From Actinokineospora enzanensis DSM 44649 (GTDB lineage: Bacteria > Actinomycetota > Actinomycetes > Mycobacteriales > Pseudonocardiaceae), in the NCBI RefSeq assembly GCF_000374445.1, contig NZ_KB894424.1, positions 1 to 64,000 of the forward strand: a stretch of DNA of 64,000 nt, written 5' to 3'. Made by a program: the position numbers and the translations under genes. A model generated the notes under the pieces. The model was not told the DNA's origin. It ran no database searches and saw only the letters and a list, made by a program, of their open reading frames with translations. Numbering within the stretch: the first letter of the stretch is position 1; every line of letters begins with the position of its first letter. This document shows, piece after piece, positions 1 through 64,000 of the stretch.

Positions 1-69
1 GCCGGTCTCTTCCCGCCCGATCCCACTCGGCCCTGGGGGCCTCCTGGGATCGGGCGGGAAGAGACCGGC
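1..69. terminator. Long perfect hairpin at the window edge
   Basis: A 25-bp arm at 1-25 is exactly complementary to 45-69, with a 19-nt G/C-rich loop. The stem may extend further left beyond the window. It is probably the terminator of a gene that lies outside the window or is shared with one, because no coding frame follows on the plus strand. No T tract is visible after it, which is normal for high-GC actinomycetes. Confidence 0.6.
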
Positions 70-122
70 GCGATCCCGCGTGGTGGTCCAGTTGGGGGTG
101 GCCGAGTTGGGCGGTCGGGTTA

Positions 123-274
123 TAGGTGGTCGAGTTTGGGGTGGCCAGGTTAGTGGTGGTCGGGTTAGTGATGGTCGGGTCTGGGGTGGCCGGGTTGGGC
201 GGGCGGGTTGTAGGTGGTCGAGTTTGGGGTGGCCAGGTTAGTGGTGGTCGGGTTAGTGATGGTCGGGTCTGGGG
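123..274 (+). repeat. Exact 64-bp direct repeat, period 88, inside a G/T-rich minisatellite
   Basis: Positions 123-186 recur exactly at 211-274. The flanks (70-330) are built from shorter GGTGGTCGGGTTAGTG and GGGTTGGGCGGGC words. The plus strand is almost free of A and C and carries many GGG runs, so it could form G-quadruplexes. The 1-396 stretch holds no convincing gene: the one open frame crossing it is a Gly/Val low-complexity product of the repeat. It lies downstream of the minus-strand aminotransferase. Confidence 0.8.
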
Positions 275-396
275 CGGGCGGGTTGGGCGGGCGGGTTGGG
301 CGGGCGGGTTAGTGGTTGTCGAGTTGGGGGGGATCTCGGGTGGGGGAATGTCGGGGGTGGCAGTGGGGGATTTGTGTGCCGCGGCGGGGTGGGGTG

Positions 397-1674
397 TTAG
401 AGGATGGCTTGGGTTAGGGCTGCCAGGGCCTCGTCTACCTCTTCCGCTGTGACTGTCATGGGGGGTACCAGGCGGATGACGTTTCCGTATAGGCCGCCTT
501 TGCCTACCAGGAGACCATTCCTCTTTGTCTTTTCCATGACGGTGGCTGCTGCGTGGGGGTCGGGGGCGCCGGTTGGGGTGATGAACTCGATGGCGATCAT
601 CAGGCCTCGGCCGCGTACGTCGCCGATTGTGGGGGTGGTTTCGGCGAGGGTGCGGAGGGCGGTGAGTAGGCGTTCGCCCAGTTTGTCGGCGTTGGATTGG
701 AGGTCGTGGTCCAGTAGGTAGTCGAGGGCGGCGTTGGCGGCGGTTGTCACCAGGGGATTGCCGCCGAAGGTGGAGATCGAGTTGGCGGTCAGGCAGTCCA
801 TCACGTCCGCGCGGCCGACGACGCCGCCGATTGCCATGCCGTTGCCGAGGCCCTTGGCGAAGGTCATCATGTCCGGCACCACGTCGTGCGCGTCCATGCC
901 CCAGAAGTGGGTGCCGGTGCGGCCCCAGCCGGTCTGTACCTCGTCCGAGATCAGCAGGATGCCGGTCTCGTCGAGAATGTCCTTGAACGCCCGGTACAAC
1001 CCGTCCGGCGGCACGTTGAACCCGCCGACGCCCTGGATCGGTTCGGCGATCATGCAGGCGACGTCGCCCGCGGTCGCCGTGACCAGTACCTCGCGCAGGT
1101 CTTCGGCGCAGGCGCGGATGTAGTCCGCATCGGACAGATGGCGGAACGGGCCGCGGTAGCGGTAGCCGCCGTGGACGTAGCTCACCTTCAGCGGTGACAA
1201 CGAACTGGCCGCCCAGCCGCGATTGCCCGTCACACTGTTCGTCCCGAACGCGCGCCCGTGGTAGGAGTTGCGGATCGACAGGACCTGGTTGCTGCGCCGG
1301 AACTGCGTGGCCAGCAACAGCGCCGCCTCGTTCGCCTCGGTCCCGGAGTTGCCGAAGAACACCTTCGCGTCCGGGATGCGGGACAACCGGGCGATCTTCT
1401 CCGCGAGTTCCACCTGGCTGCGAATCAGGTACAGCGTGGACGTGTGCAGCACCCCGGTGTCGAGCTGCCGCCGGATGGCGTCGCTGATCTCGGCGATGTC
1501 GTAGCCGATGGCGTTGGTCAGGATGCCCGCGAAGAAGTCCAGGTAGGTGGTGCCGGTCGAGTCGGTCACCCGCCTGCCGCCTGCGTGCGTGATCTCGATG
1601 GGCTCGTCGTAGTAGAGGGACAGCCAGGCGGGCAGGACGGCGCGGTGCCGGTCGATCAGCGGGATGTCAGCCAT
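397..1674 (-). CDS. Class III (PLP-dependent) aminotransferase
   Basis: A 425-residue fold-type I aminotransferase of the class III family, the group containing 4-aminobutyrate, ornithine and alanine-glyoxylate transaminases. Visible signatures are the substrate-end block YLDFFAGI (about 44-51), the phosphate-binding GNSGTEANEAALL (about 108-120), the SYHGRAFG loop (about 137-144), the cofactor-ring Asp in LLISDEVQTGWGRTG (about 240-254) and the Schiff-base lysine in TFAKGLGNGM (K274). Length is full for the family. The sequence resembles aspartate-aminotransferase-family or AGXT2-like enzymes more than GabT, so the amino donor cannot be fixed. The next minus-strand gene lies 83 nt upstream. 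Confidence 0.88.
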   Translation of the reverse strand: MADIPLIDRHRAVLPAWLSLYYDEPIEITHAGGRRVTDSTGTTYLDFFAGILTNAIGYDIAEISDAIRRQLDTGVLHTSTLYLIRSQVELAEKIARLSRIPDAKVFFGNSGTEANEAALLLATQFRRSNQVLSIRNSYHGRAFGTNSVTGNRGWAASSLSPLKVSYVHGGYRYRGPFRHLSDADYIRACAEDLREVLVTATAGDVACMIAEPIQGVGGFNVPPDGLYRAFKDILDETGILLISDEVQTGWGRTGTHFWGMDAHDVVPDMMTFAKGLGNGMAIGGVVGRADVMDCLTANSISTFGGNPLVTTAANAALDYLLDHDLQSNADKLGERLLTALRTLAETTPTIGDVRGRGLMIAIEFITPTGAPDPHAAATVMEKTKRNGLLVGKGGLYGNVIRLVPPMTVTAEEVDEALAALTQAIL

Positions 1675-1757
1675 CAGCCGAGTGTGGCCGGAGCACCCCG
1701 GGCGGCGCCACGCCCCCTCCCGAGATCACCCCGACCACTCCCGGTCGGGCCGCGCGG

Positions 1758-2354
1758 TCACCCGGCGAGCGGGGCCGCGCGCAGGCCGGACAGTGCCTCG
1801 GACCAGGACCGCACCTCATCCAGCAGGGTGCACAGGATCTGCTCGTGGTGCGCGCCGGGGGCGAACTCGCCGGGCTCGCGCGGGTCGGTGATCACGAAGT
1901 CGTGATACATCGACAGCGCGACCTGGGCGCGCACGCAGGCCACCTTGACCTCGGCCAGCGTCAGCCGCAGGTGTTCGACGCCGCGCGCGCCCGCGGTCTG
2001 GGCGCCGTAGCCGACGAAGCCCGCGGCCTTGTCGTTCCACTCGGCGAACAGGTAGTCGACCGCGTTCTTGAGCGCGGCCGGGAACGAGTGGTTGTACTCG
2101 GGGACCACGAACACGAACCCGTCGAACGACTCGACGGTGCGCGCCCAGCGGGTGGTGTGCGGGTTGCGGTAGTCGCCCATCACGGCGGGGACGGGTTCGT
2201 CGAGCAGCGGCAACGCGTGGTCGGCGAGGTCGACGACCTCGACGGTGACCTCGGCCGGGTAGTGCGACCGGGCGACGGACGCCACCCAGTCCGCGACGAC
2301 GGGGCCGCGGCGGCCGGGGCGGGTGCTGCCGACGATGACGGCGATTCGGGTCAT
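1758..2354 (-). CDS. NADPH-dependent FMN reductase
   Basis: A 198-residue flavodoxin-like reductase that uses NAD(P)H to reduce bound FMN or quinone- and azo-type substrates. The N-terminal GSTRPGR (9-15) is the FMN phosphate-binding loop, and VVPEYNHSFPAALKNAVDYL is the conserved second flavin-contact and dimer block. The ATG at 2354 is chosen because the protein then starts MTRIAVIVGS, as the family does. The open frame extends 12 codons further, but into the operator region. It is divergent from a TetR gene, which probably represses it. Confidence 0.9.
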   Translation of the reverse strand: MTRIAVIVGSTRPGRRGPVVADWVASVARSHYPAEVTVEVVDLADHALPLLDEPVPAVMGDYRNPHTTRWARTVESFDGFVFVVPEYNHSFPAALKNAVDYLFAEWNDKAAGFVGYGAQTAGARGVEHLRLTLAEVKVACVRAQVALSMYHDFVITDPREPGEFAPGAHHEQILCTLLDEVRSWSEALSGLRAAPLAG

Positions 2355-2364
2355 GAAGGTAAAG

Positions 2365-2401
2365 TACAACGTGCATGGCAAGTAGTACAACGAGCGTTGT
2401 A
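2365..2401. promoter_or_regulatory. Probable TetR operator with an extra half-site
   Basis: The 61-bp gap between the divergent FMN reductase and TetR genes contains TACAACG-AG-CGTTGTA at 2386-2401, a 7-bp inverted repeat. A third TACAACG lies at 2365-2371, exactly 21 bp (two helical turns) from the first arm. The placement over both start regions suits autoregulation plus repression of the reductase. The TetR ribosome-binding site GGAGGT (2407-2412) abuts the operator. Confidence 0.75.
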
Positions 2402-2415
2402 GTTTCGGAGGTCAC

Positions 2416-3039
2416 ATGCCCCCCTCTGCCGACAAGCGGCGCGCCATCCTCGACGGCGCGCTCGGCACGTTCGCCCGCGACGGCTACACCCGGGCGAGCA
2501 TCGACGCCATCTCGGCGGCCGCGGGCGTGTCCACCCGCACGATCTACAACCACTTCGCCGACAAGTCCCACCTGTTCGCCACCGTGATCGAGGAGAGCGC
2601 GGGCCGGGTCGCCGACGCCCAGCTCGACCTGCTGGACCGACACCTGCGCAAGGTGACCGACCTGGAGGCCGACCTGGTCGCGTTCGCGCTGGCCTGGCTG
2701 CGCTCCACGACCGGGTTCGAAGACCACTTCCTGCTGGTCCGCCAGGTCAACGCGGAGGCGCGGCACATCCCGCCCGCGGCCATCGATGCCTGGCAGGAGA
2801 ACGGCCCGCGCCGGGTGCAGCGGGTGCTGGGCGAGCGGCTGACCGAACTGGCCGAGCGGGGTCTGCTGCGCGTGCCGGACCCGCGGCGCGCGGCCGTCCA
2901 CTTCATGATGCTGATCTCCGCGCACAACCCGTCGTTCCGTGCCGACCGCGTGCCGGACTCCGAGCTGGACGATCTCGCCGCCGCAGGCGTGCACGCCTTC
3001 CTGTACGGGTACCACCCGGGCAATCCGCCGGTCGGGTGA
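2416..3039 (+). CDS. TetR/AcrR-family transcriptional regulator
   Basis: A 207-residue TetR protein. The N-terminal helix-turn-helix is clear: RRAILDGALGTFARDGY followed by ASIDAISAAAGVSTRTIYNHF (about residues 23-43), ending in the typical NHFADKSHLF. The C-terminal ligand domain resembles TetR_C groups with an RQVNAEARHIP block. The ATG follows GGAGGT by 3 nt. It sits head-to-head with an FMN reductase, so a redox-active or quinone-like inducer is plausible but not shown. Confidence 0.9.
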   Translation: MPPSADKRRAILDGALGTFARDGYTRASIDAISAAAGVSTRTIYNHFADKSHLFATVIEESAGRVADAQLDLLDRHLRKVTDLEADLVAFALAWLRSTTGFEDHFLLVRQVNAEARHIPPAAIDAWQENGPRRVQRVLGERLTELAERGLLRVPDPRRAAVHFMMLISAHNPSFRADRVPDSELDDLAAAGVHAFLYGYHPGNPPVG

Positions 3040-3223
3040 TCCTGTTCCACAGTGGACAAACACTCGGCCGCCGAATCGTTGACGCGACAGCGGAAACCGG
3101 CCTCCGATGCGGACTGTTCACCGGCGCGCCATCTGACGGCCGGGACCGTCGGGGCGGGCGTTCGGGGAGTGCCGGGAAGGTGAGGAGTCCCGAACGGACA
3201 CCGAACCAGGGAAGGGCTTCGAC

Positions 3224-4630
3224 ATGTCCAGTCGCACAGCCAGGGTCGCCGGGGCGTTAGCCGCGACGGTGGGGGTGACGGCGGCGGCCGTGCTCGCCAC
3301 CGTCGGCTCCGCGCCGATGGCCTCCGCCGCGACCAGCACGTTCACCCCCGTGGCCGACACCTCCGTCGACAACAGCGCAACCGGCACCAACTACGGCACC
3401 TCCGGCCAGCTCGGCGTGGACAACTCGCCGGTGAAGCGGATCTTCCTCCGGTTCACCGTCAGCGGTCTCACCGCGCCGGTCACCGGCGCGAGGCTGCGCG
3501 TGCACACCGACGACGTCAGCGGCTCCAACAGCCCCAGCGGCGGCACGTTCCGGTCGCTGTCCAGCACCACCTGGTCCGAAACCGGGACCACCTGGAACAA
3601 CCAGCCCGCCATCGACGGCGCCACGCTCGGCTCGCTGGGCGCGGTCGGCCGCAACGCCTGGTACGAGGTGGACGTGACCCCGGCCGTGACCGGCAACGGC
3701 ACCATCAGCATCGCGGTCACCTCGACCAACAGCGACGGCGCCGACTACGACTCGCGCGAGTCCGGCGCGGCCACGGCCCCGCAGCTGGTGGTCAGCACCG
3801 ACACCGCCCCGCCCACGACGACGACCACAACCCAGGCGCCCACGGGCGACCCGGTCCTGGTCGGCGCCGGTGACATCTCCGACTCCGGCAGCGGCGACAC
3901 CGCCACGGCCGCGCTGCTGGACAACATCCAGGGCACGGTGTTCACCACCGGCGACAACGTCTACAACAGCGGCACCACCAGTGAGTTCAACACCTACTAC
4001 AACCCGACGTGGGGCAGGCACAAGGCCCGCACCCGACCGTCGCCGGGCAACCACGACTACGAGACCTCCGGCGCGAGCGGCTACTACGGCTACTTCGGCG
4101 CGCAGGCAGGCCCGTCCGGTCAGGGGTACTACTCCTACGACCTGGGCAACTGGCACGTCGTGTCGCTGAACAGCGAGATCAGCAAGTCCGTCGGCTCGCC
4201 GCAGGAAACCTGGCTGCGGCAGGACCTGGCGGCCAGCAGCAAGCCGTGCACCCTGGCCTACTGGCACAAGCCACGGTTCACCTCCGGCTCCAACCACGCG
4301 CCGGACGCAGGCGCGGGTCCCCTGGTGCAGGCGCTCTACGACTACAACGCCGAGGTCATCGTCACCGGTCACAACCACCAGTACGAGCGGTTCGCGCCGA
4401 TGAACCCCAGCGGCGCAGCGGACTCGGCGCGCGGCATCCGGCACTTCGTCGCGGGCATGGGCGGCGCGGGCTTCTACAGCTTCGGCACCATTCAGCCGAA
4501 CAGCGAGGCGCGCAACAATAACACCCACGGCGTGCTGAAGTTCACCCTGCACGCGAACAGCTACGACTGGCAGTTCATCCCCGAGGCGGGCAAGACCTAC
4601 GCCGACAGCGGCACCAACTCCTGTCACTGA
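3224..4630 (+). CDS. Secreted DNRLRE-domain metallophosphoesterase
   Basis: A 468-residue exported protein. A signal peptide ends near ASA-AT (about 36). Residues 38-195 form a beta-sandwich of the DNRLRE/CBM96 type (VADTSVDN, RIFLRF, TTWNNQPA, DSRES). A Thr-rich linker (TTTTTTQAPTG) joins it to a calcineurin-like metallophosphoesterase carrying GAGDISD, TTGDNVY, SPGNHDYE, AYWHKPRF and VTGHNHQYERF, which supply the two-metal ligands. It probably hydrolyses phosphate esters outside the cell while the sandwich domain binds cell wall or polysaccharide. RBS GGAAGGG precedes the ATG. Similar phosphatases are often phosphate-regulated, but no PHO box was recognised. Confidence 0.88.
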   Translation: MSSRTARVAGALAATVGVTAAAVLATVGSAPMASAATSTFTPVADTSVDNSATGTNYGTSGQLGVDNSPVKRIFLRFTVSGLTAPVTGARLRVHTDDVSGSNSPSGGTFRSLSSTTWSETGTTWNNQPAIDGATLGSLGAVGRNAWYEVDVTPAVTGNGTISIAVTSTNSDGADYDSRESGAATAPQLVVSTDTAPPTTTTTTQAPTGDPVLVGAGDISDSGSGDTATAALLDNIQGTVFTTGDNVYNSGTTSEFNTYYNPTWGRHKARTRPSPGNHDYETSGASGYYGYFGAQAGPSGQGYYSYDLGNWHVVSLNSEISKSVGSPQETWLRQDLAASSKPCTLAYWHKPRFTSGSNHAPDAGAGPLVQALYDYNAEVIVTGHNHQYERFAPMNPSGAADSARGIRHFVAGMGGAGFYSFGTIQPNSEARNNNTHGVLKFTLHANSYDWQFIPEAGKTYADSGTNSCH

Positions 4631-4755
4631 GTTGTCTTTCTCCCGCCGCCCGCCCCCTCATCCCCGCCCGGCACGGTCCCCGGCCTGGGACCGCACGGCC
4701 ACCCACGTGGTGGGGGCGTTGCGGGACGAACCACCACGGACTCGTGGGGCACGGG

Positions 4756-4866
4756 CCCGGGTGGAAACCGGGGCGTACACCCGGGGGTGAGCACCCGGGC
4801 GGAAACCGGGGGTAGCTACCCGGGCGTACACCTGGGGTGGACCCATGGGTGGGTACCCGGGGTGGA
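4756..4866. repeat. About 12.5-bp tandem CCCGGG-type repeats
   Basis: About nine tandem units of CCCGGGYGKAMA type (for example CCCGGGCGTACA, CCCGGGCGGAAA, CCTGGGGTGGAC) are spaced 12-14 bp apart. They fill much of the 303-bp gap between the phosphoesterase and the MFS gene. They end directly before the hairpin at 4871. The rest of the gap (4631-4755) is C-rich without a recognised site. The repeats can be read as a Pro/Gly peptide on the minus strand, but that frame lacks any other gene feature. Confidence 0.7.
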
Positions 4867-4870
4867 TATC

Positions 4871-4905
4871 GGGCGCTACCGGGGTTTTCTGCCCCGGTAG
4901 CGCCC
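4871..4905 (+). promoter_or_regulatory. Perfect 14-bp hairpin in the leader of the MFS operon
   Basis: Arm 4871-4884 (GGGCGCTACCGGGG) is exactly complementary to 4892-4905, with a 7-nt TTTTCTG loop. It ends 16 nt before the GGAGGT ribosome-binding site (4922-4927) and 28 nt before the ATG. It could terminate the upstream phosphoesterase transcript, act as an operator, or be a 5'-leader structure controlling translation. The sequence alone does not decide. Confidence 0.65.
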
Positions 4906-4933
4906 ATCCCTGCTCGCTTTCGGAGGTGCCGCG

Positions 4934-6181
4934 ATGTACCTGTCCACCGTCACCCGGCCGAGTGCGGCCGACGCGCCGGACAGTCGCAAGTGGAGAGTCG
5001 GCGGGAACGTGCTGGCGCTGGGCGCGGTCAGCCTGGTCACCGATGTCTCCTCGGAGATGGTGACCGCGGTGCTGCCGCTGTACCTGGTGATCGGCCTGAA
5101 CATGAGCCCGCTGCTCTACGGCGCGATCGACGGCCTCTACACCGGCGCGACCGCGCTGCTGCGCCTGGTCGGCGGCTATGTCGCGGACCGCACCCGCAGG
5201 CACAAGACGGTCGCCGGGCTGGGCTACGGGCTGTCCGCGGCGATGAAGCTCGGCCTGATCGTGGCGGGCAACGCGGTCGCCGCGATCGGGTTGGTGATCA
5301 CCGCGGACCGCGCGGGCAAAGGTTTGCGCACCGGCCCCCGCGACGCGCTGATCACCCTGTCGACCCCGCAGGACCGTCTGGGCCGCGCGTTCGGTGTGCA
5401 CCGCACGATGGACGCGGCGGGCGCGTTCGCCGGTCCGCTCGTCGCATTACTGATCCTCGCCTACGCGGGCGCCAAGAACTACGATGCGGTCTTCTTCACC
5501 AGCTTCGTGATCGCCGCGTTCGGCGTGGTCGTGCTGGTGTTGTTCGTCCGGGACAAGCCGGAGACAGTCGCCCCGAAGGCCGTCTCGCCCAAAGCCGCGG
5601 CCGGGTTGTTGCGCCGCAGCGGCATGGGCGGTCTGCTGCTGGCGGCCACCCTGCTCGGGCTCGTGACCGTGGGCGACGGCTTCGTCTACCTGCTGCTGCA
5701 GAAGCGCGGCGAGCTGGCGGTGGGCTGGTTCCCGGTCCTCGCCGTCGGCACGAGCCTCGTCTACCTGCTGCTCGCCACACCCCTGGGCATGCTGGCCGAC
5801 CGCGTCGGCCGCTCCCGGGTCGTGCTGGGCGGGTACTGCGCGCTCGCCGGGGTGTATCTGTCGCTGCTGGCCCCGGTGGGCGGCCCGGCCATGGTCGTGC
5901 TCACCCTGGTCCTGTACGGCGTCTTCTACGCGGCCACCGACGGCGTCCTGATGGCCCTGGCCGGACGCGTCCTACCGGCGGAGCTCCGGGCGACCGGGAT
6001 GGCCATGGTCCAGACGGGGCAAGCGCTTGCGTACCTGGGCTCGTCCGTCCTGTTCGGACTGGCCTGGCAACTGTGGGGTATCGACACCGCCTGCGCCACC
6101 GCCGCGGGCGCGGTCGTCGCCGCGATCGTCGTCACCGCCGTGATCTTCGCGCGGCTGAACCGGAGGACAGTGACATGCTGA
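4934..6181 (+). CDS. MFS transporter
   Basis: A 415-residue major facilitator with about 12 hydrophobic segments. The N-half resembles the drug/proton exporter group: LVTDVSSEMVTAVLPLYLV in TM1, then GLYTGATALLRLVGGYVADRTRRHKTV, the cytoplasmic loop 2-3 motif. A second AdRvGRS-like loop (TPLGMLADRVGRSRVVLGGY) opens the C-half. The substrate is unknown. A clear GGAGGT lies 6 nt upstream of the ATG. Its last codons overlap the start of the TolB-like gene, so the two are translationally coupled. Confidence 0.88.
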   Translation: MYLSTVTRPSAADAPDSRKWRVGGNVLALGAVSLVTDVSSEMVTAVLPLYLVIGLNMSPLLYGAIDGLYTGATALLRLVGGYVADRTRRHKTVAGLGYGLSAAMKLGLIVAGNAVAAIGLVITADRAGKGLRTGPRDALITLSTPQDRLGRAFGVHRTMDAAGAFAGPLVALLILAYAGAKNYDAVFFTSFVIAAFGVVVLVLFVRDKPETVAPKAVSPKAAAGLLRRSGMGGLLLAATLLGLVTVGDGFVYLLLQKRGELAVGWFPVLAVGTSLVYLLLATPLGMLADRVGRSRVVLGGYCALAGVYLSLLAPVGGPAMVVLTLVLYGVFYAATDGVLMALAGRVLPAELRATGMAMVQTGQALAYLGSSVLFGLAWQLWGIDTACATAAGAVVAAIVVTAVIFARLNRRTVTC

Positions 6182-7137
6182 CGCTCAAGGCACGGGTTCT
6201 CACCACCGTCGCGGCCGCGGTGGCCCTGGGCGGCGCGGCCGTGGTCTACGTTGCCACCAGTGCCCCAGCACAGGCAGACCACTCGGCTCCCATCGCGGCA
6301 GGCGCGCGCGTCCAGGTCCTGACCAACGGGATGCTGTCCACGGTATCCGCCACCGACACCCGCGGCCCCCGCTCGATCACCGACCGCCAATGCGACCGCG
6401 CCTACACGGCGAACGGCACCGTCGCATGCCTCGTCCCAGTGGACGCCCTCACCGCCACCAAGTTGGTGGTACTGGATAAAGACCTGCACGAGACCAAGTC
6501 CGTGCCCCTGACCGGCTTCCCCAACCGCCTGAAGGTCTCCCCCGACGGCCGCATGGTGTCGTGGACGGTGTTCCTGGAAGGCCATTCCTACGCGACATCC
6601 GGCTTCTCCACCCGAACCGGCGTCCTGGACACCCGAACGGGCCAGGTCGTGGACTCGTTGGAAGGTTTCCAGGCCACGGTCGAGGGAAAGCCGCACACGG
6701 CAGTGGACGTCAACTACTGGGGCGTGACCTTCACCGACGACGACAACCACTTCTACGCGACCCTGTCGACCGGCGGCAAGCGCTACCTGGTGGCGGGCGA
6801 CTTGGCCGCTCGCACCGTCCGAACTCTCACCGCGAACGTCGAATGCCCATCCCTCTCCCCGGACGGCACCCGAGTCGCCTACAAGTCCGCCATCGACGGC
6901 GACCCCAAGAAGGGCTGGCGCCTGTCGGTCCTGAACCTGGCCACCCTCGAATCCCTGCCGTTGGCCGAAACCCACAGCGTCGACGACCAGTCCATCTGGC
7001 TGGACAACACAACCATCGCCTACGCCCTCCAACGCGACGACGGCACCAACGACGTCTGGTCGGTCCCGTCGAACGGCACCGGCACCGCCACCCTCCTGAT
7101 CGAAGGCGCCAACTCCCCCTCCCCCGCCACGACCTGA
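6175..7137 (+). CDS. Secreted TolB-like beta-propeller protein
   Basis: A 320-residue exported protein. It starts at the ATG that overlaps the MFS stop by 7 nt, preceded by GGAGGA (6162-6167). Residues 1-37 are a signal peptide (AAAVALGGAAVVYVATSAPAQA). The mature part contains WD40/TolB-type blades such as PNRLKVSPDGRMVSWTVF, CPSLSPDGTRVAYKS, and a final IWLDNTTIAYALQRDDGTNDVWSVPSNGTG. Coupling to an exporter suggests it works with that transporter at the cell surface, perhaps in binding or sensing. This is inference. Confidence 0.8.
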   Translation: MLTLKARVLTTVAAAVALGGAAVVYVATSAPAQADHSAPIAAGARVQVLTNGMLSTVSATDTRGPRSITDRQCDRAYTANGTVACLVPVDALTATKLVVLDKDLHETKSVPLTGFPNRLKVSPDGRMVSWTVFLEGHSYATSGFSTRTGVLDTRTGQVVDSLEGFQATVEGKPHTAVDVNYWGVTFTDDDNHFYATLSTGGKRYLVAGDLAARTVRTLTANVECPSLSPDGTRVAYKSAIDGDPKKGWRLSVLNLATLESLPLAETHSVDDQSIWLDNTTIAYALQRDDGTNDVWSVPSNGTGTATLLIEGANSPSPATT

Positions 7138-7610
7138 GAATCACCCATTGCGGCCCCGGAAACGCCCTACCCACCCCACCCCGACAACCCCATACGATCC
7201 CCCACGTCCTCTCCCCGAGAGTCGACAAGGCACAGAAGCAGGCAGGTTCTCCCACGCATTGCCTCCCCTGCTTCTGTGCCCCCACAACCACTCCACCCAC
7301 CCTTGTCCACAGCCAAGATCACCGACACTCCGACTCTGTCGGTCCCCCTCGCTGGAATTGGTACGGGGCCAAGGGCCGTCCATGATCGAATCGACCCGGG
7401 TATCAGGTGCCGCCCGGCCACGATCACCCAGCCGGGGTGGAACAGGTACGAAACCCCCACCCGCTCCACCTCCCACCCACGACATCGCAACACCGACCCA
7501 CCCACCGGCACAACAGATCGCCACAACAGCCGAAGATGGCGCAACGAATCGGCGTCGAAAGCAACGCTCTGCGGATGAAAGTGGCGTACGGGTGGGCATA
7601 GCCTGGGCCC
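7138..7610. other. 473-bp intergenic stretch before rocD
   Basis: It holds the hairpin at 7229-7280. It also holds one TTGTCCACAGCCAAGATCA (7303-7321), which is shared with 34910 and 38916 as part of the dispersed repeat family. The remainder is C-rich with no supported gene. A CATAGC hexamer about 15 bp before the rocD ATG may be a -10 box. Confidence 0.6.
7229..7280 (+). terminator. Probable terminator of the MFS/TolB operon
   Basis: A 14-bp perfect inverted repeat, GGCACAGAAGCAGG (7229-7242) with its complement at 7267-7280 around a 24-nt loop, lies about 90 bp after the TolB-like stop. A T tract is absent, as is common in actinomycetes. Confidence 0.55.
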
Positions 7611-8834
7611 ATGACCGCCACAGTCCCGGCCGCTGCCGCCGAGTTGATCGAGTTGGACGAGCGGTGGAGCACGCACAACTACCACCCGCTGCCCGTGGTG
7701 ATCGCCGAGGCCGAGGGGGCCTGGGTGACCGATGTCGCCGGACGGCGGTACCTGGACTTCCTGGCCGGGTACTCGGCGCTGAACTTCGGGCACCGGCACC
7801 CCGCGCTGGTGGCCGCCGCGGTGGAGCAGCTGGGGCGGGTCACGCTGACCAGCCGCGCGTTCCACCACGACCAGCTCGGGCTGTTCTGCCGTGAGCTCGC
7901 CGAGCTGACCGGCACCGACCTGGTGCTGCCGATGAACTCCGGCGCGGAGGCGGTCGAGTCGGCGCTCAAGGTCGCGCGCAAGTGGGCCTACCAGGTGAAG
8001 GGCGTGCCGCAGGACACCGCCGAGATCATCGTCGCCGGGTCCAACTTCCACGGCCGCACCACCACCATCGTGTCGTTCTCCACCGACGACCTCGCCCGCG
8101 CCGACTTCGGCCCGTTCACCCCGGGCTTCACCGCCGTCAAGTACGGCGACGCGCAGGCCGTCGAGGCCGCGATCACCGAGCGGACCGCGGCGATCCTGGT
8201 CGAACCCGTGCAGGGCGAGGCAGGCGTCGTCGTGCCGCCCGCCGGATACCTGCGCGAGCTGCGCCGACTGTGCGATGTGAACGACGTGCTGCTGGTCGCC
8301 GACGAGATCCAGTCCGGCCTGGCGCGCACCGGCACGCTGTTCGCGCTCGACCACGAAGGCGTCCGCGCCGATCTCTACACCCTGGGCAAGGCGCTCGGCG
8401 GCGGCATCCTGCCGGTCTCGGCGGTCGTCGGCCGCGGCGACGTACTCGGCGTCCTCAAGCCCGGCGAACACGGCTCGACCTTCGGCGGCAACCCACTGGC
8501 CTGCGCTGTCGGCCGCGCGGTCGTACGCCTGCTGCGCACCGGCGAGTTCCAGGACCGCTCCACCGCACTCGGCGCCCACCTGCACGAACGCCTGAACGAC
8601 CTGGTCGGCCACGGCGTCGCCGAGGTCCGCGGCCGCGGCCTGTGGGCAGGCGTCGAACTCGCCCCCGGCGGCGTCACCGGCCGCGTCGCCTCGGAAGCCA
8701 TGATGGCCCGCGGCGTGCTGTGCAAGGAAACCCAGGACACCACCCTGCGCGTGGCCCCGCCGCTGGTGATCACCGAGGCGGAGCTGGACCACGGGGTGGA
8801 CGTGATCGCCGAGGTCATCGGAACCGGGCGCTGA
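7611..8834 (+). CDS. rocD: Ornithine aminotransferase (ornithine--oxo-acid transaminase)
   Basis: A 407-residue class III aminotransferase. It converts ornithine plus 2-oxoglutarate to glutamate semialdehyde and glutamate in arginine/proline catabolism. Diagnostic blocks are the THNYHPLPVVI start and YLDFLAGYSALNFGHRHP, MNSGAEAVESALKVARKW (108-125), NFHGRTTTIVSFS, the VADEIQSGLARTG Asp and the lysine in YTLGKALGGGILPVSAVV (K260). SRAFHHDQLG also matches OATs. The C-terminus LCKETQDTTLRVAPPLVIT is typical. It is not adjacent to other arginine genes, and a separate class III enzyme lies 6 kb upstream. Confidence 0.9.
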   Translation: MTATVPAAAAELIELDERWSTHNYHPLPVVIAEAEGAWVTDVAGRRYLDFLAGYSALNFGHRHPALVAAAVEQLGRVTLTSRAFHHDQLGLFCRELAELTGTDLVLPMNSGAEAVESALKVARKWAYQVKGVPQDTAEIIVAGSNFHGRTTTIVSFSTDDLARADFGPFTPGFTAVKYGDAQAVEAAITERTAAILVEPVQGEAGVVVPPAGYLRELRRLCDVNDVLLVADEIQSGLARTGTLFALDHEGVRADLYTLGKALGGGILPVSAVVGRGDVLGVLKPGEHGSTFGGNPLACAVGRAVVRLLRTGEFQDRSTALGAHLHERLNDLVGHGVAEVRGRGLWAGVELAPGGVTGRVASEAMMARGVLCKETQDTTLRVAPPLVITEAELDHGVDVIAEVIGTGR

Positions 8835-8840
8835 GATCAT

Positions 8841-8873
8841 CGGGCGGCCGAGCGCGAGGGCCCCGGCCGCCCG
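8841..8873 (+). terminator. Probable terminator between rocD and the ABC-F gene
   Basis: A 10-bp perfect GC stem, CGGGCGGCCG (8841-8850) with 8864-8873, begins 6 nt after the rocD stop. It lies between convergent genes, so it may serve both. Confidence 0.6.
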
Positions 8874-8937
8874 GTCAGCCACGATTGAGCACGCGCGGCC
8901 CTGGTCATCTCCCATCCGGCAGCCGGGCGCGGGTGGG

Positions 8938-10569
8938 TCAGCGGGCGCGGCGGACCCGGGTCTCATCCCAGATCGGCTTGTCCGCTTCGGACACCTCGCC
9001 GTCGGAGCGGAAGACCAGGAAGCGGTCGAAGGTGCGGGCGAACCAACGGTCGTGGGTGACCGCGACGACGGTGCCCTCGAAGGCTTCCAGGGCGTCCTGC
9101 AATGCCTCCGCCGAGTGGAGGTCCAGGTTGTCGGTCGGTTCGTCGAGCAGGAGCAGGGTCGCGCCGGAGAGTTCGAGCAGCAGGATCTGGAAGCGGGCCT
9201 GTTGACCGCCCGACAGGGTCTCGAAGCGCTGGTCGCCCGCGGCGGCGAGGCCGTAACGGCTCAGCGCCGACGCGGCCGCGCCGCGGTCCAGGCCGGGGCG
9301 GGTGTCGTCGCCGTGCCACAGGATGTCGGCGAGGGAGCGGCCGAGCCATTCCGGGTGTTGGTGGGTCTGGGCGAACAGGCCCGGCACGACCCGGGCGCCG
9401 AGGCGGCAGACGCCGGTGTGCGCAACACTGTCCACATCGGACAGCAGGCGAAGGAAGTGGCTCTTGCCGGAGCCGTTGGAGCCGAGCACGGCGAGGCGGT
9501 CGGCGAAGAAGACCTCGATGTCGAAGGGCTTCATCAGGCCGGTGAGCTCCAGCTGCTCGCACGTGATCGCCCGTACCCCGGTGCGGCCGCCGGTCAACCG
9601 TGGCTTCACCCGTTGGGGTCTGGGCGGTACGGGCGGGGGTCCGGCCTCCTCGAACTTGCGCAGGCGGGTCTGGGCCGCGTGGTAGCGGCTGGCCATGCCG
9701 TCGCTCATGGTGGCCGCGCGTTGCAAGGAGCGCACGAGTTCCTTGAGCTTCTCGTGCTCCTCGTCCCACCGGCGCTGCTGTTCGGCGATCCGCTCCCAGC
9801 GCGCCTCCCGCGCCTGGTGCCAGGTCGCGAAGCCGCCTGGGTGGGTCCACGCCGTGCCCGCCTCCACGGTGACCACGTGCGTGGCGACCGCGTTCAGCAG
9901 TTCGCGGTCGTGGCTGATCAGCAGCACCGCCTTGGTCGACTCGGCCAGCCGGGCCTCCAGCCAGCGCTTGCCGGGCACGTCGAGGTAGTTGTCCGGCTCG
10001 TCCAGCAGCAGCACCTGTTCACGGCCGCGCAGCAGCGCCTCCAGGACGAGCCGTTTCTGCTCGCCGCCCGACAGCGTGCGGACCTCGCGGAAGCGGGCGC
10101 GGTCGAAGCCGACACCGAGCGCGGCCGTGGTGACGGTGTCCCACAGGATCTCGGCGGTGTAGCCGCCCGCCTCGTCGTAGTCGACCAGCGCGGCGGCGTA
10201 GGCGAGCTGGGTGGGCTCGTCGTCGGTGTCCATGAGCGCCAGCTCCAGCCGGTCCAGCTCGGCGGCGGCGGCACGCAGCGGCGCGGGCGCCACGGCCAGC
10301 AGCAGGTCACGCACCGAACGGTCGTCCCGGACCGACCCGACGAACTGCGGCATCACCGCCAGCCCGCCCCTGACCGACACGGATCCGTCCGGCGAGGCCA
10401 GCTCGCCCGCGATGATCCGCAGCAGCGTCGTCTTGCCCGCACCGTTCTCTCCGACAACGGCGACGACCTGACCCGCGCCGACCTTCAGCCCGGCGTCACG
10501 GAACAGCACCCGGCCATCGGGCAGGGTGCAGGACAGACCGATCGCGTCGAGATGACCCACGAGCGGCAT
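8938..10569 (-). CDS. ABC-F family ATPase
   Basis: A 543-residue soluble protein with two ATP-binding cassettes and no membrane segment. Cassette 1 has GENGAGKTT (40-48), LSGGEQKRL and LLLDEPDNYLDV. Cassette 2 has GSNGSGKS, LSGGQQARF and LLLDEPTDNLDL. The linker holds a charged coiled-coil arm (ERIAEQQRRWDEEHEKLKELVR). These are the marks of ABC-F ribosome-associated translation factors, some of which protect ribosomes from antibiotics. The sequence cannot tell a housekeeping role from a protective one. No leader peptide or attenuator was recognised upstream. Confidence 0.9.
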   Translation of the reverse strand: MPLVGHLDAIGLSCTLPDGRVLFRDAGLKVGAGQVVAVVGENGAGKTTLLRIIAGELASPDGSVSVRGGLAVMPQFVGSVRDDRSVRDLLLAVAPAPLRAAAAELDRLELALMDTDDEPTQLAYAAALVDYDEAGGYTAEILWDTVTTAALGVGFDRARFREVRTLSGGEQKRLVLEALLRGREQVLLLDEPDNYLDVPGKRWLEARLAESTKAVLLISHDRELLNAVATHVVTVEAGTAWTHPGGFATWHQAREARWERIAEQQRRWDEEHEKLKELVRSLQRAATMSDGMASRYHAAQTRLRKFEEAGPPPVPPRPQRVKPRLTGGRTGVRAITCEQLELTGLMKPFDIEVFFADRLAVLGSNGSGKSHFLRLLSDVDSVAHTGVCRLGARVVPGLFAQTHQHPEWLGRSLADILWHGDDTRPGLDRGAAASALSRYGLAAAGDQRFETLSGGQQARFQILLLELSGATLLLLDEPTDNLDLHSAEALQDALEAFEGTVVAVTHDRWFARTFDRFLVFRSDGEVSEADKPIWDETRVRRAR

Positions 10570-10645
10570 GGTCGCGCACCCCGACCGCCGAGCGCGACCG
10601 GTTTAGGACGAGCGGGGACCCACCCGGCGCGCGTCCACCTCACGT

Positions 10646-10834
10646 TCAGCCGAACACGCCCCGCTTGACCGCGTCGAGAAACACCGCGAACCGAGCCGAG
10701 TCGGCCACCACGATCCCCCCGGCAACCGCCTTCGAGTCACGAACCGCCACCTGGGCGACCCCGACCGCGACCTCGACGCACGCACTCTGCGTTTCGCTGA
10801 AGCTGCTCTTGCGGAAGAACCTATCCATGTCCAT
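10646..10834 (-). CDS. DUF397 domain protein
   Basis: A 62-residue protein with the DUF397 signature: FRKSSFSETQSACVEVAVG, then VAVRDSKAV and a C-terminal FAVFLDAVKRG. These small proteins are paired with Scr1-type HTH regulators throughout actinomycetes and are thought to form regulator/antagonist or toxin-antitoxin-like pairs. The start overlaps the 3' end of the HTH gene by 14 nt, so the two are co-translated. Confidence 0.88.
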   Translation of the reverse strand: MDMDRFFRKSSFSETQSACVEVAVGVAQVAVRDSKAVAGGIVVADSARFAVFLDAVKRGVFG

Positions 10835-11681
10835 CGATCTCGTCCCTTAGCCGTTTGATCATCCTGACGGTCTCACGAGGAGACAACGCCAGCTTCGCCG
10901 CGCCGTCCCACACGGCCGACAGAGCTGGTACGGCTTGGTTCCGCACAGTGTGCATCCCGATGAGGCTCTCCACGTACGCGGAGTCCGGCTCGTCGTCCTC
11001 CGGAAAGCTCAACAGCATCAGGGGGCCGGACATCGCGCCGTAGGTACCACACCGGAAAGGGATGATCTGGAGCGTCACATGGGACAACGTCGCCATCTCC
11101 AACAGATGACCCAGCTGCTCGGAGAAGACGATATTCCCACCCACTGGGCGACGCATGGCGCTTTCGTCGATCAGCGAATGCAGCTCCAGGGGCCTGTCCG
11201 GCCGATGCAGCGCACTCTGGCGGTCCTGCCGCTCGGCGGCTTCCGCTTCTGCGTCCCACCCTGAAATGCGCTCGTGCGCGGCTCGCGCTTTGGCAGCGGC
11301 GTAGGCGGGAGTCTGCAAGAGTCCGGGGATGATCACCGTGTCGAGCGTTCGCTCGCGAACGGCTTCTCGTTCGTCCATGCGGAACCGCCGGTAGGTGTCC
11401 GGCAGAGATGTCGCGTGCTCGATGGCGGACATGTCCGCGTCCGCGACCTCCCACAGTTCCAGCGCACGCTCACGTTCCGCGTCGGAGACGCCCAGCACGT
11501 CCAGGATCATCATGAAGAGGTGGATGCGCGGCAGGCTGACGCCGGACAGCAGCCGAGTGACGGTCTGCTGCGCGCAGCGTGAACGTGCCGAGATCTCCTT
11601 CGGAGTCTGCTCGGCACGCTCCATGAGCTGGCGGACGTACCGACCCAGCCTGCGCTTGCCCCGCGTGGTGCCCACGGCCAT
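10821..11681 (-). CDS. Scr1-type (DUF5753) helix-turn-helix regulator
   Basis: A 286-residue XRE-like regulator. The N-terminal HTH spans about 12-60 (LGRYVRQLMERAEQTPKEISARSRCAQQTVTRLLSG). The rest matches the DUF5753 domain, with VIIPGLLQTPAYAAAKARA, DRQSALHRPDRPLELHSLIDESAMRRPVG and VTLQIIPFRCGTYGAMSGPLMLLSFP. Family members pair with DUF397 proteins, as here, and several influence development or antibiotic production in Streptomyces. It is transcribed away from a 72-codon gene, with a 206-bp shared upstream region. Confidence 0.88.
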   Translation of the reverse strand: MAVGTTRGKRRLGRYVRQLMERAEQTPKEISARSRCAQQTVTRLLSGVSLPRIHLFMMILDVLGVSDAERERALELWEVADADMSAIEHATSLPDTYRRFRMDEREAVRERTLDTVIIPGLLQTPAYAAAKARAAHERISGWDAEAEAAERQDRQSALHRPDRPLELHSLIDESAMRRPVGGNIVFSEQLGHLLEMATLSHVTLQIIPFRCGTYGAMSGPLMLLSFPEDDEPDSAYVESLIGMHTVRNQAVPALSAVWDGAAKLALSPRETVRMIKRLRDEIDGHG

Positions 11682-11887
11682 GCGATCACCCTAGCCACAG
11701 TCCGTAACCCGATTTCCGCCGACTGTCACCCATTTGGACAAGCCAGTTTGTACACATCAAACGCTACTCTGACAAACGCAGGCGGGTCGAGCGGCTCTGT
11801 GCGACCGACCCTTAGCGGTGCACTTGGGCCTTCCCGCCTCGGCCCGCCTGCCCATCCCCGAACACCGAACCGGAACCGAGGTATCCC

Positions 11888-12106
11888 ATGCACTCCAACG
11901 GGTTGGACGTCGTCATCGATCTGGAGAACGACGACATCCGTTACCGGGTCCACGAGGAACACGCCGCCGTGACCTTCAACGGTGAGGCCGGTTTCCACGT
12001 CCAGCTCAACCTCTACGAGCCCGCCCTTGCCCAGCTGCACAGCCTGATCGGACGGGTGCTGCCGGAGATCCGCGCCCGTGCCGACGAGTGGACCGCCGAG
12101 AGGTGA
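11888..12106 (+). CDS. Small acidic protein of unknown function
   Basis: 72 residues, not recognised. The sequence is acidic and looks globular (LDVVIDLENDDIRYRVHEEHAAVTFNGEAGFHVQL, then an amphipathic helix ALAQLHSLIGRVLPEIRARADEW). A weak GAGGT lies 7 nt before the ATG. Codon use is typical of the window. It is divergent from the Scr1-type regulator, so it may belong to that regulator's target set. The 11682-11887 gap holds a short inverted GTTTG/CAAAC (11746-11762). Confidence 0.6.
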   Translation: MHSNGLDVVIDLENDDIRYRVHEEHAAVTFNGEAGFHVQLNLYEPALAQLHSLIGRVLPEIRARADEWTAER

Positions 12107-12137
12107 GGGGCATCCGACGTCGGGCATAGTGGGGCGG

Positions 12138-12812
12138 GTGGAGCCCCATCGCCTGTTGCCCCGGCACCTGCTCCTACCCGCGGTGGCGGCGGCCGTCGTC
12201 TCGTTCGGGATCGTGGCGCTGGTGGGGCGGCAGGTCGCCGGTGAGCGGACGGCTGGACGGGTCGACCGGGCCGCGTTCGCGGTCGCCGACGCGGTGTTCG
12301 ACCGGCTGCCCGGGGTGGCCGGGCCGCTGGCGTGGGCCTCCCGGCCGGTCGCGATGATCAGTGTGATCGTCCTCATGGTGCTCGCCGCGCTGTGGGCGCG
12401 GCGGCCGCGGGTGGCGTTGCTGGCGGTGCTCGGCCCGGTGATCACGGCCGGGCTGAACAGCTGGGTGCTCAAGCCGGTGGTGGACCGCACGCACGACGGC
12501 TACCTCGCCTACCCGAGCGGGCACACCGCCACGCTGGTGTCGATCTTCACGGTGTTCACGCTGGTCACCGCCGCGAACGCGCCACCGGGGCGGCGGCTGG
12601 CCCGGACCGCCGCGACCGCGGCGGCCTGCCTGGCGCTCATCGCCGTGGCGGTGAGCGCGATCGTCGTGCTGCGCTTCCACTACCTGACCGACGCGGTCGG
12701 CGCGTTCTTCTGGGCGATCGCCGGGGTGGTGACCGTGGCCGCCGCGCTCGACCTGCTGCCCGGGACACACCCGAGGGCCCGCCTCACCCCGTTGAGGGCG
12801 TACCGTGCGTAA
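12138..12812 (+). CDS. PAP2-family membrane phosphatase
   Basis: A 224-residue integral membrane protein with about five or six hydrophobic segments. PAP2/LPT signature pieces are present: KPVVDRTHDGYLAYPSGHTATLV carries the first two motifs (Lys-Arg and Pro-Ser-Gly-His) and VVLRFHYLTDAVGAFFW carries the third with its His and Asp. It probably dephosphorylates a lipid phosphate such as undecaprenyl or phosphatidyl species at the membrane. The GTG start is chosen because it removes a tail overlapping the previous gene. An upstream in-frame ATG at 12078 is possible. Confidence 0.82.
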   Translation: MEPHRLLPRHLLLPAVAAAVVSFGIVALVGRQVAGERTAGRVDRAAFAVADAVFDRLPGVAGPLAWASRPVAMISVIVLMVLAALWARRPRVALLAVLGPVITAGLNSWVLKPVVDRTHDGYLAYPSGHTATLVSIFTVFTLVTAANAPPGRRLARTAATAAACLALIAVAVSAIVVLRFHYLTDAVGAFFWAIAGVVTVAAALDLLPGTHPRARLTPLRAYRA

Positions 12813-12842
12813 CCTGGCAGGGCCTCCGCGCGAACGGAAAGG

Positions 12843-13031
12843 ATGGCGGTGACCGACACACCCATCTACGACCAGATACGCCGGGAACTGCGCGCCAAGT
12901 CGGACAGTGGGGACGCTCAACCCCGAACCCGACAGCGCAGTGAGCCCGACTCCGGAACCGGCGTCTCGGTCTGGGCGTTGATCGACGAGCACCGCACCCC
13001 CGACGACAAACCGGGCCGCAGGCGCTCCTGA
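12843..13031 (+). CDS. Small basic hypothetical protein
   Basis: 62 residues, function unknown. It begins with TPIYDQIRRELRAKS and ends in a charged, probably disordered tail (RTPDDKPGRRRS). A purine-rich GGAAAGG lies 4 nt before the ATG. A GTG two codons in is an alternative start. It is convergent with zapE, 22 nt apart. Coding status rests on position, RBS and typical codon use. Confidence 0.5.
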   Translation: MAVTDTPIYDQIRRELRAKSDSGDAQPRTRQRSEPDSGTGVSVWALIDEHRTPDDKPGRRRS

Positions 13032-13052
13032 GCCCCCAAGCCCTACCCGCCG

Positions 13053-14084
13053 TTACCCGCGCAGCCCCGCCGCGTCGCGGGACAGCGCGACCAGCCTGCT
13101 GACCGCCCGCAGGTACTTCTTCCGGTACCCGCCGCCCAGCATCTCGCCGGTGAACAACGCGGACACCGGCTCCCCGGACACCACCACCGGGATGGCGCGG
13201 TCGTAGAGCCGGTCGGCGAACGCCACCACGCGCAGCGCCACGTCCTGACCGGACAGCGCGCGCACCCCGCGCAGGTGCACGGCGGTGACCCCGTCGACCA
13301 GCTTGCCGTAGCGGGACGGGTGCAGCCGGGCCAGGTGCCCGCACAGCTCGGCAAAATCGTCCACAGTGGACCCCGGCAGTCCGGCGGCGCTCGCCGCCAG
13401 GCCTGCGTCGTCCATCGGCGGCGGCGCGTCCGGCAGCCCGCGGTGCCGGTAGTCCGGACCGTCCACGCGCACCACACCGAACCGGGCCGACAGCGCCTGG
13501 ATCTCGCGCAGGAAGTCGTCCGCGGCGAACCTGCCCTCGCCCAGCCGGTCCGGCAGCGTGTTCGAGGTGGCCGCCACCGACACGCCCGCCCCGGTCAGCT
13601 CGGCCAGCAGCCGGGTGACGAGCATGGTGTCGCCGGGATCGTCCAGTTCGAACTCGTCGATCGCCAGCAGCCGGTGCCCGCGCAGCCGCTCCACCGCCGC
13701 CCGGAAGCCGAGCGCGCCGACCAGGTTGGTCAGCTCCACGAACGTGCCGTACGCCTTGGGACCGGGCACCGCGTGCCACAGCGACGCCAGCAGGTGCGTC
13801 TTGCCGACCCCGAACCCGCCGTCCAGGTACAGCCCCGGTTTGTCCTCCGCCCTCCCCTCGGTCTTGCCGAACACACGCTTGAACAGTGGCGCACGCGCCC
13901 CCTTGGCCGTGACCGCCGCGGCGAACCGGGCGCACGCGGCCACCGCGGCGGCCTGGCTCGGCTGGTCCGGGTTGGGCACGTAGGTGTCGAACCGCACCGC
14001 GTCGAAGCGCGGCGGCGGGACCAGCTCGGCTACCAGCTCGTCGGCGCCGATGACGGGGTCGCGGTCGACCAGGCGGGCGGACAT
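13053..14084 (-). CDS. zapE: ZapE/AFG1-type cell-division ATPase
   Basis: A 343-residue AFG1-family AAA ATPase that in E. coli binds FtsZ and affects division at the septum. Walker A is GGFGVGKTH (89-97). Walker B is LLAIDEFELDDPGDT, and VAATSNTLPDRLGEGRFAADDFLREI is the sensor and downstream family block. PDYRH is a typical C-terminal feature. The ATG that gives MSARLVDRDP is preferred over one 13 codons upstream that lacks conservation. The start is divergent from the reductase gene, 33 bp apart. Confidence 0.88.
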   Translation of the reverse strand: MSARLVDRDPVIGADELVAELVPPPRFDAVRFDTYVPNPDQPSQAAAVAACARFAAAVTAKGARAPLFKRVFGKTEGRAEDKPGLYLDGGFGVGKTHLLASLWHAVPGPKAYGTFVELTNLVGALGFRAAVERLRGHRLLAIDEFELDDPGDTMLVTRLLAELTGAGVSVAATSNTLPDRLGEGRFAADDFLREIQALSARFGVVRVDGPDYRHRGLPDAPPPMDDAGLAASAAGLPGSTVDDFAELCGHLARLHPSRYGKLVDGVTAVHLRGVRALSGQDVALRVVAFADRLYDRAIPVVVSGEPVSALFTGEMLGGGYRKKYLRAVSRLVALSRDAAGLRG

Positions 14085-14117
14085 GCCGGGAGCGTAGCGG
14101 CGTGCTGGGATGAGACC

Positions 14118-14888
14118 GTGCACAGGCTGTGGCCCCCATCCCCCGTTTCCCCAGGTCAGACGTCACCCGATGTGGTGGACGACACCGAGCTGGAGCGCCT
14201 CTACGACTACCCGGCCGAGCTGGACCGGGCCTGGACGCAGGTCAACTTCGTCAGCAGCGCGGACGGCGCGGTCGCCGTGGCCGGGTTGTCCGCGGGGCTG
14301 TCCAGCCCCGGCGATAAGCGGATCTTCTCCCTGGGCCGTGACCTCGCCGACGTCATCCTGGTCGGGTGGGGCACGGCCAGTGCCGAGGGGTACCGCGGCG
14401 TCAAGCGCACCGAGCTGCGCGCCGAACGCCGGGCCCGGCTGGGCCTGCGGCCGCTGCCCCCGATCGCCGTGGTCAGCGGCCGCGCGTCCATCCCGCCCGA
14501 CTCGCCGCTGATCACCGACACCACCGTGCCGCCGATCGTGATCACCAGCGGCGCCGCCCCCGCCCCCCGGCTGGCGGACCTGCGCGCGGCGGGAGCCGAG
14601 GTGATCGTGGCGGGCGAGAGCACCGTGGACCCCCGGGTCGCCCTGGCCGAGCTGTCCGCGCGCGGGCTGCGCCGGGTCGACTGCGAGGGCGGCCCGACGC
14701 TGTTCGGCACGCTGATCGCCGCCGACCTGGTGGACCAGCTGTGCCTGACGGTGTCCCCGGTACTGGCGGGTGGCGTGGTCGGGCGGATCGCGGCGGGCGC
14801 GGTCGCCGAGCCGGTGGGCATGGAGCTGGCCTCGGTGCTCGCCGAGGGCGGGTTCGTGATGCTCAGATACCGGCGCGCGGGCCGCTGA
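14118..14888 (+). CDS. RibD C-terminal-type pyrimidine reductase family protein
   Basis: A 256-residue protein with the RibD C-terminal fold (DHFR-like). Blocks are VNFVSSADGAVAVAG, DVILVGWGTASAEGY, and RVDCEGGPTLFGTLIAADLVDQLCLTVSPVLAGG, which is the conserved NADPH/substrate region. In the riboflavin pathway such domains reduce 5-amino-6-ribosylaminouracil phosphate. Stand-alone copies like this one are common in actinomycetes and their substrate is usually unproven. The GTG start (VHRLWPP) is taken because the frame upstream runs into zapE. Confidence 0.82.
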   Translation: MHRLWPPSPVSPGQTSPDVVDDTELERLYDYPAELDRAWTQVNFVSSADGAVAVAGLSAGLSSPGDKRIFSLGRDLADVILVGWGTASAEGYRGVKRTELRAERRARLGLRPLPPIAVVSGRASIPPDSPLITDTTVPPIVITSGAAPAPRLADLRAAGAEVIVAGESTVDPRVALAELSARGLRRVDCEGGPTLFGTLIAADLVDQLCLTVSPVLAGGVVGRIAAGAVAEPVGMELASVLAEGGFVMLRYRRAGR

Positions 14889-14905
14889 CAAGGCAGTATG
14901 GCGGC

Positions 14906-15997
14906 GTGGCCCTTCCGCTGAACCCGCCGTTGCAGCCGATGCTCGCCCGGCCCGCGAAGTCCATCCCGGACGACGCCGGGCTGGTCTTCGAGCCCAAGTG
15001 GGACGGTTTCCGCTGTCTCGTCTTCCGCGACGGGGACGAGGTGACCCTGCAGTCGCGATCGGGCAAGCCGCTCAACCGGTACTTCCCGGAGATGGTCACC
15101 GAGCTGCGCAAGGCGCTGCCCGACCGGGTGGTGGTGGACGGCGAGCTGGTCGTCGACCGGGACGGCAGGCTCGACTTCGACGCCCTCGCCGAGCGCATCC
15201 ACCCGGCCGCCAGCCGGGTGAACATGCTCGCCGAGAAGACCCCGTCCCGGTATGTCGCCTTCGACATCCTGGCGCTGGACGACGACATCTTCATGGAGGC
15301 CCGCGGCAAGGACCGGCGCAGGCTGCTGGAGAACGCGGTGGAGTTCACCGACCGGGTGCACCTGACCCCGGCCACCACGGACCCCGGGCTCGCCCGCGAG
15401 TGGTTCACCCTGTTCGAGGGCGCGGGCCTGGACGGCGTCATGGGCAAGCCCGCCGACGGCCCGTACACGCCGAACAAGCGGACCATGTTCAAGTTCAAGC
15501 ACTCGCGCACCGCCGACTGCGTGGTCGCCGGGCTGCGCTGGCACAAGGGCAGCTCGCCGGGCGAGTCGGTCGGCTCGCTCATGCTGGGACTCTACGACCG
15601 CGGCGGCGACCTCAACCACGTCGGCGTGGTCGGCTCGTTCACCGTCGCCGCCCGCCGCGAGCTGGCCACCGAGCTGGCCGAGCTGATGGTCAACGGCGGC
15701 GCGAACCACCCGTGGGTCAGCGGCGCGCAGTCCGACGACGCGCGCGTCCCCGGCGCGATCAGCCGGTGGCGCACCACCGAGCAGCCGTGGGTGCCGCTGC
15801 GCCTGGAGCGGGTCGTCGAGGTGAGCTACGAGCACACCGAGGGCGGCTACCCCAGCCGGTTCCGGCACACCGCGCAGTTCCAGCGCTGGCGCCCGGACCG
15901 GGAACCGGCATCGTGCACGTACGAGCAGCTGGAGGAGCCCGCCAACTACGACCTGGCGGCCGTCCTGCGCGGCGAGGTCCGCGCCCGCACGCCCTGA
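14906..15997 (+). CDS. ligC: ATP-dependent DNA ligase, LigC type
   Basis: A 363-residue ligase with an adenylation and an OB-fold domain. The nucleotidyl-lysine motif is FEPKWDGFRCLVF (K31). Later motifs are VVDGELVV, YVAFDILALD, LDGVMGKPADGPY and MFKFKHSRTADCVVAG. Length and motifs match mycobacterial LigC rather than LigD, which has extra domains, or LigB. LigC-type ligases act in DNA repair, with a backup role in end joining. It follows the reductase by 17 nt. A stand-alone LigD-type polymerase domain lies at 21.6 kb. Confidence 0.9.
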   Translation: MALPLNPPLQPMLARPAKSIPDDAGLVFEPKWDGFRCLVFRDGDEVTLQSRSGKPLNRYFPEMVTELRKALPDRVVVDGELVVDRDGRLDFDALAERIHPAASRVNMLAEKTPSRYVAFDILALDDDIFMEARGKDRRRLLENAVEFTDRVHLTPATTDPGLAREWFTLFEGAGLDGVMGKPADGPYTPNKRTMFKFKHSRTADCVVAGLRWHKGSSPGESVGSLMLGLYDRGGDLNHVGVVGSFTVAARRELATELAELMVNGGANHPWVSGAQSDDARVPGAISRWRTTEQPWVPLRLERVVEVSYEHTEGGYPSRFRHTAQFQRWRPDREPASCTYEQLEEPANYDLAAVLRGEVRARTP

Positions 15998-16065
15998 CCC
16001 GAACCCGGTTGTCCACACCGTCGTCTTCCACAACATCGCCGACCATCTCCCCCGACTCGCTCGCA

Positions 16066-16164
16066 CATGGCCCGGTCGGGCCATGACACGAAGCTATCCA
16101 GGCAGTTCAGGGCCGGGTAGGGAGCGCGGTGGGGCTGTGGATGGATTCGGGGGTATGTGGACAA
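16066..16164 (-). repeat. Dispersed DnaA-box repeat, copy F (inverted)
   Basis: Read on the minus strand it has TTGTCCACA (16156-16164), a CCATCCACA (16136-16144), then a block ending CTGGATAGCTTCGTG. This parallels the copy at 35258-35365. In place of the G-rich module there is a 9-bp perfect hairpin, CATGGCCCG with its complement, at 16066-16085. Another TTGTCCACA lies at 16009 on the plus strand. It sits between convergent ligC and the EamA gene, where the hairpin could also terminate transcription. Confidence 0.7.
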
Positions 16165-16168
16165 CTCG

Positions 16169-17074
16169 TCATGGCTGGGGTTGGGAGAACCGGGTCGCCC
16201 CCGCCGAAGCCGCCACCACGCAGCAGATCGCGACCCACTGGGCGGGCCGCAGCGCCTCGTGCAGCACGACCAGTCCGGCGAGCGCGGCCACCGCCGGTTC
16301 CAGGCTCATCAGCACGCCGAACACCCGCGGCGGTACGCGGCGGAGCGCGTGCAGCTCCAGCGAGTACGGGATCACCGACGACATCAGCGCGACGCCCAGC
16401 CCCGCGACCAGCACGATCGGTTGCAGCATCGCGGTCCCCGAGTCGACCACGCCGAACGGCACCACCAGCGCCGCGGCGACCACGGAGGCCAGCGCCAGCC
16501 CGGACCCGTCCGAGGTGCGCTTGCCCAACGCCGAGCCGAGCAGGATGTAGAGGCCCCAGCAGGCACCCGCGGCCAGCGCGAACGCCAGGCCCACGATCGA
16601 CACCGCGCCACCGGTCTGGGACAGCAGCACGACACCCGCGGCGGCGAGTAGTGCCCACAGGCCGTCCAGCCAGCGCCGGGAGCCGACCAGTGCCACAGTC
16701 AGCGGACCGAGGAACTCGGCGGTGACCGCGATACCCAGCGGGATGCGCTCGATGGCGAAGTAGAAGCAGAGGTTCATGGTGCCCAGCACCACGCCGTACC
16801 CCAGGATCACCGGCAGCGCGTGCCGGTTGAGCCGGATCGACGGCCGCCACAGCAGCAGGAACACCACCGCCGCCAGCGCCAGCCGCAGCGTCACCGCGCC
16901 CGTCGCGCCCGCGACCGAGAACAGCTGTTTGGCCACCGCGGCCCCGACCTGCACGCTGACGATCCCGACCAGCACGTGCGCGGTCGGCGGCACCGCCCCG
17001 GCCGCCGCCGACACGCCGGACACGAGCGTGCCCCACCGGGACACCGGACTCCGATCCACCTGCGCCACCACCAC
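16169..17074 (-). CDS. EamA/DMT-family transporter
   Basis: A 301-residue drug/metabolite transporter with ten hydrophobic segments arranged as two EamA repeats. Features are the substrate-gate region VAKQLFSVAGATGAVTLRLALAAVVFLLLWRP and GVVLGTMNLCFYFAIERIPLGIAVTAEFLGPLTVALVGSR. The second repeat has FGVLMSLEPAVAALAGLVVLHE. It resembles RhtA-type threonine/homoserine exporters. The substrate is not determined. Confidence 0.88.
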   Translation of the reverse strand: MVVAQVDRSPVSRWGTLVSGVSAAAGAVPPTAHVLVGIVSVQVGAAVAKQLFSVAGATGAVTLRLALAAVVFLLLWRPSIRLNRHALPVILGYGVVLGTMNLCFYFAIERIPLGIAVTAEFLGPLTVALVGSRRWLDGLWALLAAAGVVLLSQTGGAVSIVGLAFALAAGACWGLYILLGSALGKRTSDGSGLALASVVAAALVVPFGVVDSGTAMLQPIVLVAGLGVALMSSVIPYSLELHALRRVPPRVFGVLMSLEPAVAALAGLVVLHEALRPAQWVAICCVVAASAGATRFSQPQP

Positions 17075-17290
17075 GGACGCACCTTACGACACGCGCGCCG
17101 GATTCATCCCATGTCTATTGGCTCGACCAGGGACCTCGGCCGCGCTCGGCGGTGCCGCCGAAACGACCGAGCACGGCCAGTCACGCCGTGGGCCCGCCTG
17201 CGTTCCGGGTCCCGTTCACCGGCGTCTCACCCGGACCGTGCGAGGCTTGGCCCAGGGTCGGGTAGTCCGAGCAGAGGAGTTGGCGCAGGC

Positions 17291-18823
17291 GTGAGGGTCC
17301 GTCACGGTGCCTGGCTGTTGCCCCTCGCGCTTCTCGCGGCGTGCACCGCCGGACCGTCCGTACGCCCCGGCATCGTGGTCAACGACGGCGACACCGGCGG
17401 TAGCGCGCCCACCACCACGACCGGTCCTGCCCCGCTGCCCCCACTCACCGAACCCGGCGCGTCCTCGATCAAGTGGGGCCCGTGCGGCACCTCTGTGTTG
17501 GAGGGTGTGGCCCCACCGGAGGGTGTGGAGGTCAGCTGCGGCAAGGTCAACGGCATTCTCGACTCGCCGTACAACCCGGGCCGCGGCACCGTACGCATGC
17601 AGGTCCTGCGCGCGGGCACCGGCCCGATCCCGCTGCTGGTGCTCGACGACATCGACGGCCTCCCCGGCACCCGCTACGCCGCCCGCCTGGCCGCCACCCT
17701 GCCCAAGGACCTGCTGGCCAGATTCTCGCTGATCGGCCTGGACCGCCGTGGCACCGGCAACTCCGACCCGGTGCGCTGCATCCCCGACGACGTCCGGACG
17801 GCCATCGTCACCGCCGACCCGCGCGACATGGACGTGGAAGGCCTCGTCGACCAGGCCCGCACGGCTGGCCAGCAGTGCTCGATCACGCTGCAGCCCCGCC
17901 TGCCCGCCCTCGACACCTGGCGCACCGCAGGCGACGTCGACTCGGTCCGGGCGGCCTTGGGCGTGGACAAGCTCAACGCCGTCGGCCACGGCGAGGGCTC
18001 CCGCGTCCTGGCGGTCTTCGCCGACCGCTACCCCGGCCACATCGGCCGCCTCGTGCTCGACGGCCTGCCCGACCCCAACGAGGACGCCGTCGTCGCCCTG
18101 ACCGACGTCGCGGAAAGCTCGGACGCCGCCTTCGCCGCGTTCGCCGGCGACTGCGCGAAACGGTCCTGCGAACTCGGCGTCGACGCCCGCCAGGCGTTGC
18201 AGGAGATCCTCGACCACGCCGCGTCCACCCCCTTGTACAGCGACGAGCTCGAACTCACCCCCGGCGTCATCCTGCGCGCGGTCCGCCACGGCCTCTCCGA
18301 CCGCACGGCCTGGCCCACGCTGTCGGCGGCACTCGCGGCCGCGCGTGGTGGCAACGCGCAACCGTTGGTCGCGTTGATATCGCCGACGATCCTGGAACAG
18401 GACCAGATCCCGGCCACCTTCGACAGCACCCTGGTGACCCGCTGCAACGACACCAAGTCCCGCCTGTCGACGGAAGCGATGGTGGGCGCGGCGAAGGATT
18501 GGAACAACCGGTTCCCCCTCTTCGGCGCGCTGACCGCGGAATGGCTCGCGGTGTGCAGCCCGTGGCCGGTCGCGACGAAACCGGTGGTGCAGCCGACCGT
18601 GCCGTCCGCGCCGCCGATCGTGGTACTGGGGACGTCGGTGGACCCGGTGACTCCGTTGCCCGGCACCACGCGGGCCGCCCAGCAGCTGGCGACGGCCTCG
18701 TTGGTGACGTGGCAGGGCGCCGGGCACGGGGCGTTGGGGTTCTCCCAGTGCGCCACCGACGCGACGATGGCCTACCTGTTGGACGGGAAGGTGCCGCGGG
18801 ACGGGACTGTCTGTCCGCCGTAG
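17291..18823 (+). CDS. Lipoprotein alpha/beta-hydrolase, nucleophile Ser missing
   Basis: A 510-residue lipoprotein. A short signal ends in the lipobox LLAAC (Cys18). A Thr/Pro linker follows, then an alpha/beta-hydrolase fold and a TAP-like C-terminal domain typical of Streptomyces tripeptidyl aminopeptidases. LIGLDRRGTGNSDP and RLVLDGLPDPNED match the family. At the nucleophile elbow the sequence is AVGHGEGSRVL, where the family has G-x-S-x-G. The serine position is Gly234, with Ser237 three residues on. The Asp (GTSVDPVTP) and His (QGAGHGALGF) regions are kept. It may be a pseudoenzyme or use an altered elbow. The GTG start follows an AGAGGAG sequence. Confidence 0.85.
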   Translation: MRVRHGAWLLPLALLAACTAGPSVRPGIVVNDGDTGGSAPTTTTGPAPLPPLTEPGASSIKWGPCGTSVLEGVAPPEGVEVSCGKVNGILDSPYNPGRGTVRMQVLRAGTGPIPLLVLDDIDGLPGTRYAARLAATLPKDLLARFSLIGLDRRGTGNSDPVRCIPDDVRTAIVTADPRDMDVEGLVDQARTAGQQCSITLQPRLPALDTWRTAGDVDSVRAALGVDKLNAVGHGEGSRVLAVFADRYPGHIGRLVLDGLPDPNEDAVVALTDVAESSDAAFAAFAGDCAKRSCELGVDARQALQEILDHAASTPLYSDELELTPGVILRAVRHGLSDRTAWPTLSAALAAARGGNAQPLVALISPTILEQDQIPATFDSTLVTRCNDTKSRLSTEAMVGAAKDWNNRFPLFGALTAEWLAVCSPWPVATKPVVQPTVPSAPPIVVLGTSVDPVTPLPGTTRAAQQLATASLVTWQGAGHGALGFSQCATDATMAYLLDGKVPRDGTVCPP

Positions 18824-18839
18824 GCCCTACCCTTGCCGG

Positions 18840-19382
18840 ATGCGACCCCTTCGGTACTCGATCAATGTCACGGTGGACGGGTGCTGCGATCACCGCACGA
18901 TCACCGCGTACGAGGAACTGCATCGCCACCACATCGGCAACCTCGTACGGGCCGACGCCCTCCTCTTCGGCCGGGTGACCTACGAAATGATGGAAGCGGC
19001 GTGGCGGCATCCCGACCCCGGCATGCCTGATTGGACGGCGCCCTTCGCCCGGACGATCGGCGCGGCGAAGAAGTACGTCGTGTCGAGCACGCTGGAGCGG
19101 GTCGACTGGAACTCCGAGCTCGTGCGCGGGGACCTGGCGGAGGCCGTCGAGCGGCTCAAGCGGGAGCCGGGCGAGGGGTTGTTCGTGGGTGGGGTGCGGC
19201 TGCCGATGGCGTTGGCGGAGCTGGGGTTGATCGATGAGTACGAGTTCGTGGTGCATCCCCGGATCGTCGGTCATGGACCGGCGCTGTTCGCGGGGCTGTC
19301 GCGGTATGTCGACCTGAAGCTGGTGGACCGGCTGGAGTTCGAGTCGGGGGCGGTGGCGATGCGGTACGAGCCGAGGAGGTAG
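18840..19382 (+). CDS. Dihydrofolate-reductase-family protein
   Basis: A 180-residue RibD-C/DHFR-like reductase: RPLRYSINVTVDGCCDH at the start, then LLFGRVTYEMMEAAW, KYVVSSTLERVDWNSELV and GLFVGGVRLPMALAELGLIDEYEFVVHPRIVGHG. Similar YyaP/YwjB-type proteins are NADPH-dependent reductases of unassigned substrate. It starts 17 nt after the hydrolase stop and is probably co-transcribed with it. Confidence 0.88.
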   Translation: MRPLRYSINVTVDGCCDHRTITAYEELHRHHIGNLVRADALLFGRVTYEMMEAAWRHPDPGMPDWTAPFARTIGAAKKYVVSSTLERVDWNSELVRGDLAEAVERLKREPGEGLFVGGVRLPMALAELGLIDEYEFVVHPRIVGHGPALFAGLSRYVDLKLVDRLEFESGAVAMRYEPRR

Positions 19383-19432
19383 GGGGTCGGCTCGCCTGTC
19401 CGCGCCTGGCATGTGCGTGCACGTGCCTGGGG

Positions 19433-19546
19433 TTATCCACAACCCCGTCAATCCATCCACAGCTCACGGTCGAGGGATATTGACAGCGGCCAAGATCGCC
19501 TAGGGTTCCTCGTATTGGGCGGGTTGCCCCCCGGGTGGGAGGGGGC
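19433..19546 (+). repeat. Dispersed DnaA-box repeat, copy A
   Basis: Order: TTATCCACA (19433-19441), CCATCCACA (19453-19461), TTGACA (19480-19485), GATCGCC then TAGGGT (19501-19506), and a G-rich/C-rich module GGGCGGG...CCCCCCGGGTGGGAGGGGG (19517-19546). All spacings up to TAGGGT are identical to copy B at 38596. It lies in the 333-bp gap between convergent genes. The rest of that gap is G-rich on the plus strand without a gene. Confidence 0.8.
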
Positions 19547-19715
19547 GTGTTTCGGGGCCGGGGCGGAGGCAAGAGCGAGGGCGGTGCGGTCGGGCGGAGG
19601 ATGGTCGTCGCAGGTGAGGGGCGAGACTCGCGCAAGGGCATGGGGTGCGAACATCAGCGCGCGACAGGGCTCTGTTCACGATCAGCAAGCCCCCGCTGGA
19701 AGCCGCTGCCACGAA

Positions 19716-20354
19716 TCACCCCAGATCCCGCAGCACTCGCTGCGCCGCCTCCAACTCGGCCTTCAGCTCTTCCACCCTCCGCTGCCCCCGCTCCCGAGCC
19801 GCGTCCAACGCCGACCCGATCGCCTCCCCCACCGGCGCGGGCAGGAACCGCGCGGCCTTCGCGATCTCCCCGGCAGGCACCGGCACCCACCGCACGGTCC
19901 GCTTCTTGCCCACCAACACATCCACCGTCCACTCCCCCTCCGGCGTGGCATGCAGGGTCACCGTGATCTCCACGGGCACCTGCTTCCGCCCCCGCCGAGG
20001 CCTCTCCACCTCTCCCCCGCCCTCCAACCCCTGCACCTCTCCCCCGCCCTCCAACCCCTGCACCACGGCCACCGGCTCGACCGTGGGCGCGACCGGGGCA
20101 GGAGCAGCAGGCTTGGGCACGGGCTTCGGCTTCACCGTCGTCAACTCCCCGGGAGAGAACGACAACACATCCCGCGACCCCTGCGGCCGCACCTGGATGA
20201 AGTCCCCCTCCGCGGGCTCGTCGAACGCGATCACCTTCGCCTGTTGCCCCGCGGGCACCCCCACCGCCTTCGCCGTGAACCACACCGGCGTCGGCTTTCC
20301 CTCCGCCAGTGCGGTGCGCAGGCGGTCGATGTCCGCCGCGGTCAGTGCTGCCAC
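19716..20354 (-). CDS. Hypothetical protein with two small domains and a Pro-rich linker
   Basis: 212 residues, function unknown; from memory it may belong to the actinobacterial DUF6319 group. The N-terminal 75 residues look like a compact domain (LTAADIDRLRTALAEGKPTPVWFTAKAVGVP...). A Pro/Ala linker follows, carrying two exact VQGLEGGGE units from a 30-bp tandem DNA repeat (about 20018-20077). A second domain (VPVEITVTLHATPEGEWTVDVLVGKK...) ends in a coiled coil (ERGQRRVEELKAELEAAQRVLRDLG). No signal peptide is seen, so it is probably cytoplasmic. Confidence 0.7.
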   Translation of the reverse strand: MAALTAADIDRLRTALAEGKPTPVWFTAKAVGVPAGQQAKVIAFDEPAEGDFIQVRPQGSRDVLSFSPGELTTVKPKPVPKPAAPAPVAPTVEPVAVVQGLEGGGEVQGLEGGGEVERPRRGRKQVPVEITVTLHATPEGEWTVDVLVGKKRTVRWVPVPAGEIAKAARFLPAPVGEAIGSALDAARERGQRRVEELKAELEAAQRVLRDLG

Positions 20355-20472
20355 CGGGCACCCCCTTCTCGATCATGGAATTGCCCCGTAGTGTGCCCCC
20401 ACGCACCGACAGCTCACCCGACCGGGCGGTATCGACATGCCGGATGGGGCGGCGGGACCTACTTTCACGGTG

Positions 20473-20691
20473 ATGAGCGTCCGGTACCTGTGGTGGCGAA
20501 GCTGCTACGACGGCGTTCTGCACGCGTTCCCCATGGTCGCGGGCAGTCGCCTGTCGCATCAGCACTACCGCGCGTCGTGCACGCACGCGGCGCCGCCGGA
20601 CCTCGCGGGCGGGGAGCCGGACGGGCCGCGCTGCGAGCTGTGCCTGCTGATCATCGGGGCGGACCCGGTGGCCGCCGGTCGGTCCGGTTAG
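20473..20691 (+). CDS. Small putative zinc-binding protein
   Basis: 72 residues starting MSVRYLWWRSCYDGVLHAFP. Cys and His residues (SHQHYRASCTHAA, then PRCELCLLIIG) could form a metal site. Similar small RYLWW...HAFP...CTH...C..C proteins recur in actinomycetes, from memory. The function is unknown. The ATG is chosen at the RYLWW block; a GTG one codon upstream and an ATG 12 codons upstream are alternatives. Confidence 0.6.
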   Translation: MSVRYLWWRSCYDGVLHAFPMVAGSRLSHQHYRASCTHAAPPDLAGGEPDGPRCELCLLIIGADPVAAGRSG

Positions 20692-20701
20692 GACGCGCGG
20701 G

Positions 20702-20896
20702 TCAGCACTCGCGGAGCCGGTACTCGCAGCCGTACTCCAGGGCGTAGTGCAGGTCGTAGTGGTGCACGATCTTGGGGCCGCCGTGCAGGTACACGTGCGT
20801 GACCGTGGAGCGCGGGTCGGTCGGCGCGCCTGCCACGGTGTCGACGCGGCCGTCGAGGGGGCCGCCGACATAGCGGATGACGTAGCTGTCGGCCAT
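20702..20896 (-). CDS. Small hypothetical protein
   Basis: 64 residues, MADSYVIRYVGGPLDGRVDTV..., not recognised. The ADSYVIRYVGGPLDG start recalls small actinobacterial and phage-derived proteins with a conserved GGPLDG turn. GGGGAA lies 5 nt before the ATG on the minus strand. It is convergent with the neighbouring small gene, 10 nt apart. Confidence 0.6.
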   Translation of the reverse strand: MADSYVIRYVGGPLDGRVDTVAGAPTDPRSTVTHVYLHGGPKIVHHYDLHYALEYGCEYRLREC

Positions 20897-21099
20897 GGTG
20901 TTCCCCTTCCCGGTCCGGCGTTCCCCCGCCCCCGCAGTGTAAGTCGAGGGGCCGACGTTTCCGGTGGTCCGCCCGTTTTGATCTTCGCCGGTCAACCGGA
21001 TGGAGCAACATCGGTGCGGCCGTTGACATTCCCGCGTAGGGTGTCCTGCCCGCGGCGGGAACTCCTCGGACACTGTGGAATTTCGGTACCCTCGAACCG

Positions 21100-21648
21100 G
21101 TGTCCGCCACCATGGATGACCCCGCACAGTGGACCGTGCACGGCAGCAGGCGCGTCTACACCTCGGACTGGGTCGATGTCGACCTCGACGAGGTGGAGAT
21201 CCCCGGCCGGGCCCGGTTCGAGCACCACGTCCTGCGCTTCCCCCGCCCCTCCGCGGGCGCCGTGGTCGTCGACGGCGATCGCGTGCTGCTGTTGTGGCGA
21301 CACCGCTTCATCGTCGACACCTGGGGCTGGGAGATCCCCGCGGGCTGGGTCGACGCCGGTGAGGAGCCGGTGGTGGCGGCGGCGCGCGAGGTGGCCGAGG
21401 AGACCGGCTACCGGGCGGGCTCGCTGGCGCACCTGGTCACGGTCAACCCGATGCCGGGCATCAGCACGCACCGGTTCCACCTGTACGTCGCGACCGACCT
21501 GACCAGGGTCGGCGAACCGGACCCGGCCGAGTCGAGCCGCCGGGAGTGGGTCGCCACGGCCGACTTACCGGCCCTGATCGGCGGTGGCGACATCGCCGAC
21601 GCGGCGACCGTGTCGGCGCTGGGCACCTACCTGGTCACCCGCGGCTGA
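21100..21648 (+). CDS. NUDIX hydrolase
   Basis: 182 residues. The Nudix box is complete: G-WVDAG-E-EPVVAAA-REVAEETGY (G-x5-E-x7-R-E-x2-E-E-x-G). The family hydrolyses nucleoside diphosphates linked to another group. The preceding RHRFIVDTWGWEIPAG and following NPMPGISTHRFHLYVA resemble ADP-ribose/ADP-sugar pyrophosphatases. Starts at GTG 21100 or ATG 21112 are equally possible. Confidence 0.88.
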   Translation: MSATMDDPAQWTVHGSRRVYTSDWVDVDLDEVEIPGRARFEHHVLRFPRPSAGAVVVDGDRVLLLWRHRFIVDTWGWEIPAGWVDAGEEPVVAAAREVAEETGYRAGSLAHLVTVNPMPGISTHRFHLYVATDLTRVGEPDPAESSRREWVATADLPALIGGGDIADAATVSALGTYLVTRG

Positions 21649-21649
21649 C

Positions 21650-22687
21650 TCAGTCCCGTGCCTTGGACGGCTGTACCCGCTTCGGCTCGCCCGGCATCTT
21701 CGGGTAGTCCGGCGGGTACGGCAGGTCGCCCAGGCCCTCGGCCTCGTCCTTGGCGACCATCTCCAGCAGCGGCTCCAGCGAGTACCGCTGTCCGGCCACG
21801 CCCGCGTGCAGGTCGCCGACGACCGCGAACCGTTCCGGCATGGTCAGCACGGTGAAGTCCTCCGGCCGCACGTCCGGCAGCTCGTCCCAGGTGACCGGGG
21901 CCGACACCTGGGCGCGCGGGGTCGGCCGCACCGAGTAGGCGGAGGCGATCGTGCGGTCCCGGGCCATCTGGTTGTAGTCGATGAAGATCCGGCTGCCGCG
22001 TTCCTCCTTCCACCAGCTCACGGTCACCTTGTCCGGCAGCCGCCGCTCCAGCTCCCGACCCAGCGCGATCAGCGCGCGGCGGGCCTCCACGAAGGTCCAC
22101 CGCGGCTCGATCGGCACGTACAGGTGCACACCGCGGCCGCCGGAGGTCTTGGGGAACGCGTCCAGGCCCAGCGACCGCAGCAGTTCGCGGGCCTGCAGGG
22201 CGACCGCGGCCGCGTCGGCGAAGTCGGTGCCCGGCTGCGGGTCCAGGTCGATCCGCAGCTGGTCGGGGTGGTCGACGGCGGTACGCGAGACCGGCCACGG
22301 GTGGAAGGTGAGCGTGCCCAGGTTCGCCGCCCAGGCCACCACGGCCAGCTCGGTCGGGCAGACCTCGTCGGCAGGGCGGCCGCTGGGGAAGGTGATCCGG
22401 GCGGTCTCCACGTAGTCGGGGGCGCCCTTGGGGATGCGCTTCTGGTAGAAGGCGTCGCCGGTGTGGTCGCCGCGGGTGGAGAGCTTGGCGCCCTCGAACA
22501 CCCCGCCGGGCCAGCGCTCCAGCGTGGTCGGCCGGTCGCGCAACGCGCCCAGGATGCCCGGCCCCACGGCCAGGAAGTACTCCACGATCTGCCGCTTCAC
22601 CAGGCCCAGCTCGGGGAAGTACGGCTTGTCCGGATTGGACACCCGCACGGTCCGGCCGCCGACCTCGATCTCCATCGCTGCCGCCAT
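21650..22687 (-). CDS. Stand-alone LigD-type polymerase (primase-like) domain protein
   Basis: A 345-residue protein of the archaeo-eukaryotic primase superfamily, matching the PolDom of bacterial NHEJ LigD. Visible blocks are VSNPDKPYFPELGLVKRQIVEYF, TFHPWPVSRTAVDHPDQLRIDLDPQPGTDF (metal-binding Asp pair), FPKTSGGRGVHLYVPI (catalytic His region) and SRIFIDYNQMARDRTIASAYSVR. It can add nucleotides at broken DNA ends. No ligase or nuclease domain is attached and no Ku gene is present in the window; a LigC-type ligase lies 6 kb away. It is convergent with the NUDIX gene (1 nt apart) and divergent from hisS. Confidence 0.9.
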   Translation of the reverse strand: MAAAMEIEVGGRTVRVSNPDKPYFPELGLVKRQIVEYFLAVGPGILGALRDRPTTLERWPGGVFEGAKLSTRGDHTGDAFYQKRIPKGAPDYVETARITFPSGRPADEVCPTELAVVAWAANLGTLTFHPWPVSRTAVDHPDQLRIDLDPQPGTDFADAAAVALQARELLRSLGLDAFPKTSGGRGVHLYVPIEPRWTFVEARRALIALGRELERRLPDKVTVSWWKEERGSRIFIDYNQMARDRTIASAYSVRPTPRAQVSAPVTWDELPDVRPEDFTVLTMPERFAVVGDLHAGVAGQRYSLEPLLEMVAKDEAEGLGDLPYPPDYPKMPGEPKRVQPSKARD

Positions 22688-22753
22688 GGCCGCAGCCTAC
22701 GGCCAATGCGTAAACCGCGTGCACTGCTCGGTAGCGTTAACCCGCACATGCAC

Positions 22754-22784
22754 GTTACGGCGTAACCCACGCCGTACGCGTACG
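22754..22784. promoter_or_regulatory. Twin palindromes in the ligD-pol/hisS divergent promoter
   Basis: GTTACG-G-CGTAAC (22754-22766) and CGTACGCGTACG (22773-22784) sit in the 128-bp gap between the divergent polymerase-domain gene and hisS. Both could be repressor sites or promoter-proximal structures. No T-box or other leader RNA was recognised. Confidence 0.45.
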
Positions 22785-22815
22785 CCGCAACCTGACACGC
22801 AAGGAACCGCTTCCG

Positions 22816-24078
22816 GTGAAGATGGACAACAGCCCCGCGCGGGGCACCCGTGACCTGCTGCCCGCGACCGTCGCCGTGCGCGACCACGTGCTGGCGAGGA
22901 TCACCGAGGTCTACCACCGGTACGGCTACCAGCGGATCGAGACACCCGCGCTGGAGAACATCGAGCGGCTCAGCGGCGGACAGGGCGGCGAGAACGAGAA
23001 GCTGATCTACCGGGTGCTGCGCCGCGGCCTGGACGAGACCGTCGCCGCCGACACCCCGCTCGACGACCTGGTCGACCTGGGCCTGCGCTACGACCTCACG
23101 GTCCCGCTGACCCGCTTCTACGGCAACAACCAGGCGACCCTGCCGCAGCCGTTCCGCTCGTTCCAGATCGGCCCCGTCTGGCGGGCCGAACGTCCCCAGA
23201 AGGGTCGCTACCGGCAGTTCTACCAGTGCGACATCGACATGCTCGGCGAGGAGAGCGTGCTGGCCGAGGTCGAGCTGATCGAGGCCACCGCCGAGGCGCT
23301 GGCCGCCGCCGGTCTGGCGGGTACGACCGTGCGCGTGTCCGACCGCCGGTTCCTGTCCGCCCTGGCGGCCTCGGTGGGCCTGCCCGAGGAGGCCTGGATG
23401 GGCCTGTTCATCACCCTGGACAAGCTCGACAAGATCGGCTGGGACGGCGTGCGCGCCGAGCTGCCCGGCCGGGGCCTGGACGGCGCGGCGATCGACCGGC
23501 TGCAGGAGAGCATCACCGGCCTGCAGGGCGGTGACCCGGCCACGCTGGGCAAGCGCCTGGTCGACGCGGTGCCCGGCCTGCCGGACGAGGTGGTGGCCGA
23601 CCTGTCCGCCACCGCCGACTCGCTGGCCGCGCTGGACGGCCTGGCCTGGGAGTTCGACCCGACGCTGGTGCGCGGCATGGGCTACTACACCGGCCAGATC
23701 TTCGAGATCACCCACCCGGCGAGCTCCGGTTCGGTCGCGGGCGGCGGGCGCTACGACCGGCTCATCGGCCGTTCGCTCGGCCGCGACGTGCCCGCCTGCG
23801 GTTTCTCCATCGGGTTCGAGCGGATCGTCGACCTGATCGAGGGCACCCGCACCGGCGAGGCCGTCGCCGTGCTCTACGAGACCGACGTCCCCCTGTCGGT
23901 GGTGACGGGCACCGCACGGGAGCTGCGCGCGGGCGGCCGGTCGGTGTCCCCGATCCGACGCCGGGGCAAGGTCGGCGCCCAGCTCGGACGGCTGGAGGAG
24001 TGGGGGTTCACCTCGGTGGTGCACCTGCGCGCCGACGCCGCCGGGACGCCCGAGGAGCGTCCGCTGGGCGGACGGTAG
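22816..24078 (+). CDS. hisS: Histidine--tRNA ligase
   Basis: A 420-residue class II aminoacyl-tRNA synthetase charging tRNA-His. Motif 1 region IETPALENIERL, motif 2 FRSFQIGPVWRAERPQKGRYRQFYQCDID and motif 3 CGFSIGFERI are present. The histidine-binding peptide reads VRGMGYYTGQIFEI, where most bacterial HisRS have GLDYY. The N-terminus (PARGTRDLLPATVAVRD) resembles a different clade from the usual actinobacterial APKGTYDL enzyme. It may be an alternative or second HisRS. The C-terminal anticodon domain (about 80 residues) is short. The first Met codon is GTG, with an ATG two codons later. Confidence 0.85.
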   Translation: MKMDNSPARGTRDLLPATVAVRDHVLARITEVYHRYGYQRIETPALENIERLSGGQGGENEKLIYRVLRRGLDETVAADTPLDDLVDLGLRYDLTVPLTRFYGNNQATLPQPFRSFQIGPVWRAERPQKGRYRQFYQCDIDMLGEESVLAEVELIEATAEALAAAGLAGTTVRVSDRRFLSALAASVGLPEEAWMGLFITLDKLDKIGWDGVRAELPGRGLDGAAIDRLQESITGLQGGDPATLGKRLVDAVPGLPDEVVADLSATADSLAALDGLAWEFDPTLVRGMGYYTGQIFEITHPASSGSVAGGGRYDRLIGRSLGRDVPACGFSIGFERIVDLIEGTRTGEAVAVLYETDVPLSVVTGTARELRAGGRSVSPIRRRGKVGAQLGRLEEWGFTSVVHLRADAAGTPEERPLGGR

Positions 24079-24105
24079 TCCCACTTCCGCCGTCGGCGGG
24101 TTACC

Positions 24106-24453
24106 GTGGACGGCATGGGCGCCACTGACATGCTCGGCGGGTCCGAGGACCTCCCGCGCCCCGCACCCGCCGCCGAGCGCAAGGACCGCTTCCACGAGGA
24201 CCTGATCGGCCTGGACCCGGACGACCCGGAGGCCAGGGCGTTCGCCGCGCACCTGGACCGGGTCGAGCAGGTGCGCCCCAACTACACCGTCGAGGGCTAC
24301 CTCGGCGGGGTCAGCGACTTCGCCGACTCGGCCAACCGGCTCGGCGGCCACCACCGGCTCACCGCGGGCATACTCGCGACGCTCATCCTGTTGGGCGTGG
24401 TGGTGGCCGCGTGGGACGCCCTGGTCTTCATCATGGGCGTGCTGTTCGGCTGA
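24106..24453 (+). CDS. Hypothetical protein with one C-terminal membrane segment
   Basis: 115 residues. The first 80 are charged and soluble (ERKDRFHEDLIGLDPDDPEARAFAAHLDRVEQVRPNYTVEGYL). One hydrophobic helix follows (LTAGILATLILLGVVVAAWDALVFIMGVLF) at the C-terminus, giving a tail-anchored layout. It is not recognised. It lies between hisS and msrB and is probably co-transcribed. GTG at 24106 or ATG at 24115 may start it. Confidence 0.65.
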   Translation: MDGMGATDMLGGSEDLPRPAPAAERKDRFHEDLIGLDPDDPEARAFAAHLDRVEQVRPNYTVEGYLGGVSDFADSANRLGGHHRLTAGILATLILLGVVVAAWDALVFIMGVLFG

Positions 24454-24481
24454 GGCCGGAGCTTGAGGAGAGTAGACGCGA

Positions 24482-24934
24482 GTGGCTATGGAACCGGTTG
24501 TGGGCGCGACGCCGCGGGTGGTCAGGTCGGAGCAGGAGTGGCGGGCCCAGCTGGACCCGCGCGAGTACGCGGTGCTGCGCGAGGCGGGCACCGAACCGGC
24601 GTGGACCGGCGAGTACACCGAGACGAAGACCGTCGGGGTGTACCGGTGCCGGGCGTGCGGGGCGGAGCTGTTCCGCAGCGACACGAAGTTCGAGTCGCAC
24701 TGCGGCTGGCCGTCGTTCTTCTCGCCGCTGGCGGGCGAGAGCATCGTGCTGCGCGAGGACCGCGCGCACGGCATGGTCCGCACCGAGGTGCTGTGCGCGG
24801 GCTGCCACAGCCACCTTGGCCACGTGTTCGAGGGCGAGGGCTACCCGACGCCGACCGACCAGCGCTACTGCATCAACTCGATCTCGCTGACGCTGGTCCC
24901 GGACGGCACCTCAAGTCCGGGTCAAGAAGCCTAA
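24482..24934 (+). CDS. msrB: Peptide-methionine (R)-S-oxide reductase MsrB
   Basis: A 150-residue MsrB that reduces methionine-R-sulfoxide in proteins. The structural zinc cysteines are YRCRAC (C56, C59) and VLCAGCHSH (C105, C108). CGWPSFF is the substrate pocket. The catalytic cysteine is C130 in RYCINSISL. Complete for the family. It starts 28 nt after the tail-anchored protein. Confidence 0.93.
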   Translation: MAMEPVVGATPRVVRSEQEWRAQLDPREYAVLREAGTEPAWTGEYTETKTVGVYRCRACGAELFRSDTKFESHCGWPSFFSPLAGESIVLREDRAHGMVRTEVLCAGCHSHLGHVFEGEGYPTPTDQRYCINSISLTLVPDGTSSPGQEA

Positions 24935-25081
24935 ATCCAGCCCCGGTAAGCCCTAAATCTAGGTCAAGCCCGCTTGTGCGCGCGGTCACATCCGCCGGAG
25001 CATGAGCGCGCACCGGAAAGCACGGATCCGGTGCGGCGGCGGGAAAGGACGCGTTCCTTTCCCCTCGGGGAGGGGGCGGTG

Positions 25082-26065
25082 ATGGACGAGCCTTGGGGTG
25101 TTTCCGGACCGGATTTCCTGCGTTCGTATCTGGTGTGTCTGGCCTTCGCGGTACTGGTCGCCGGGGCGGTGCGGATCATGGCGCGCTCCGGCGCGGCGGG
25201 CCGCGCGAGTGTGCCCGACCGGCTGACCGTGGAGGACCTGGCCCATCTGGCGGGCGGCGCCCGGCGCGTCGTCGAGGTCGCCGTGGCCAGGCTGCTGGAC
25301 CAGGGGCGGCTGCGGGCGAGTCGGGAGGGTCGCGTCCGGGCGGTCGAGGGGTCCGCGCCGGGGGCGAGCGAGCTCGACGAGGCCGTGCTCGACGAGGTCC
25401 GGCCCACCGGGCAGCGTTCGGTGGCGTTGTTGGTCGACCGGCTCGCCCAGCGGCCCGTGGTCACCTCGATCACGGCGCGGCTGGTCGGGAAGGGGTTGCT
25501 GGTCGACCGACGGGTCTCGCGCGCGCGGCTCTCGGCGCTCCCGCTCGTCCTGTTGTTCCTCGTCGGGCTGGTGCGATGGATCTCCGTACCGCCCGCGCAC
25601 GAGGTGGGGTGGCTGCCGGTCGCCATGGTGGTGACGCTCGGCTTGGCGGTGGCGCTGTTCCGCCGCCCGGTGCCCGAGCTGACCTACCTGGGTGCCCGGC
25701 GGCTGGCCGAGGCCCGGAACGCGGGCAGGCAGTCGGTGGGGCTCGATCCCGCGCTCGTCGACCCGGCGCTCGTGCGGGGTGTGCCGGGGCAGGTGGCCCT
25801 GGGTGGGCTGGTCAAGTTCCCGGACGCCGAGGTGGCTTCGGCGTTCCGGGTGGTCCGGCCATGTGCGCCGCAGTACTCGCGCAGGCGTCGTTACTCGCGT
25901 GTGGGCAGTGGCGGCAGTGCGGGGGTCGCGGCGGGGTATGTCGGGTGCGGCAGTGGTAGTTCCGGTAGCGGCTGCGGGGGAGGCAGCGGCTGCGGAGGGG
26001 GAAGTGGTTGCGGTGGCGGTAGCGGCTGCGGGGGAGGCGGCGGCTGCGGCGGCGGAGGCGGGTGA
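25082..26065 (+). CDS. Membrane protein with a (CGGGSG)n six-cysteine tail
   Basis: 327 residues. The N-terminal part resembles the TIGR04222-type membrane-protein family (assignment from memory): a TM helix at about 15-33, a folded cytosolic region with LTVEDLAHLAGGARRVVEVAVARLLDQGRL, then two TM helices (LSALPLVLLFLVGLV and LPVAMVVTLGLAVALF). A second region (ELTYLGARRLAEARN...) leads to a basic stretch. The last 40 residues are almost only Gly, Ser and six Cys, five of them at exact 6-residue spacing (C-G-G-G-S/G-G). The ATG at 25082 is chosen; an upstream frame lacks conservation. It is followed by a DUF692 iron oxidase, a family that modifies cysteines in peptides, so the tail may be a substrate. 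Confidence 0.82.
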   Translation: MDEPWGVSGPDFLRSYLVCLAFAVLVAGAVRIMARSGAAGRASVPDRLTVEDLAHLAGGARRVVEVAVARLLDQGRLRASREGRVRAVEGSAPGASELDEAVLDEVRPTGQRSVALLVDRLAQRPVVTSITARLVGKGLLVDRRVSRARLSALPLVLLFLVGLVRWISVPPAHEVGWLPVAMVVTLGLAVALFRRPVPELTYLGARRLAEARNAGRQSVGLDPALVDPALVRGVPGQVALGGLVKFPDAEVASAFRVVRPCAPQYSRRRRYSRVGSGGSAGVAAGYVGCGSGSSGSGCGGGSGCGGGSGCGGGSGCGGGGGCGGGGG

Positions 26066-26137
26066 CCGTTCCGTCACGCTCCGAGGGCATGCCGGGGGGT
26101 ATGCCCTCGGAGCCGCGCGCCGGGGGAGGATGACGGC

Positions 26138-26938
26138 ATGGGTGAGCTGGGTGTCGGCATCGGCTGGCGGTCCGAGATAGACCTGACCGTGGAGCGGTTG
26201 CCGGGAGTGGACTTCGTCGAGGTGGTCGCGGAGAACCTGCACGACGACCACCTGCCGGAGTCGCTGCGGATCCTGCGCGAGCGCGGGCTGCCGGTGCTGC
26301 CGCACGCGGTGTCGCTGTCGCTGGGCGGCGCCGACCCGGTGGAGACCGAGCGGGTGGAGCACCTGGCGGCGGTGGCCGAACTGGTGGACGCGCCGCTGGT
26401 GAGCGACCACATCTGTTTCGTGCGCGCGGGCGGGCTGGACTCCGGGCACCTGATGCCGGTGCCGCGCACCCGGGCCGCGCTGGACGTGCTGGTGGCGAAT
26501 GTCCACACGGCGCAGTCCATCCTGGGCGTGCCGTTGGCGTTGGAGAACATCGCCGCGTTGATCCGGTGGCCGGAGGCCGAGCTGACCGAGGCCGAGTTCC
26601 TGACCGAGCTGGTGGATCGGACGGACTGCCTGCTGTTGATCGATGTGGCCAATATGTGGGCCAACGCGCGCAACCTCGGCGAGGACCCGATCTCGCTGTT
26701 GGACGGCATCCCGCTGGAGCGGATCGCCTACGTGCACGTGGCGGGCGGCGTACTGGTCGACGGCGTCTACCACGACACGCACGCGCACCCGGTGCCCGCG
26801 GAGGTGCTGGACCTGTTGGCGGAGCTGTGTTCCCGGGTCGACCCGCCGGGCGTGCTGCTCGAACGCGACGACCGCTACCCGGCGGACTCGGTGCTGGACG
26901 CGGAGCTGGCCGCGATCCGCGCGGTGGTGACCCGGTGA
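26138..26938 (+). CDS. DUF692 multinuclear non-haem iron oxidase (MNIO, UPF0276)
   Basis: A 266-residue TIM-barrel protein of the DUF692 family, whose studied members (such as MbnB) use a cluster of iron ions and oxygen to modify residues, often cysteine, in ribosomal peptides. The metal-ligand set is intact: H56 ([11 protein letters not shown]), D90-H91 (SDHICF), E136-N137 (LENIAAL), D169 ([11 protein letters not shown]), H200 (YVHVAGG), D213/H215/H217 (HDTHAHPVP) and E242 (LLERDDRYP). It lies 72 nt after the Cys-tail gene and overlaps the partner gene by 4 nt. Confidence 0.92.
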
Positions 26939-27264
26939 GCCGGGCGGAGTTGGCCGCGGCGCAGGCGGAGCTGCTGCGCGCGGTGCTGGCGGGTGGACCG
27001 GTGCCCGCCGGGTTCGACGTGGACGCGGTGCGGGTCGAGGCGTCGTCGTTGTTGGCGAAACGGCGGCGGATCGTGGCCCAGCTGGGTCCGGAGGTGGCCG
27101 CGGAGCTGGGGGACCGCTTCGGGCCGTTGTTCGACGAGTACGCCGACGGCAACCCGCGGGCGGCGGGCTCCCGGTTCCGTGCGGACGCGGAGTCGTTCGC
27201 CCGCTGGCTGCGCGAGCGCGGCGAACTGGCGCCTGAGCCGCGTCGGCGCTGGTGGCGGCGGTGA
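26935..27264 (+). CDS. Partner protein of the MNIO enzyme
   Basis: 109 residues, mostly helical ([25 protein letters not shown]..., [60 protein letters not shown]). The GTG start overlaps the MNIO stop (GTGA), so translation is coupled. It resembles the C-terminal extension seen on Streptomyces UPF0276 proteins such as SCO6045 (from memory); here it is a separate gene. MNIO enzymes usually need such a partner to bind the peptide substrate. A terminator follows directly. Confidence 0.75.
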
Positions 27265-27267
27265 GCC

Positions 27268-27300
27268 CGGCCGGGCGGGGCGGATCACCCCGCCCGGCCG
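27268..27300. terminator. Bidirectional terminator between MNIO cluster and VOC gene
   Basis: A 13-bp perfect stem, CGGCCGGGCGGGG (27268-27280) with 27288-27300 around a 7-nt loop. It is extended by an outer GAGCCCG/CGGGCTC pairing that reaches the VOC stop. It separates convergent genes. Confidence 0.75.
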
Positions 27301-27307
27301 ATCGGGC

Positions 27308-28069
27308 TCAGCCCTGCGGCGGGGTGATGACGGCGAAGATCGCGCCCTGGTCGTCGGCCACCAGCGCCTGCCTGCCGTATGGGGTGTCCATCGGCGGCTC
27401 GACGACCCGGCCGCCCAGCTCCTGCACCTTGACCAGCGCGGCATCGGTGTCGGCAACCTGGAAGTAGGTCAGCCAGTACGGGGCCTCGCCCGCGCCGATG
27501 GCCCCGACGCCGCCGATCGGGCGCTCCTGGTCCGCTGCCAAGTGGACGGTCGCGTAGTCGAAGCCGCCCTCCAGGTCCTGGAAGGAGTAGCCGAACACGG
27601 CCGCGTAGAACTCCTTGGCCTTGGCGAAGTCCGCGCTCTTGTGGTCGTTCCACACGATGGCGCCGGGCTCGTTGGCCAGGTCGACGCCGGTGTGGCCACC
27701 CGCCTGCCAGAGGCCGAACGCGGCGCCGGTCGGGTCGATCACCAGGGCCATCGTGCCCTGGTCGGCGACCTGCATCTCGGGCACCACGACCTGCCCGCCC
27801 GCGGCGGTGGCCTTGGCCAGGGTGGCGGTGATGTCCTCGGTGGCCAGGTAGGTGACCCAGGCGGAGGTCTGTCCCTCCTGCAGCGGGCCGACGCCCGCCA
27901 CCGGCGCGTCGCCGAGGTAGCACATGCCGTAGCCGCCGAACTCCGGGCCGCCGACCTCGACCCGCCAGCCGAACAGGCCGGAGTAGAAGGCGGTGGCGCG
28001 CTCGACGTCGGTGCCGAGGTCGACCCAGCAGGGCGTGCCTGCGGGCCAGGCGGTGGTACGGGTGACCAT
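27308..28069 (-). CDS. VOC-family protein with two glyoxalase-like domains
   Basis: 253 residues with two vicinal-oxygen-chelate units: GTPCWVDLGTDVERATAFYSGLFGW and GAIVWNDHKSADFAKAKEFYAAVFGYSF, each followed by a metal/substrate block (ALVIDPTGAAFGLWQ and ALVADDQGAIFAVI). Members include glyoxalase-like, antibiotic-resistance and hydroxylase-type proteins. Small-molecule substrate not determined. ATG at 28069 is preceded by GGAGGA on the minus strand; 75 upstream in-frame codons are rejected as unlike the family. Confidence 0.88.
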   Translation of the reverse strand: MVTRTTAWPAGTPCWVDLGTDVERATAFYSGLFGWRVEVGGPEFGGYGMCYLGDAPVAGVGPLQEGQTSAWVTYLATEDITATLAKATAAGGQVVVPEMQVADQGTMALVIDPTGAAFGLWQAGGHTGVDLANEPGAIVWNDHKSADFAKAKEFYAAVFGYSFQDLEGGFDYATVHLAADQERPIGGVGAIGAGEAPYWLTYFQVADTDAALVKVQELGGRVVEPPMDTPYGRQALVADDQGAIFAVITPPQG

Positions 28070-28363
28070 GAGACTTCCTCCAGTACTCGGGGGTTCCGGT
28101 CCGTTCGGGGACGGACCCGGCCACGCTAACCCCGGGCACCGACAACGGCCGGTCACGATCGGGTGGTCGTTCGCCCGATCGGGAGCATCGATATGGCCAC
28201 GACCAGGCGCGCCACCGCTGGATCGGTCGACGGGTTCCCGCCACTGGACACAGTGGACGGATCGGCACCATGGCCGGTGAGGGCCGGTGAACAAGATGTA
28301 CCCGGGGCAGCGCGGTGCGCCGGACGATCATCCGCGGTACCTGCTCGAAAGGCACCGATTCCC

Positions 28364-28407
28364 ACCTGTCGGTACCCGTTCGACGGCCCGAGCGGGTACC
28401 GACAGGT
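28364..28407. promoter_or_regulatory. 15-bp perfect inverted repeat upstream of the subtilisin gene
   Basis: Arm ACCTGTCGGTACCCG (28364-28378) is repeated inverted at 28393-28407 around 14 nt. The 572-bp gap (28070-28641) also has GATCGGG/CCCGATC (28157-28180) and CCACTG-GACA-CAGTGG (28241-28256). It holds no supported gene. The cluster of palindromes suggests a regulated divergent promoter for the VOC and protease genes, but a strong hairpin in RNA is equally possible. Confidence 0.55.
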
Positions 28408-28641
28408 CACGATTAAGTGATCGGACGCGCCGCCGGGACCGCGAACGGTCCACGACCGTGTGCATCGTTCCTGGACCGATCGGCACATTCCCGCCGTATA
28501 CGCCGAAAAACGCGCTCCGGGCAATCAGCCGAATTCCGCCAAACCGGCGCGCGGTTGGCGGATTGCCCGGCGCGGCGCGGGCCGGCTAGCTTCCGTGCGC
28601 ACCGCGGGGCCGGAAAGTCCCCGGGAAACCGGAAACGACCG

Positions 28642-31600
28642 ATGATCCGCCCCGTGGCCGTCCGACGGATCGGAGGCTCATTGCGCACCCGCGTCACGAC
28701 CATCGCCGCCGCCCTGGTACTCGGTGCCCTGCCCGCGGCGGCCCCGCAGGCAGCCGCCGCGACACCATCTTCAGACCACAGCGGACAGACGGTCACCCTG
28801 ATCACCGGTGACCGCGTCCTGGTCCCGGAGTCCGGTGGCAGACCCGCGTTGCTGCCCACCGCGGGCCGCCGGGTCGAACACCACATCTACACCACCCGCG
28901 ACGGGCACACCCACGTCGTCCCGCGCGACGCGATCCCGCTGTTACGGACTGGTCAACTCGACCCGCGGCTGTTCGATGTCACCGCGCTGGCCAAGGCGGG
29001 CTACGACGACCGCCGCGCCGACCTGCCGTTGATCCAGACCGGCCCGACACCGCGCCTGGCCGGTATCCGCGCCACCCGCGAACTCCACTCGATCGACGGG
29101 CACGCGCTGTCGGTCGACAAGGCCGCGCTCGCGAACACCTGGCAGGCGCTGACCGCCGCGGGCGGCAAGGTGCTGCTCGACGGCAAGCGCGCGTTCGCGC
29201 TGGACCGCAGCACCGGCCAGATCGGCGCGCCCGCGGCCTGGCAGACCGGGCTCACCGGCACCGGGGTGAAGGTCGCGGTCGTGGACTCGGGTGTCGACGA
29301 GACCCACCCGGACCTGGTGGGCAAGGAGATCGCCCAGGCCGACCTCTCCCCCGACAACGACCCGGTCGACCGGCTGGGCCACGGCACGCACGTCGCCTCG
29401 ATCATCGCGGGCGGCGGTCCCGGCTCCAAGTACCGGGGCGTGGCCAGTGGCGCCCGGCTGCTGGACGCCAAGGTGGGCGACCGGACCGGGAACGTGCAGG
29501 ACTCGTGGATCCTGGCCGGGATGGAGTGGGCCGTCGCGCAGGGCGCCGACGTGGTCAACCTGAGCATCGGCGGCCTGGACGGCGAGGGCATCGACCCGCT
29601 GGAGGAGGCGGTGAACCGGCTCTCCGCTGAGTCCGGTGCCCTGTTCGTGGTCGCGGCGGGCAACGAGGGGCCCCGCGCGGGCACAATCAGCAGTCCGGGC
29701 AGCGCGGACGCGGCGCTGACCGTCGGCTCCGTGGAGCGCGACGACACCGTGTCCCTCTTCTCCAGCCGCGGCCCACGCGTCGGTGACGGCGCGATCAAAC
29801 CGGACATCTCCGCCCCCGGTTCGGGAATCGTCGCGGCCGCGGCAGCGGAAGGGCGGATCGGCGATCCGGTCGAACCTGGTTATGTCCGGCTGAGCGGCAC
29901 GTCCATGGCGACCCCGCACGTAGTGGGCGCGGCGGCGTTGGTGGCGCAGCAGCACCCGGATTGGAACGGCGAGCAACTCAAGGCGGCACTGACCGCGTCG
30001 GCCACCCCGACAGCGGGCGCGACCGTGTTCGACCAGGGCTCCGGCCGGGTGGACGTCGCCAAGGCGATCACCCAGACACTCACCACCACGCCGACGTCGG
30101 TCAGCTTCGGCCGCCAACGGTGGCCGCACGACAGCGACACCGCGATCACCCGACAGCTCACCTACCGCAACACCGGCACCGCGGCCGTGACGCTGGACCT
30201 GACCGTCGACGCCGCGCGGGCGGGCGTGTTCACGGTCTCCCCTGCCCGGGTCGTGGTGCCCGCGGGCGGCACCGCGACCGCGTCCGTCACGGCGGACACC
30301 CGCCGGGCTCCCGCGGACGGGACGTACTCGGGCTCGGTCGTGGCCACCGGGGGTGCCCGGCCGCTGCGCACCCCGGTCGGCGTCGACCGGGAACCGGAGA
30401 GCTACGACCTCACCCTGCGACACACCTTCGCGGCCGACCGGCTGCTCAGCATCGTCGGCCTTGACACCGACGTCTGGATCACGCGGATCGAGTCCACCGA
30501 CGTCACCAGGCTCCGGCTGCCCAAGGGCCGGTACGCCATCTCTGACGTGAACTTCGACGCCGAGAACCGGCCCACCTACTTCTTCGGCCCATCGGTGCCG
30601 ATCACCGGCAACAGTGAACTGGTGGTCGACACCCGCAACTCGTACCCGGTGAGCATCACCCCACCGGACAGGTCCGCCCCGCTGGACATGGCGTTCACCG
30701 GCTACGAGTCACGATCGGCGTCGGGCGCCGCCGCCTCGGGCACGCTGTCCATCATCGACCTGGCCGCGCTGCGCGTCGGCCAACTCGGCCCGGACGCGCC
30801 GAAGGGCACCTTCACCTGGGCCGCGGGCGCGTACTACACCAACCCCACGGAGTCCTACGCGCTGACGTGGTTCCTGGGCGAGTCGGTGCCGAAGGACTTC
30901 CACCGCACCGTGCGCAAACGCGACCTGGCGACCGTGCACACCTCGATCGCGACCCCATTCCCCGACACGACGATCGTGCGGCGGATCTCGGCCCAGCCAC
31001 CCGGCGGCGCCCAGTACGGCGGCGTCTACCCGTGGCTGCACGAGACCGGCCCGGAGGTCACGGAGCACTACAACGCGGGCGACCTGTCCTGGGTGGCCGA
31101 CAGCATCCTGGTGGTCGACCCGCTGTACACCTCGTTCACCAGCGAGGCGTTCCGGGTCCGCCCGGGCGAGACCACCCGCCAGTACGTGAACCATGGCGTG
31201 TTCGGACCGGCCCTCCCGCGCAATACCGTTCCGTGGGCGGAACGGTACCGGGACGACATGTTCATCGGCATCGGCCTGTGGGGAGACTCCTTCGGCAACG
31301 CGGGCTTCAGCCAGACCACCTCGGCCCGGAGCACCCTGTCCCGCGACGGCAAGGTGATCGGCACCTCCGACCAGGCCGGTGGCCGCTACGAACCGTTCCA
31401 CCTGCCACCCGGGCCCGGTCGGTACACATTGGACACCACGGGCACCCGTGACCCCCGCTTCCAGGTGAGCACCACGGTCGCGGCGACGTGGACCTTCCAG
31501 TCCGATCCCGGACAGGCGAAGGTACCGCTGTCGGTGGTCCGATTCCACGCGGTGCTGGACGAGAGCAACAGCCTGCCGACGGGGAAGTTCTGCATCCCTG

Positions 31601-31833
31601 TCTCGGTGCAACTGGAGGACGGTCGGGCCGATCGACCTCGCCGCCTGGCCGTCGACGTCTCCTATGACGAGGGCCGGACGTGGAAACCCGCCCGACTGCT
31701 GGGTGGGTTCCTGCTCCTGCTCGACCATCCGTCCAACGCGGGCTCGGTCTCGCTACGCGCCACGGCCGAGGATTCCCGTGGCAACACGGTGAAACAGACC
31801 ATCACCCGCGCCTACCTGCTCAAGAAGCACTAA
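28642..31833 (+). CDS. Large secreted S8 (subtilisin) serine peptidase
   Basis: 1063 residues. A signal peptide (ITTIAAALVLGALPAAAPQAAA type, about 12-40) precedes a propeptide-like region. The catalytic triad is D215 (VAVVDSGVDETHPD), H247 (LGHGTHVASI) and S421 (LSGTSMATPHVVGAAAL). The oxyanion Asn lies in VVAAGNEGP. A long C-terminal half follows, with an Ig-like RQLTYRNTGTAAVTLDLTV region and then unrecognised beta-rich domains ending in EDSRGNTVKQTITRAYLLKKH. Streptomyces has similar 1,100-residue proteases with the same start. It probably works as an extracellular degradative enzyme. A terminator follows. Confidence 0.9.
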   Translation: MIRPVAVRRIGGSLRTRVTTIAAALVLGALPAAAPQAAAATPSSDHSGQTVTLITGDRVLVPESGGRPALLPTAGRRVEHHIYTTRDGHTHVVPRDAIPLLRTGQLDPRLFDVTALAKAGYDDRRADLPLIQTGPTPRLAGIRATRELHSIDGHALSVDKAALANTWQALTAAGGKVLLDGKRAFALDRSTGQIGAPAAWQTGLTGTGVKVAVVDSGVDETHPDLVGKEIAQADLSPDNDPVDRLGHGTHVASIIAGGGPGSKYRGVASGARLLDAKVGDRTGNVQDSWILAGMEWAVAQGADVVNLSIGGLDGEGIDPLEEAVNRLSAESGALFVVAAGNEGPRAGTISSPGSADAALTVGSVERDDTVSLFSSRGPRVGDGAIKPDISAPGSGIVAAAAAEGRIGDPVEPGYVRLSGTSMATPHVVGAAALVAQQHPDWNGEQLKAALTASATPTAGATVFDQGSGRVDVAKAITQTLTTTPTSVSFGRQRWPHDSDTAITRQLTYRNTGTAAVTLDLTVDAARAGVFTVSPARVVVPAGGTATASVTADTRRAPADGTYSGSVVATGGARPLRTPVGVDREPESYDLTLRHTFAADRLLSIVGLDTDVWITRIESTDVTRLRLPKGRYAISDVNFDAENRPTYFFGPSVPITGNSELVVDTRNSYPVSITPPDRSAPLDMAFTGYESRSASGAAASGTLSIIDLAALRVGQLGPDAPKGTFTWAAGAYYTNPTESYALTWFLGESVPKDFHRTVRKRDLATVHTSIATPFPDTTIVRRISAQPPGGAQYGGVYPWLHETGPEVTEHYNAGDLSWVADSILVVDPLYTSFTSEAFRVRPGETTRQYVNHGVFGPALPRNTVPWAERYRDDMFIGIGLWGDSFGNAGFSQTTSARSTLSRDGKVIGTSDQAGGRYEPFHLPPGPGRYTLDTTGTRDPRFQVSTTVAATWTFQSDPGQAKVPLSVVRFHAVLDESNSLPTGKFCIPVSVQLEDGRADRPRRLAVDVSYDEGRTWKPARLLGGFLLLLDHPSNAGSVSLRATAEDSRGNTVKQTITRAYLLKKH

Positions 31834-31840
31834 CCCCGCG

Positions 31841-31872
31841 AAAGCGCCCGCCGGGTGACCGGCGGGCGCTTT
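31841..31872. terminator. Terminator between subtilisin and methyltransferase genes
   Basis: AAAGCGCCCGCCGG (31841-31854) pairs perfectly with 31859-31872 across a GTGA tetraloop. The AAA/TTT ends give a U-run in either direction. It separates convergent genes. Confidence 0.85.
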
Positions 31873-31894
31873 CCTCTGCACGGATGAACCTGTC

Positions 31895-32488
31895 CTACTT
31901 GCCGAGCAGAACCAAAGAGGTCCACCACACATCGCGTCTTCCCTGGATATCTGCCGTTTCGCTGTGGTGTATTGCTCTCAGCCCCAGAGGTTCTGCCAGG
32001 GCAATGGTTTCGGCTACGGACACGTCGAACATCCGGCGGCCGGGTGGGACCGGGCCGTGACGAAGGGTCAGGATCACGCGGCCACCGGGTGCCAAGAGAG
32101 TGGCAAGCCTGCCCATCGCCGCAAGACGTTCAAAGTCGGCCAAGTGCATCCAGACCGCGCTCAGCAGTATGAGGTCAAAGCGGCCTTGGATTGCGCCGAG
32201 TTCCGGGAGCGAGTCGTCGAGCCATTCGATGGCGGTGCCGTGCAGCGATCGGCCGATCTCGCGGAACTCCCGGGTCGGTTCCACAGCGGTGACGGCATGC
32301 CCACGCGCGGCCAAGGCGGCCGCGTCCCGGCCGGTGCCAGCACCGATGTCGAGCGCGCGGCCCGGGGCAGCGGGGAGCCAGGGCAGGATGGGGGCATGGA
32401 CGGACTCGAAGGTCACGTTCTCGTACTGGCGGGCCAATGACACGGCGGCTTCGACGTAACCGGCGGCGCTCGCTACCTGGTCCGACAT
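31895..32488 (-). CDS. Class I SAM-dependent methyltransferase
   Basis: 197 residues. Motif I is RALDIGAGTGRDAAALAARGHAVTAVEP, motif II DLILLSAVWMHL and motif III LLAPGGRVILTLRHGPVPPGRRMFDV, all of the UbiE/type 11 fold. The substrate is unknown; the HGPVPPGRRMFDVS region is conserved in a group of small actinobacterial enzymes. ATG 32488 lies 1 nt after the CoA-transferase stop, so it is the last gene of the hemQ operon. An open extension of 50 codons upstream is overlap only. Confidence 0.85.
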   Translation of the reverse strand: MSDQVASAAGYVEAAVSLARQYENVTFESVHAPILPWLPAAPGRALDIGAGTGRDAAALAARGHAVTAVEPTREFREIGRSLHGTAIEWLDDSLPELGAIQGRFDLILLSAVWMHLADFERLAAMGRLATLLAPGGRVILTLRHGPVPPGRRMFDVSVAETIALAEPLGLRAIHHSETADIQGRRDVWWTSLVLLGK

Positions 32489-32489
32489 G

Positions 32490-33737
32490 TCACCACCAAG
32501 CCGCGGGATCGGTACCGGGCATTCCCGGGACGCTGGACCAATGCGGTGGCGAGCCGGGCAGTTCACCGGGGAAACGCACGTGCCGGATCCGCCCCCACGG
32601 ACTATCCACTTCGGACAGATATGCGTCGATCGGTGCATCGAGCTCGGAGGATTCGATACGGCCCAACGAGGTCAACCAGTGCGCGGTCCGGGCCAGCGAC
32701 ACCCGAACGTGCCAGGTGCCGCCTTCCGTGGCGCGGCGGCGCAGGGCGGTGAGGACTCCGTGGGCGGCGAGCCAGCCGGTACCGTGGTCGAGAGCCTGCG
32801 CGGGAAGCGGGATGGGAGCCGCGTCGCCGCGATGGGCGATGCCGGTGGCGAGTTGGACCAGGCTGTCGAAGCCGCGACGGTTGTGCCAGGGGCCCGTGTG
32901 GCCGTAGGCGGCGAAAGTCACCAGGATCGTGCCCGGCGGGGCGTCGGCGGGACCGAAACCCTTAGCGGGCAACGAACCCGGACGGAACGACTGCAACATC
33001 ACATCCGCGTCCGCCCACAGCTCATGCAGGTGAGCGCGCGCCTCGGCAACCCTCAGATCAAGGTGCGCGGTGCGCTTGCCGAACCCGTTGTCGATCACCA
33101 CCGGCCGCATCGTCGGCAGGTGCGCCGCGCCGACGTGCAGCACGTCCGCCCCGTGCGCGGCGAGCGTGCGCCCGCACACCGGACCGGCGATCACATGCGT
33201 CAGGTCCAACACCCGCACACCCGCGAGCGGCCGATCGGCAGGCGGTAACGGCCGCGGCGGGGCATCCGCGACCCGTTCGAGCGAAACCAGTTCCTCTTGC
33301 GCGACGGCGATCCCCTGCGGATGCCGAGCCCACTCGGCAGGCGACCGCAGCGCCGCCGCCGCTCCCCCGGCCGCCACGACGGCCTCGGCGACTTCCTCCG
33401 CCGCACGCCCGCCGATCGCCTCGGCGACATCGTCACCGAGCGCCGCGTGGGCCGCCGCCTCGTGATGCGGGTAGTTGCAGTGCAACCGCACCCACCCGTC
33501 GACGGCCCGATAGTCGCGCGACAGCGGTGCCCACGTGTCCCCCGGCGAGGCCCCGTCGACACGCAAGTGGCGTTCGCTGCGAAAGGATTCCGCGGCGTGC
33601 CGGATGTCCACCGAGACCTCGCCGGGCTCGGTTCCCCTGTCCCGCAACAGATCCCCGGCGGCCCGCGTCACCCGGCCGACACAGGTCTCGGCCAGGTGCG
33701 CCACCCGATAGGGACCCGCGAGGACCCGTTCCGTCAC
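32490..33737 (-). CDS. CaiB/BaiF-type CoA transferase, domain order rearranged
   Basis: 415 residues of the class III CoA-transferase family. The usual N-terminal block [33 protein letters not shown] appears only at about residue 165. The first 160 residues ([28 protein letters not shown]...) resemble the small-domain segment normally found later. The candidate catalytic Asp is in [14 protein letters not shown]. Acyl-group specificity is unknown. The GTG start overlaps the hemQ stop (GTGA). Its link to haem synthesis is only positional. Confidence 0.82.
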
Positions 33738-34426
33738 GGCAGGTTGGCGATCAGTTCCGCGGCGGGCACCCGGGTGCCGGTGTAGAACGGGATCTCCTCG
33801 CGCACGTGCAGGCGCGCCTCGGTGCCGCGCAGGTGCCGCATCAGGTCGACGATGCGGTGCAGCTCGTCGGCCTCGAACGCCAGGATCCACTCGTAGTCGC
33901 CCAGCGCGAACGAGGCCACCGTGTTCGCCCGCACGTCCGGGTAGTCCCGCGCCTCCTTGCCGTGGTCGGCGAGCATCTTGCGGCGCTCGTCGTCGGGCAG
34001 CAGGTACCACTCGTACGAGCGCACGAACGGGTACACGCAGATGTACTTGCGCGGCTCCTCACCCGCGAGGAACGCGGGCACGTGACTCCGGTTGAACTCC
34101 GCGGGCCGGTGCAACGCGACCTGACTCCACACTGGCGCGGACGCGCGCCCCAGCGCCGTACGCCGGAACCCGGTGTACGCGGCCTGCACCTGCTCGATCT
34201 CCTCGGCGTGCCACCAGATCATGTAGTCCGCGTCGGCCCGCAACCCGGCCACGTCATACACCCCGCGCACCACCACCCCCTTGCCCTCCAGCGCGTCGAG
34301 GTACTCGGTGGTCTCGGTCGCAGCCGTACCCCGGTCGTCGGGCAACCGCCCCGGCTCGATCCGGAAGACCGACCACATGGTGTAGCGGATGGTGTCGTTG
34401 AGCTCGGTGTAATTGAGGCGGGCCAT
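33734..34426 (-). CDS. hemQ: Coproheme decarboxylase HemQ (ChdC)
   Basis: A 230-residue chlorite-dismutase-fold enzyme that decarboxylates coproheme to haem b with peroxide, the last step of the coproporphyrin-dependent pathway of Gram-positive bacteria. Blocks are [70 protein letters not shown] (catalytic Tyr and proximal His region) and [31 protein letters not shown] 34426 gives [10 protein letters not shown], typical of actinobacterial HemQ; the longer frame enters the repeat array. Unusually, 965 bp separate it from hemG. Confidence 0.94.
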
Positions 34427-34476
34427 ACCCCCATCGTCCCACCCCGTTCCACCCGGGCAACGGCGACCCGCGTCAC

Positions 34477-34587
34477 TTGTCCACAGCCCGTCCGGAGTTG
34501 TCCACAGCCCCCGCGCGCACTCTTCCGCCCAGGTCACAGCCCCGATAGGCTCAGTACAGGGACCTGGCCCCAGGGCGGGCGGGGTCC
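34477..34587 (+). repeat. Dispersed DnaA-box repeat, copy E
   Basis: Two TTGTCCACA boxes (34477-34485, 34498-34506) are exactly 21 bp apart. Then come TTCCGC (34523), GATAGGCT (34544-34551) and the module GGGACCTGGCCCC...GGGCGGGCGGGG (34559-34587). The block GATAGGCTCA and its 15-nt distance to the module match copy D. Confidence 0.75.
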
Positions 34588-35257
34588 GTTCACCGGGCGG
34601 CTTGTGGATCTTGAAACGAAGATCGCCAGCGTCTTCGCCCTCCCCACGAGCGATTCCCGTGCACACACGGGATGTCCCATCCAAGACAACGTTCCATGCG
34701 CAGCGCGCGAGGCTCTCCCCGCATGCGCGGGAATCCACTTCAACGCGAGCGCGACCCCCAGCACCCGGCCGACGAAAACCGCGCCAGGGAACAGTTACAC
34801 ACGCCTCTCCCGCCCATCCCCGACTTCTCACCCGCACTTGCGGCCGGTCGGCCTGCCCCTCGCCGACCAGACCAGTCGACGTCGACACCATCCCGGCCCC
34901 GCCCCAAGGTTGTCCACACCCAAGATCAACTCTCATCCGGGTGAGCGTTTCCCCAGGTAGAATGGAACTCGGGGGTCCCCCACGAGTTGTCCACAACCTC
35001 CTGAACGATCCCCAGCCCCACACCACCACTTGACGAGCCCCCTGCCCGCGGCTCCTGTGGACCGCTCCGCGCACAACCTCATCTACCAGCGGTAGCGTAG
35101 AAATCCGGGGATCCCCTGCGAGTTATCCACAATCCCTCGAACAGTCCCCAAGCGCACGGCGACAGTTGACGGACCCGCACACCACGGCCCCTGTGGACAG
35201 CCTCGCGCGCGATCTCCGCTGCAGGCGATAGCGTGGAAAACGGGGGATCCCGGCGAG

Positions 35258-35365
35258 TTGTCCACAACCCCTCGAATCCATCCACAGCCCCAACCGCACC
35301 ACTTCCACCGCTCTGACCTGCACAGATAGGCTCACGCGCGGGCCAGCCCCCGGGTGGGAGGGGCC
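35258..35365 (+). repeat. Dispersed DnaA-box repeat, copy D
   Basis: TTGTCCACA (35258-35266), then CCATCCACA ending at 35286, TTCCAC (35303-35308), GATAGGCTCA from 35325 and the G-rich module GGGCCAGCCCCCGGGTGGGAGGGG (35340 onward). It ends 27 bp before the hemG stop. The same order is seen inverted in copy F. Confidence 0.75.
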
Positions 35366-35391
35366 AGGAGCACGAGATGATCTTGAAGTGG

Positions 35392-36795
35392 TCAGGCGGG
35401 GGTGAGGTGGGTGGCGATGCGGTGGGCGGCCGCGTCGGCGGTGGCGATGCAGGCGGGGAGGCCGACGCCGTGGAGGGTGGCGCCTGCGACGGCCAGGCCG
35501 GGGTGGGGGGCGATGGCGTGTTCGATCTCGGTGACCAGGTCGGCGTGGCCTGCCGCGTACTGCGGCAGTCCGCCGCCCCACCGGGTGACCAGCGAGTCGA
35601 TCGGCGGGGCGGTGACGCCGGTGAGTTCGACCAGGTCGGCGCGGACCAAGCGGACGAGTTCGTCGTCGTCCGCGCGCAGGGCGCCGGGGTCGCCGTGGCG
35701 GCCGACCGAGCCCCGGACCAGCACGGTCTCGCCGCCGAGGTGGGACCACTTGGCCGCGGAGAAGGTGAACGCCTTGACCGCGAACGGGCTGCCGTCGAGC
35801 CTTCGTTCGCCCGCGCCGAGCAGGATGCCGGAGGTACCGGGGAGTTCGGTGCCCTCGGGCAGGGCGAGCGCGACCACGGCCATCGACGCGACCTGGACCC
35901 GGCCGTACGCGGCGGACGCGGCCGGGACGACGCCGTCGAGAAGCTTGCGGGCGGCGGGCGCGGGCACGGCGAGCACCACCGCGTCCACGTCCAGCACCGC
36001 GTCGGCGGGTTCGTGACCGGGGGCGTTGGCGCCCAGGGTGAGTCGCCAGCCGGTGTCGCGCCGGGCGAGTGAACGCACGGGGACGCCGAGTCGGATCGTG
36101 GCGGCGCGGGCCAGCCGGGTGATCAGGGTGTCGAGACCGGTGGTGAGCGTGCCGAACACCGGCTGGCCGGTCGGCTTGGGGATGGCGGTCGCGGCGGCCT
36201 CGGTGAGGGTGCGGGCGCCTGCGTCGAGAGCGCCTGCCAGCGCGGGCAGGGTGGCGCGCAGGCCGAGGCCGTCGACCCCGCCCGCGTAGACGCCGCCGAG
36301 GAGAGGGTCGATGAGGCGGTCGGGGAGTTCGTCGCCGAACCGGGCGCGGAGCAGGGGACCGAGGGTCGCGTCCCCGTCCAGTTCGACCGGCGGCAGGTCG
36401 CGTTCGGCGGCGACGCGGCGGGCGCCTTCCGGGCTGAGCAGGTCGGCGACGGCGTCGGGGTCGCCGGGCACGCCCATGACCGTCCGCCCGGGGATGGGCC
36501 TTGTGACGCCGCCCGCGCGCACGGTCGAGCGTGCGCCGGTCGGGTGCGTGACGTCGCCGTCGAGGCCCAGTTCCGCCAGCAGCGCGGTCATCTCGGGGCG
36601 GCGGACCAGGTAGGCCTCCGCGCCGACGTCGTAGCGGCGGCCCGCCAGCTCGGCGGTGCGGATCTTGCCGCCCAGCCGGTCGGTCTGCTCGACGACGGTG
36701 ACCTCGGCGGTCGCGCCGAGCAGTGCGCGCAGGCGGTGCGCGGCGGCCAGGCCGGAGATGCCGCCGCCGACGACCGCGACCCGCACCGGGGTCAC
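35392..36795 (-). CDS. hemG: Coproporphyrinogen III / protoporphyrinogen oxidase (HemG/HemY, CgoX)
   Basis: A 467-residue FAD-dependent oxidase. The FAD-binding start is [20 protein letters not shown], followed by [16 protein letters not shown]. Later blocks are [32 protein letters not shown] and the C-terminal [29 protein letters not shown] that closes the FAD site. With HemQ present it most likely oxidises coproporphyrinogen III to coproporphyrin III. The GTG start overlaps the hemE stop by GTGA, so the two are coupled. Confidence 0.93.
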
Positions 36796-37856
36796 CGGCC
36801 GGGCGTGTGGGTGTGGATGAACTCGACGGTGCGGGTGATGGCGTCCCGGTCGGTCTCGGGGAGGACACCGTGGCCGAGGTTGAACACGTGCCCCGGCGCG
36901 GCGCGTCCCTCCCCGACGATGCGCGCCACCTCGCGGCGGATCACGTCGTCGCCCGCGAACAGCGTCGCCGGGTCGAGGTTGCCCTGCACGGCGGCGCCGG
37001 GCACGGCCGCGGCCGCGACGTCCAGCGGCGTGCGCCAGTCGACGCCGACGACGTCCGCGCCCGCCTCGCGCATGGCGGCGAGCAGGTGGCCGGTGCCGAC
37101 ACCGAAGTGGATCCGGGGCACGCCCACGTCGGCGAGACCGGAGAGGACCTTGCGCGAGTGCGGCAGCACGAACTCACGGTAATCGCGCAGCGACAGCGCG
37201 CCCGCCCACGAGTCGAACAGCTGCACCGCGTCGACCCCTGCCGCGATCTGTGCGCGCAGGAAGCCCAGGGCAATGTCGGCCAGACGGTCGAGCAATGCGT
37301 GCCATGTGGTCGGTTCGGCGTACATCAACGCCTTGGTGCGCTCGTGGTTGCGGCTTGGACCACCCTCGACCAGGTAGGACGCCAGGGTGAACGGCGCGCC
37401 CGCGAACCCGATCAGCGGCGTTTCGCCGAGCGCGGCGGTCAACAGCCGCACGGCCTCCGCGACCGGCTCCACCTGCGCGGTGTCCAGTTCGGGCAGTGCG
37501 GCGACGGCGGCCGCGTCGCGCACCGGCCGCGCCACGACCGGCCCGGTGCCCGCGACGATGTCCAGGTCGACCCCGGCCGCCACCAGCGGGACCACGATGT
37601 CGCTGAACAGGATGGCGGCGTCGACCCCGTGCCTGCGGACCGGCTGCAGGGTGATCTCGGTGACCATGGCCGGGTCGAAGCAGGCCGCCAGCATCGGCGT
37701 GCCCGCCCGCAGCGCGCGGTACTCGGGCAGCGAGCGGCCCGCCTGGCGCATGAACCACACCGGCACCCGCGACGGCACACCCCCACGCGCGGCGACCAGG
37801 AACGGGGCTTCGGGCAGGCTCCGGCGCGCGGTGGCCTGGGAAATGAGTTCAGTCAT
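36792..37856 (-). CDS. hemE: Uroporphyrinogen decarboxylase
   Basis: A 354-residue URO-D that converts uroporphyrinogen III to coproporphyrinogen III. Signatures are [19 protein letters not shown] (substrate arginines), [58 protein letters not shown] and [18 protein letters not shown] 37856 gives the usual short N-terminus. It is divergent from the DUF3000-type gene across 130 bp. Confidence 0.94.
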
Positions 37857-37986
37857 CGCGGCCCCATGTTCCCACGCCCACCCGGTCGTTCCCGCACCTA
37901 CCGCGCGAGTCACACTGTCGGTTGCCCGAAAGCGCTCGGCGCGCCCTCCCCGCTCACCGACTCGGGTGGTCCTACAGTTACCAGTC

Positions 37987-38550
37987 GTGACCGGAACGTC
38001 CACCGCGCCTGAGCTCTTCACCCAGGCCGTCGAGGCGCTGAAGTCGCTGCGACCTCGACCGGAGCTCCAGCTCGCCGAGGTCCGCCCGCCGCAGCGGCTG
38101 GCCCCGTGGGCCTACGCGCTGACCGCCGAGGCCATCGGCCCGGCCGAGGTCCAGGCCACCGGCAGACTGATCCTGCTGCACGACCCCGACGGCCAGGAGG
38201 CCTGGGACGGCGTGCTGCGTGTCGTGGCGTACGTACGTGCCGAACTCGACGCCGAGCTCGCCGACGACCCGCTCCTCCCCAGCGTCGGCTGGTCCTGGCT
38301 CACCGACGCCCTCGCCGCCTCCGCCGCCGAGTTCACCGCATTGGGTGGCACGGTCACCGACACCTCCTCCGCCCGCTTCGGCGACATCGCGGGCCCGGCC
38401 CGCACCGACGACCTGGAACTGCGCGCGTCGTGGACACCTACCGGCGGACTCCGACCCCACGGCGAGGCCTTCTGCGACCTGATGGCCAGCGTGGTCGGCC
38501 TACCACCGGTGGGCGTCACCCTGTTCGAACAACGCCGCGGCGGCGAGTGA
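37987..38550 (+). CDS. DUF3000-type protein
   Basis: 187 residues: [38 protein letters not shown] and then [34 protein letters not shown], a pattern typical of the actinobacterial DUF3000 family next to hemE and the RNase D gene. Function unknown. Late blocks [11 protein letters not shown] and [27 protein letters not shown] are also conserved. The GTG start follows AGTTACCAGTC without a strong RBS, so a leaderless message is possible. Confidence 0.85.
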
Positions 38551-38595
38551 CAGCCTGGCTGTGCGTTGATCTGTCCTGCTTGGTCTCTTCGGGAG

Positions 38596-38706
38596 TTGTC
38601 CACACGGCTCTGGATTCATCCACAGGTCTCGTTCGGGGGGTATTGACAACTTTCATGATCGCCTAGCGTGCCTTCTTGGTGGCCCGCCCCCTGGTGGGGC
38701 GGGGCC
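38596..38706 (+). repeat. Dispersed DnaA-box repeat, copy B
   Basis: TTGTCCACA (38596-38604), TTCATCCACAG, TTGACA (38643-38648), GATCGCC-TAGCGT (38664-38669) and a module GGCCCGCCCCCTGGTGGGGCGGGGCC. From box to TTGACA is 47 nt, and TTGACA to TAGCGT has a 15-nt spacer; both are the same in copy A at 19433. Confidence 0.8.
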
Positions 38707-39215
38707 TGCTTGCTCGAAGATCCATAACACGGTCACGTTGGTGACTCCCGGCGGGACCGGCAGCGACAGGGTGGCCCCGGCCGCGGCGGACGGGCCGTCC
38801 GCGGGCATGAGGTGCCCGAGCGAGTCGGGCCGGGCGGACTTCCGCCGCGCTCTGCGCTGGGGCGGACCAGAGGTGTCGAACCACCGGGTCGAGTTCATCG
38901 CCCGCATGTCGCGAGTTGTCCACAGGCAAGATCATCTCGGCTGCGGGGTCGCGGGTTTTCTCGGTAGAATGAAGATATAGGGGATCCCCTATCGAAGGGG
39001 ACCTTTGCGGGCGCGCGGGCTGGGGTCGAAAAGGCTGGGGCGGCGACCATTCCGACGATCGGGATCATCGCGGTCTTCTGGGCTTACGGGGCTCAAGCCG
39101 GTCTGCGCGAGGATGTCGGCCCAGGCGCCGAGTTCGGGGATCCCGTAGCGCCAAGGCAGTGGGCCGCCCCCTGGCGGCGAGACAAACCGGATCGGGTCGG
39201 CGAGGCCGAAAAGGA

Positions 39216-39247
39216 CGGGGGTGTCACCGGTACCGGTGACACCCCCG
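39216..39247 (-). terminator. 32-bp perfect palindrome, terminator of the M14 gene
   Basis: CGGGGGTGTCACCGGT and its exact complement meet at 39231/39232. On the minus strand it begins 17 nt after the M14 stop and is followed by TCCTTTT, which makes it one of the best intrinsic terminators in the window. Confidence 0.85.
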
Positions 39248-39264
39248 TCGTCAGTCAAGCGTTG

Positions 39265-41751
39265 CTACCGGCGGTGCTCCTTGGCCAAGCGGGCCGAGCG
39301 GGTGCAGACATCGCCGACGTCGACTGTCTGGGCGCGGTCGACGTAGACGTCTGTCAGGCCGACCAGGCGGCCCTTCTTGTCGGTGCAGGTCAGCTGGTAG
39401 GGCTCCTTCGGGCCCAGCGTGGTCGGCAGTGGCGACGCGAAGTCGACGGACACGTTGGCGTAGTCGTCGGTCTTGGTCGGGTCGGCCTGGGCGTAGTTGA
39501 CCAGGACCGCCGTGTAGTCGCCGGGGGGCGGGTCGAACAGCACCGCGCGTTCGGAGGTGGTGCCGCCGCTCGCGGACTGCGTCACGATGGCGCCGGTGGA
39601 GTCCAGGATGTACATGTCCCAGTCGGTGGCCGGGTTGGTCCAGGCGATCGAGACCGTGAAGCGGCCGTTGTCCACCTTGGGCATGCCGTCCACGTGGAAC
39701 GGGACGCGTTCGGCGGTCGTGTCGACGGGCCAGTTGGTGTTGATGGCCGGGACGCCCGCCGGGTTGGGCAGGACCACGTTCGCCTGGGCCGGGCCGCGTG
39801 GGGCGCGGCCGTAGCGGCCCGCGATGTAGGGGCGGGTGGACGGGTTGACCGACCAGCTGAAGCGGCCGCCGGTGGCGGCGAGCTTCGAGGTGATCGTGTC
39901 GGTGACGTAGATCGGCGGCAGCGTGGTGCCGTCGGACTGCTGCACCGGCGAGGTCGGGGTCTGGAAGGACTTCCGCAGCTGCAGCTGGTAGCCCTTGGGC
40001 GCCGAGCCGATCAGCGTGGAGTGCGCGGCCGGGTCGGCGGCGTTGCTCAGCATGTCGATGAACGCCTGCCGGTTGCCGCCCTTGCCCGCGCCGGTGGCCG
40101 GGGCGAGGCCCGCGTACTCGGCGATCACGCCGGCCTCGTACGGCGGGTGGAAGCCGACCGTGCCGATCTCGAAGGTGAAGCCGTAGCCGCCGGTCGCCCA
40201 GTAGGACCAGTCCTCAGTGGACCCCGTGGTGTCGTAGAGCATCCAGGACGGTTCGCTCTTGTAACCGTTGCGGGAGGCCATCTTGTCGCCGAGGGCCTGG
40301 TAGGTCGGCTCGTCCAGCGGGGGCCGCACGTCCGCGACGCCAGGGACGCGCAGGACCAGGCCGGAGTAGGTGTGCAGGGTGATCAGGTTGGTGATCTGCC
40401 GGGTCGACACCAGCGAGCGCACGTTGCGGGTCTCCGGCTCGGAGAACGGCGCGGAGCCGCGGTAGGTGTCGACGTTCCACAGGGTGCTGGCGCCGTTGCC
40501 GCCCCAGAAGCCCGCGTAGTTGCGGTTGGGGTCGGTGCCGCGGGAGCCGCCCGCCGGGTTGGCCTTGCACACGCCGGTGCGGTACTGCGCGGGCGAGTCG
40601 TTGACGTTGCAGTTCTTGCGCTTCATCTCGTAGTCGAAGCGGGAGAAGTCGCCCTTGGGCTCGGCCTCGCGGGAGATGGAGAAGCCGTCGGCGTTGACCA
40701 CCGGGACGATGATGTTGCGGGTCTTGCCCACCAGCGACCGGATCTCGCCGCCCGCGCGGTAGCCCTTGACCAGCTCGTAGGCCCACTCGATGGCGTGCTC
40801 GCCGGAGGGCCACTCGCGCGCGTGGTGCACGCCAAGGGTCAGGTTGACCGCCTTGCCGTCGGCGGTGTTGTCGACGTCCGTGGCGATCTCGATGCCGTTG
40901 ACCTCGCGGCCTTCCCAGGTCACCTCGGGCAGGGTGAACGCCTTCACCAGGCCCGGGTTGGCGCGCGCGAGCTCCTTGAGCTCGTAGTCGTACTCGTAGA
41001 GGTGCCGGTAGCTGGTGCGCCCGGACGGCAGCGCGGACGACGTGGCGGTCGCGGCGAACGCGCGGTCCTGCTTGGCGTTGGCGATCGACTGCCCGGACAG
41101 GTCCGCCTCGACGACGGAGGAGCGCAGTCCGCTGCCCGCCAGCTTGGCCCGGTCGGCGTCGGTGGCGATGACGACGTCGACGCTGGTCGCGTCGCCCTTC
41201 TCGGTGAGGTCAAGGTCGAGGCCGAGGAGCCGGTCCTTGTCCTGGCGGGTCGGCGTCTGCACGCGCACGACCTGGGCGGGCTTGGTGGGCTGCCCGGTCT
41301 TGTCCAGGGCGAGGAAGTCCACGCCGAGCCGGGTGGTCTTGGCCGGGCCCGCGTATCGGCAGCCCTGCACGACCAGCTGCTGGCCCTTGGTCACGAAGCT
41401 CTCGGCCAGCTCGGTGGCGTGCAGGCCCGCGGAGGCGGCGACCACGGCGCCGGTCTTCTGGTCGAAGACGGCCAGGTCCCAGTCGCCGGAGGTGTCGCCG
41501 ATCGGGGTGAGCCGGGCCTGGAGCAGCCCGTCCACGCCGGAGGTGAGCTCCCGGCGGTCGGTGCCGCGGGTGCCCGCGGGCAGCAGCTTGTCGTGGCAGG
41601 CGCGGGTGACGGCCGCGTCCGCGCGCAGGACGTTGTCGGCGGCGGTGGCGGGGGTGCCCGCGGCCGCCACCAGGCCGAGGGCGACCACGCCGGATAACCC
41701 GGTCGCGGCCGCCAACCGCCAGGTCCGGACCCGTCTCGATCTTGAGCTCAC
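39265..41751 (-). CDS. Secreted M14 zinc carboxypeptidase with C-terminal beta domain
   Basis: 828 residues. The signal peptide spans about 1-37 (ATGLSGVVALGLVAAAGTPATAA). A pro-region of about 200 residues precedes the M14 domain, whose zinc ligands are H310/E313 (GVHHAREWPSGEH) and the His in NLITLHTYSGLV. RGTDPNRNYAGFWGG binds the substrate carboxylate. The catalytic Glu is in YGFTFEIGTVGFHP. A C-terminal pre-peptidase-like sandwich (VSIAWTNPATDWDMYILDSTG..., VLFDPPPGDYTAVLVNY) follows. The GTG start at 41751 sits behind GGGAGGAG; the ATG 20 codons upstream is less likely. Confidence 0.88.
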   Translation of the reverse strand: MSSRSRRVRTWRLAAATGLSGVVALGLVAAAGTPATAADNVLRADAAVTRACHDKLLPAGTRGTDRRELTSGVDGLLQARLTPIGDTSGDWDLAVFDQKTGAVVAASAGLHATELAESFVTKGQQLVVQGCRYAGPAKTTRLGVDFLALDKTGQPTKPAQVVRVQTPTRQDKDRLLGLDLDLTEKGDATSVDVVIATDADRAKLAGSGLRSSVVEADLSGQSIANAKQDRAFAATATSSALPSGRTSYRHLYEYDYELKELARANPGLVKAFTLPEVTWEGREVNGIEIATDVDNTADGKAVNLTLGVHHAREWPSGEHAIEWAYELVKGYRAGGEIRSLVGKTRNIIVPVVNADGFSISREAEPKGDFSRFDYEMKRKNCNVNDSPAQYRTGVCKANPAGGSRGTDPNRNYAGFWGGNGASTLWNVDTYRGSAPFSEPETRNVRSLVSTRQITNLITLHTYSGLVLRVPGVADVRPPLDEPTYQALGDKMASRNGYKSEPSWMLYDTTGSTEDWSYWATGGYGFTFEIGTVGFHPPYEAGVIAEYAGLAPATGAGKGGNRQAFIDMLSNAADPAAHSTLIGSAPKGYQLQLRKSFQTPTSPVQQSDGTTLPPIYVTDTITSKLAATGGRFSWSVNPSTRPYIAGRYGRAPRGPAQANVVLPNPAGVPAINTNWPVDTTAERVPFHVDGMPKVDNGRFTVSIAWTNPATDWDMYILDSTGAIVTQSASGGTTSERAVLFDPPPGDYTAVLVNYAQADPTKTDDYANVSVDFASPLPTTLGPKEPYQLTCTDKKGRLVGLTDVYVDRAQTVDVGDVCTRSARLAKEHRR

Positions 41752-41954
41752 GCTCGTCTCCTCCCAGAGCCGGTGCCCGTGCGGCGCACGGACGAGCGTG
41801 ACGCTAGCCACCGTTAACCCCAGGGAATGTGGTTACCGGTTGCCAGTTGGGAGGCGGCGGAACGGGGTTGCGCCGACGGGTCCACGACGCGCGTCGGGCG
41901 CTTGAGGGGCTCTGTCCGATTACCGGACGCTCAAGAGAAATTACCTTTTGCCAG

Positions 41955-43121
41955 TTATCCGGCCGCGCGCGCCACCTCTTCGGCCGAACGCAGCACCCGC
42001 AGGACGTTACGCCCCGCTACCTTCGCCAGGTCGTCCTCGCTCCAGCCGCGGTCCAGCAGGGCCCCGAAAAGCGTCGGATACCCGCCGACGTCGGCCAGTC
42101 CCTCGGGCAGTTCGGCACAACCGTCGTAGTCGCCGCCGATGCCGATGTGGTCCACGCCGACGATCTCGCGGGCGTGCTCCATATGGGCGATGACATCGGC
42201 CAACGTCGCTTTCGGCTGCTCGTGGCGACCGTCCCAGGTCGCGTGGAAGCGCTCCCGCTCGTCGAGGTCGGCGTGCTTGAGGCCGACGGCGGCCATCTCC
42301 TCGGCCATCCGGGCGTCCCAGTCGGCGATGGCCGTGGAGACGAACCGCGGCACGAAGGTCACCATCAGCACGCCGCCGTTGCCCGGGAGGCGTTCGAGCA
42401 CGTCATCGGGCACGTTGCGGGGGTGGTCGGTGACCGCGCGGCAGGACGAGTGGCTGAACACGACGGGCGCGGTGGTGGTGTCCAGGGCGTCGGCCATGGT
42501 GGTCGCGGCGACGTGCGAGAGGTCCACGAGCATGCCGAGCCGGTTCATCTCGGCGACCACCCGGCGGCCGAAGTCCGACAATCCGCCCACGCCGGGCTCG
42601 TCCGTGGCGGAGTCCGCCCAGCTTGTGTTGTCATTGTGAGTCAGGGTCATGTATCGGACGCCCAGCCGGTACAGGGCGGCCAGCGCGCCGAGCGACTCGC
42701 CGACGCAGTGCCCGCCCTCGGCGCCGAGCAGGGACGCCACCCGACCCGAGGCGAAGGCGGATTCGACCTGGTCGGCGGTGGTGGCGAGGGCCAGGTCGGC
42801 GGGGTAGCGGGCGATCAGCGCGTGCACCAGCTCGATCTGTTCGAGGACCGCGGTCACGGCGGTGTGCCCGGTATGGGAACAGGGCACGTAGACCGACCAG
42901 AACTGGCCGCCGACGTGGCCGCGGCGCAGGCGGACGATGTCCGTGTGCAGGCCGGGCTGCTCGGTCAGCAGGTCGAGGCTCGCGGCGGTGACGTGGGGTT
43001 CGGCGCCGAGTCGATCGCGCAGCGCCCACGGGAGGTCGTTGTGACCGTCGATGAGAGGGGTGCTCGACAGGAGCAGTCCGGCGCGCTCGGTCCCAGGGTT
43101 GTGCACTACCCGTGACTCCAT
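41955..43121 (-). CDS. Renal-type dipeptidase (peptidase M19)
   Basis: 388 residues of the membrane-dipeptidase/amidohydrolase family. Metal ligands are in [14 protein letters not shown] (H27, D29), [12 protein letters not shown] (Glu), LVDLSHVA and [25 protein letters not shown] is the final active-site Asp loop. It hydrolyses dipeptides and some D-amino-acid or beta-lactam-like bonds. No signal peptide is seen, so it is probably cytoplasmic. It is upstream of, and co-directional with, the M14 peptidase. Confidence 0.92.
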
Positions 43122-43363
43122 TTCATCGCGTAGCGGGCCCGGCCCGTTACGTCACCGACTAGGGACTCACCCGAACGTGTGACCCTCGCGCCCCTGAGTC
43201 ACAACCCGATCGGATACTTACCCGATTGATCGTCCCGCTAACCCGCTTGGGCGGCTAGGCTGCCTTCGTCGACACCACTTTCGGTCCAACGGCGGCGCGG
43301 CTGTTCGGCCGAAAGTCCCAGTGCCGGTCGGGGGGCAACGACCGACTCCAGGGAGGTAGTGAC

Positions 43364-44080
43364 GTGGCTGCCGTCGGCTTAGGTCAGGCCGTTCGAACCA
43401 CGCCAGCCGGCGCCTTGCCGGCGAACATGGTCCCGCACCCGCGGGAGGAGCTGTTCTCAGTGCTGGTGGTCGACGACCACCCACTGTTGAGGGAGGCGAT
43501 AGCCGCTCGGCTCACGCAGATGGGCGCGGGCACAGTGCACGAGGCCGCCACGGTGGCCGAGGCGAGAGCGCGCGCACAGGCCACCGGCCCGTGCGACCTG
43601 GCGATCCTCGACCTCGGACTGCCGGACGGCAGTGGGATCGAGCTGGTCACGGAGCTGCGCAGCCACGGCTGGCCGCGCATCGTCGTGCTGGCTTCGTCCG
43701 ACGACCCGTACGCCGTTCGATCGGCCTTCCAGGCGGGCGCCCAGGCCTACCTGCTGAAGTCCGCGTCGCCGGTGGTCGTGACCGACGGGGTCCGGCGAGT
43801 GCTCGAAGGCGGCGTCTACGCCGACCCGAGCGTCGCCCCGGTCCTCGCCACGGGCACGCGGGTCCCGGGCACCGACAACACCCCGCGCGAGCTGTCGGCG
43901 CGTGAGGTCGAGGTGCTGCAACTGGTCGCGGACGGCCAGTCCAACAAGGAGATCGGCGAGGCGCTGAACCTCTCGGCGCTGACGGTGAAGTCGCACCTGT
44001 CGCGGATCGGCCGCAAGTTGGGCACCGGCGACCGGGCACAGATGGTCGCCCTGGCCATGCGGGCAGGCGTCATCCGGTAG
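43364..44080 (+). CDS. NarL/LuxR-family response regulator
   Basis: 238 residues. The receiver has acidic D37-D38 (VLVVDDHPLLREA), phosphoacceptor D83 (AILDLGLPDG) and the conserved Lys in AYLLKSASP. The LuxR-type HTH (LSAREVEVLQLVADGQSNKEIGEALNLSALTVKSHLSRIGRKLG) is complete. The GTG start follows GGGAGG. No kinase gene is adjacent, so it is an orphan regulator. The N-terminal 30-residue extension is unusual. The 242-bp upstream gap contains no other gene. Confidence 0.92.
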   Translation: MAAVGLGQAVRTTPAGALPANMVPHPREELFSVLVVDDHPLLREAIAARLTQMGAGTVHEAATVAEARARAQATGPCDLAILDLGLPDGSGIELVTELRSHGWPRIVVLASSDDPYAVRSAFQAGAQAYLLKSASPVVVTDGVRRVLEGGVYADPSVAPVLATGTRVPGTDNTPRELSAREVEVLQLVADGQSNKEIGEALNLSALTVKSHLSRIGRKLGTGDRAQMVALAMRAGVIR

Positions 44081-44084
44081 ACAA

Positions 44085-44132
44085 CAGCAGTCGTGTGGCT
44101 GGGCTGGGCATGGCCCAGCCACACGACTGCTG
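44085..44132 (+). terminator. 20-bp perfect hairpin, terminator of the response regulator
   Basis: CAGCAGTCGTGTGGCTGGGC (44085-44104) pairs without mismatch with 44113-44132 across an 8-nt loop, starting 4 nt after the stop. It is the longest perfect stem after the one at the left edge of the window. It ends 47 bp before the RNase D start. Confidence 0.85.
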
Positions 44133-44178
44133 CTGATCTCCGACGTTTGTCACCCGTCGTGCCGTAGGGTCATCGGCC

Positions 44179-45423
44179 GTGACTATCCCCGGCTCCGGAC
44201 CCGCCGCCACCGAACCCCCAGCCCCGGTGCTGCTCACCGAGCCAGCCGAGGGCACCCCGGACGTGGTGGTCGACCTCGACGCGCTGGCGCGCGCGGCGAC
44301 CCGCATCGCGGGTGGTCACGGTCCGATCGCGGTGGACACCGAGCGGGCCTCGGGATACCGCTACTCGCAACGCGCCTACCTGGTGCAGGTCCGCCGTCAG
44401 GGCGCGGGCACCTTCCTGATCGACCCGGTCGCGGTGGACGACCAGGTCGACCCCCTGATCGAGGCGCTGGGCGCCGACGAGTGGGTGCTGCACGCCGCCT
44501 CCCAGGACCTGCCCTGCCTGGCCGACCTGGGCCTGCGCCCGGCGCGGCTGTTCGACACCGAGCTGGCCGGGCGGCTGGCGGGCTTCGAGCGGGTCGCCCT
44601 GGGCACCCTGGTCGAGCTGCTGCTGGGCTACCGGCTGGAGAAGGGGCACGGCGCGGCGGACTGGTCGCGCAGGCCATTGCCGGTGGACTGGCTGAACTAC
44701 GCCGCCCTGGACGTGGAGTTGCTGATCCAGCTGCGGGAGGCGCTGGAGGACGTGCTGGGCGAGCAGGGCAAGCTGGACTGGGCGCTGGAGGAGTTCGAGG
44801 CGTTGCGGGTGGCCGAGCCCCCACCGCCGCGCAAGGAGCCCTGGCGCCGGACGTCCGGGATCCACAGCGTGCGGACACCGCGCGGGCTGGCCTCGATCCG
44901 GGCGCTGTGGGAGACCAGGGACGGGATGGCCCGCGAGCGCGACATCGCCCCGGGCCGGGTGCTGCCGGACAGCGCGATCATCCAGGCGGCGTCGGTGAAC
45001 CCGGCCGACGAGCAGGCCCTGTTGCTGCTGCCGGTGTTCAAGGGGCGGGCGCAGCGGCGGCTGGCCGGGTCCTGGATGCGGGCCCTGCGCGCGGCGGCCC
45101 AGCTGCCCAAGTCGGAGCTGCCCGACCCGGCGCCGCCGTCGGACGGTCCGCCGCCCGCGAACCGCTGGGCGGACAAGGACCCGGAGGCAGCGGCCCGGCT
45201 GTCGGCCGCGCGCTCGGCGCTGCACAAGATCGCGGAGGACCACCGGCTGCCGGTGGAGAACCTGTTGCAGCCGGACCTGGTCCGACGCACCTGCTGGCAG
45301 CCGCCCGCCGATGTCGACGCCGACTCGGTCGCGTCGGCCCTGCGTGCCGGTGGCGCCCGGAACTGGCAGGTCGGTCTGACGCTGGACGCGCTCACCGCGG
45401 CCCTGAAGACGACCGCGGCCTGA
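44179..45423 (+). CDS. rnd: Ribonuclease D (HRDC domain)
   Basis: A 414-residue DEDD 3'-5' exonuclease that trims stable RNA precursors. Exo I is IAVDTERASG (D53, E55), with Exo II in WVLHAASQDLPCLADLGL and Exo III around LPVDWLNYAALDVELLIQL. An HRDC-type helical domain follows (LRALWETRDGMARERDIAPGRVLPDSAII). Complete for the family. Its position after the hem region matches other actinomycetes. Confidence 0.93.
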   Translation: MTIPGSGPAATEPPAPVLLTEPAEGTPDVVVDLDALARAATRIAGGHGPIAVDTERASGYRYSQRAYLVQVRRQGAGTFLIDPVAVDDQVDPLIEALGADEWVLHAASQDLPCLADLGLRPARLFDTELAGRLAGFERVALGTLVELLLGYRLEKGHGAADWSRRPLPVDWLNYAALDVELLIQLREALEDVLGEQGKLDWALEEFEALRVAEPPPPRKEPWRRTSGIHSVRTPRGLASIRALWETRDGMARERDIAPGRVLPDSAIIQAASVNPADEQALLLLPVFKGRAQRRLAGSWMRALRAAAQLPKSELPDPAPPSDGPPPANRWADKDPEAAARLSAARSALHKIAEDHRLPVENLLQPDLVRRTCWQPPADVDADSVASALRAGGARNWQVGLTLDALTAALKTTAA

Positions 45424-45424
45424 G

Positions 45425-45874
45425 TCACCTCGCGATGGTCACCCGGAAGACGGGGTGTCTGGGCGCGGCGCCGCGCAGCACCTCGTCGCTGGAGTCGGCG
45501 TTGACGCCGTCGAAGAACTGGCCGACCTCGAACGCCCAGCGCTTCAGGTAGGCGCGCAGGATCTCCGGCTTGTCCGCGTCCGTGAGCTCCTCGGCGGTGA
45601 ACCGGTCGGTCCGTCTGCCCACGCGCAGCTCTCCCTCGCCCGCGACGCGCAGGTTGCGCACCCATTCGGTGTTGCCGCGCGCGGCGACGAGGTACTGGGT
45701 GCCGCTCACGGTGAGCAGGTTGACGGCCGTGGTGCGTGGTTCGCCGCTCTTGCGGCCGCGCACGGACAGCACGCGCGCGCCCCAGACGTTGACGCCTCGG
45801 CGGATCAGGAACGACACGAACCGCTGGACCGCCAGCTCGAAGGGGCGGGGGCGCAGGTAGTGGGGCTGGGTCAT
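45425..45874 (-). CDS. Deazaflavin-dependent nitroreductase-family protein
   Basis: 149 residues of the DDN/F420-binding split beta-barrel family: LSVRGRKSGEPRTTAVNLLTVSGTQYLVAARGNTEWVRNLRVAGEGELRVGRR carries the cofactor region and W-R-N-L motif. Known members reduce nitro compounds, quinones or menaquinone using F420H2. It is convergent with RNase D (1 nt apart) and divergent from a TetR gene that probably represses it. Confidence 0.88.
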   Translation of the reverse strand: MTQPHYLRPRPFELAVQRFVSFLIRRGVNVWGARVLSVRGRKSGEPRTTAVNLLTVSGTQYLVAARGNTEWVRNLRVAGEGELRVGRRTDRFTAEELTDADKPEILRAYLKRWAFEVGQFFDGVNADSSDEVLRGAAPRHPVFRVTIAR

Positions 45875-45892
45875 GGTGTCCTCCTCGGTTGC

Positions 45893-45959
45893 GAGAGCGG
45901 TGCTCTCTGATGTGAACAGTGAACTCCGGCGGGCCACTCGCTGTCAAGAGCACTGCTCT
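45893..45959. promoter_or_regulatory. Twin TetR operators AGAGC-N3-GCTCT
   Basis: AGAGCGGTGCTCT (45894-45906) and AGAGCACTGCTCT (45947-45959) share AGAGC-RST-GCTCT and are 53 bp apart, about five helical turns. The first overlaps the leader of the oxidoreductase, and the second lies 42 bp before the TetR ATG. This suits repression of both genes by the divergent TetR. Confidence 0.8.
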
Positions 45960-46001
45960 CGAATTTGTGCGTCGCTCCGTTCGAGTGTCAGACTGGTCGG
46001 C

Positions 46002-46685
46002 ATGAGCGCAGGGCGGACGGCGCGGGAGCGCGCCCGGGCCGAGGTGACCCGGGAGATCAAGGACGAGGCACGCCGACAGCTGGCCACGGACGGGGCGGGC
46101 CTTTCCCTGCGGGCGGTCGCGCGAAGCCTGGGCATGGTCTCCTCGGCGCTCTACCGGTACTTCCCGAGCCGGGACGACCTGCTCACCGCGCTGATCATCG
46201 ACGCGTACGACGCGCTCGGCGACGCGGTCGAGAAGGCCGATCCCGGCGGCGCGCCGATCGAGCGGTGGCGGGCCGTCTGCGCGGCGGCGCGCGGGTGGGC
46301 GCTGGCCCACCGGCACGAGTACGCGCTGATCTACGGTTCGCCCATCCCCGGCTACCAGGCGCCGCAGGACACGGTCGGACCCGCAGCGCGGGTGCCGCTG
46401 GTGTTGATCGACATCGCGCACGCGGCGGACGTGCCGGACAGCCCGTTGCCGGATGTCCTGCGGGAACAGGTGGTGGGGGTGCTCGCGACGCTGCCCATCG
46501 CGCCGCCGCCGGGTGCCGGGGCGCGGGTCCTGATCGCGTGGACGCAGGTGTTCGGGATGATCAGCTTCGAGCTGTTCGGGCAGCTCGTCGGCAGCGCCGA
46601 CCCGGCGGACGCGTTCTTCGGGTACGCGGTGGACCGGATGGCGGCGATCATCGGCCTGCCCGGCGCGGAGTGGCCCACACCATAG
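46002..46685 (+). CDS. TetR-family transcriptional regulator
   Basis: 227 residues. The HTH is ASLRAVARSLGMVSSALYRYFPSRDDLLTALI type (about 35-65, with the typical YRYF). The C-terminal domain contains WALAHRHEYALIYGSPIPGYQAPQDTVGPA, found in a large actinobacterial TetR clade (TetR_C_25-like, from memory) often next to deazaflavin or nitroreductase genes. No strong RBS precedes the ATG. Confidence 0.9.
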   Translation: MSAGRTARERARAEVTREIKDEARRQLATDGAGLSLRAVARSLGMVSSALYRYFPSRDDLLTALIIDAYDALGDAVEKADPGGAPIERWRAVCAAARGWALAHRHEYALIYGSPIPGYQAPQDTVGPAARVPLVLIDIAHAADVPDSPLPDVLREQVVGVLATLPIAPPPGAGARVLIAWTQVFGMISFELFGQLVGSADPADAFFGYAVDRMAAIIGLPGAEWPTP

Positions 46686-46697
46686 GGGCACCGCGGT

Positions 46698-46755
46698 GGT
46701 TACCGACCGGTAACCAGGACTAGAGTGGGGCGCGTGGGGTTACCGATCGGTAGCC
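46698..46755 (+). promoter_or_regulatory. Twin operators upstream of fadA-fadB
   Basis: GGTTACC-GACC-GGTAACC (46698-46715) and GGTTACC-GATC-GGTAGCC (46738-46755) share TTACCGAYCGGTA and are 40 bp apart. The second ends 23 bp before the thiolase start and probably covers the promoter. A fatty-acid-responsive TetR- or FadR-type repressor is expected; which protein binds is unknown, and the TetR upstream has its own, different sites. Confidence 0.75.
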
Positions 46756-46778
46756 CGGAGCCGAGCTGAGGAGCACCC

Positions 46779-48008
46779 GTGGCCGCACCCGCTGCCCCCG
46801 CAGCCGCGCGCGCCGTCCGCGATGTCGTCTTCGTCGACGGCGTGCGGACGCCGTTCGGCAAGGCGGGCCCGAAGGGCATCTACGCCGAGACCCGCGCCGA
46901 CGACCTGGTCGTCAACGTCATCCGCGAGCTGCTGCGCCGCCACCCCGGGCTGCCGCCGGAGCGGGTGGACGAGGTCGCCGTGGCGGCCACCACCCAGATC
47001 GGCGACCAGGGCCTGACCATCGGCCGCACCGCCGCGCTGCTGGCGGGCCTGCCCAAGTCGGTGCCCGGGTTCGCCATCGACCGGATGTGCGCGGGCGCGA
47101 TGACGGCGGTGACCACCACCGCGAGCGGGATCGCGTTCGGCGCCTACGACATCGTGATCGCGGGCGGGGTCGAGCACATGGGCCACCACCCGATGGGCGA
47201 GGGCGTGGACCCGAACCCGCGCATCGTGGCCGACAAGCTGGTCGACCCGACCGCGCTGGTGATGGGCCAGACCGCGGAGAACGTGCACGACCGCTACCCG
47301 CACCTGACCAAGGCCCGCTGCGACGCCTACGCCGCGCGCAGCCAGGAGAAGTTCGCCGAGGCGGTGAAGACCGGCAGGATCGGGCCCGAGCTGGTGCCGG
47401 TCGCGACCCGGTCCGCGGAGCTGGGCTGGGGTCTGGCGACCGAGGACGAGCCGCCGCGGCCGGGCACGACCGTGGAAGCGTTGGCGGCGTTGAAGACCCC
47501 GTTCCGCCCGCACGGCCGGGTCACCGCGGGCAACGCGGCCGGTCTCAACGACGGCGCCACCGGCTGCATCCTGGCCGAGGAGCAGACCGCCCGGGAGCTG
47601 GGCCTGCCGGTCGGCATGCGGCTGGTGGGCTACGCGTTCGCCGGGGTCGAGCCGGAGGTCATGGGCGTCGGCCCGGTGCCCGCCACCGAGAAGGTGCTGG
47701 CCCGCACCGGTCTGTCCATTTCGGACATCGGGCTGTTCGAGATCAACGAGGCGTTCGCGGTGCAGGTGCTGGCGTTCCTGGACCACTTCGGACTCGCCGA
47801 CGACGACCCGAGGGTGAACCAGTGGGGCGGCGCGATCGCCTGTGGACACCCGCTGGCGTCCTCCGGCGTGCGGCTGATGACCCAGCTGTCCCGGCAGTTC
47901 GCCGAGCGGCCGGACGTGCGGTACGGGCTGACCACGATGTGCATCGGCATCGGCATGGGCGGCACGGTCATCTGGGAGAATCCGAGCTGGGACGGGGGCG
48001 AGCGCTGA
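46779..48008 (+). CDS. fadA: Acetyl-CoA C-acyltransferase (thiolase)
   Basis: A 409-residue thiolase for the last step of fatty-acid beta-oxidation. Active-site Cys104 is in DRMCAGAMTAV. INEAFAVQVL, GGAIACGHPLASSG and TMCIGIGMGG carry the other catalytic residues. The GTG start follows GAGGAG by 6 nt. Its stop shares one base with the fadB start, so the two subunits are co-translated. Confidence 0.94.
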   Translation: MAAPAAPAAARAVRDVVFVDGVRTPFGKAGPKGIYAETRADDLVVNVIRELLRRHPGLPPERVDEVAVAATTQIGDQGLTIGRTAALLAGLPKSVPGFAIDRMCAGAMTAVTTTASGIAFGAYDIVIAGGVEHMGHHPMGEGVDPNPRIVADKLVDPTALVMGQTAENVHDRYPHLTKARCDAYAARSQEKFAEAVKTGRIGPELVPVATRSAELGWGLATEDEPPRPGTTVEALAALKTPFRPHGRVTAGNAAGLNDGATGCILAEEQTARELGLPVGMRLVGYAFAGVEPEVMGVGPVPATEKVLARTGLSISDIGLFEINEAFAVQVLAFLDHFGLADDDPRVNQWGGAIACGHPLASSGVRLMTQLSRQFAERPDVRYGLTTMCIGIGMGGTVIWENPSWDGGER

Positions 48009-50116
48009 TGCTCACGCGGGAGCAGGCCGAGCTGGCCTATCCGGACGAGGTCGTCACCCGCGCGGTGACGCGGCTGGTGCGCGTACCCGGGCTGGCGAAG
48101 CCGGTCGCGCTGATCACGATCGACAACGGGCACGACCACACCCGTCCGTCGACCTTCGGCCCGCAGGGCCTGGTGAGCCTGAACGCGGCCCTGGACGCGG
48201 CGTTCGCGGCCGAGCCCGCCGCGATCGCGGTGACCGGCAAGCCGTTCGTGTTCGCCGTGGGCGCGGATCTGTCCGGGGTGGAGCAGGTGGCCTCTCGGGC
48301 GTCCGCTTTGGACATCGCGGTGACCGGGCACGAGGTTTTCCGCCGGTTCACCGACTCGGCGGTCCCGACCTTCGCCTTCGTCAACGGCGCGGTCATGGGC
48401 GGCGGGCTGGAGCTGGCCCTGGCCTGCCACTACCGCACGCTGTCGGAGAACACGGCCGCGATCGCGTTCCCCGAGGTGTTCCTGGGGCTGTTCCCCGGCT
48501 GGGGCGGCACGCAGCTGCTGCCGAACCTGATCGGACCGGACGCGGCCGTGACGGTGATCCTGGAGAACGCGCTCAGCCAGAACCGGATGCTGAAGCCGCG
48601 ACAGGCGGCCGACCTGGGCATGACCGACGTGCTGCTCGGTTCCGCGGACTTCCTGGAGCGGTCGCTGGTGTGGGCCGTCGGTGTCATCAACGGCGAGATC
48701 TCCGTGCAGCGCAAGGAGATCGACCGGGGCGCGGGCTGGGACGCGGCGATGGAGCGTGCCCGGGGCATCGTGCAGGGACGGACCAAGGGCGCCTCGCCGG
48801 GCGCGACGAAGGCGTTGGAACTGCTGGAGCTGGCGCGCGGCAACGACCTCGACGCGGGCTACGCGGCCGAGACCGAGGCGCTGGCCGACGTGCTGATGAC
48901 CGACCCGCTGCGGGCCGGGCTGTACTCGTTCAACCTGGTGCAGAAGCGGGCGAAGCGGCCGGCAGGCGCGCCGGACAAGTCGCTGGCACGGCCGGTGACG
49001 AAGGTCGGCATCGTCGGCGCGGGCCTGATGGCGAGCCAGATGGCGTTGCTGTTCGTGCGGCAGCTCAAGGTTCCCGTGGTGCTCACCGACATCGACCAGT
49101 CCCGTGTGGACAAGGGCGTGTCCTATGTGCACGACGAGATCGACAAGCTGGGCGCCAAGGGTCGGCTGACGCCGGACGGCGTGAACCGGTTGCAGGCGCT
49201 GGTGTCCGGCTCGCTGGACAAGGCCGCGTTCGCCGACGCGGACTTCGTCATCGAGGCGGTGTTCGAGGAGCTGGGCGTCAAGCAGAAGGTGTTCGCCGAG
49301 GTGGAGGCGCATGTCAGCGCGGAGTGCGTGCTGGCGACCAACACGTCCTCGCTGTCGGTGACGGCCATGGCGGCCGGGCTCAAGCACCCCGAGCGGGTGG
49401 TCGGGTTCCACTTCTTCAACCCGGTCGCGGTGATGCCGCTGCTGGAGATCGTGCGCGCCGAGAAGACCGACGACGCGACCCTGGCCACCGCGTTCGCCAC
49501 CGGCAAGACGCTGCGCAAGTCGTGCGTGCTGGTCAAGGACGCGCCCGCGTTCGTGGTCAACCGGCTGCTGACCCGGTTCATGGGCGGCGTGGTCGCGGCG
49601 ATCGACGCGGGCACCCCGTTCGAGGTCGCCGACCGCGCGACCGAGCCGCTTGGCCTGCCGATGAGCCCGCTGGTGCTGCTGCAGCTGGTGGGCGCGCCGG
49701 TCGCGCTGCACGTGGCGGAGACGATGCACGGCGCCTATCCCGACCGGTTCGGCGTCAGCGAGAACATGCGCAAGTTCGTCGCGGCCGGGAAATCGGCGGT
49801 GTGGACGTGGGATTCGTCCGGGAACCAGTCGGTCGATCCGGAAGTGGCCGCATTGTGGGAGTTCGGCCCGGTCGAACTGACCGCCGAGCAGGTCCGCGCC
49901 CAGGTGCTGGAGGGCCTGGCCGAGGAGATCCGCATCATGCTCGACGAGGGCGTGGTCGCCGAGGCCCAGGACATCGACCTGTGCCTGATCCTGGGCGGTG
50001 GCTGGCCGTTCTGGCTGGGCGGCATCACGCCGTACCTGGATCGTGAGGGCATTTCCGAACGCGTCAACGGAAAACCGTTCCTGGCCCCCGGCGTCGCCTC
50101 CGTGCCGGTCGCCTGA
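48008..50116 (+). CDS. fadB: Fatty-acid oxidation complex alpha subunit (enoyl-CoA hydratase/3-hydroxyacyl-CoA dehydrogenase)
   Basis: A 702-residue bifunctional enzyme. Crotonase domain (about 25-210): AIAVTGKPFVFAVGADLSGVEQV, FVNGAVMGGGLELALACHYR and FPEVFLGLFPGWGGTQLLPNLIG. Dehydrogenase: VGIVGAGLMASQMALLF (NAD site), ATNTSSLSVTAMA and the catalytic His in VVGFHFFNPVAVMPLLEIV. The VVNRLLTRFMG C-terminal domain and a second copy follow. Its start codon overlaps the thiolase stop. Confidence 0.94.
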   Translation: MLTREQAELAYPDEVVTRAVTRLVRVPGLAKPVALITIDNGHDHTRPSTFGPQGLVSLNAALDAAFAAEPAAIAVTGKPFVFAVGADLSGVEQVASRASALDIAVTGHEVFRRFTDSAVPTFAFVNGAVMGGGLELALACHYRTLSENTAAIAFPEVFLGLFPGWGGTQLLPNLIGPDAAVTVILENALSQNRMLKPRQAADLGMTDVLLGSADFLERSLVWAVGVINGEISVQRKEIDRGAGWDAAMERARGIVQGRTKGASPGATKALELLELARGNDLDAGYAAETEALADVLMTDPLRAGLYSFNLVQKRAKRPAGAPDKSLARPVTKVGIVGAGLMASQMALLFVRQLKVPVVLTDIDQSRVDKGVSYVHDEIDKLGAKGRLTPDGVNRLQALVSGSLDKAAFADADFVIEAVFEELGVKQKVFAEVEAHVSAECVLATNTSSLSVTAMAAGLKHPERVVGFHFFNPVAVMPLLEIVRAEKTDDATLATAFATGKTLRKSCVLVKDAPAFVVNRLLTRFMGGVVAAIDAGTPFEVADRATEPLGLPMSPLVLLQLVGAPVALHVAETMHGAYPDRFGVSENMRKFVAAGKSAVWTWDSSGNQSVDPEVAALWEFGPVELTAEQVRAQVLEGLAEEIRIMLDEGVVAEAQDIDLCLILGGGWPFWLGGITPYLDREGISERVNGKPFLAPGVASVPVA

Positions 50117-50123
50117 TCCCCCC

Positions 50124-50160
50124 GATGCCCCCTGGCGGACTGCTCCGTCAGGGGGGCATC
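50124..50160 (+). terminator. Terminator of fadA-fadB
   Basis: GATGCCCCCTG (50124 onward) pairs with CAGGGGGGCATC ending at 50160, with the inner CGGA/TCCG extending the stem around CTGC. It lies 8 nt after the fadB stop. Confidence 0.75.
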
Positions 50161-50198
50161 GTCGTGCGCGGTACGGTCGACTCCGCCACTCTGGTCTG

Positions 50199-50918
50199 GT
50201 GATCAGGATCGGCATCTCGGGCTGGACCTACGCCTCCTGGCGCGGCCCGGTCTACCCGCGCGGCCTGCCCCCGCGCGACGAACTCCCCTTCATCGCCAAC
50301 CGCGTCGACACCATAGAGATCAACGGCACCTTCTACGGCCCACGCAAACCCGCCGACTACACCCGCTGGCGCACGGTCACCCCGGACGATTTCGTCTTCG
50401 CGGTCAAGGGCCCTCGCGCCGTGACCCACACTCATCGGTTACGCCGCGCGCGGAAACCCCTCGATGAGTTCCTGGACTCGGGCGTGTTCGACCTCGGTGA
50501 GAAACTCGGCCCGTTCCTGTGGCAGATTCCCGCGTCCCTGCACTATGACCCCGCACTGATCGCGGACTTCCTCCAGCTGTTACCTCGCACCGCCCGACAC
50601 GCGTTGGAGGTCCGACATTCCAGCTACACCAACGACACCTTCATCGACCAGCTGGCCGAATACGGCGTGTCGCTGGTCGTCGCCGACAGCCCCGGCCTGT
50701 GGCCCTGCCTCGTCTCGAACACCACGGACTTCGTCTACATCCGCCTGCACGGCGACACGGACCTGTACGCCAGCCCCTACACCGACGAGGCGCTGGACGT
50801 ATGGGCCGACCGCATCACCGAATGGCACCGGACCCGGGATGTGTACGTGTACCTGGACAACACGATGGAAGCCCACGCACCCCATGACGCGGAGCGCCTG
50901 ATCAAACGCCTGCGGTGA
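50199..50918 (+). CDS. DUF72 family protein
   Basis: 239 residues of the DUF72 (YecE) TIM-barrel family: IRIGISGWTYASWRGPVYPRG, FAVKGPRAVTHTHRL, LGPFLWQIPASLHYD and YIRLHGDTDLYASPY. The biochemical role of the family is not settled. The GTG is used since it leads straight into the conserved IGISGW. The gene ends 14 nt before the STAND protein start. Confidence 0.9.
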   Translation: MIRIGISGWTYASWRGPVYPRGLPPRDELPFIANRVDTIEINGTFYGPRKPADYTRWRTVTPDDFVFAVKGPRAVTHTHRLRRARKPLDEFLDSGVFDLGEKLGPFLWQIPASLHYDPALIADFLQLLPRTARHALEVRHSSYTNDTFIDQLAEYGVSLVVADSPGLWPCLVSNTTDFVYIRLHGDTDLYASPYTDEALDVWADRITEWHRTRDVYVYLDNTMEAHAPHDAERLIKRLR

Positions 50919-50926
50919 CCCATAAT
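50898..50926 (+). promoter_or_regulatory. Likely leaderless promoter of the STAND gene
   Basis: CTGATC (50898-50903), a 17-nt spacer and CATAAT (50921-50926) end 6 nt before the GTG at 50933. Transcription would then begin at or near the start codon, and no ribosome-binding site is visible. The promoter lies in the last codons of the DUF72 gene. Confidence 0.5.
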
Positions 50927-50932
50927 GGGCGC

Positions 50933-53900
50933 GTGCACAACGAGGTGAGCGGAACCGTGCACGGCACCGTGATCCAGGCCCACACGGTGACCGTCTCGGC
51001 TGGTGCCCCGCGATCGGTATGGATGGTCCCCACCCCCGACCGCCCACTGGTGGAACGCGCGGCCGAATCCACCCGACTGCACGACCTGGTGACCAGCGGC
51101 GAACAACTCATCGGCGTCGTCGGCCCAGGCGGCTTCGGCAAGACGACCCTGGTCATCCAGCTCTGCCACCGACTGCGCGCCGCGTTCCCCGGCGGCATCC
51201 TCTGGGTCACCCTCGGCGAACACGTCCCCGACCCGGTCCTGGCCGACAAGCTCAACGACCTCTGCGAACTCCTCGGCGCCCGCCGCCCCACCCTCACCGA
51301 CCCGAACATGGCAGGCCACCGACTACGAGAACTTCTCACCTCCCGCGAACCCGCCCTCTTGGTGGTGGACGACGTCTGGGCGGCGAGCAGACTGACCCCG
51401 TTCCTCGGCCACAACACCCCGGTCATCACCACCAGCCGCGCCCGGGGTGCGCTCCCACCCGCCGCCAAGATCGTCCCGGTATCCGCCCTGAGCCCCAGCG
51501 AGAGCCGTATCCTCCTCACCCTGGGCATCGACGGCCTGACCCGCACCGAGGAGCTGCTGAAACTCACCGGCCGCTGGGCGATCCTGCTCTCCCTCGTCAA
51601 CAGCGCCATCCGCCAGTCAGTGGAAGAAGGCGACACACCCGACGACGCCGCTTCCCTGGTCGCCGAACAACTGCGCCTGGACGGGCCGGACAGCCTCGAC
51701 ATGGACAGCGCCGACCGCCGCGACTCCGCCATCCGGGCCACCGTCGAAGCCAGCCTCCACCGGTTGTCCCCGGACGATCGGGAGCGCTTCCGGGAACTGG
51801 CGGTGTTCCCCGAGGACACCGACATCCCGACCGAGGTCGTCCACCTCCTCTGGGCGTCGGTCGGGCTGTCCCCGGCCCGCTGTCGCAAGCTCGTCCGCCT
51901 GCTGAGGGACTCCTCCCTGATCGCCGCCTCCCCCAGCGCCGTGCGGCTGCACGACGTCCTGCGCGCCTACCTGCGCCAAGTGCTCGGCGACGCCCTGCCC
52001 GGGGTGCATGCCCGACTGGTCGCGGCCCTACGCACCGAGATCCCCGGCGAATGGGACACCGCCCGCCCCTACACCCTCCACCACCTGGCGACCCACGCCG
52101 CCGAGTCGGGACTGCTGGACCGCCTGCTGCTCGACGCGGGTTTCCTCCTCGCCGCCGACCAACCCGGGGTCCTGACCTGCCTGGACCAGGCCCGGACTCC
52201 GGAGGCCAAGCGCGCGGCGACCGCCTACCGACGGGCCGCCCACCACCTGCGTGACCGGCCCGAGCACGAGCGCCCCGCCTACCTGGAACTGGCCGCACGC
52301 CAGGAAGGCGCGACGGACCTGGCCGATGAGGCGGGCGAGTTGGCCACGGACTCCCCTTGGCGCTGCGACTGGGCCCACTGGAACCCCGGCCTGCCACACC
52401 GGATCTTGGACCGGCACGACCGGATGGTCGACGAGATCGCGCTGGTTCCCCTGCCGGACGGCAGGCTCTGGGTAGTCAGCAGGTCGCGGAACGATGTCCG
52501 CGTCGTGGACGCGGACACCAACGAGGCCGTCCGCCCGCCGTGGCCGATGCTCTACCGGCAGACCTCGGCAATCGCGTGCGTACCGCTGCCCGACGGCCGC
52601 CACGCGATCGTCGCGGGCTCGACCTCGGGCATGGTCCGCGCCTGGTACCCCGAGTCCGGCGAGCCGCTGCGGTGGACTTTCTCCGCACCGCCGGACACCG
52701 ATGACGATCTGTGGGACCTGCCCGAACCCGTCCTGTCGCCCGAGTGGGACGTTCCGGACGAGGTGATCCAGCACTGCCCAGCCGACCAGCGGTGGGAGCC
52801 GACAGACGATGCGGATCCCTGGGAGGACGACTACCCGCGCTGGTCAGCCCGGTTCGACGCCATCGAGTGCGAGTTCCTCGGTCTGTGCCCGCCCCCGGAC
52901 CGCTTCGAGACGGCGGTGGAGTGCGTCGTCTGGGACAACTCACCGGGTGATCCCGTGGTCGTGGTGGCGGCCGGGGGTGTGATCCGGATGTGGGACCCGA
53001 CGGCGGGGCGACTGGCGGCGACAAGGATCGAGTTCCGGAACGCGGCGCCGTTCCGGGCGAACGACTTGGCCCCGCGCCGCCTTGTGGACGGTCGAGCAGT
53101 GGTCGTGGTGGATACCCGTGCGGTACTTCCCTTCGGCCAGTTGCCTGCCGACTTCCAGTGGCCCTTCGACCTGACGACCGGTGCGCGGCTGGCACTCTCG
53201 GAGGCCGACGAGGAGATGCCGCTGCTGGTCCTGCCGGACGGCGCACACCTGAAAGCGCGGGATCTCGCATTCCTGTCGAACTGGTCGGACGCCATCCGGC
53301 GACGTCTCGGGGTGCCCCAACACCCCGGTGGGATCTCGGCCACCGCCCTGTGCATGCGTGGCGGCGAGCAGGCCATGGTGGCGACCGGTGGCTTCGACGG
53401 CGTGGTGCGGTTGTGGGATCTCCAGGTGCTCCTCCACACGACCTGGCCCACGCTCGACCCGTCGACCCAGCCCACCGACCTGGTTCGGGCAGGCGAATGG
53501 ATTGTGACCGCGCACGAGGGGTACGTCCGAGTACGGGATGCGTCCGGTGAGGTGACGCGAGAGCTGAGCCTCGAATCACCGCCGACCAGCCTGGTGCCGG
53601 TTCTCGCCCCCAGCGAGGAAGCAGACCCGCCGCTGGTCGTGATGACCTTCCGGGACAGTCCGGTCCGAGTCTGGAACGTCGACACCGGCGAGGTCGACAC
53701 GCGAGACTGGACCCCACCCGCACAGGCGATCACCTGTGTCCGGACGACAGATGCGCGCACCGTGCTGCTGACCGCGACAGCAACCTCCCGACTCGACGCC
53801 TGGGATCTGGTCACGGGAAATCGGCTGTGGATGGCCGACGGGGAACCACTGCGTGGTCCGCTCTTCCCCTTCGACCCGGAGACAGTCGAGATCACCGTGT

Positions 53901-54394
53901 TGGCGATGCCGCGCGACCTGCTCCTCATCAGCCGCCCCAGGCTCCGTAGGCACAGCTTCGAAGTTCGCGGGGCGGAAACAGGATCCGTGGTCGAGGCGGA
54001 CCTCTTGGACGATCATCCCCTGATGACGCAGAAGCTCGCGGTCGTCCCGGACGGCGAGGAGTCGCTCGTGCTCTCGCTCTACGGTCCGTCCGAGCCGCTG
54101 GAGAAAGGGCGGTTGCCCGTCGCCTGCGGCCGAGGCCATCAGGCCATCCCGGGCAGGCGCGACTGCTTGCTCTGGAACGGCGCCGTTGTGCTCACCTCGG
54201 CCGAAATGAGCAGCGTCGTGGTCGGCAGGAGCGTCGACGTGCTCGACGCCTGGACCAATGACGTCTGCGACAGCAGGTGGAGCACGGATCTCGCGATCCA
54301 CCTCGACACCTACGCCAACATGGTCCTCGCGCTGGAGCCTGATCGGGTGGTGGTGGCGACCGACCAGGGGCTCGTGGGACTGCGGTTGTGGTGA
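50933..54394 (+). CDS. STAND protein: NB-ARC NTPase with WD40-type repeats
   Basis: 1153 residues. The first 20 (NEVSGTVHGTVIQAHTVTV) match the short GxVxGxVVQAxxI motif that precedes many actinobacterial STAND proteins. NB-ARC: Walker A GPGGFGKTT (64-72), Walker B ALLVVDDVW (141-149), VITTSRARG as sensor, then winged-helix DSLHRLSPDDRERFRELAVFPEDT-like and LHDVLRAYLRQ blocks. From about 490 there are repeated beta-propeller units (VIRMWDPTAGRLAATR, GVVRLWDL, VRVWNVDTGEV, RLDAWDLVTGNRLW, TDQGLVGLRLW). No enzymatic effector domain is recognised. Such proteins act as signal sensors, some in antiviral defence; its role here is unknown. Confidence 0.85.
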   Translation: MHNEVSGTVHGTVIQAHTVTVSAGAPRSVWMVPTPDRPLVERAAESTRLHDLVTSGEQLIGVVGPGGFGKTTLVIQLCHRLRAAFPGGILWVTLGEHVPDPVLADKLNDLCELLGARRPTLTDPNMAGHRLRELLTSREPALLVVDDVWAASRLTPFLGHNTPVITTSRARGALPPAAKIVPVSALSPSESRILLTLGIDGLTRTEELLKLTGRWAILLSLVNSAIRQSVEEGDTPDDAASLVAEQLRLDGPDSLDMDSADRRDSAIRATVEASLHRLSPDDRERFRELAVFPEDTDIPTEVVHLLWASVGLSPARCRKLVRLLRDSSLIAASPSAVRLHDVLRAYLRQVLGDALPGVHARLVAALRTEIPGEWDTARPYTLHHLATHAAESGLLDRLLLDAGFLLAADQPGVLTCLDQARTPEAKRAATAYRRAAHHLRDRPEHERPAYLELAARQEGATDLADEAGELATDSPWRCDWAHWNPGLPHRILDRHDRMVDEIALVPLPDGRLWVVSRSRNDVRVVDADTNEAVRPPWPMLYRQTSAIACVPLPDGRHAIVAGSTSGMVRAWYPESGEPLRWTFSAPPDTDDDLWDLPEPVLSPEWDVPDEVIQHCPADQRWEPTDDADPWEDDYPRWSARFDAIECEFLGLCPPPDRFETAVECVVWDNSPGDPVVVVAAGGVIRMWDPTAGRLAATRIEFRNAAPFRANDLAPRRLVDGRAVVVVDTRAVLPFGQLPADFQWPFDLTTGARLALSEADEEMPLLVLPDGAHLKARDLAFLSNWSDAIRRRLGVPQHPGGISATALCMRGGEQAMVATGGFDGVVRLWDLQVLLHTTWPTLDPSTQPTDLVRAGEWIVTAHEGYVRVRDASGEVTRELSLESPPTSLVPVLAPSEEADPPLVVMTFRDSPVRVWNVDTGEVDTRDWTPPAQAITCVRTTDARTVLLTATATSRLDAWDLVTGNRLWMADGEPLRGPLFPFDPETVEITVLAMPRDLLLISRPRLRRHSFEVRGAETGSVVEADLLDDHPLMTQKLAVVPDGEESLVLSLYGPSEPLEKGRLPVACGRGHQAIPGRRDCLLWNGAVVLTSAEMSSVVVGRSVDVLDAWTNDVCDSRWSTDLAIHLDTYANMVLALEPDRVVVATDQGLVGLRLW

Positions 54395-54525
54395 GAGTGC
54401 CGGACCATGGATGTCGTGGCCGGTCGGCCGCATGTCGGACGTCGGGGTGGGTGCGTCCCGTCGTGGCGGGAGAACGAGATCGGCCCGTGTCGTCGGTGCA
54501 ATCGGCGGCTCGCCGAGAAGTGCTG

Positions 54526-55653
54526 TCACATCGCCGGGAGGGTCACGACGACGCGCAGTCCCCCGCCGGGAACGGGTTCCGCGCGAACCGTGCCCCCGTG
54601 CGCGCGGGCGACCGCACGGACGATGGACAACCCCAGGCCGGTGCCGGTGTGCGAGGTCCGGTCGACACCGCCTCGGCGGAACGGCTCGAACAGTTCTCCG
54701 ACCCGTTCCGGAGCAATGACCGGGCCGGACGAGGCAACGTCCAGTGTTGTCCACTGTGGACCACAGCTGGTGTGCACCTCGATCCACCCGCCGTCCACAT
54801 TGTGCCGAACCGCGTTCTCCAACAGGTTGCCCGCCACCCGTTCGAGGAGCGCGGAATCCCCGACCACGGTGGCGTGACCGTCGTGAAAGCGGGCCGTGAT
54901 ACCCCGACGTTCCGCGTCGGAGCGAGTCGAGCGCCAGGCGCCTGCCACGACCACCGGTAGGTCAACCGGGCCCGTCGCGCCGACGCCCAGGCCGTCCGTG
55001 CGGGCCAGCACCAGCAGGGCCTCGACCAGCTCTCCCGCGCGCAATGTCGCTGCCCGGACCACATCGGCCATGCGGCGGAGTTCACCCAGGTCGGCGTTCG
55101 GATCGGACAGTGTGACGTCCAGTTCCGTGCGGATGACCGTGAGCGGGGTGCGCAGCTCGTGGCTCGCGTTGGCGACGAACTGGCGTTGCGCCGAGAACGC
55201 GGCCTGCAACCGGTCGAGCATGGCGTCGAACGTGTCCGCCAGCTCGGCCACCTCGTCGCGCGCGCCCTGGTGGTTGATGCGTTCACCGAGGGACTCCACC
55301 GACAGCCGGTGCGCCGTAGCGGTCACCTCTCGCAGCGGGCGCAGCACGCGGCCGGTGATGGCCCACGCGAGCACCGCCGTTGCCACGACCACACACACGA
55401 AAGCCACCGAGCCCGCCAGCAGTACCCGGTCGCGGGCGTCGTTCGACAACGCCTCGGCCAGTTTCTCGGCCTCGACGCGCACACCGCCGACCACCACCGT
55501 CGTCCCCGACGGCAGCGCGGGCACCGAGGCGACCACCTCGCCCGCCAACAGCCAGCCCAACCACAGCAGCAGCACGCTGACCACCGCGACCAGCCCGGTC
55601 GCCAGCAGCGTGACCCGGGCCCGCAGGCCGAACCCGCGCCTGCGGTCGGTCAC
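54526..55653 (-). CDS. HAMP-domain sensor histidine kinase
   Basis: 375 residues. Two TM helices (about 12-38 and 79-100) flank a short periplasmic loop, then HAMP, the DHp domain with H165 in ANASHELRTPLT, and HATPase boxes NLLENAVRHNVDGG, VAELFEPF-like and GTGLGLSIVRAVARAHGG. It follows its response regulator with a GTGA overlap, so the pair is one two-component system. The small sensor loop gives no clue to the signal. Confidence 0.92.
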   Translation of the reverse strand: MTDRRRGFGLRARVTLLATGLVAVVSVLLLWLGWLLAGEVVASVPALPSGTTVVVGGVRVEAEKLAEALSNDARDRVLLAGSVAFVCVVVATAVLAWAITGRVLRPLREVTATAHRLSVESLGERINHQGARDEVAELADTFDAMLDRLQAAFSAQRQFVANASHELRTPLTVIRTELDVTLSDPNADLGELRRMADVVRAATLRAGELVEALLVLARTDGLGVGATGPVDLPVVVAGAWRSTRSDAERRGITARFHDGHATVVGDSALLERVAGNLLENAVRHNVDGGWIEVHTSCGPQWTTLDVASSGPVIAPERVGELFEPFRRGGVDRTSHTGTGLGLSIVRAVARAHGGTVRAEPVPGGGLRVVVTLPAM

Positions 55654-56336
55654 CCCGCGGACTCGGCCGACCCGGTGGCCGTTGGCACCCGGTAGCCGGA
55701 GCCGACCACCGTGTCGATCACCCCGGGGTCACCCAGTTTCTTGCGCAGCGTCATCACCGTGACCCGCACGGTCGTGGTGAACGGGTCGGCGTTCTCGTCC
55801 CACACCCGCTCCAGCAGCTCCTCGCTGCTGACCACCGACCCGCGCGCGGCGAGCAGCACCTCCAGCACGCCGAACTCCTTGCGGGTCAGCTCCACCGGCT
55901 TCCCGGCCCGCGACACCATGCGCCGCGCCGGGTCCAGCTCGACATCACCCGCGACCAGCACCGGCGGCGTCACCGGCGTGGCCCGCCGAGCCAGCGCGCG
56001 CACCCGGGCGACCAGCTCCGGGAACGCGAACGGCTTGGCCAGGTAGTCGTCGGCCCCCAGCGAGAGCCCCTCCACCCGATCGGCGACGGCGTCGCTGGCG
56101 GTGAGCATCAGCACCCGGGTCAGCGCGCCGGACGCGACGATCTCCCGGCACAGGTCGTCGCCGTGCATCCCGGGTAGGTCGCGGTCGAGGACGACCACGT
56201 CGTACCTGGTCACCGAGGCCTTCTCATGCCCCTCGTCGCCGTCCAGGGCGATGTCGACGGCCATCCCCTCGCGCCGCAGACCACGCGCAACGGCCTCGGC
56301 GAGGGGCGCCTCGTCCTCCACGATCAGAATCCGCAC
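55650..56336 (-). CDS. OmpR/PhoB-type response regulator
   Basis: 228 residues. The receiver has E7-D8 and phosphoacceptor D51 (VVLDRDLPGMHGDDL), with LAKPFAFPELVARVRA as the Lys block. The winged-helix DNA-binding domain ends in SEELLERVWDENADPFTTTVRVTVMTLRKKLGDPGVIDTVVGSGYR. GTG at 56336 gives the normal VRILIVEDE start. It is similar to CutR/TcrA-type regulators. It is divergent from the class II aldolase, with a 24-bp palindrome between them. Confidence 0.92.
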   Translation of the reverse strand: MRILIVEDEAPLAEAVARGLRREGMAVDIALDGDEGHEKASVTRYDVVVLDRDLPGMHGDDLCREIVASGALTRVLMLTASDAVADRVEGLSLGADDYLAKPFAFPELVARVRALARRATPVTPPVLVAGDVELDPARRMVSRAGKPVELTRKEFGVLEVLLAARGSVVSSEELLERVWDENADPFTTTVRVTVMTLRKKLGDPGVIDTVVGSGYRVPTATGSAESAG

Positions 56337-56355
56337 CCCCCAACGGTGCCACACC

Positions 56356-56379
56356 CACCTGAGAACCGGTTCTCAGGTG
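56356..56379. promoter_or_regulatory. Perfect 24-bp palindrome between response regulator and aldolase genes
   Basis: CACCTGAGAACC and its exact complement meet at 56367/56368. It lies 19 bp from the regulator start and 24 bp from the aldolase ATG. OmpR-type regulators mostly bind direct repeats, so the binder may be a different dimeric repressor, or the site may be unusual for this family. Confidence 0.65.
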
Positions 56380-56403
56380 CGGCGGGCAGGGCATGATCAC
56401 CCC

Positions 56404-57051
56404 ATGATGCTGCGCTCCTTGCGCGAACAGGTGGCCACCCAGGCCCGCCGGATCGCGGCCGCGGGCCTGGTCCTGGGCACCGCGGGCAACCTCAGCGCCC
56501 GCCAGGGCGACCTCATCGCGATCACCCCGACGGGCGCGTCCCTGGCCGAGATGCGCGCCGAGATGGTCACGGTGATCGACCCGCGCGGGGAGGTCGTCGA
56601 CGGCACACTCGCCCCGACCTCTGAACTGGACCTGCACCTCGGTGTGTACACGCGGTACCGCCCAGGCGCGGTAGTCCACACGCACGCGCCCATGGCAACG
56701 GCGATGTCACTCGTGCTGGATGAACTGCCCTGTGTGCACTACCAGTTGGTGGAACTGGGCGGCACTGTCGCGGTCGCTCCTTACCGCACGTTCGGCACGC
56801 CGGAACTCGCCGAGTGCGTACTCGACGCCCTGGACGGCCGCACGGCCGCGCTCATGGCCAACCACGGCGGCATCACCCACGGCGCGGACCTGGAAACCGC
56901 GGTCACCCGAACGCTCCTGCTTGAGTGGGGCTGCGAACTCTTCTGGCGCGCCTCCGCCCTAGGCACCCCCCGCACCCTCACCCACCCCCAACGCGACGAC
57001 TACCTACGGCAGGTCTCCGCCCGCCAATACGGCAAAACCCGCCCTCTGTAG
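56404..57051 (+). CDS. Class II aldolase/adducin-family protein (fuculose-phosphate-aldolase-like)
   Basis: 215 residues. The zinc-binding set is present: GTAGNLSAR, TPTSE-type APTSELDLHLGVY with the catalytic Glu, AVVHTHAPMATAMS (His pair) and ALMANHGGITHG (third His). It probably cleaves an L-fuculose- or ribulose-phosphate-like substrate or acts as a related dehydratase or epimerase. ATG at 56404 has a second ATG directly after it. A leaderless or weak-RBS start is likely. Confidence 0.87.
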   Translation: MMLRSLREQVATQARRIAAAGLVLGTAGNLSARQGDLIAITPTGASLAEMRAEMVTVIDPRGEVVDGTLAPTSELDLHLGVYTRYRPGAVVHTHAPMATAMSLVLDELPCVHYQLVELGGTVAVAPYRTFGTPELAECVLDALDGRTAALMANHGGITHGADLETAVTRTLLLEWGCELFWRASALGTPRTLTHPQRDDYLRQVSARQYGKTRPL

Positions 57052-57071
57052 CCCTCCCCTCGGAAGGGAGA

Positions 57072-57201
57072 GCGTGATCGGGCTGGTGGGGAAGCATGAT
57101 CGGGTTCGCGGAGGAGTGTGATCGGCTTCTCGGCGGGCGTGAGTGGCTTCCCCGGGGGGCGCGAGGGCCAGTCGAGCGGGCGTGAGCGGCTCGGGAGCGG
57201 A
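57072..57201 (+). repeat. Six degenerate 21-22-bp tandem units
   Basis: Units beginning GCGTGATCGG, GCATGATCGG, GTGTGATCGG, GCGTGAGTGG, GCGCGAGGGC and GCGTGAGCGG follow each other every 21-22 bp. This period corresponds to two DNA helical turns, so any bound protein would face one side. The array lies between the aldolase stop and copy C. The 483-bp gap (57052-57534) otherwise holds copy C and the dxs terminator. Confidence 0.7.
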
Positions 57202-57293
57202 TTCCCTGGGTGAGGCGCGGGCGGATTCGCCCGTGGCAGGTGGGGCCGGGTCAGGGAGAGGCGTGGTCGATCTCCTCAGCGCCCGGGAGTGGG

Positions 57294-57403
57294 TTGTCCA
57301 CATGGGTCGTGAGTTGTCCACAGCCGGGCGCCAGTCACTTCCAGGGCCCTGACCTGCGCGAACAGGATTGCCTCAAGGGCCTGCCCCCAGGGCGGGAGGG
57401 GCC
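57294..57403 (+). repeat. Dispersed DnaA-box repeat, copy C
   Basis: TTGTCCACA twice (57294-57302 and 57314-57322, 20 bp apart), TTCCAG (57339), CTGACCTGC, GATTGCCT (57366 onward) and the module GGGCCTGCCCCCAGGGCGGGAGGGGCC type (57377-57403). The CACTTCCA and CTGACCTGC words are also in copy D. It lies between convergent genes. Confidence 0.75.
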
Positions 57404-57490
57404 TGCTCACCGAGTGATCGACTTCGGGCAGTTGAGGAGTCGGTGTCGCGGAGCGGCACAGTGGCTGGAAGGCGAGGAGCGGGAATGAGG

Positions 57491-57525
57491 CCGGGGCGGA
57501 CCGAGAGAGTCTCGGGCCGCCCCGG
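57491..57525 (-). terminator. Terminator of dxs
   Basis: CCGGGGCGG-A-CCGAGA (57491-57506) pairs with TCTCGG-G-CCGCCCCGG (57510-57525) with one mismatch and a 3-nt loop. It ends 9 nt from the dxs stop codon. Confidence 0.75.
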
Positions 57526-57534
57526 AGAGGCAGC

Positions 57535-59448
57535 TCAGGCCGGATCGGCGGCGCGGGCGACCTGTCGTGGGTTCTGGCCGATGAGGTCGGAGGCCCAGCC
57601 CGTGACGCGGCGGGCGACGTGTTGGGCGGTGAGGCCGAGGCGGACGAGGACCTCGTCGCGGGTTCCTTGGGCGTGGAACTCGTTGGGAATGCCCAGGTCG
57701 CGGAGGGGGACGTCCACATCGGAGTCGCGGAGCAACGCGGCCAGGGACCAGCCGAAGCCGCCGTGCCTGCCGCTGTCCTCGACGGTGACCACGAGTTTGT
57801 GGCGGGCGGCGAGGTCGGCGAGTTCGTGTGGGACGGGAGCGACCCAGCGCGGGTCGGCGACCGTGACCCCGATGCCCTCGGCGGCCAGGCGTTCGGCGGC
57901 GGCGAGGCCCAGTTCGGCGAAGGAGCCGACGGTCACCAGGAGGACGTCCTGGTTCTCGTCGCGGCGCAGGATGTCGACCTGGCCGAGGCGGGTCACCGCC
58001 GGGATGTCGTCGCCGACGGTGGCCTTGGGGAAGCGGAGCACGGACGGGCCGTCGTCGATGGCGACGGCCTCGCGGAGCTCCTCGCGGAGGGTGGCGGCGT
58101 CGCGGGGGGCGGCGATGTGGATGCCGGGGATGACGCCCAGGATGGACAGGTCCCACATGCCGTGGTGGCTGGCGCCGTCCGGGCCGGTGATGCCCGCGCG
58201 GTCGAGGACCACCGTCACCGGCTGGCGGTGCAGGGCCACGTCCATCAGCAGCTGGTCGAACGCCCGGTTCAGGAACGTCGAGTAGATCGCCACCACCGGG
58301 TGCAGGCCCGCCATGGCCATGCCCGCCGCCGAGGTGATCGCGTGCTGTTCGGCGATGCCCACGTCGAAGCAGCGGCGCGGGAAGCGCTCGGCGAACGGGG
58401 CCAGGCCGGTGGAGCGCAGCATCGCGGCGGTGACCGCGACGACGTCCTCGCGCTCCTCGCCGATGCGGGCCAGCTCCTCGGCGAACACCGACGTCCACAC
58501 CGTGCCCTTGGACTTGCGCGGTTTGCCGGTGACCGGGTCGATCGGGTCGGTCTGGTGCATCTGGTCGAGCACGTCGTTCTCGGCCAGCGGGTAGCCGTTG
58601 CCCTTGCGGGTGACCGCGTGCACGATCACCGGGCCGCCGAAGTCGCGGGCGCGGCGCAGGGCCTGCTCCAGGGCCTCCAGGTCGTGGCCGTCGACCGGGC
58701 CGAGGTACTTCAGGCCGAGGTCCTCGAACATGGCCTGCGGGCTGAGCGCGTCCTTGATGCCGCGCTTGGCCGCGTGCAGGGCGGCGTAGATCGGCTTGCC
58801 GACGACCGGCGTGCCCTGCAGCACCCGCTTGCCGCCCTCCAGGGCGCGCTCGTAGCCGGGGCGCAGCCGCAGGGTGGCGAGGTGGTCGGCGAGGCCGCCG
58901 ATGGTGGGCGAGTAGGAGCGGCCGTTGTCGTTGACGACGATGACCACGCCCCGGTCGGTGCCCGCGGCGATGTTGTTCAGCGCCTCCCAGCACATGCCGC
59001 CGGTGAGCGCGCCGTCGCCGACCACCGCGACCACCGTGCGCTTCTCGCCGCGCAGCTGGTGGGCCTTGGCCAGGCCGTCGGCGTAGGAGAGGGCGGCGGA
59101 GGCGTGGCTGTTCTCCACCAGGTCGTGCTCGCTCTCGGCGCGGCACGGGTAGCCGGAGATGCCGCCCTGCTGGCGCAGCTCGTCGAAGCCGTCCCGGCGG
59201 CCGGTGAGGATCTTGTGCACGTAGGCCTGGTGGCCGACGTCGAACACCAGGGAGTCCCGCGGGGAGTCGAACACCCGGTGCAGGGCCATGGTCAGCTCGA
59301 CCACGCCAAGGTTGGGGCCAAGGTGACCACCCGTCCTGGTGACCTTGTCCACCAGGAAGGAGCGCACCTCGACCGCGAGGCGGTCCAACTCCTCCGGGGT
59401 CATCCGCCTCAGATCGGCCGGTCCATGCACGGAATCCAGCAGGGTCAC
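57535..59448 (-). CDS. dxs: 1-deoxy-D-xylulose-5-phosphate synthase
   Basis: A 637-residue thiamine-diphosphate enzyme joining pyruvate and glyceraldehyde 3-phosphate, the first step of the MEP isoprenoid pathway. Signatures are [67 protein letters not shown] (ThDP/Mg GDG...N), [36 protein letters not shown] and [22 protein letters not shown]. Length is complete. The GTG start (annotated Met) follows the spacer after CAACGCG without a strong RBS. Confidence 0.96.
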
Positions 59449-59709
59449 CGCGTTGTCACCTCGTCCTGTCGTGGATGGCTGCTCTCCTGATCTCGGCCGG
59501 GTTCCCGCCCCGCGCGCCGGCTTCGGACCAGTCTACGAGTGCCCCGGGAGCACCGACCTTCGGTATCGGCCCCCGGACAAGTGACGAAGATCCCCCGATC
59601 GGGTCGTGTCGGTCACTGGCTGTTCCTTCGACTCGCACCTTTCGGACCTGCCCACCGGGTAGGGTTCCCGGCACGTCAGGGGGAGGGGAACAGCAGTGCG
59701 GGGGAAGTC

Positions 59710-60510
59710 ATGACCGAGCCGGGACCGGTGCTCGACCAGCGGGAACTCGACCGGCTCACCAAGGCCGTCGGCCGCGCCATGGTGCGTGCCGCAGGCGAGC
59801 ACTGGCGCCGGATCCGGGCCGAATACCGCTCGGTCGGCCGACACATCGAGGTGGATGTCCTGATCACCGGCCGCGACGGTGTGCCGCGCGCGGTCCGGCC
59901 ACCGGCCGAGGTGGTGGAGGGGCTGGGCAGGCTGCGCGCGGGGATGTACCGGCCGGGTCGGGGGACCTGGCTCGGCGCGGCCTACGAGATCGAGCCGCCG
60001 GGGACGTTCTCGGCCGAGTTCGAGCCGGACCAGGAGCCGGTCTGGCGTCGGCTGCCGCCGCCGATCGGGTTCCAGGACGAGCTGCGGACGTTTCCCCGGT
60101 CGGAGGAGTTCATCCCGGACTGGTTCCGGGTCCGGGCCGGGATGCCGCCCGCCGTGCCGCCGGAGACGCAGGACGCGGGGACGCCGCCGCGTGGGATCGA
60201 GCGGCCCGGTGCCTCGGGGCATGGCTCCGGGCAATCCGTTCCGGGACAGGCGGATCAGGGGCAGGTTCGGTCGGGGCAAGCGGGTCCTGGGCAGCCGGGA
60301 CCGGGGCACGGCGGGGCTCCCACACCCGGCCAGGGGACGCCTCAGCAGCCCGTGCCGTCCGGTGGCCGCCATGCCGCACCGCCGCCGCCCTGGGAGAACC
60401 CGCCCCCGGGGAACGGACCGGGTCGTCACGCCGCAGGTCCGTACCGACCGCCACAGGGCGACCCGCGCGCGTACCCGAACGCGCCCCGAAACGACCCCCG
60501 GCACGGCTGA
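59710..60510 (+). CDS. Hypothetical protein with Pro/Gly/Gln-rich tail
   Basis: 266 residues, not recognised. The first 145 form a likely folded domain (LTKAVGRAMVRAAGEHWRRIRAEYRSVGRHIEVDVLITGRDGVPR..., VWRRLPPPIGFQDELRTFPRSEEFIPDWF). A W-x-PPP...EL..FPR...PDWF pattern like this occurs in actinobacterial proteins linked to polymorphic toxins or secretion, but the link is weak here. The tail (150-266) is low-complexity (GQSVPGQADQGQ, GPGQPGPGHGG, PPPPWENPPPGNGPG) and disordered. The ATG lies 4 nt after a GGGGAA-type RBS. Confidence 0.72.
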   Translation: MTEPGPVLDQRELDRLTKAVGRAMVRAAGEHWRRIRAEYRSVGRHIEVDVLITGRDGVPRAVRPPAEVVEGLGRLRAGMYRPGRGTWLGAAYEIEPPGTFSAEFEPDQEPVWRRLPPPIGFQDELRTFPRSEEFIPDWFRVRAGMPPAVPPETQDAGTPPRGIERPGASGHGSGQSVPGQADQGQVRSGQAGPGQPGPGHGGAPTPGQGTPQQPVPSGGRHAAPPPPWENPPPGNGPGRHAAGPYRPPQGDPRAYPNAPRNDPRHG

Positions 60511-60585
60511 GCCCGGGACCTGTCCGACCGAGTTCGCGAGATGATCTTCTGGCGGCCGGATGGATCACTCGGCAGGATGGGAGAC

Positions 60586-61320
60586 ATGTCCGCCATTCCC
60601 GGGAGTTCCGCCGACATGGCCATGGAAAACGACTACGACGGCTTCGCCGAGGCTTACACGATCGAGAACGAGACCAGCCTGATCAACGCCTACTACGCCA
60701 GGCCCGCGATCGTGGACCTGGCAGGTGATGTGGCAGGCCGACGGATCCTCGACGCGGGCTGCGGCTCCGGTCCCGTCTCCGCCGCGCTACGCGACCGGGG
60801 CGCCGTCGTGAGTGGCTTCGACCGCAGCGCCAGGATGGTGGAGCTGGCCCGGCAGCGGCTCGGTGACGACGTGGACCTGCGGGTCGCCGACATCACGCGC
60901 CCGTTTCCCTACCCCGACGGCGCGTTCGACGACGCCGTCGCCGCTCTGGTGCTGCACTACCTGGAGGACTGGACCGCGCCGCTGGCCGAGCTGCGGCGGG
61001 TGCTGAAGCCCGGTGGCAGGCTGATCGTGGTCGTCAACCACCCCATCATGCTCAAGATCGTGCATCGCGAGACCGACTACTTCGCGATCACCCGGTGGTC
61101 CGACGAGTACGACTTCAACGGCCAGAAGGCCGTACTCACCTACTGGCACCGGCCGCTGCACGCGATGACCGACGCCTTCACCGCGGCGGGTTTCCGCACG
61201 GCCATCATCAGCGAGCCGCCTCCGGCGCCGGAGGCGCACGAACTCTTTCCCGATGAGATGGCCGGATTCCCCTCCGGCGCCTTCATCAGTTTCCTGTTCT
61301 TCGTCCTGGAGGCTGCCTGA
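60586..61320 (+). CDS. Class I SAM-dependent methyltransferase
   Basis: 244 residues. Motif I is RRILDAGCGSGPVSAALRDRGAVVSGFDRSARMVELARQRL, post-I LRVADITRPFPYPDGAFDDAVAALVLHYLEDW, motif III LRRVLKPGGRLIVVVNHP. A methyltransferase-11 type enzyme of unassigned substrate. ATG at 60586 is chosen because the sequence before it is not conserved-looking; ATGs at 60541 and 60619 are alternatives. Confidence 0.88.
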   Translation: MSAIPGSSADMAMENDYDGFAEAYTIENETSLINAYYARPAIVDLAGDVAGRRILDAGCGSGPVSAALRDRGAVVSGFDRSARMVELARQRLGDDVDLRVADITRPFPYPDGAFDDAVAALVLHYLEDWTAPLAELRRVLKPGGRLIVVVNHPIMLKIVHRETDYFAITRWSDEYDFNGQKAVLTYWHRPLHAMTDAFTAAGFRTAIISEPPPAPEAHELFPDEMAGFPSGAFISFLFFVLEAA

Positions 61321-61350
61321 CCGCGCGCCGCAAAGTCCGACCGGACAGGT

Positions 61351-61397
61351 CAGGTAGATCCGGACACTCCGCTCGGAGAACCTTCCGGATCTACCTG
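61351..61397. terminator. Terminator between methyltransferase and TmrB-like genes
   Basis: CAGGTAGATCCGGA (61351-61364) pairs with 61384-61397. The right arm includes the stop codon of the minus-strand TmrB-like gene. It serves two convergent genes. Confidence 0.75.
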
Positions 61398-61915
61398 GCG
61401 AGATCGACGCGCGCGGCCAGCACCGCGTCGGCCAGTTCGGCCGTGGTGAGCCGGTCCGAGCGCAGCACGACAGTCCCTTCCGGCTGGCGGGCGGCCGCGC
61501 CCGGGTCCAACCGGCTCAGGGCCCAGGCGAGGGTCTCCTGCGGATCACCCGGGGACGGCCGGGCCATGATCCGCTCCCGCAGCACGTCGACGTCCGCGTC
61601 CAGGAAGACGTGCAGGATCTCCTCGCCCGCGTCGGACAGGCCGCCGAGGATCTCCGCCCGGTAGGCGTCGCGGACCAGGGACATCGGCACGATGAGCGTG
61701 TCCGTGTGGTGCCTGCGCAGCGACCGGGCCGTCGCGACGACCAGTTCCCGCCAGCTCGGCAGGTCCTGGAAGTCCTCGTTGGGCGGCACCCACTGCCACA
61801 GCGTGATGCCGAGGTCCTCGGGGTTGAACACCAGCGCGTCCGGGAGCCGCCGGTGCAGCTCCGCCGCCAGTGTCGTCTTCCCCGCCGCGAACCCGCCGTT
61901 GAGCCAGATGATCAC
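61391..61915 (-). CDS. TmrB-like P-loop kinase/ATPase
   Basis: 174 residues. Walker A is GGFAAGKTTLAAELHRRLP (8-15 core GFAAGKTT), followed by FNPEDLGITLWQWVPPNEDFQDLPSWRELV and TLIVPMSLVRDAYRAEILGGL. It resembles Bacillus TmrB (tunicamycin resistance) and Streptomyces chloramphenicol-phosphotransferase-like AAA proteins. It may phosphorylate or sequester a small molecule; the substrate is unknown. Confidence 0.8.
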   Translation of the reverse strand: MIIWLNGGFAAGKTTLAAELHRRLPDALVFNPEDLGITLWQWVPPNEDFQDLPSWRELVVATARSLRRHHTDTLIVPMSLVRDAYRAEILGGLSDAGEEILHVFLDADVDVLRERIMARPSPGDPQETLAWALSRLDPGAAARQPEGTVVLRSDRLTTAELADAVLAARVDLAR

Positions 61916-61988
61916 AATCGCAACCTACCCGCGTGGTCCGCGCCCGCGCCACCGCCATCCGAAATGGACAGAAGGCCGGGCGCGGCAG

Positions 61989-63203
61989 TCAGCGGGTCAG
62001 GAGGGCCACCGTCTCCACGTGGTGGGTCATCGGGAAGGTGTCGACGGCACGCAGGTCGGCGAGGCTGTAACCGTGGGTCGCGAAGGTGGCGATGTCCCGC
62101 GCCAGGGCGGCGGGATCGCAGGCCACGTAGACGATCCGGCTCGGGCCTCGGGCGGCGATGGCGTCGACCACGGGGCGGCCCGCGCCCTTGCGGGGCGGGT
62201 CGAGGACGACGACATCCGGCGCGGGCAGGTCCGACAGCAACACGTCCTCGACCTTGCCCGCGAACACCCGGACCTGCGGCAGGTCGGCCAGGTTCTCCGC
62301 ACTGTCCTCGGCCGCCTGCCGCGAGGACTCCACCGCGATGACCGTCCCTTGTGGACCGACCTGCCCGGCCAGCACCGCGGCGAACAGCCCCACACCCGCG
62401 TAAAGATCCCAGGCGACGCCACCATCAGGCACCGCCGCCCACTCGCCGACCACCTCCGCGAGCACGTCGGCCGCGTCCGGGTGGACCTGCCAGAAACCGT
62501 GTGCCGCCAACCGCCATTCGCGGCGGGCGGCCTGTTCGACGGCGACCGACGAGCCGAGCACCCGGTGCGGGCGCAGCACCGGTTTGCCGCTGCGCAGCTT
62601 CCCCCGGTCGGGCAGCAGCTCACTCGCGTGGGTGCGGCCGGTCGCGTCCACCGACACATCCAGCTCCGCGCCCGGCGTCCATTCCTTGTCCGCCAGCACA
62701 TCCACCGTGCCGGGTGCCGCGATCACGCAATCGTCGACCGGCACAACCCGATGGCTTCGGTGTGCACGGAAACCGATATGCCCCGCCCGATCCACCGCCA
62801 GCCGGGTTCGCGTGCGCCAATGCGACAGCCCGCCCGCGAGTTCCTCGACCTCGACATCCCACTGCACATCCGCCAGCCGGGACAGCTGCTCCTCGATCAC
62901 GAAAGCCTTGAGCCGCCGCTGTTCCGCCGCCGACGCGTGCTGCCAGTCGCATCCCCCGCAACCGCCGGGACGGGCGAACACACACGGCGGTTCCACACGT
63001 TCCGGAGAAGCCGACAAGATCTCCACCGCGTCGCCGCGACAGAAAGACCCGCCTTTGTCCTCCGTGATCGAGACGACGACCCGCTCCCCCGGCAACGCGT
63101 GGCGGACGAACACCACGCGCCCCTCCGCGCGAGCGACGCAATGGCCGCCATGGGCGACCGCGCCGATCTCGACCTCCAGCCGTCGACCGTTCCAGTCCGT
63201 CAC
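61989..63203 (-). CDS. TrmA/RlmD-type Fe-S RNA m5U methyltransferase
   Basis: 404 residues. An N-terminal TRAM domain (VEIGAVAHGGHCVARAEGRVVFVRHALPGERVVV) is followed by the 4Fe-4S cysteines C74, C82, C85 (CVFARPGGCGGC) and a later Cys in VPVDDCVIA. The SAM site is WDLYAGVGLFAAVLA, and VVLDPPRKGAG plus VYVACDPAAL contain the catalytic Cys. It makes 5-methyluridine in rRNA or tRNA; the exact site is not inferable. Its start overlaps the permease stop by 4 nt. Confidence 0.92.
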   Translation of the reverse strand: MTDWNGRRLEVEIGAVAHGGHCVARAEGRVVFVRHALPGERVVVSITEDKGGSFCRGDAVEILSASPERVEPPCVFARPGGCGGCDWQHASAAEQRRLKAFVIEEQLSRLADVQWDVEVEELAGGLSHWRTRTRLAVDRAGHIGFRAHRSHRVVPVDDCVIAAPGTVDVLADKEWTPGAELDVSVDATGRTHASELLPDRGKLRSGKPVLRPHRVLGSSVAVEQAARREWRLAAHGFWQVHPDAADVLAEVVGEWAAVPDGGVAWDLYAGVGLFAAVLAGQVGPQGTVIAVESSRQAAEDSAENLADLPQVRVFAGKVEDVLLSDLPAPDVVVLDPPRKGAGRPVVDAIAARGPSRIVYVACDPAALARDIATFATHGYSLADLRAVDTFPMTHHVETVALLTR

Positions 63204-64000
63204 GCGCCACCGTCCTTCTTGGCCCCGTAGGCGCCCTTACCGGTCAAACCACGACGAATCGCGCCCGGGGCCACGACCTCGCGCTCGGACACCTTCTCCG
63301 ACGACGCCAGCTGCCACGGCACGCTCGTCACCATCACGCCCGGCTGGAAGAGCAGCCTGCCCTTGAGCCGCAACGCGCTCTGGTTGTGCAGCACCTGTTC
63401 CCACCACCGGCCGACCACGTACTCCGGAATGAACACCGTCACCACGTCCCGCGGATTGTCGGAACGCACCCGCCGCACATACTCCAGCACCGGCTTGGTG
63501 ATTTCCCGATAGGGCGACTCGACCACCTTCAACGGCACCGAGAACCCTTCGGTGTCCCAGTCCGCGACCAGCCGCTTGGTGTCCACATCGTCCACGTTGA
63601 CCGTGATCGCCTCCAGCACGTCCGGCCGGGTCGCGCGCGCGTAGGCGAGGGCGCGCCGGGTCGGCAGGTGCAGCTTGGACACCAACACGATCGCGTGCAC
63701 CCGGGACGGCAGCACGAACGCGCCGTTGCCCTCCGCCTTGGCCAGTTCCTCGGCGACCCGGTCGTAGTGCTTGCGGATGCCCGTCATCACCAGGTAGATG
63801 CCCGCCATCGCGGCGATCGCGATCCACGCGCCGAGCAGGAACTTGGTGATCAGCACGACCACCAGCACCGCGCCGGTCATCGCCAGGCCGAACGCGTTGA
63901 TGGCCTGCGAGCGGCGCATCCGCCTGCGCTCGGCCGGGTCGGTCTCGTTGGCCAGGTGCCGGTTCCAGTGCCGGATCATGCCGGTCTGACTCATCGTGAA
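63200..64000 (-). CDS. APC-family permease, truncated at the window edge
   Basis: The C-terminal 266 codons of an amino-acid or potassium-type APC permease. The frame stays open to the right edge, so the Met at 63994 is internal (FTMSQTGMIRHWNRHLAN is a typical internal loop). Two TM helices (NAFGLAMTGAVLVVVLITKFLLGAWIAIAAMAGIYLVM) precede a soluble USP/TrkA-like C-terminal domain with HAIVLVSKLHLPTRRALAYARATRP and VTVFIPEYVVGRWWEQVLHNQSALRLK, the pattern of actinobacterial KimA/APC-type proteins. The N-terminus lies outside the window. Confidence 0.88.
   Translation of the reverse strand, partial: FTMSQTGMIRHWNRHLANETDPAERRRMRRSQAINAFGLAMTGAVLVVVLITKFLLGAWIAIAAMAGIYLVMTGIRKHYDRVAEELAKAEGNGAFVLPSRVHAIVLVSKLHLPTRRALAYARATRPDVLEAITVNVDDVDTKRLVADWDTEGFSVPLKVVESPYREITKPVLEYVRRVRSDNPRDVVTVFIPEYVVGRWWEQVLHNQSALRLKGRLLFQPGVMVTSVPWQLASSEKVSEREVVAPGAIRRGLTGKGAYGAKKDGGA

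Follow-up and report, generated by a model that had tools for sequence, protein, structure and literature searches.

What does an iron enzyme of the DUF692 (MNIO) family act upon when the gene before it encodes a membrane protein with a cysteine-studded Gly/Ser tail, and on which side of the membrane would such a tail lie? The question is raised by a locus in the window analysed here, the first 64,000 nucleotides of contig NZ_KB894424.1 of Actinokineospora enzanensis DSM 44649, in which three same-strand genes stand in a row at 25082-27264, with frames and coordinates that hold on translation (Table 1). An earlier note on this DNA had taken them for a DUF692 set whose substrate is the tail of a surface membrane protein, a proposal that is strengthened below by the linkage, the iron site and the partner type, but not in its surface placement. 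TIGR04222 proteins have been named putative MNIO substrates with PME-type 2 partners by Antoine et al. 2025 (PMC12452194), and the substrate proposal is thus already in print; what we add is a measured association of tail and enzyme, a predicted cytosolic topology, a link to DUF2207 proteins and a Streptomyces-like exception.

Table 1. Features of the gene set, in window positions
Feature	Coordinates	Strand	Description or evidence
TIGR04222 membrane protein, 327 aa, putative MNIO substrate	ATG 25082..26065 stop	+	3 predicted TM, predicted cytosolic loop domain, Gly/Ser/Cys tail
Cys tail, last 40 residues of the membrane protein	25943..26062	+	six Cys in Gly/Ser, five Cys 6 apart
RNA hairpin, 16 bp, between membrane-protein stop and MNIO start	26078..26113	+	folding energy
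DUF692/MNIO enzyme, 266 aa, intact	26138..26938	+	PF05114, 277 bits
MNIO partner, 109 aa, divergent DUF2063 / PME-type 2	GTG 26935..27264	+	GTG start overlaps MNIO stop

A separate precursor within the gene set can be set aside, since gaps of 147 and 72 bases and one overlap leave no same-strand room between the genes. The 75-nt stretch 26063-26137 folds with a minimum free energy of -44.1 kcal/mol (z = -2.8 against shuffles), and its hairpin is a possible expression-balancing element; it is not generally conserved, because most gaps in related loci are too short (40 nt or less in 54 of the 69 measured). Elsewhere in the 8.1-Mb genome (87 contigs) there are one further MNIO and one further TIGR04222 protein, on contigs other than that of the window; this TIGR04222 copy is also Cys-tailed and shares a contig with neither MNIO. 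The nearest relatives of the enzyme that we found belong to Actinokineospora (best, 88% identity).

The enzyme lies well within its family, scoring over the PF05114 gathering cut-off of 25 bits, and its best NCBIfam match is NF050167 (MNIO_BufB), at 200.6 bits and so below the equivalog cut-off of 310. The TglH ligands of Fe1-Fe3, namely H71, H107, E151, D184, N187, H216, D229, H231 and E258 (PMC10880893), have their counterparts in H56, H91, E136, D169, N172, H200, D213, H215 and E242 of the window enzyme, and the nine positions are identical in all 36 enzymes aligned, which come from the window and from 35 of the 80 related loci described below. The enzyme, called intact in the earlier note, keeps its iron site. 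Asn73 of TglH, proposed to orient the Cys (PMC10880893), has no aligned residue in the window enzyme, and carbon excision of the TglH type would accordingly not be expected here.

The partner is recognised mainly through its relatives and its position. The window protein itself has no NCBIfam match and no Pfam match over cut-off, PF09836 (DUF2063) included, and a sequence search for a solved relative returned none that convinces (best E 0.68); PF09836 matches 8 of 45 partner homologues at E <=0.1 (best 5.7e-7), the window protein not among them. The AF2 model has four helices (pLDDT 91.6), and a Foldseek search of 350,542 chains puts 7dz9_C first (chain C, 180 aa, of MbnABC, another MNIO complex), a weak match at prob 0.84 and E 0.31; NGO1945 and TglI are not among the 16 Foldseek matches listed. 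In being encoded directly after the MNIO and lacking a DUF2063 signature, the protein fits PME-type 2. A partner profile, run on 296 genomes of the phylum with no more than 15 candidates scored in each, so that a missing match carries little weight, matched 16; the one match per genome adjoins an MNIO in 16/16, 9 to 250 bases downstream. The PF09836 matches of the homologues and the structural match to MbnABC, both weak for the window protein itself, agree with the view of the earlier note that an MNIO-type partner is coupled to the enzyme. In 10 of the 16 genomes, all in a genus (g21) that we call Streptomyces-like from its gene content, the match lies in the same frame as the MNIO; there the partner is present as the C-terminal domain of the enzyme protein, so that the fusion which the earlier note ascribed to Streptomyces, as opposed to the separate partner here, is real in Streptomyces-like genomes.

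The tail itself is as had been described: it takes up the final 40 residues, which consist of Gly/Ser and six Cys, with the first two Cys 9 residues apart and each of the four later intervals exactly 6. Its repeat units differ at third codon positions, except for one Ser/Gly change, and all six Cys codons are TGC. We defined a Cys-GS tail as at least 3 Cys in a 40-residue window of at least 60% G/S/C within the last 110 residues, and found it in 98 of the 119 TIGR04222-type genes of the window and the 80 related loci but in none of the 908 other genes called there, on which ground a chance tail was rejected. In composition the 98 tails are 55% G, 24% S and 17% C. Exact 6-residue spacing is peculiar to the window species; across the 97 related tails the spacing runs from 3 to 21 (mode 6), while the number of Cys is 3 to 10, mostly 3 to 6, and such a steady count with varying spacing speaks for a flexible tail with several sites over a folded metal site. 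The residue after a tail Cys is Gly at 341 of 448 sites, and the residue before it is Ser or Gly at 430. MNIO-PME1 pairs make 5-thiooxazoles on EGKCG repeats, with copper binding reported (PMC13097082), and the resemblance of the Cys-Gly sites to those repeats is suggestive only. The N-terminus of the membrane protein is acidic and, judged by charge only, not signal-peptide-like.

The earlier note had staked its reading on whether DUF692 genes and Cys tails are linked beyond this locus, and the linkage recurs widely. We compared 80 related MNIO loci (82 found, 80 kept), chosen by similarity to the window enzyme and hence not a random sample of MNIOs; 5 of them start at a contig edge and were left out of the tail count. 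Within up to 6 kb on each side, a tail with at least 3 Cys was found by script in 67 of the 75 loci with upstream sequence, a count that rises to 71 after reading four missed ORFs (L008, L033, L063, L081). The remaining misses comprise two loci with two-Cys tails (L042, L076), one with short Cys-poor tails (L046) and one that lacks a TIGR04222 neighbour (L059), and two to four TIGR04222 copies occur in 32/75. A partner follows the MNIO in 76/80 loci by phmmer on ORFs and in 78/80 once gene calling adds L066 and L074; L055 ends near a contig edge, and in L078 none was found.

A wider sample of 196 genomes of the class allowed the association to be measured away from the window enzyme. PF05114 was detected in 44 of them and TIGR04222 in 74 at E <=0.001, of which 57 pass the cut-off. 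Once sub-threshold matches and the second fragments of split ones had been removed, these 57 genomes supplied 72 TIGR04222 rows, among which ORFs of low-scoring hits (e.g. G162, G055) may be read in the wrong frame. Genes were counted as adjacent if they share a contig and start no more than 6 kb apart; on this basis, the 30 proteins with a Cys-GS tail divide into 25 beside an MNIO, 4 with an MNIO elsewhere in the genome and 1 without; the 7 whose GS tail has fewer Cys divide into 0, 2 and 5, and the 35 without a GS tail into 13, 9 and 13. For the sole Cys-tailed case without an MNIO (G067), the contig breaks off a few hundred bases away, in the direction in which the MNIO would be expected. 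Cys-GS tails occur in 27/39 genomes with an MNIO against 1/18 without (Fisher p 6.8e-6), and Cys-tailed proteins in 15/15 genera with MNIO and TIGR04222 against 1/9 without MNIO (Fisher p 1.2e-5), with relatedness not removed from either test. MNIO presence switches just 3 times over a quickly built tree of the 72 proteins. In a supported-pair test, whose 4 pairs cannot reach significance, tail and MNIO adjacency agree in a mean of 3.0 pairs (median p 0.25) and disagree in a mean of 0.0, with one opposing pair in a few of the pairings; for MNIO presence in the genome the same underpowered test gave 0.5/4 (median p 1). Inspection by eye of the 22 most frequent clusters of neighbours, the majority of them without library comparison, brought up no recognisable copper gene.

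The exceptions are concentrated, and the evidence runs against MNIO-Cys-tail pairing as a universal rule. Genomes with both families and no Cys-GS tail number 12/39, ten of them in the Streptomyces-like genus and two in genus g35 (G034, G160); G034 has CGG-type repeats that fall short of our definition of a tail. The Streptomyces-like genomes hold 11 tailless TIGR04222 copies beside an MNIO, with CxxxC within or at the end of TM1 in 11/11 of those listed; in three genomes of this genus (G035, G125, G195) a Cys-tailed copy directly follows the MNIO, and in two others (G152, G161) the locus has both kinds. Several of the loci inspected also show a PTH2-domain-type and a DUF4142-type protein nearby (one of each tested). 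In 5/44 MNIO genomes (G016, G018, G066, G096, G105), no TIGR04222 protein passes the cut-off. Where the neighbouring Cys tail is missing, the enzyme must either act on something else or be a relic. The published survey has a similar spread: its TIGR04222 family has >3,500 members below 90% identity and makes up 40% of >1,000 Cys-containing, signal-less proteins encoded before MNIO genes, more than a quarter of TIGR04222 proteins have no C-proximal Cys, 490 of 1,372 TIGR04222-bearing genomes have no MNIO gene, and subsets are called putative substrates (PMC12452194).

The scaffold that carries the tail has relatives of its own. The window protein scores 115 bits against TIGR04222 (near_uncomplex), over the curated cut-off of 43, and its AF2 model has a pLDDT of 80.6 with a low-confidence tail; Foldseek returned 23 matches, none useful as a solved relative (best E 2.0), and in a profile search for such a relative the Gly/Ser tail accounts for eight matches, mostly to linkers, beside one MarR-type protein at E 0.098. 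By profile comparison, the TIGR04222 scaffold and the C-terminal half of DUF2207 (YciQ-like) membrane proteins are homologous: hhalign aligns the two at 97.8% (E 1e-12), PF20990 matches 17/71 TIGR04222 family members at E <=0.1 (best 2.5e-5), and TIGR04222 matches 3/4 DUF2207 C-terminal halves tested, below its cut-off. DUF2207 proteins share with the window protein this half and a Gly-rich tail, and differ in a large N-terminal domain and in a tail that ends in Trp without Cys. Among 15 DUF2207 loci examined, 2 were truncated and 1 had no Gly tail; the 12/12 complete Gly-tailed cases have Gly runs, then Trp, and no Cys, which suggests that the Gly tail may predate its cysteines.

On which side of the membrane the tail lies can be approached through the charges flanking the three hydrophobic segments (TM1-3). 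In the 154 of 196 homologues that could be scored (42 could not), with stretches of unequal length and duplicates included, mean K+R is low ahead of TM1 (0.21) and in the TM2-TM3 loop (0.77), and high in the 20 residues that follow TM1 (3.3), the 20 that lead into TM2 (4.0) and the 30 beyond TM3 (5.9); a first topology count, with the same unequal flanks and duplicate proteins, gave 154/154. Length-matched tests point the same way: the TM2-TM3 hairpin of 135 distinct cores reads C-in in 109, against in 8 and tied in 18, and TM1 (n=90) reads N-out in 84, against in 4 and tied in 2. The window gene entered these counts from a called start 17 codons downstream of its ATG, while helix scoring used the full protein. 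On the biological hydrophobicity scale, the helix before the window tail scores 12.1 against 0.5 to 1.9 for TM1-3, far too polar to span a membrane; across the 154 proteins this helix has a median of 6.9, with the lowest at 0.57 to 1.55, and TM1-3 have medians of -0.7 to 1.6. The AF2 model has short broken helices before the tail, and neither hydropathy nor the model has a fourth TM. RRRRYSR stands shortly before the tail in the window protein; a basic linker was dropped as a general topology argument, given a mean K+R of 2.1 and D+E of 2.5. From this charge distribution the core should be N-out/C-in with the tail facing the cytosol, within reach of a cytosolic MNIO, and the surface protein of the earlier note is disfavoured.

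With moderate confidence, we favour a TIGR04222-MNIO-PME2 operon in which the MNIO oxidises Cys of a cytosol-facing tail, making a metal-binding or redox patch. The gene set, its recurrent linkage, the intact iron site and the partner type are observed; that the tail is the substrate, which chemistry it undergoes and that it binds metal, we infer. The partner would bring enzyme and membrane protein together, and the iron enzyme would then oxidise Cys in the flexible Gly/Ser tail, the likeliest outcome being heterocycles such as the 5-thiooxazoles that related enzymes make; the tail, accessible to the cytosolic enzyme, would remain tethered at the inner face of the membrane and may serve there as a redox patch or a site for a soft metal, probably Cu(I). 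More tentatively, and as a possibility short of a probable one, we propose that a DUF2207-related protein gained Cys in a once-plain Gly tail and carries metal-binding heterocycles at the inner face as a membrane-tethered MNIO product that, unlike the Sec-exported bufferins, is never exported.

The same enzyme and substrate could also be combined with an extracytoplasmic tail, modified before or during translocation and serving as a metal-binding tail at the surface. Antoine et al. place it outside or in the periplasm, from AlphaFold2 models and predicted topology (PMC12452194); the least polar pre-tail helices among the relatives are hydrophobic enough for a weak fourth TM, and the 8 opposing cores and 18 ties of the length-matched hairpin test leave this placement some room. 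Against it stand the low K+R before TM1 and in the TM2-TM3 loop beside 3.3 to 5.9 in the (longer) flanks of the other side, and, in the window protein, the RRRRYSR stretch and the lack of a fourth TM; we consider an outside tail unlikely.

Nor do we think it likely, to a similar degree, that the tail works unmodified, through thiol metal-binding, disulphides or sticky low complexity, while the MNIO acts on another part of TIGR04222 proteins or on another protein. The CxxxC of the tailless Streptomyces-like copies beside MNIO would offer such a part, a Cys-tailed copy in this very genome is unlinked to MNIO, and some MNIO genomes have no TIGR04222 over the cut-off; yet among genomes without MNIO a Cys-GS tail occurs just once, near a contig end, as against 27/39 with it, and the Gly tail of the DUF2207 relatives is uniformly free of Cys. 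Drift of a GC-rich repeat without function would account for the repeat-like DNA and for Cys positions that drift between species; set against the 0/908 control genes, the mainly synonymous variation between units and the genus-level association with MNIO, it is very improbable. If the tail is modified, MNIO chemistry would reach beyond small exported peptides to include a multipass membrane protein, and if it is cytosolic, the function to expect would be that of a metal or redox patch on the membrane inside the cell instead of surface protection. A simple test set is at hand in the Cys-poor-tailed sister TIGR04222 proteins of enzyme-less genomes and in the Streptomyces-like genomes where the enzyme survives but no Cys tail adjoins it.

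Among known systems, TglHI, which makes 3-thiaglutamate, shares with the window enzyme the alignment of all nine Fe ligands; TglI has an RRE domain, for which the 109-aa window partner seems too short, and the TglHI substrate is a 50-residue scaffold to which Cys is added, whereas the candidate here is the tail of a membrane protein (PMC10880893). Bufferins and captophorins have in common with this locus repeated Cys-Gly motifs, an MNIO with a DUF2063-type partner, and BufB as the best enzyme match, although the window enzyme scores below the cut-off of that maturase; their precursors are peptides with Sec signal peptides, in contrast to a 3-TM protein without such a start (PMC13097082). Closest are the published TIGR04222-MNIO-PME-type 2 clusters, with the same membrane and enzyme families, the usual gene order, a short partner (115 aa in the Saccharothrix protein of model A, 109 aa here) and the same substrate proposal (PMC12452194); literature matches, as listed by titles and abstract starts, included no experimental work on any TIGR04222 protein. 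PME-type 2 partners are reported in at least 10% of those TIGR04222 clusters, against nearly all of our 80 similarity-chosen loci, and the scaffold link is drawn here, the main text of that paper having 0 occurrences of DUF2207. The two accounts part over topology: tail and large domains lie in the periplasm in the published model (PMC12452194), whereas both are predicted to be cytosolic here.

The hairpin between the membrane-protein and MNIO (DUF692) genes may raise expression of the putative substrate above that of the enzyme in Actinokineospora enzanensis. Among the 80 related MNIO loci, which were chosen by similarity to the window's MNIO, 42 and 45 have upstream clusters that resemble, as matched by eye, relatives of the small protein and MsrB that precede the window's set.

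Features in the window and elsewhere in the same genome
Feature	Location	Remarks
Small protein and MsrB (methionine sulfoxide reductase)	window 24106-24934	5' of the MNIO set; one hydrophobic stretch in the small protein (by eye)
Hairpin	window 26078-26113	16-bp, strong, without T-run
RiPP-like cluster	L180:1-7713, contig C24	
Possible precursor	L180 cluster	50 aa, acidic, Cys-free
B12-binding radical SAM protein	L180 cluster	
LysE-like exporter	L180 cluster	by eye
Second MNIO	L180 cluster	
259-aa protein	L180 cluster	
Lantibiotic dehydratase match	L180 cluster	weak
M50-like protein	L180 cluster	weak likeness
Second Cys-tailed TIGR04222 protein	L181:6499-7404, contig C11	

The contig encoding the second Cys-tailed TIGR04222 protein carries neither of the genome's MNIOs, and this protein is possibly an MNIO substrate in trans. 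The second MNIO itself sits in a different, RiPP-like cluster.

In the Streptomyces-like genus g21, MNIO-partner fusions are retained at loci L161-L169 next to TIGR04222 proteins that lack the Cys-rich tail and share a conserved CxxxC within TM1 or at its end, with PTH2-type and DUF4142-type proteins near the fusions at several of these loci. Four g21 genomes also encode unlinked TIGR04222 paralogues (L129, L144, L148 and L151), whose terminal Gly-rich stretch holds only one Cys.

On the opposite strand, 3' of the MNIO set, genes of three kinds are found in L036, L040, L116 and further loci. With one member of each cluster checked against Pfam, the chlorite-dismutase-type (HemQ-like) cluster is present in 35 of the 80 loci, the amine-oxidase-type (HemY-like) cluster in 32 and the uroporphyrinogen decarboxylase cluster in 31. 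Such neighbours may reflect either a link to iron or haem or else old synteny; HemQ-like and HemY-like genes likewise follow a Streptomyces-like set.
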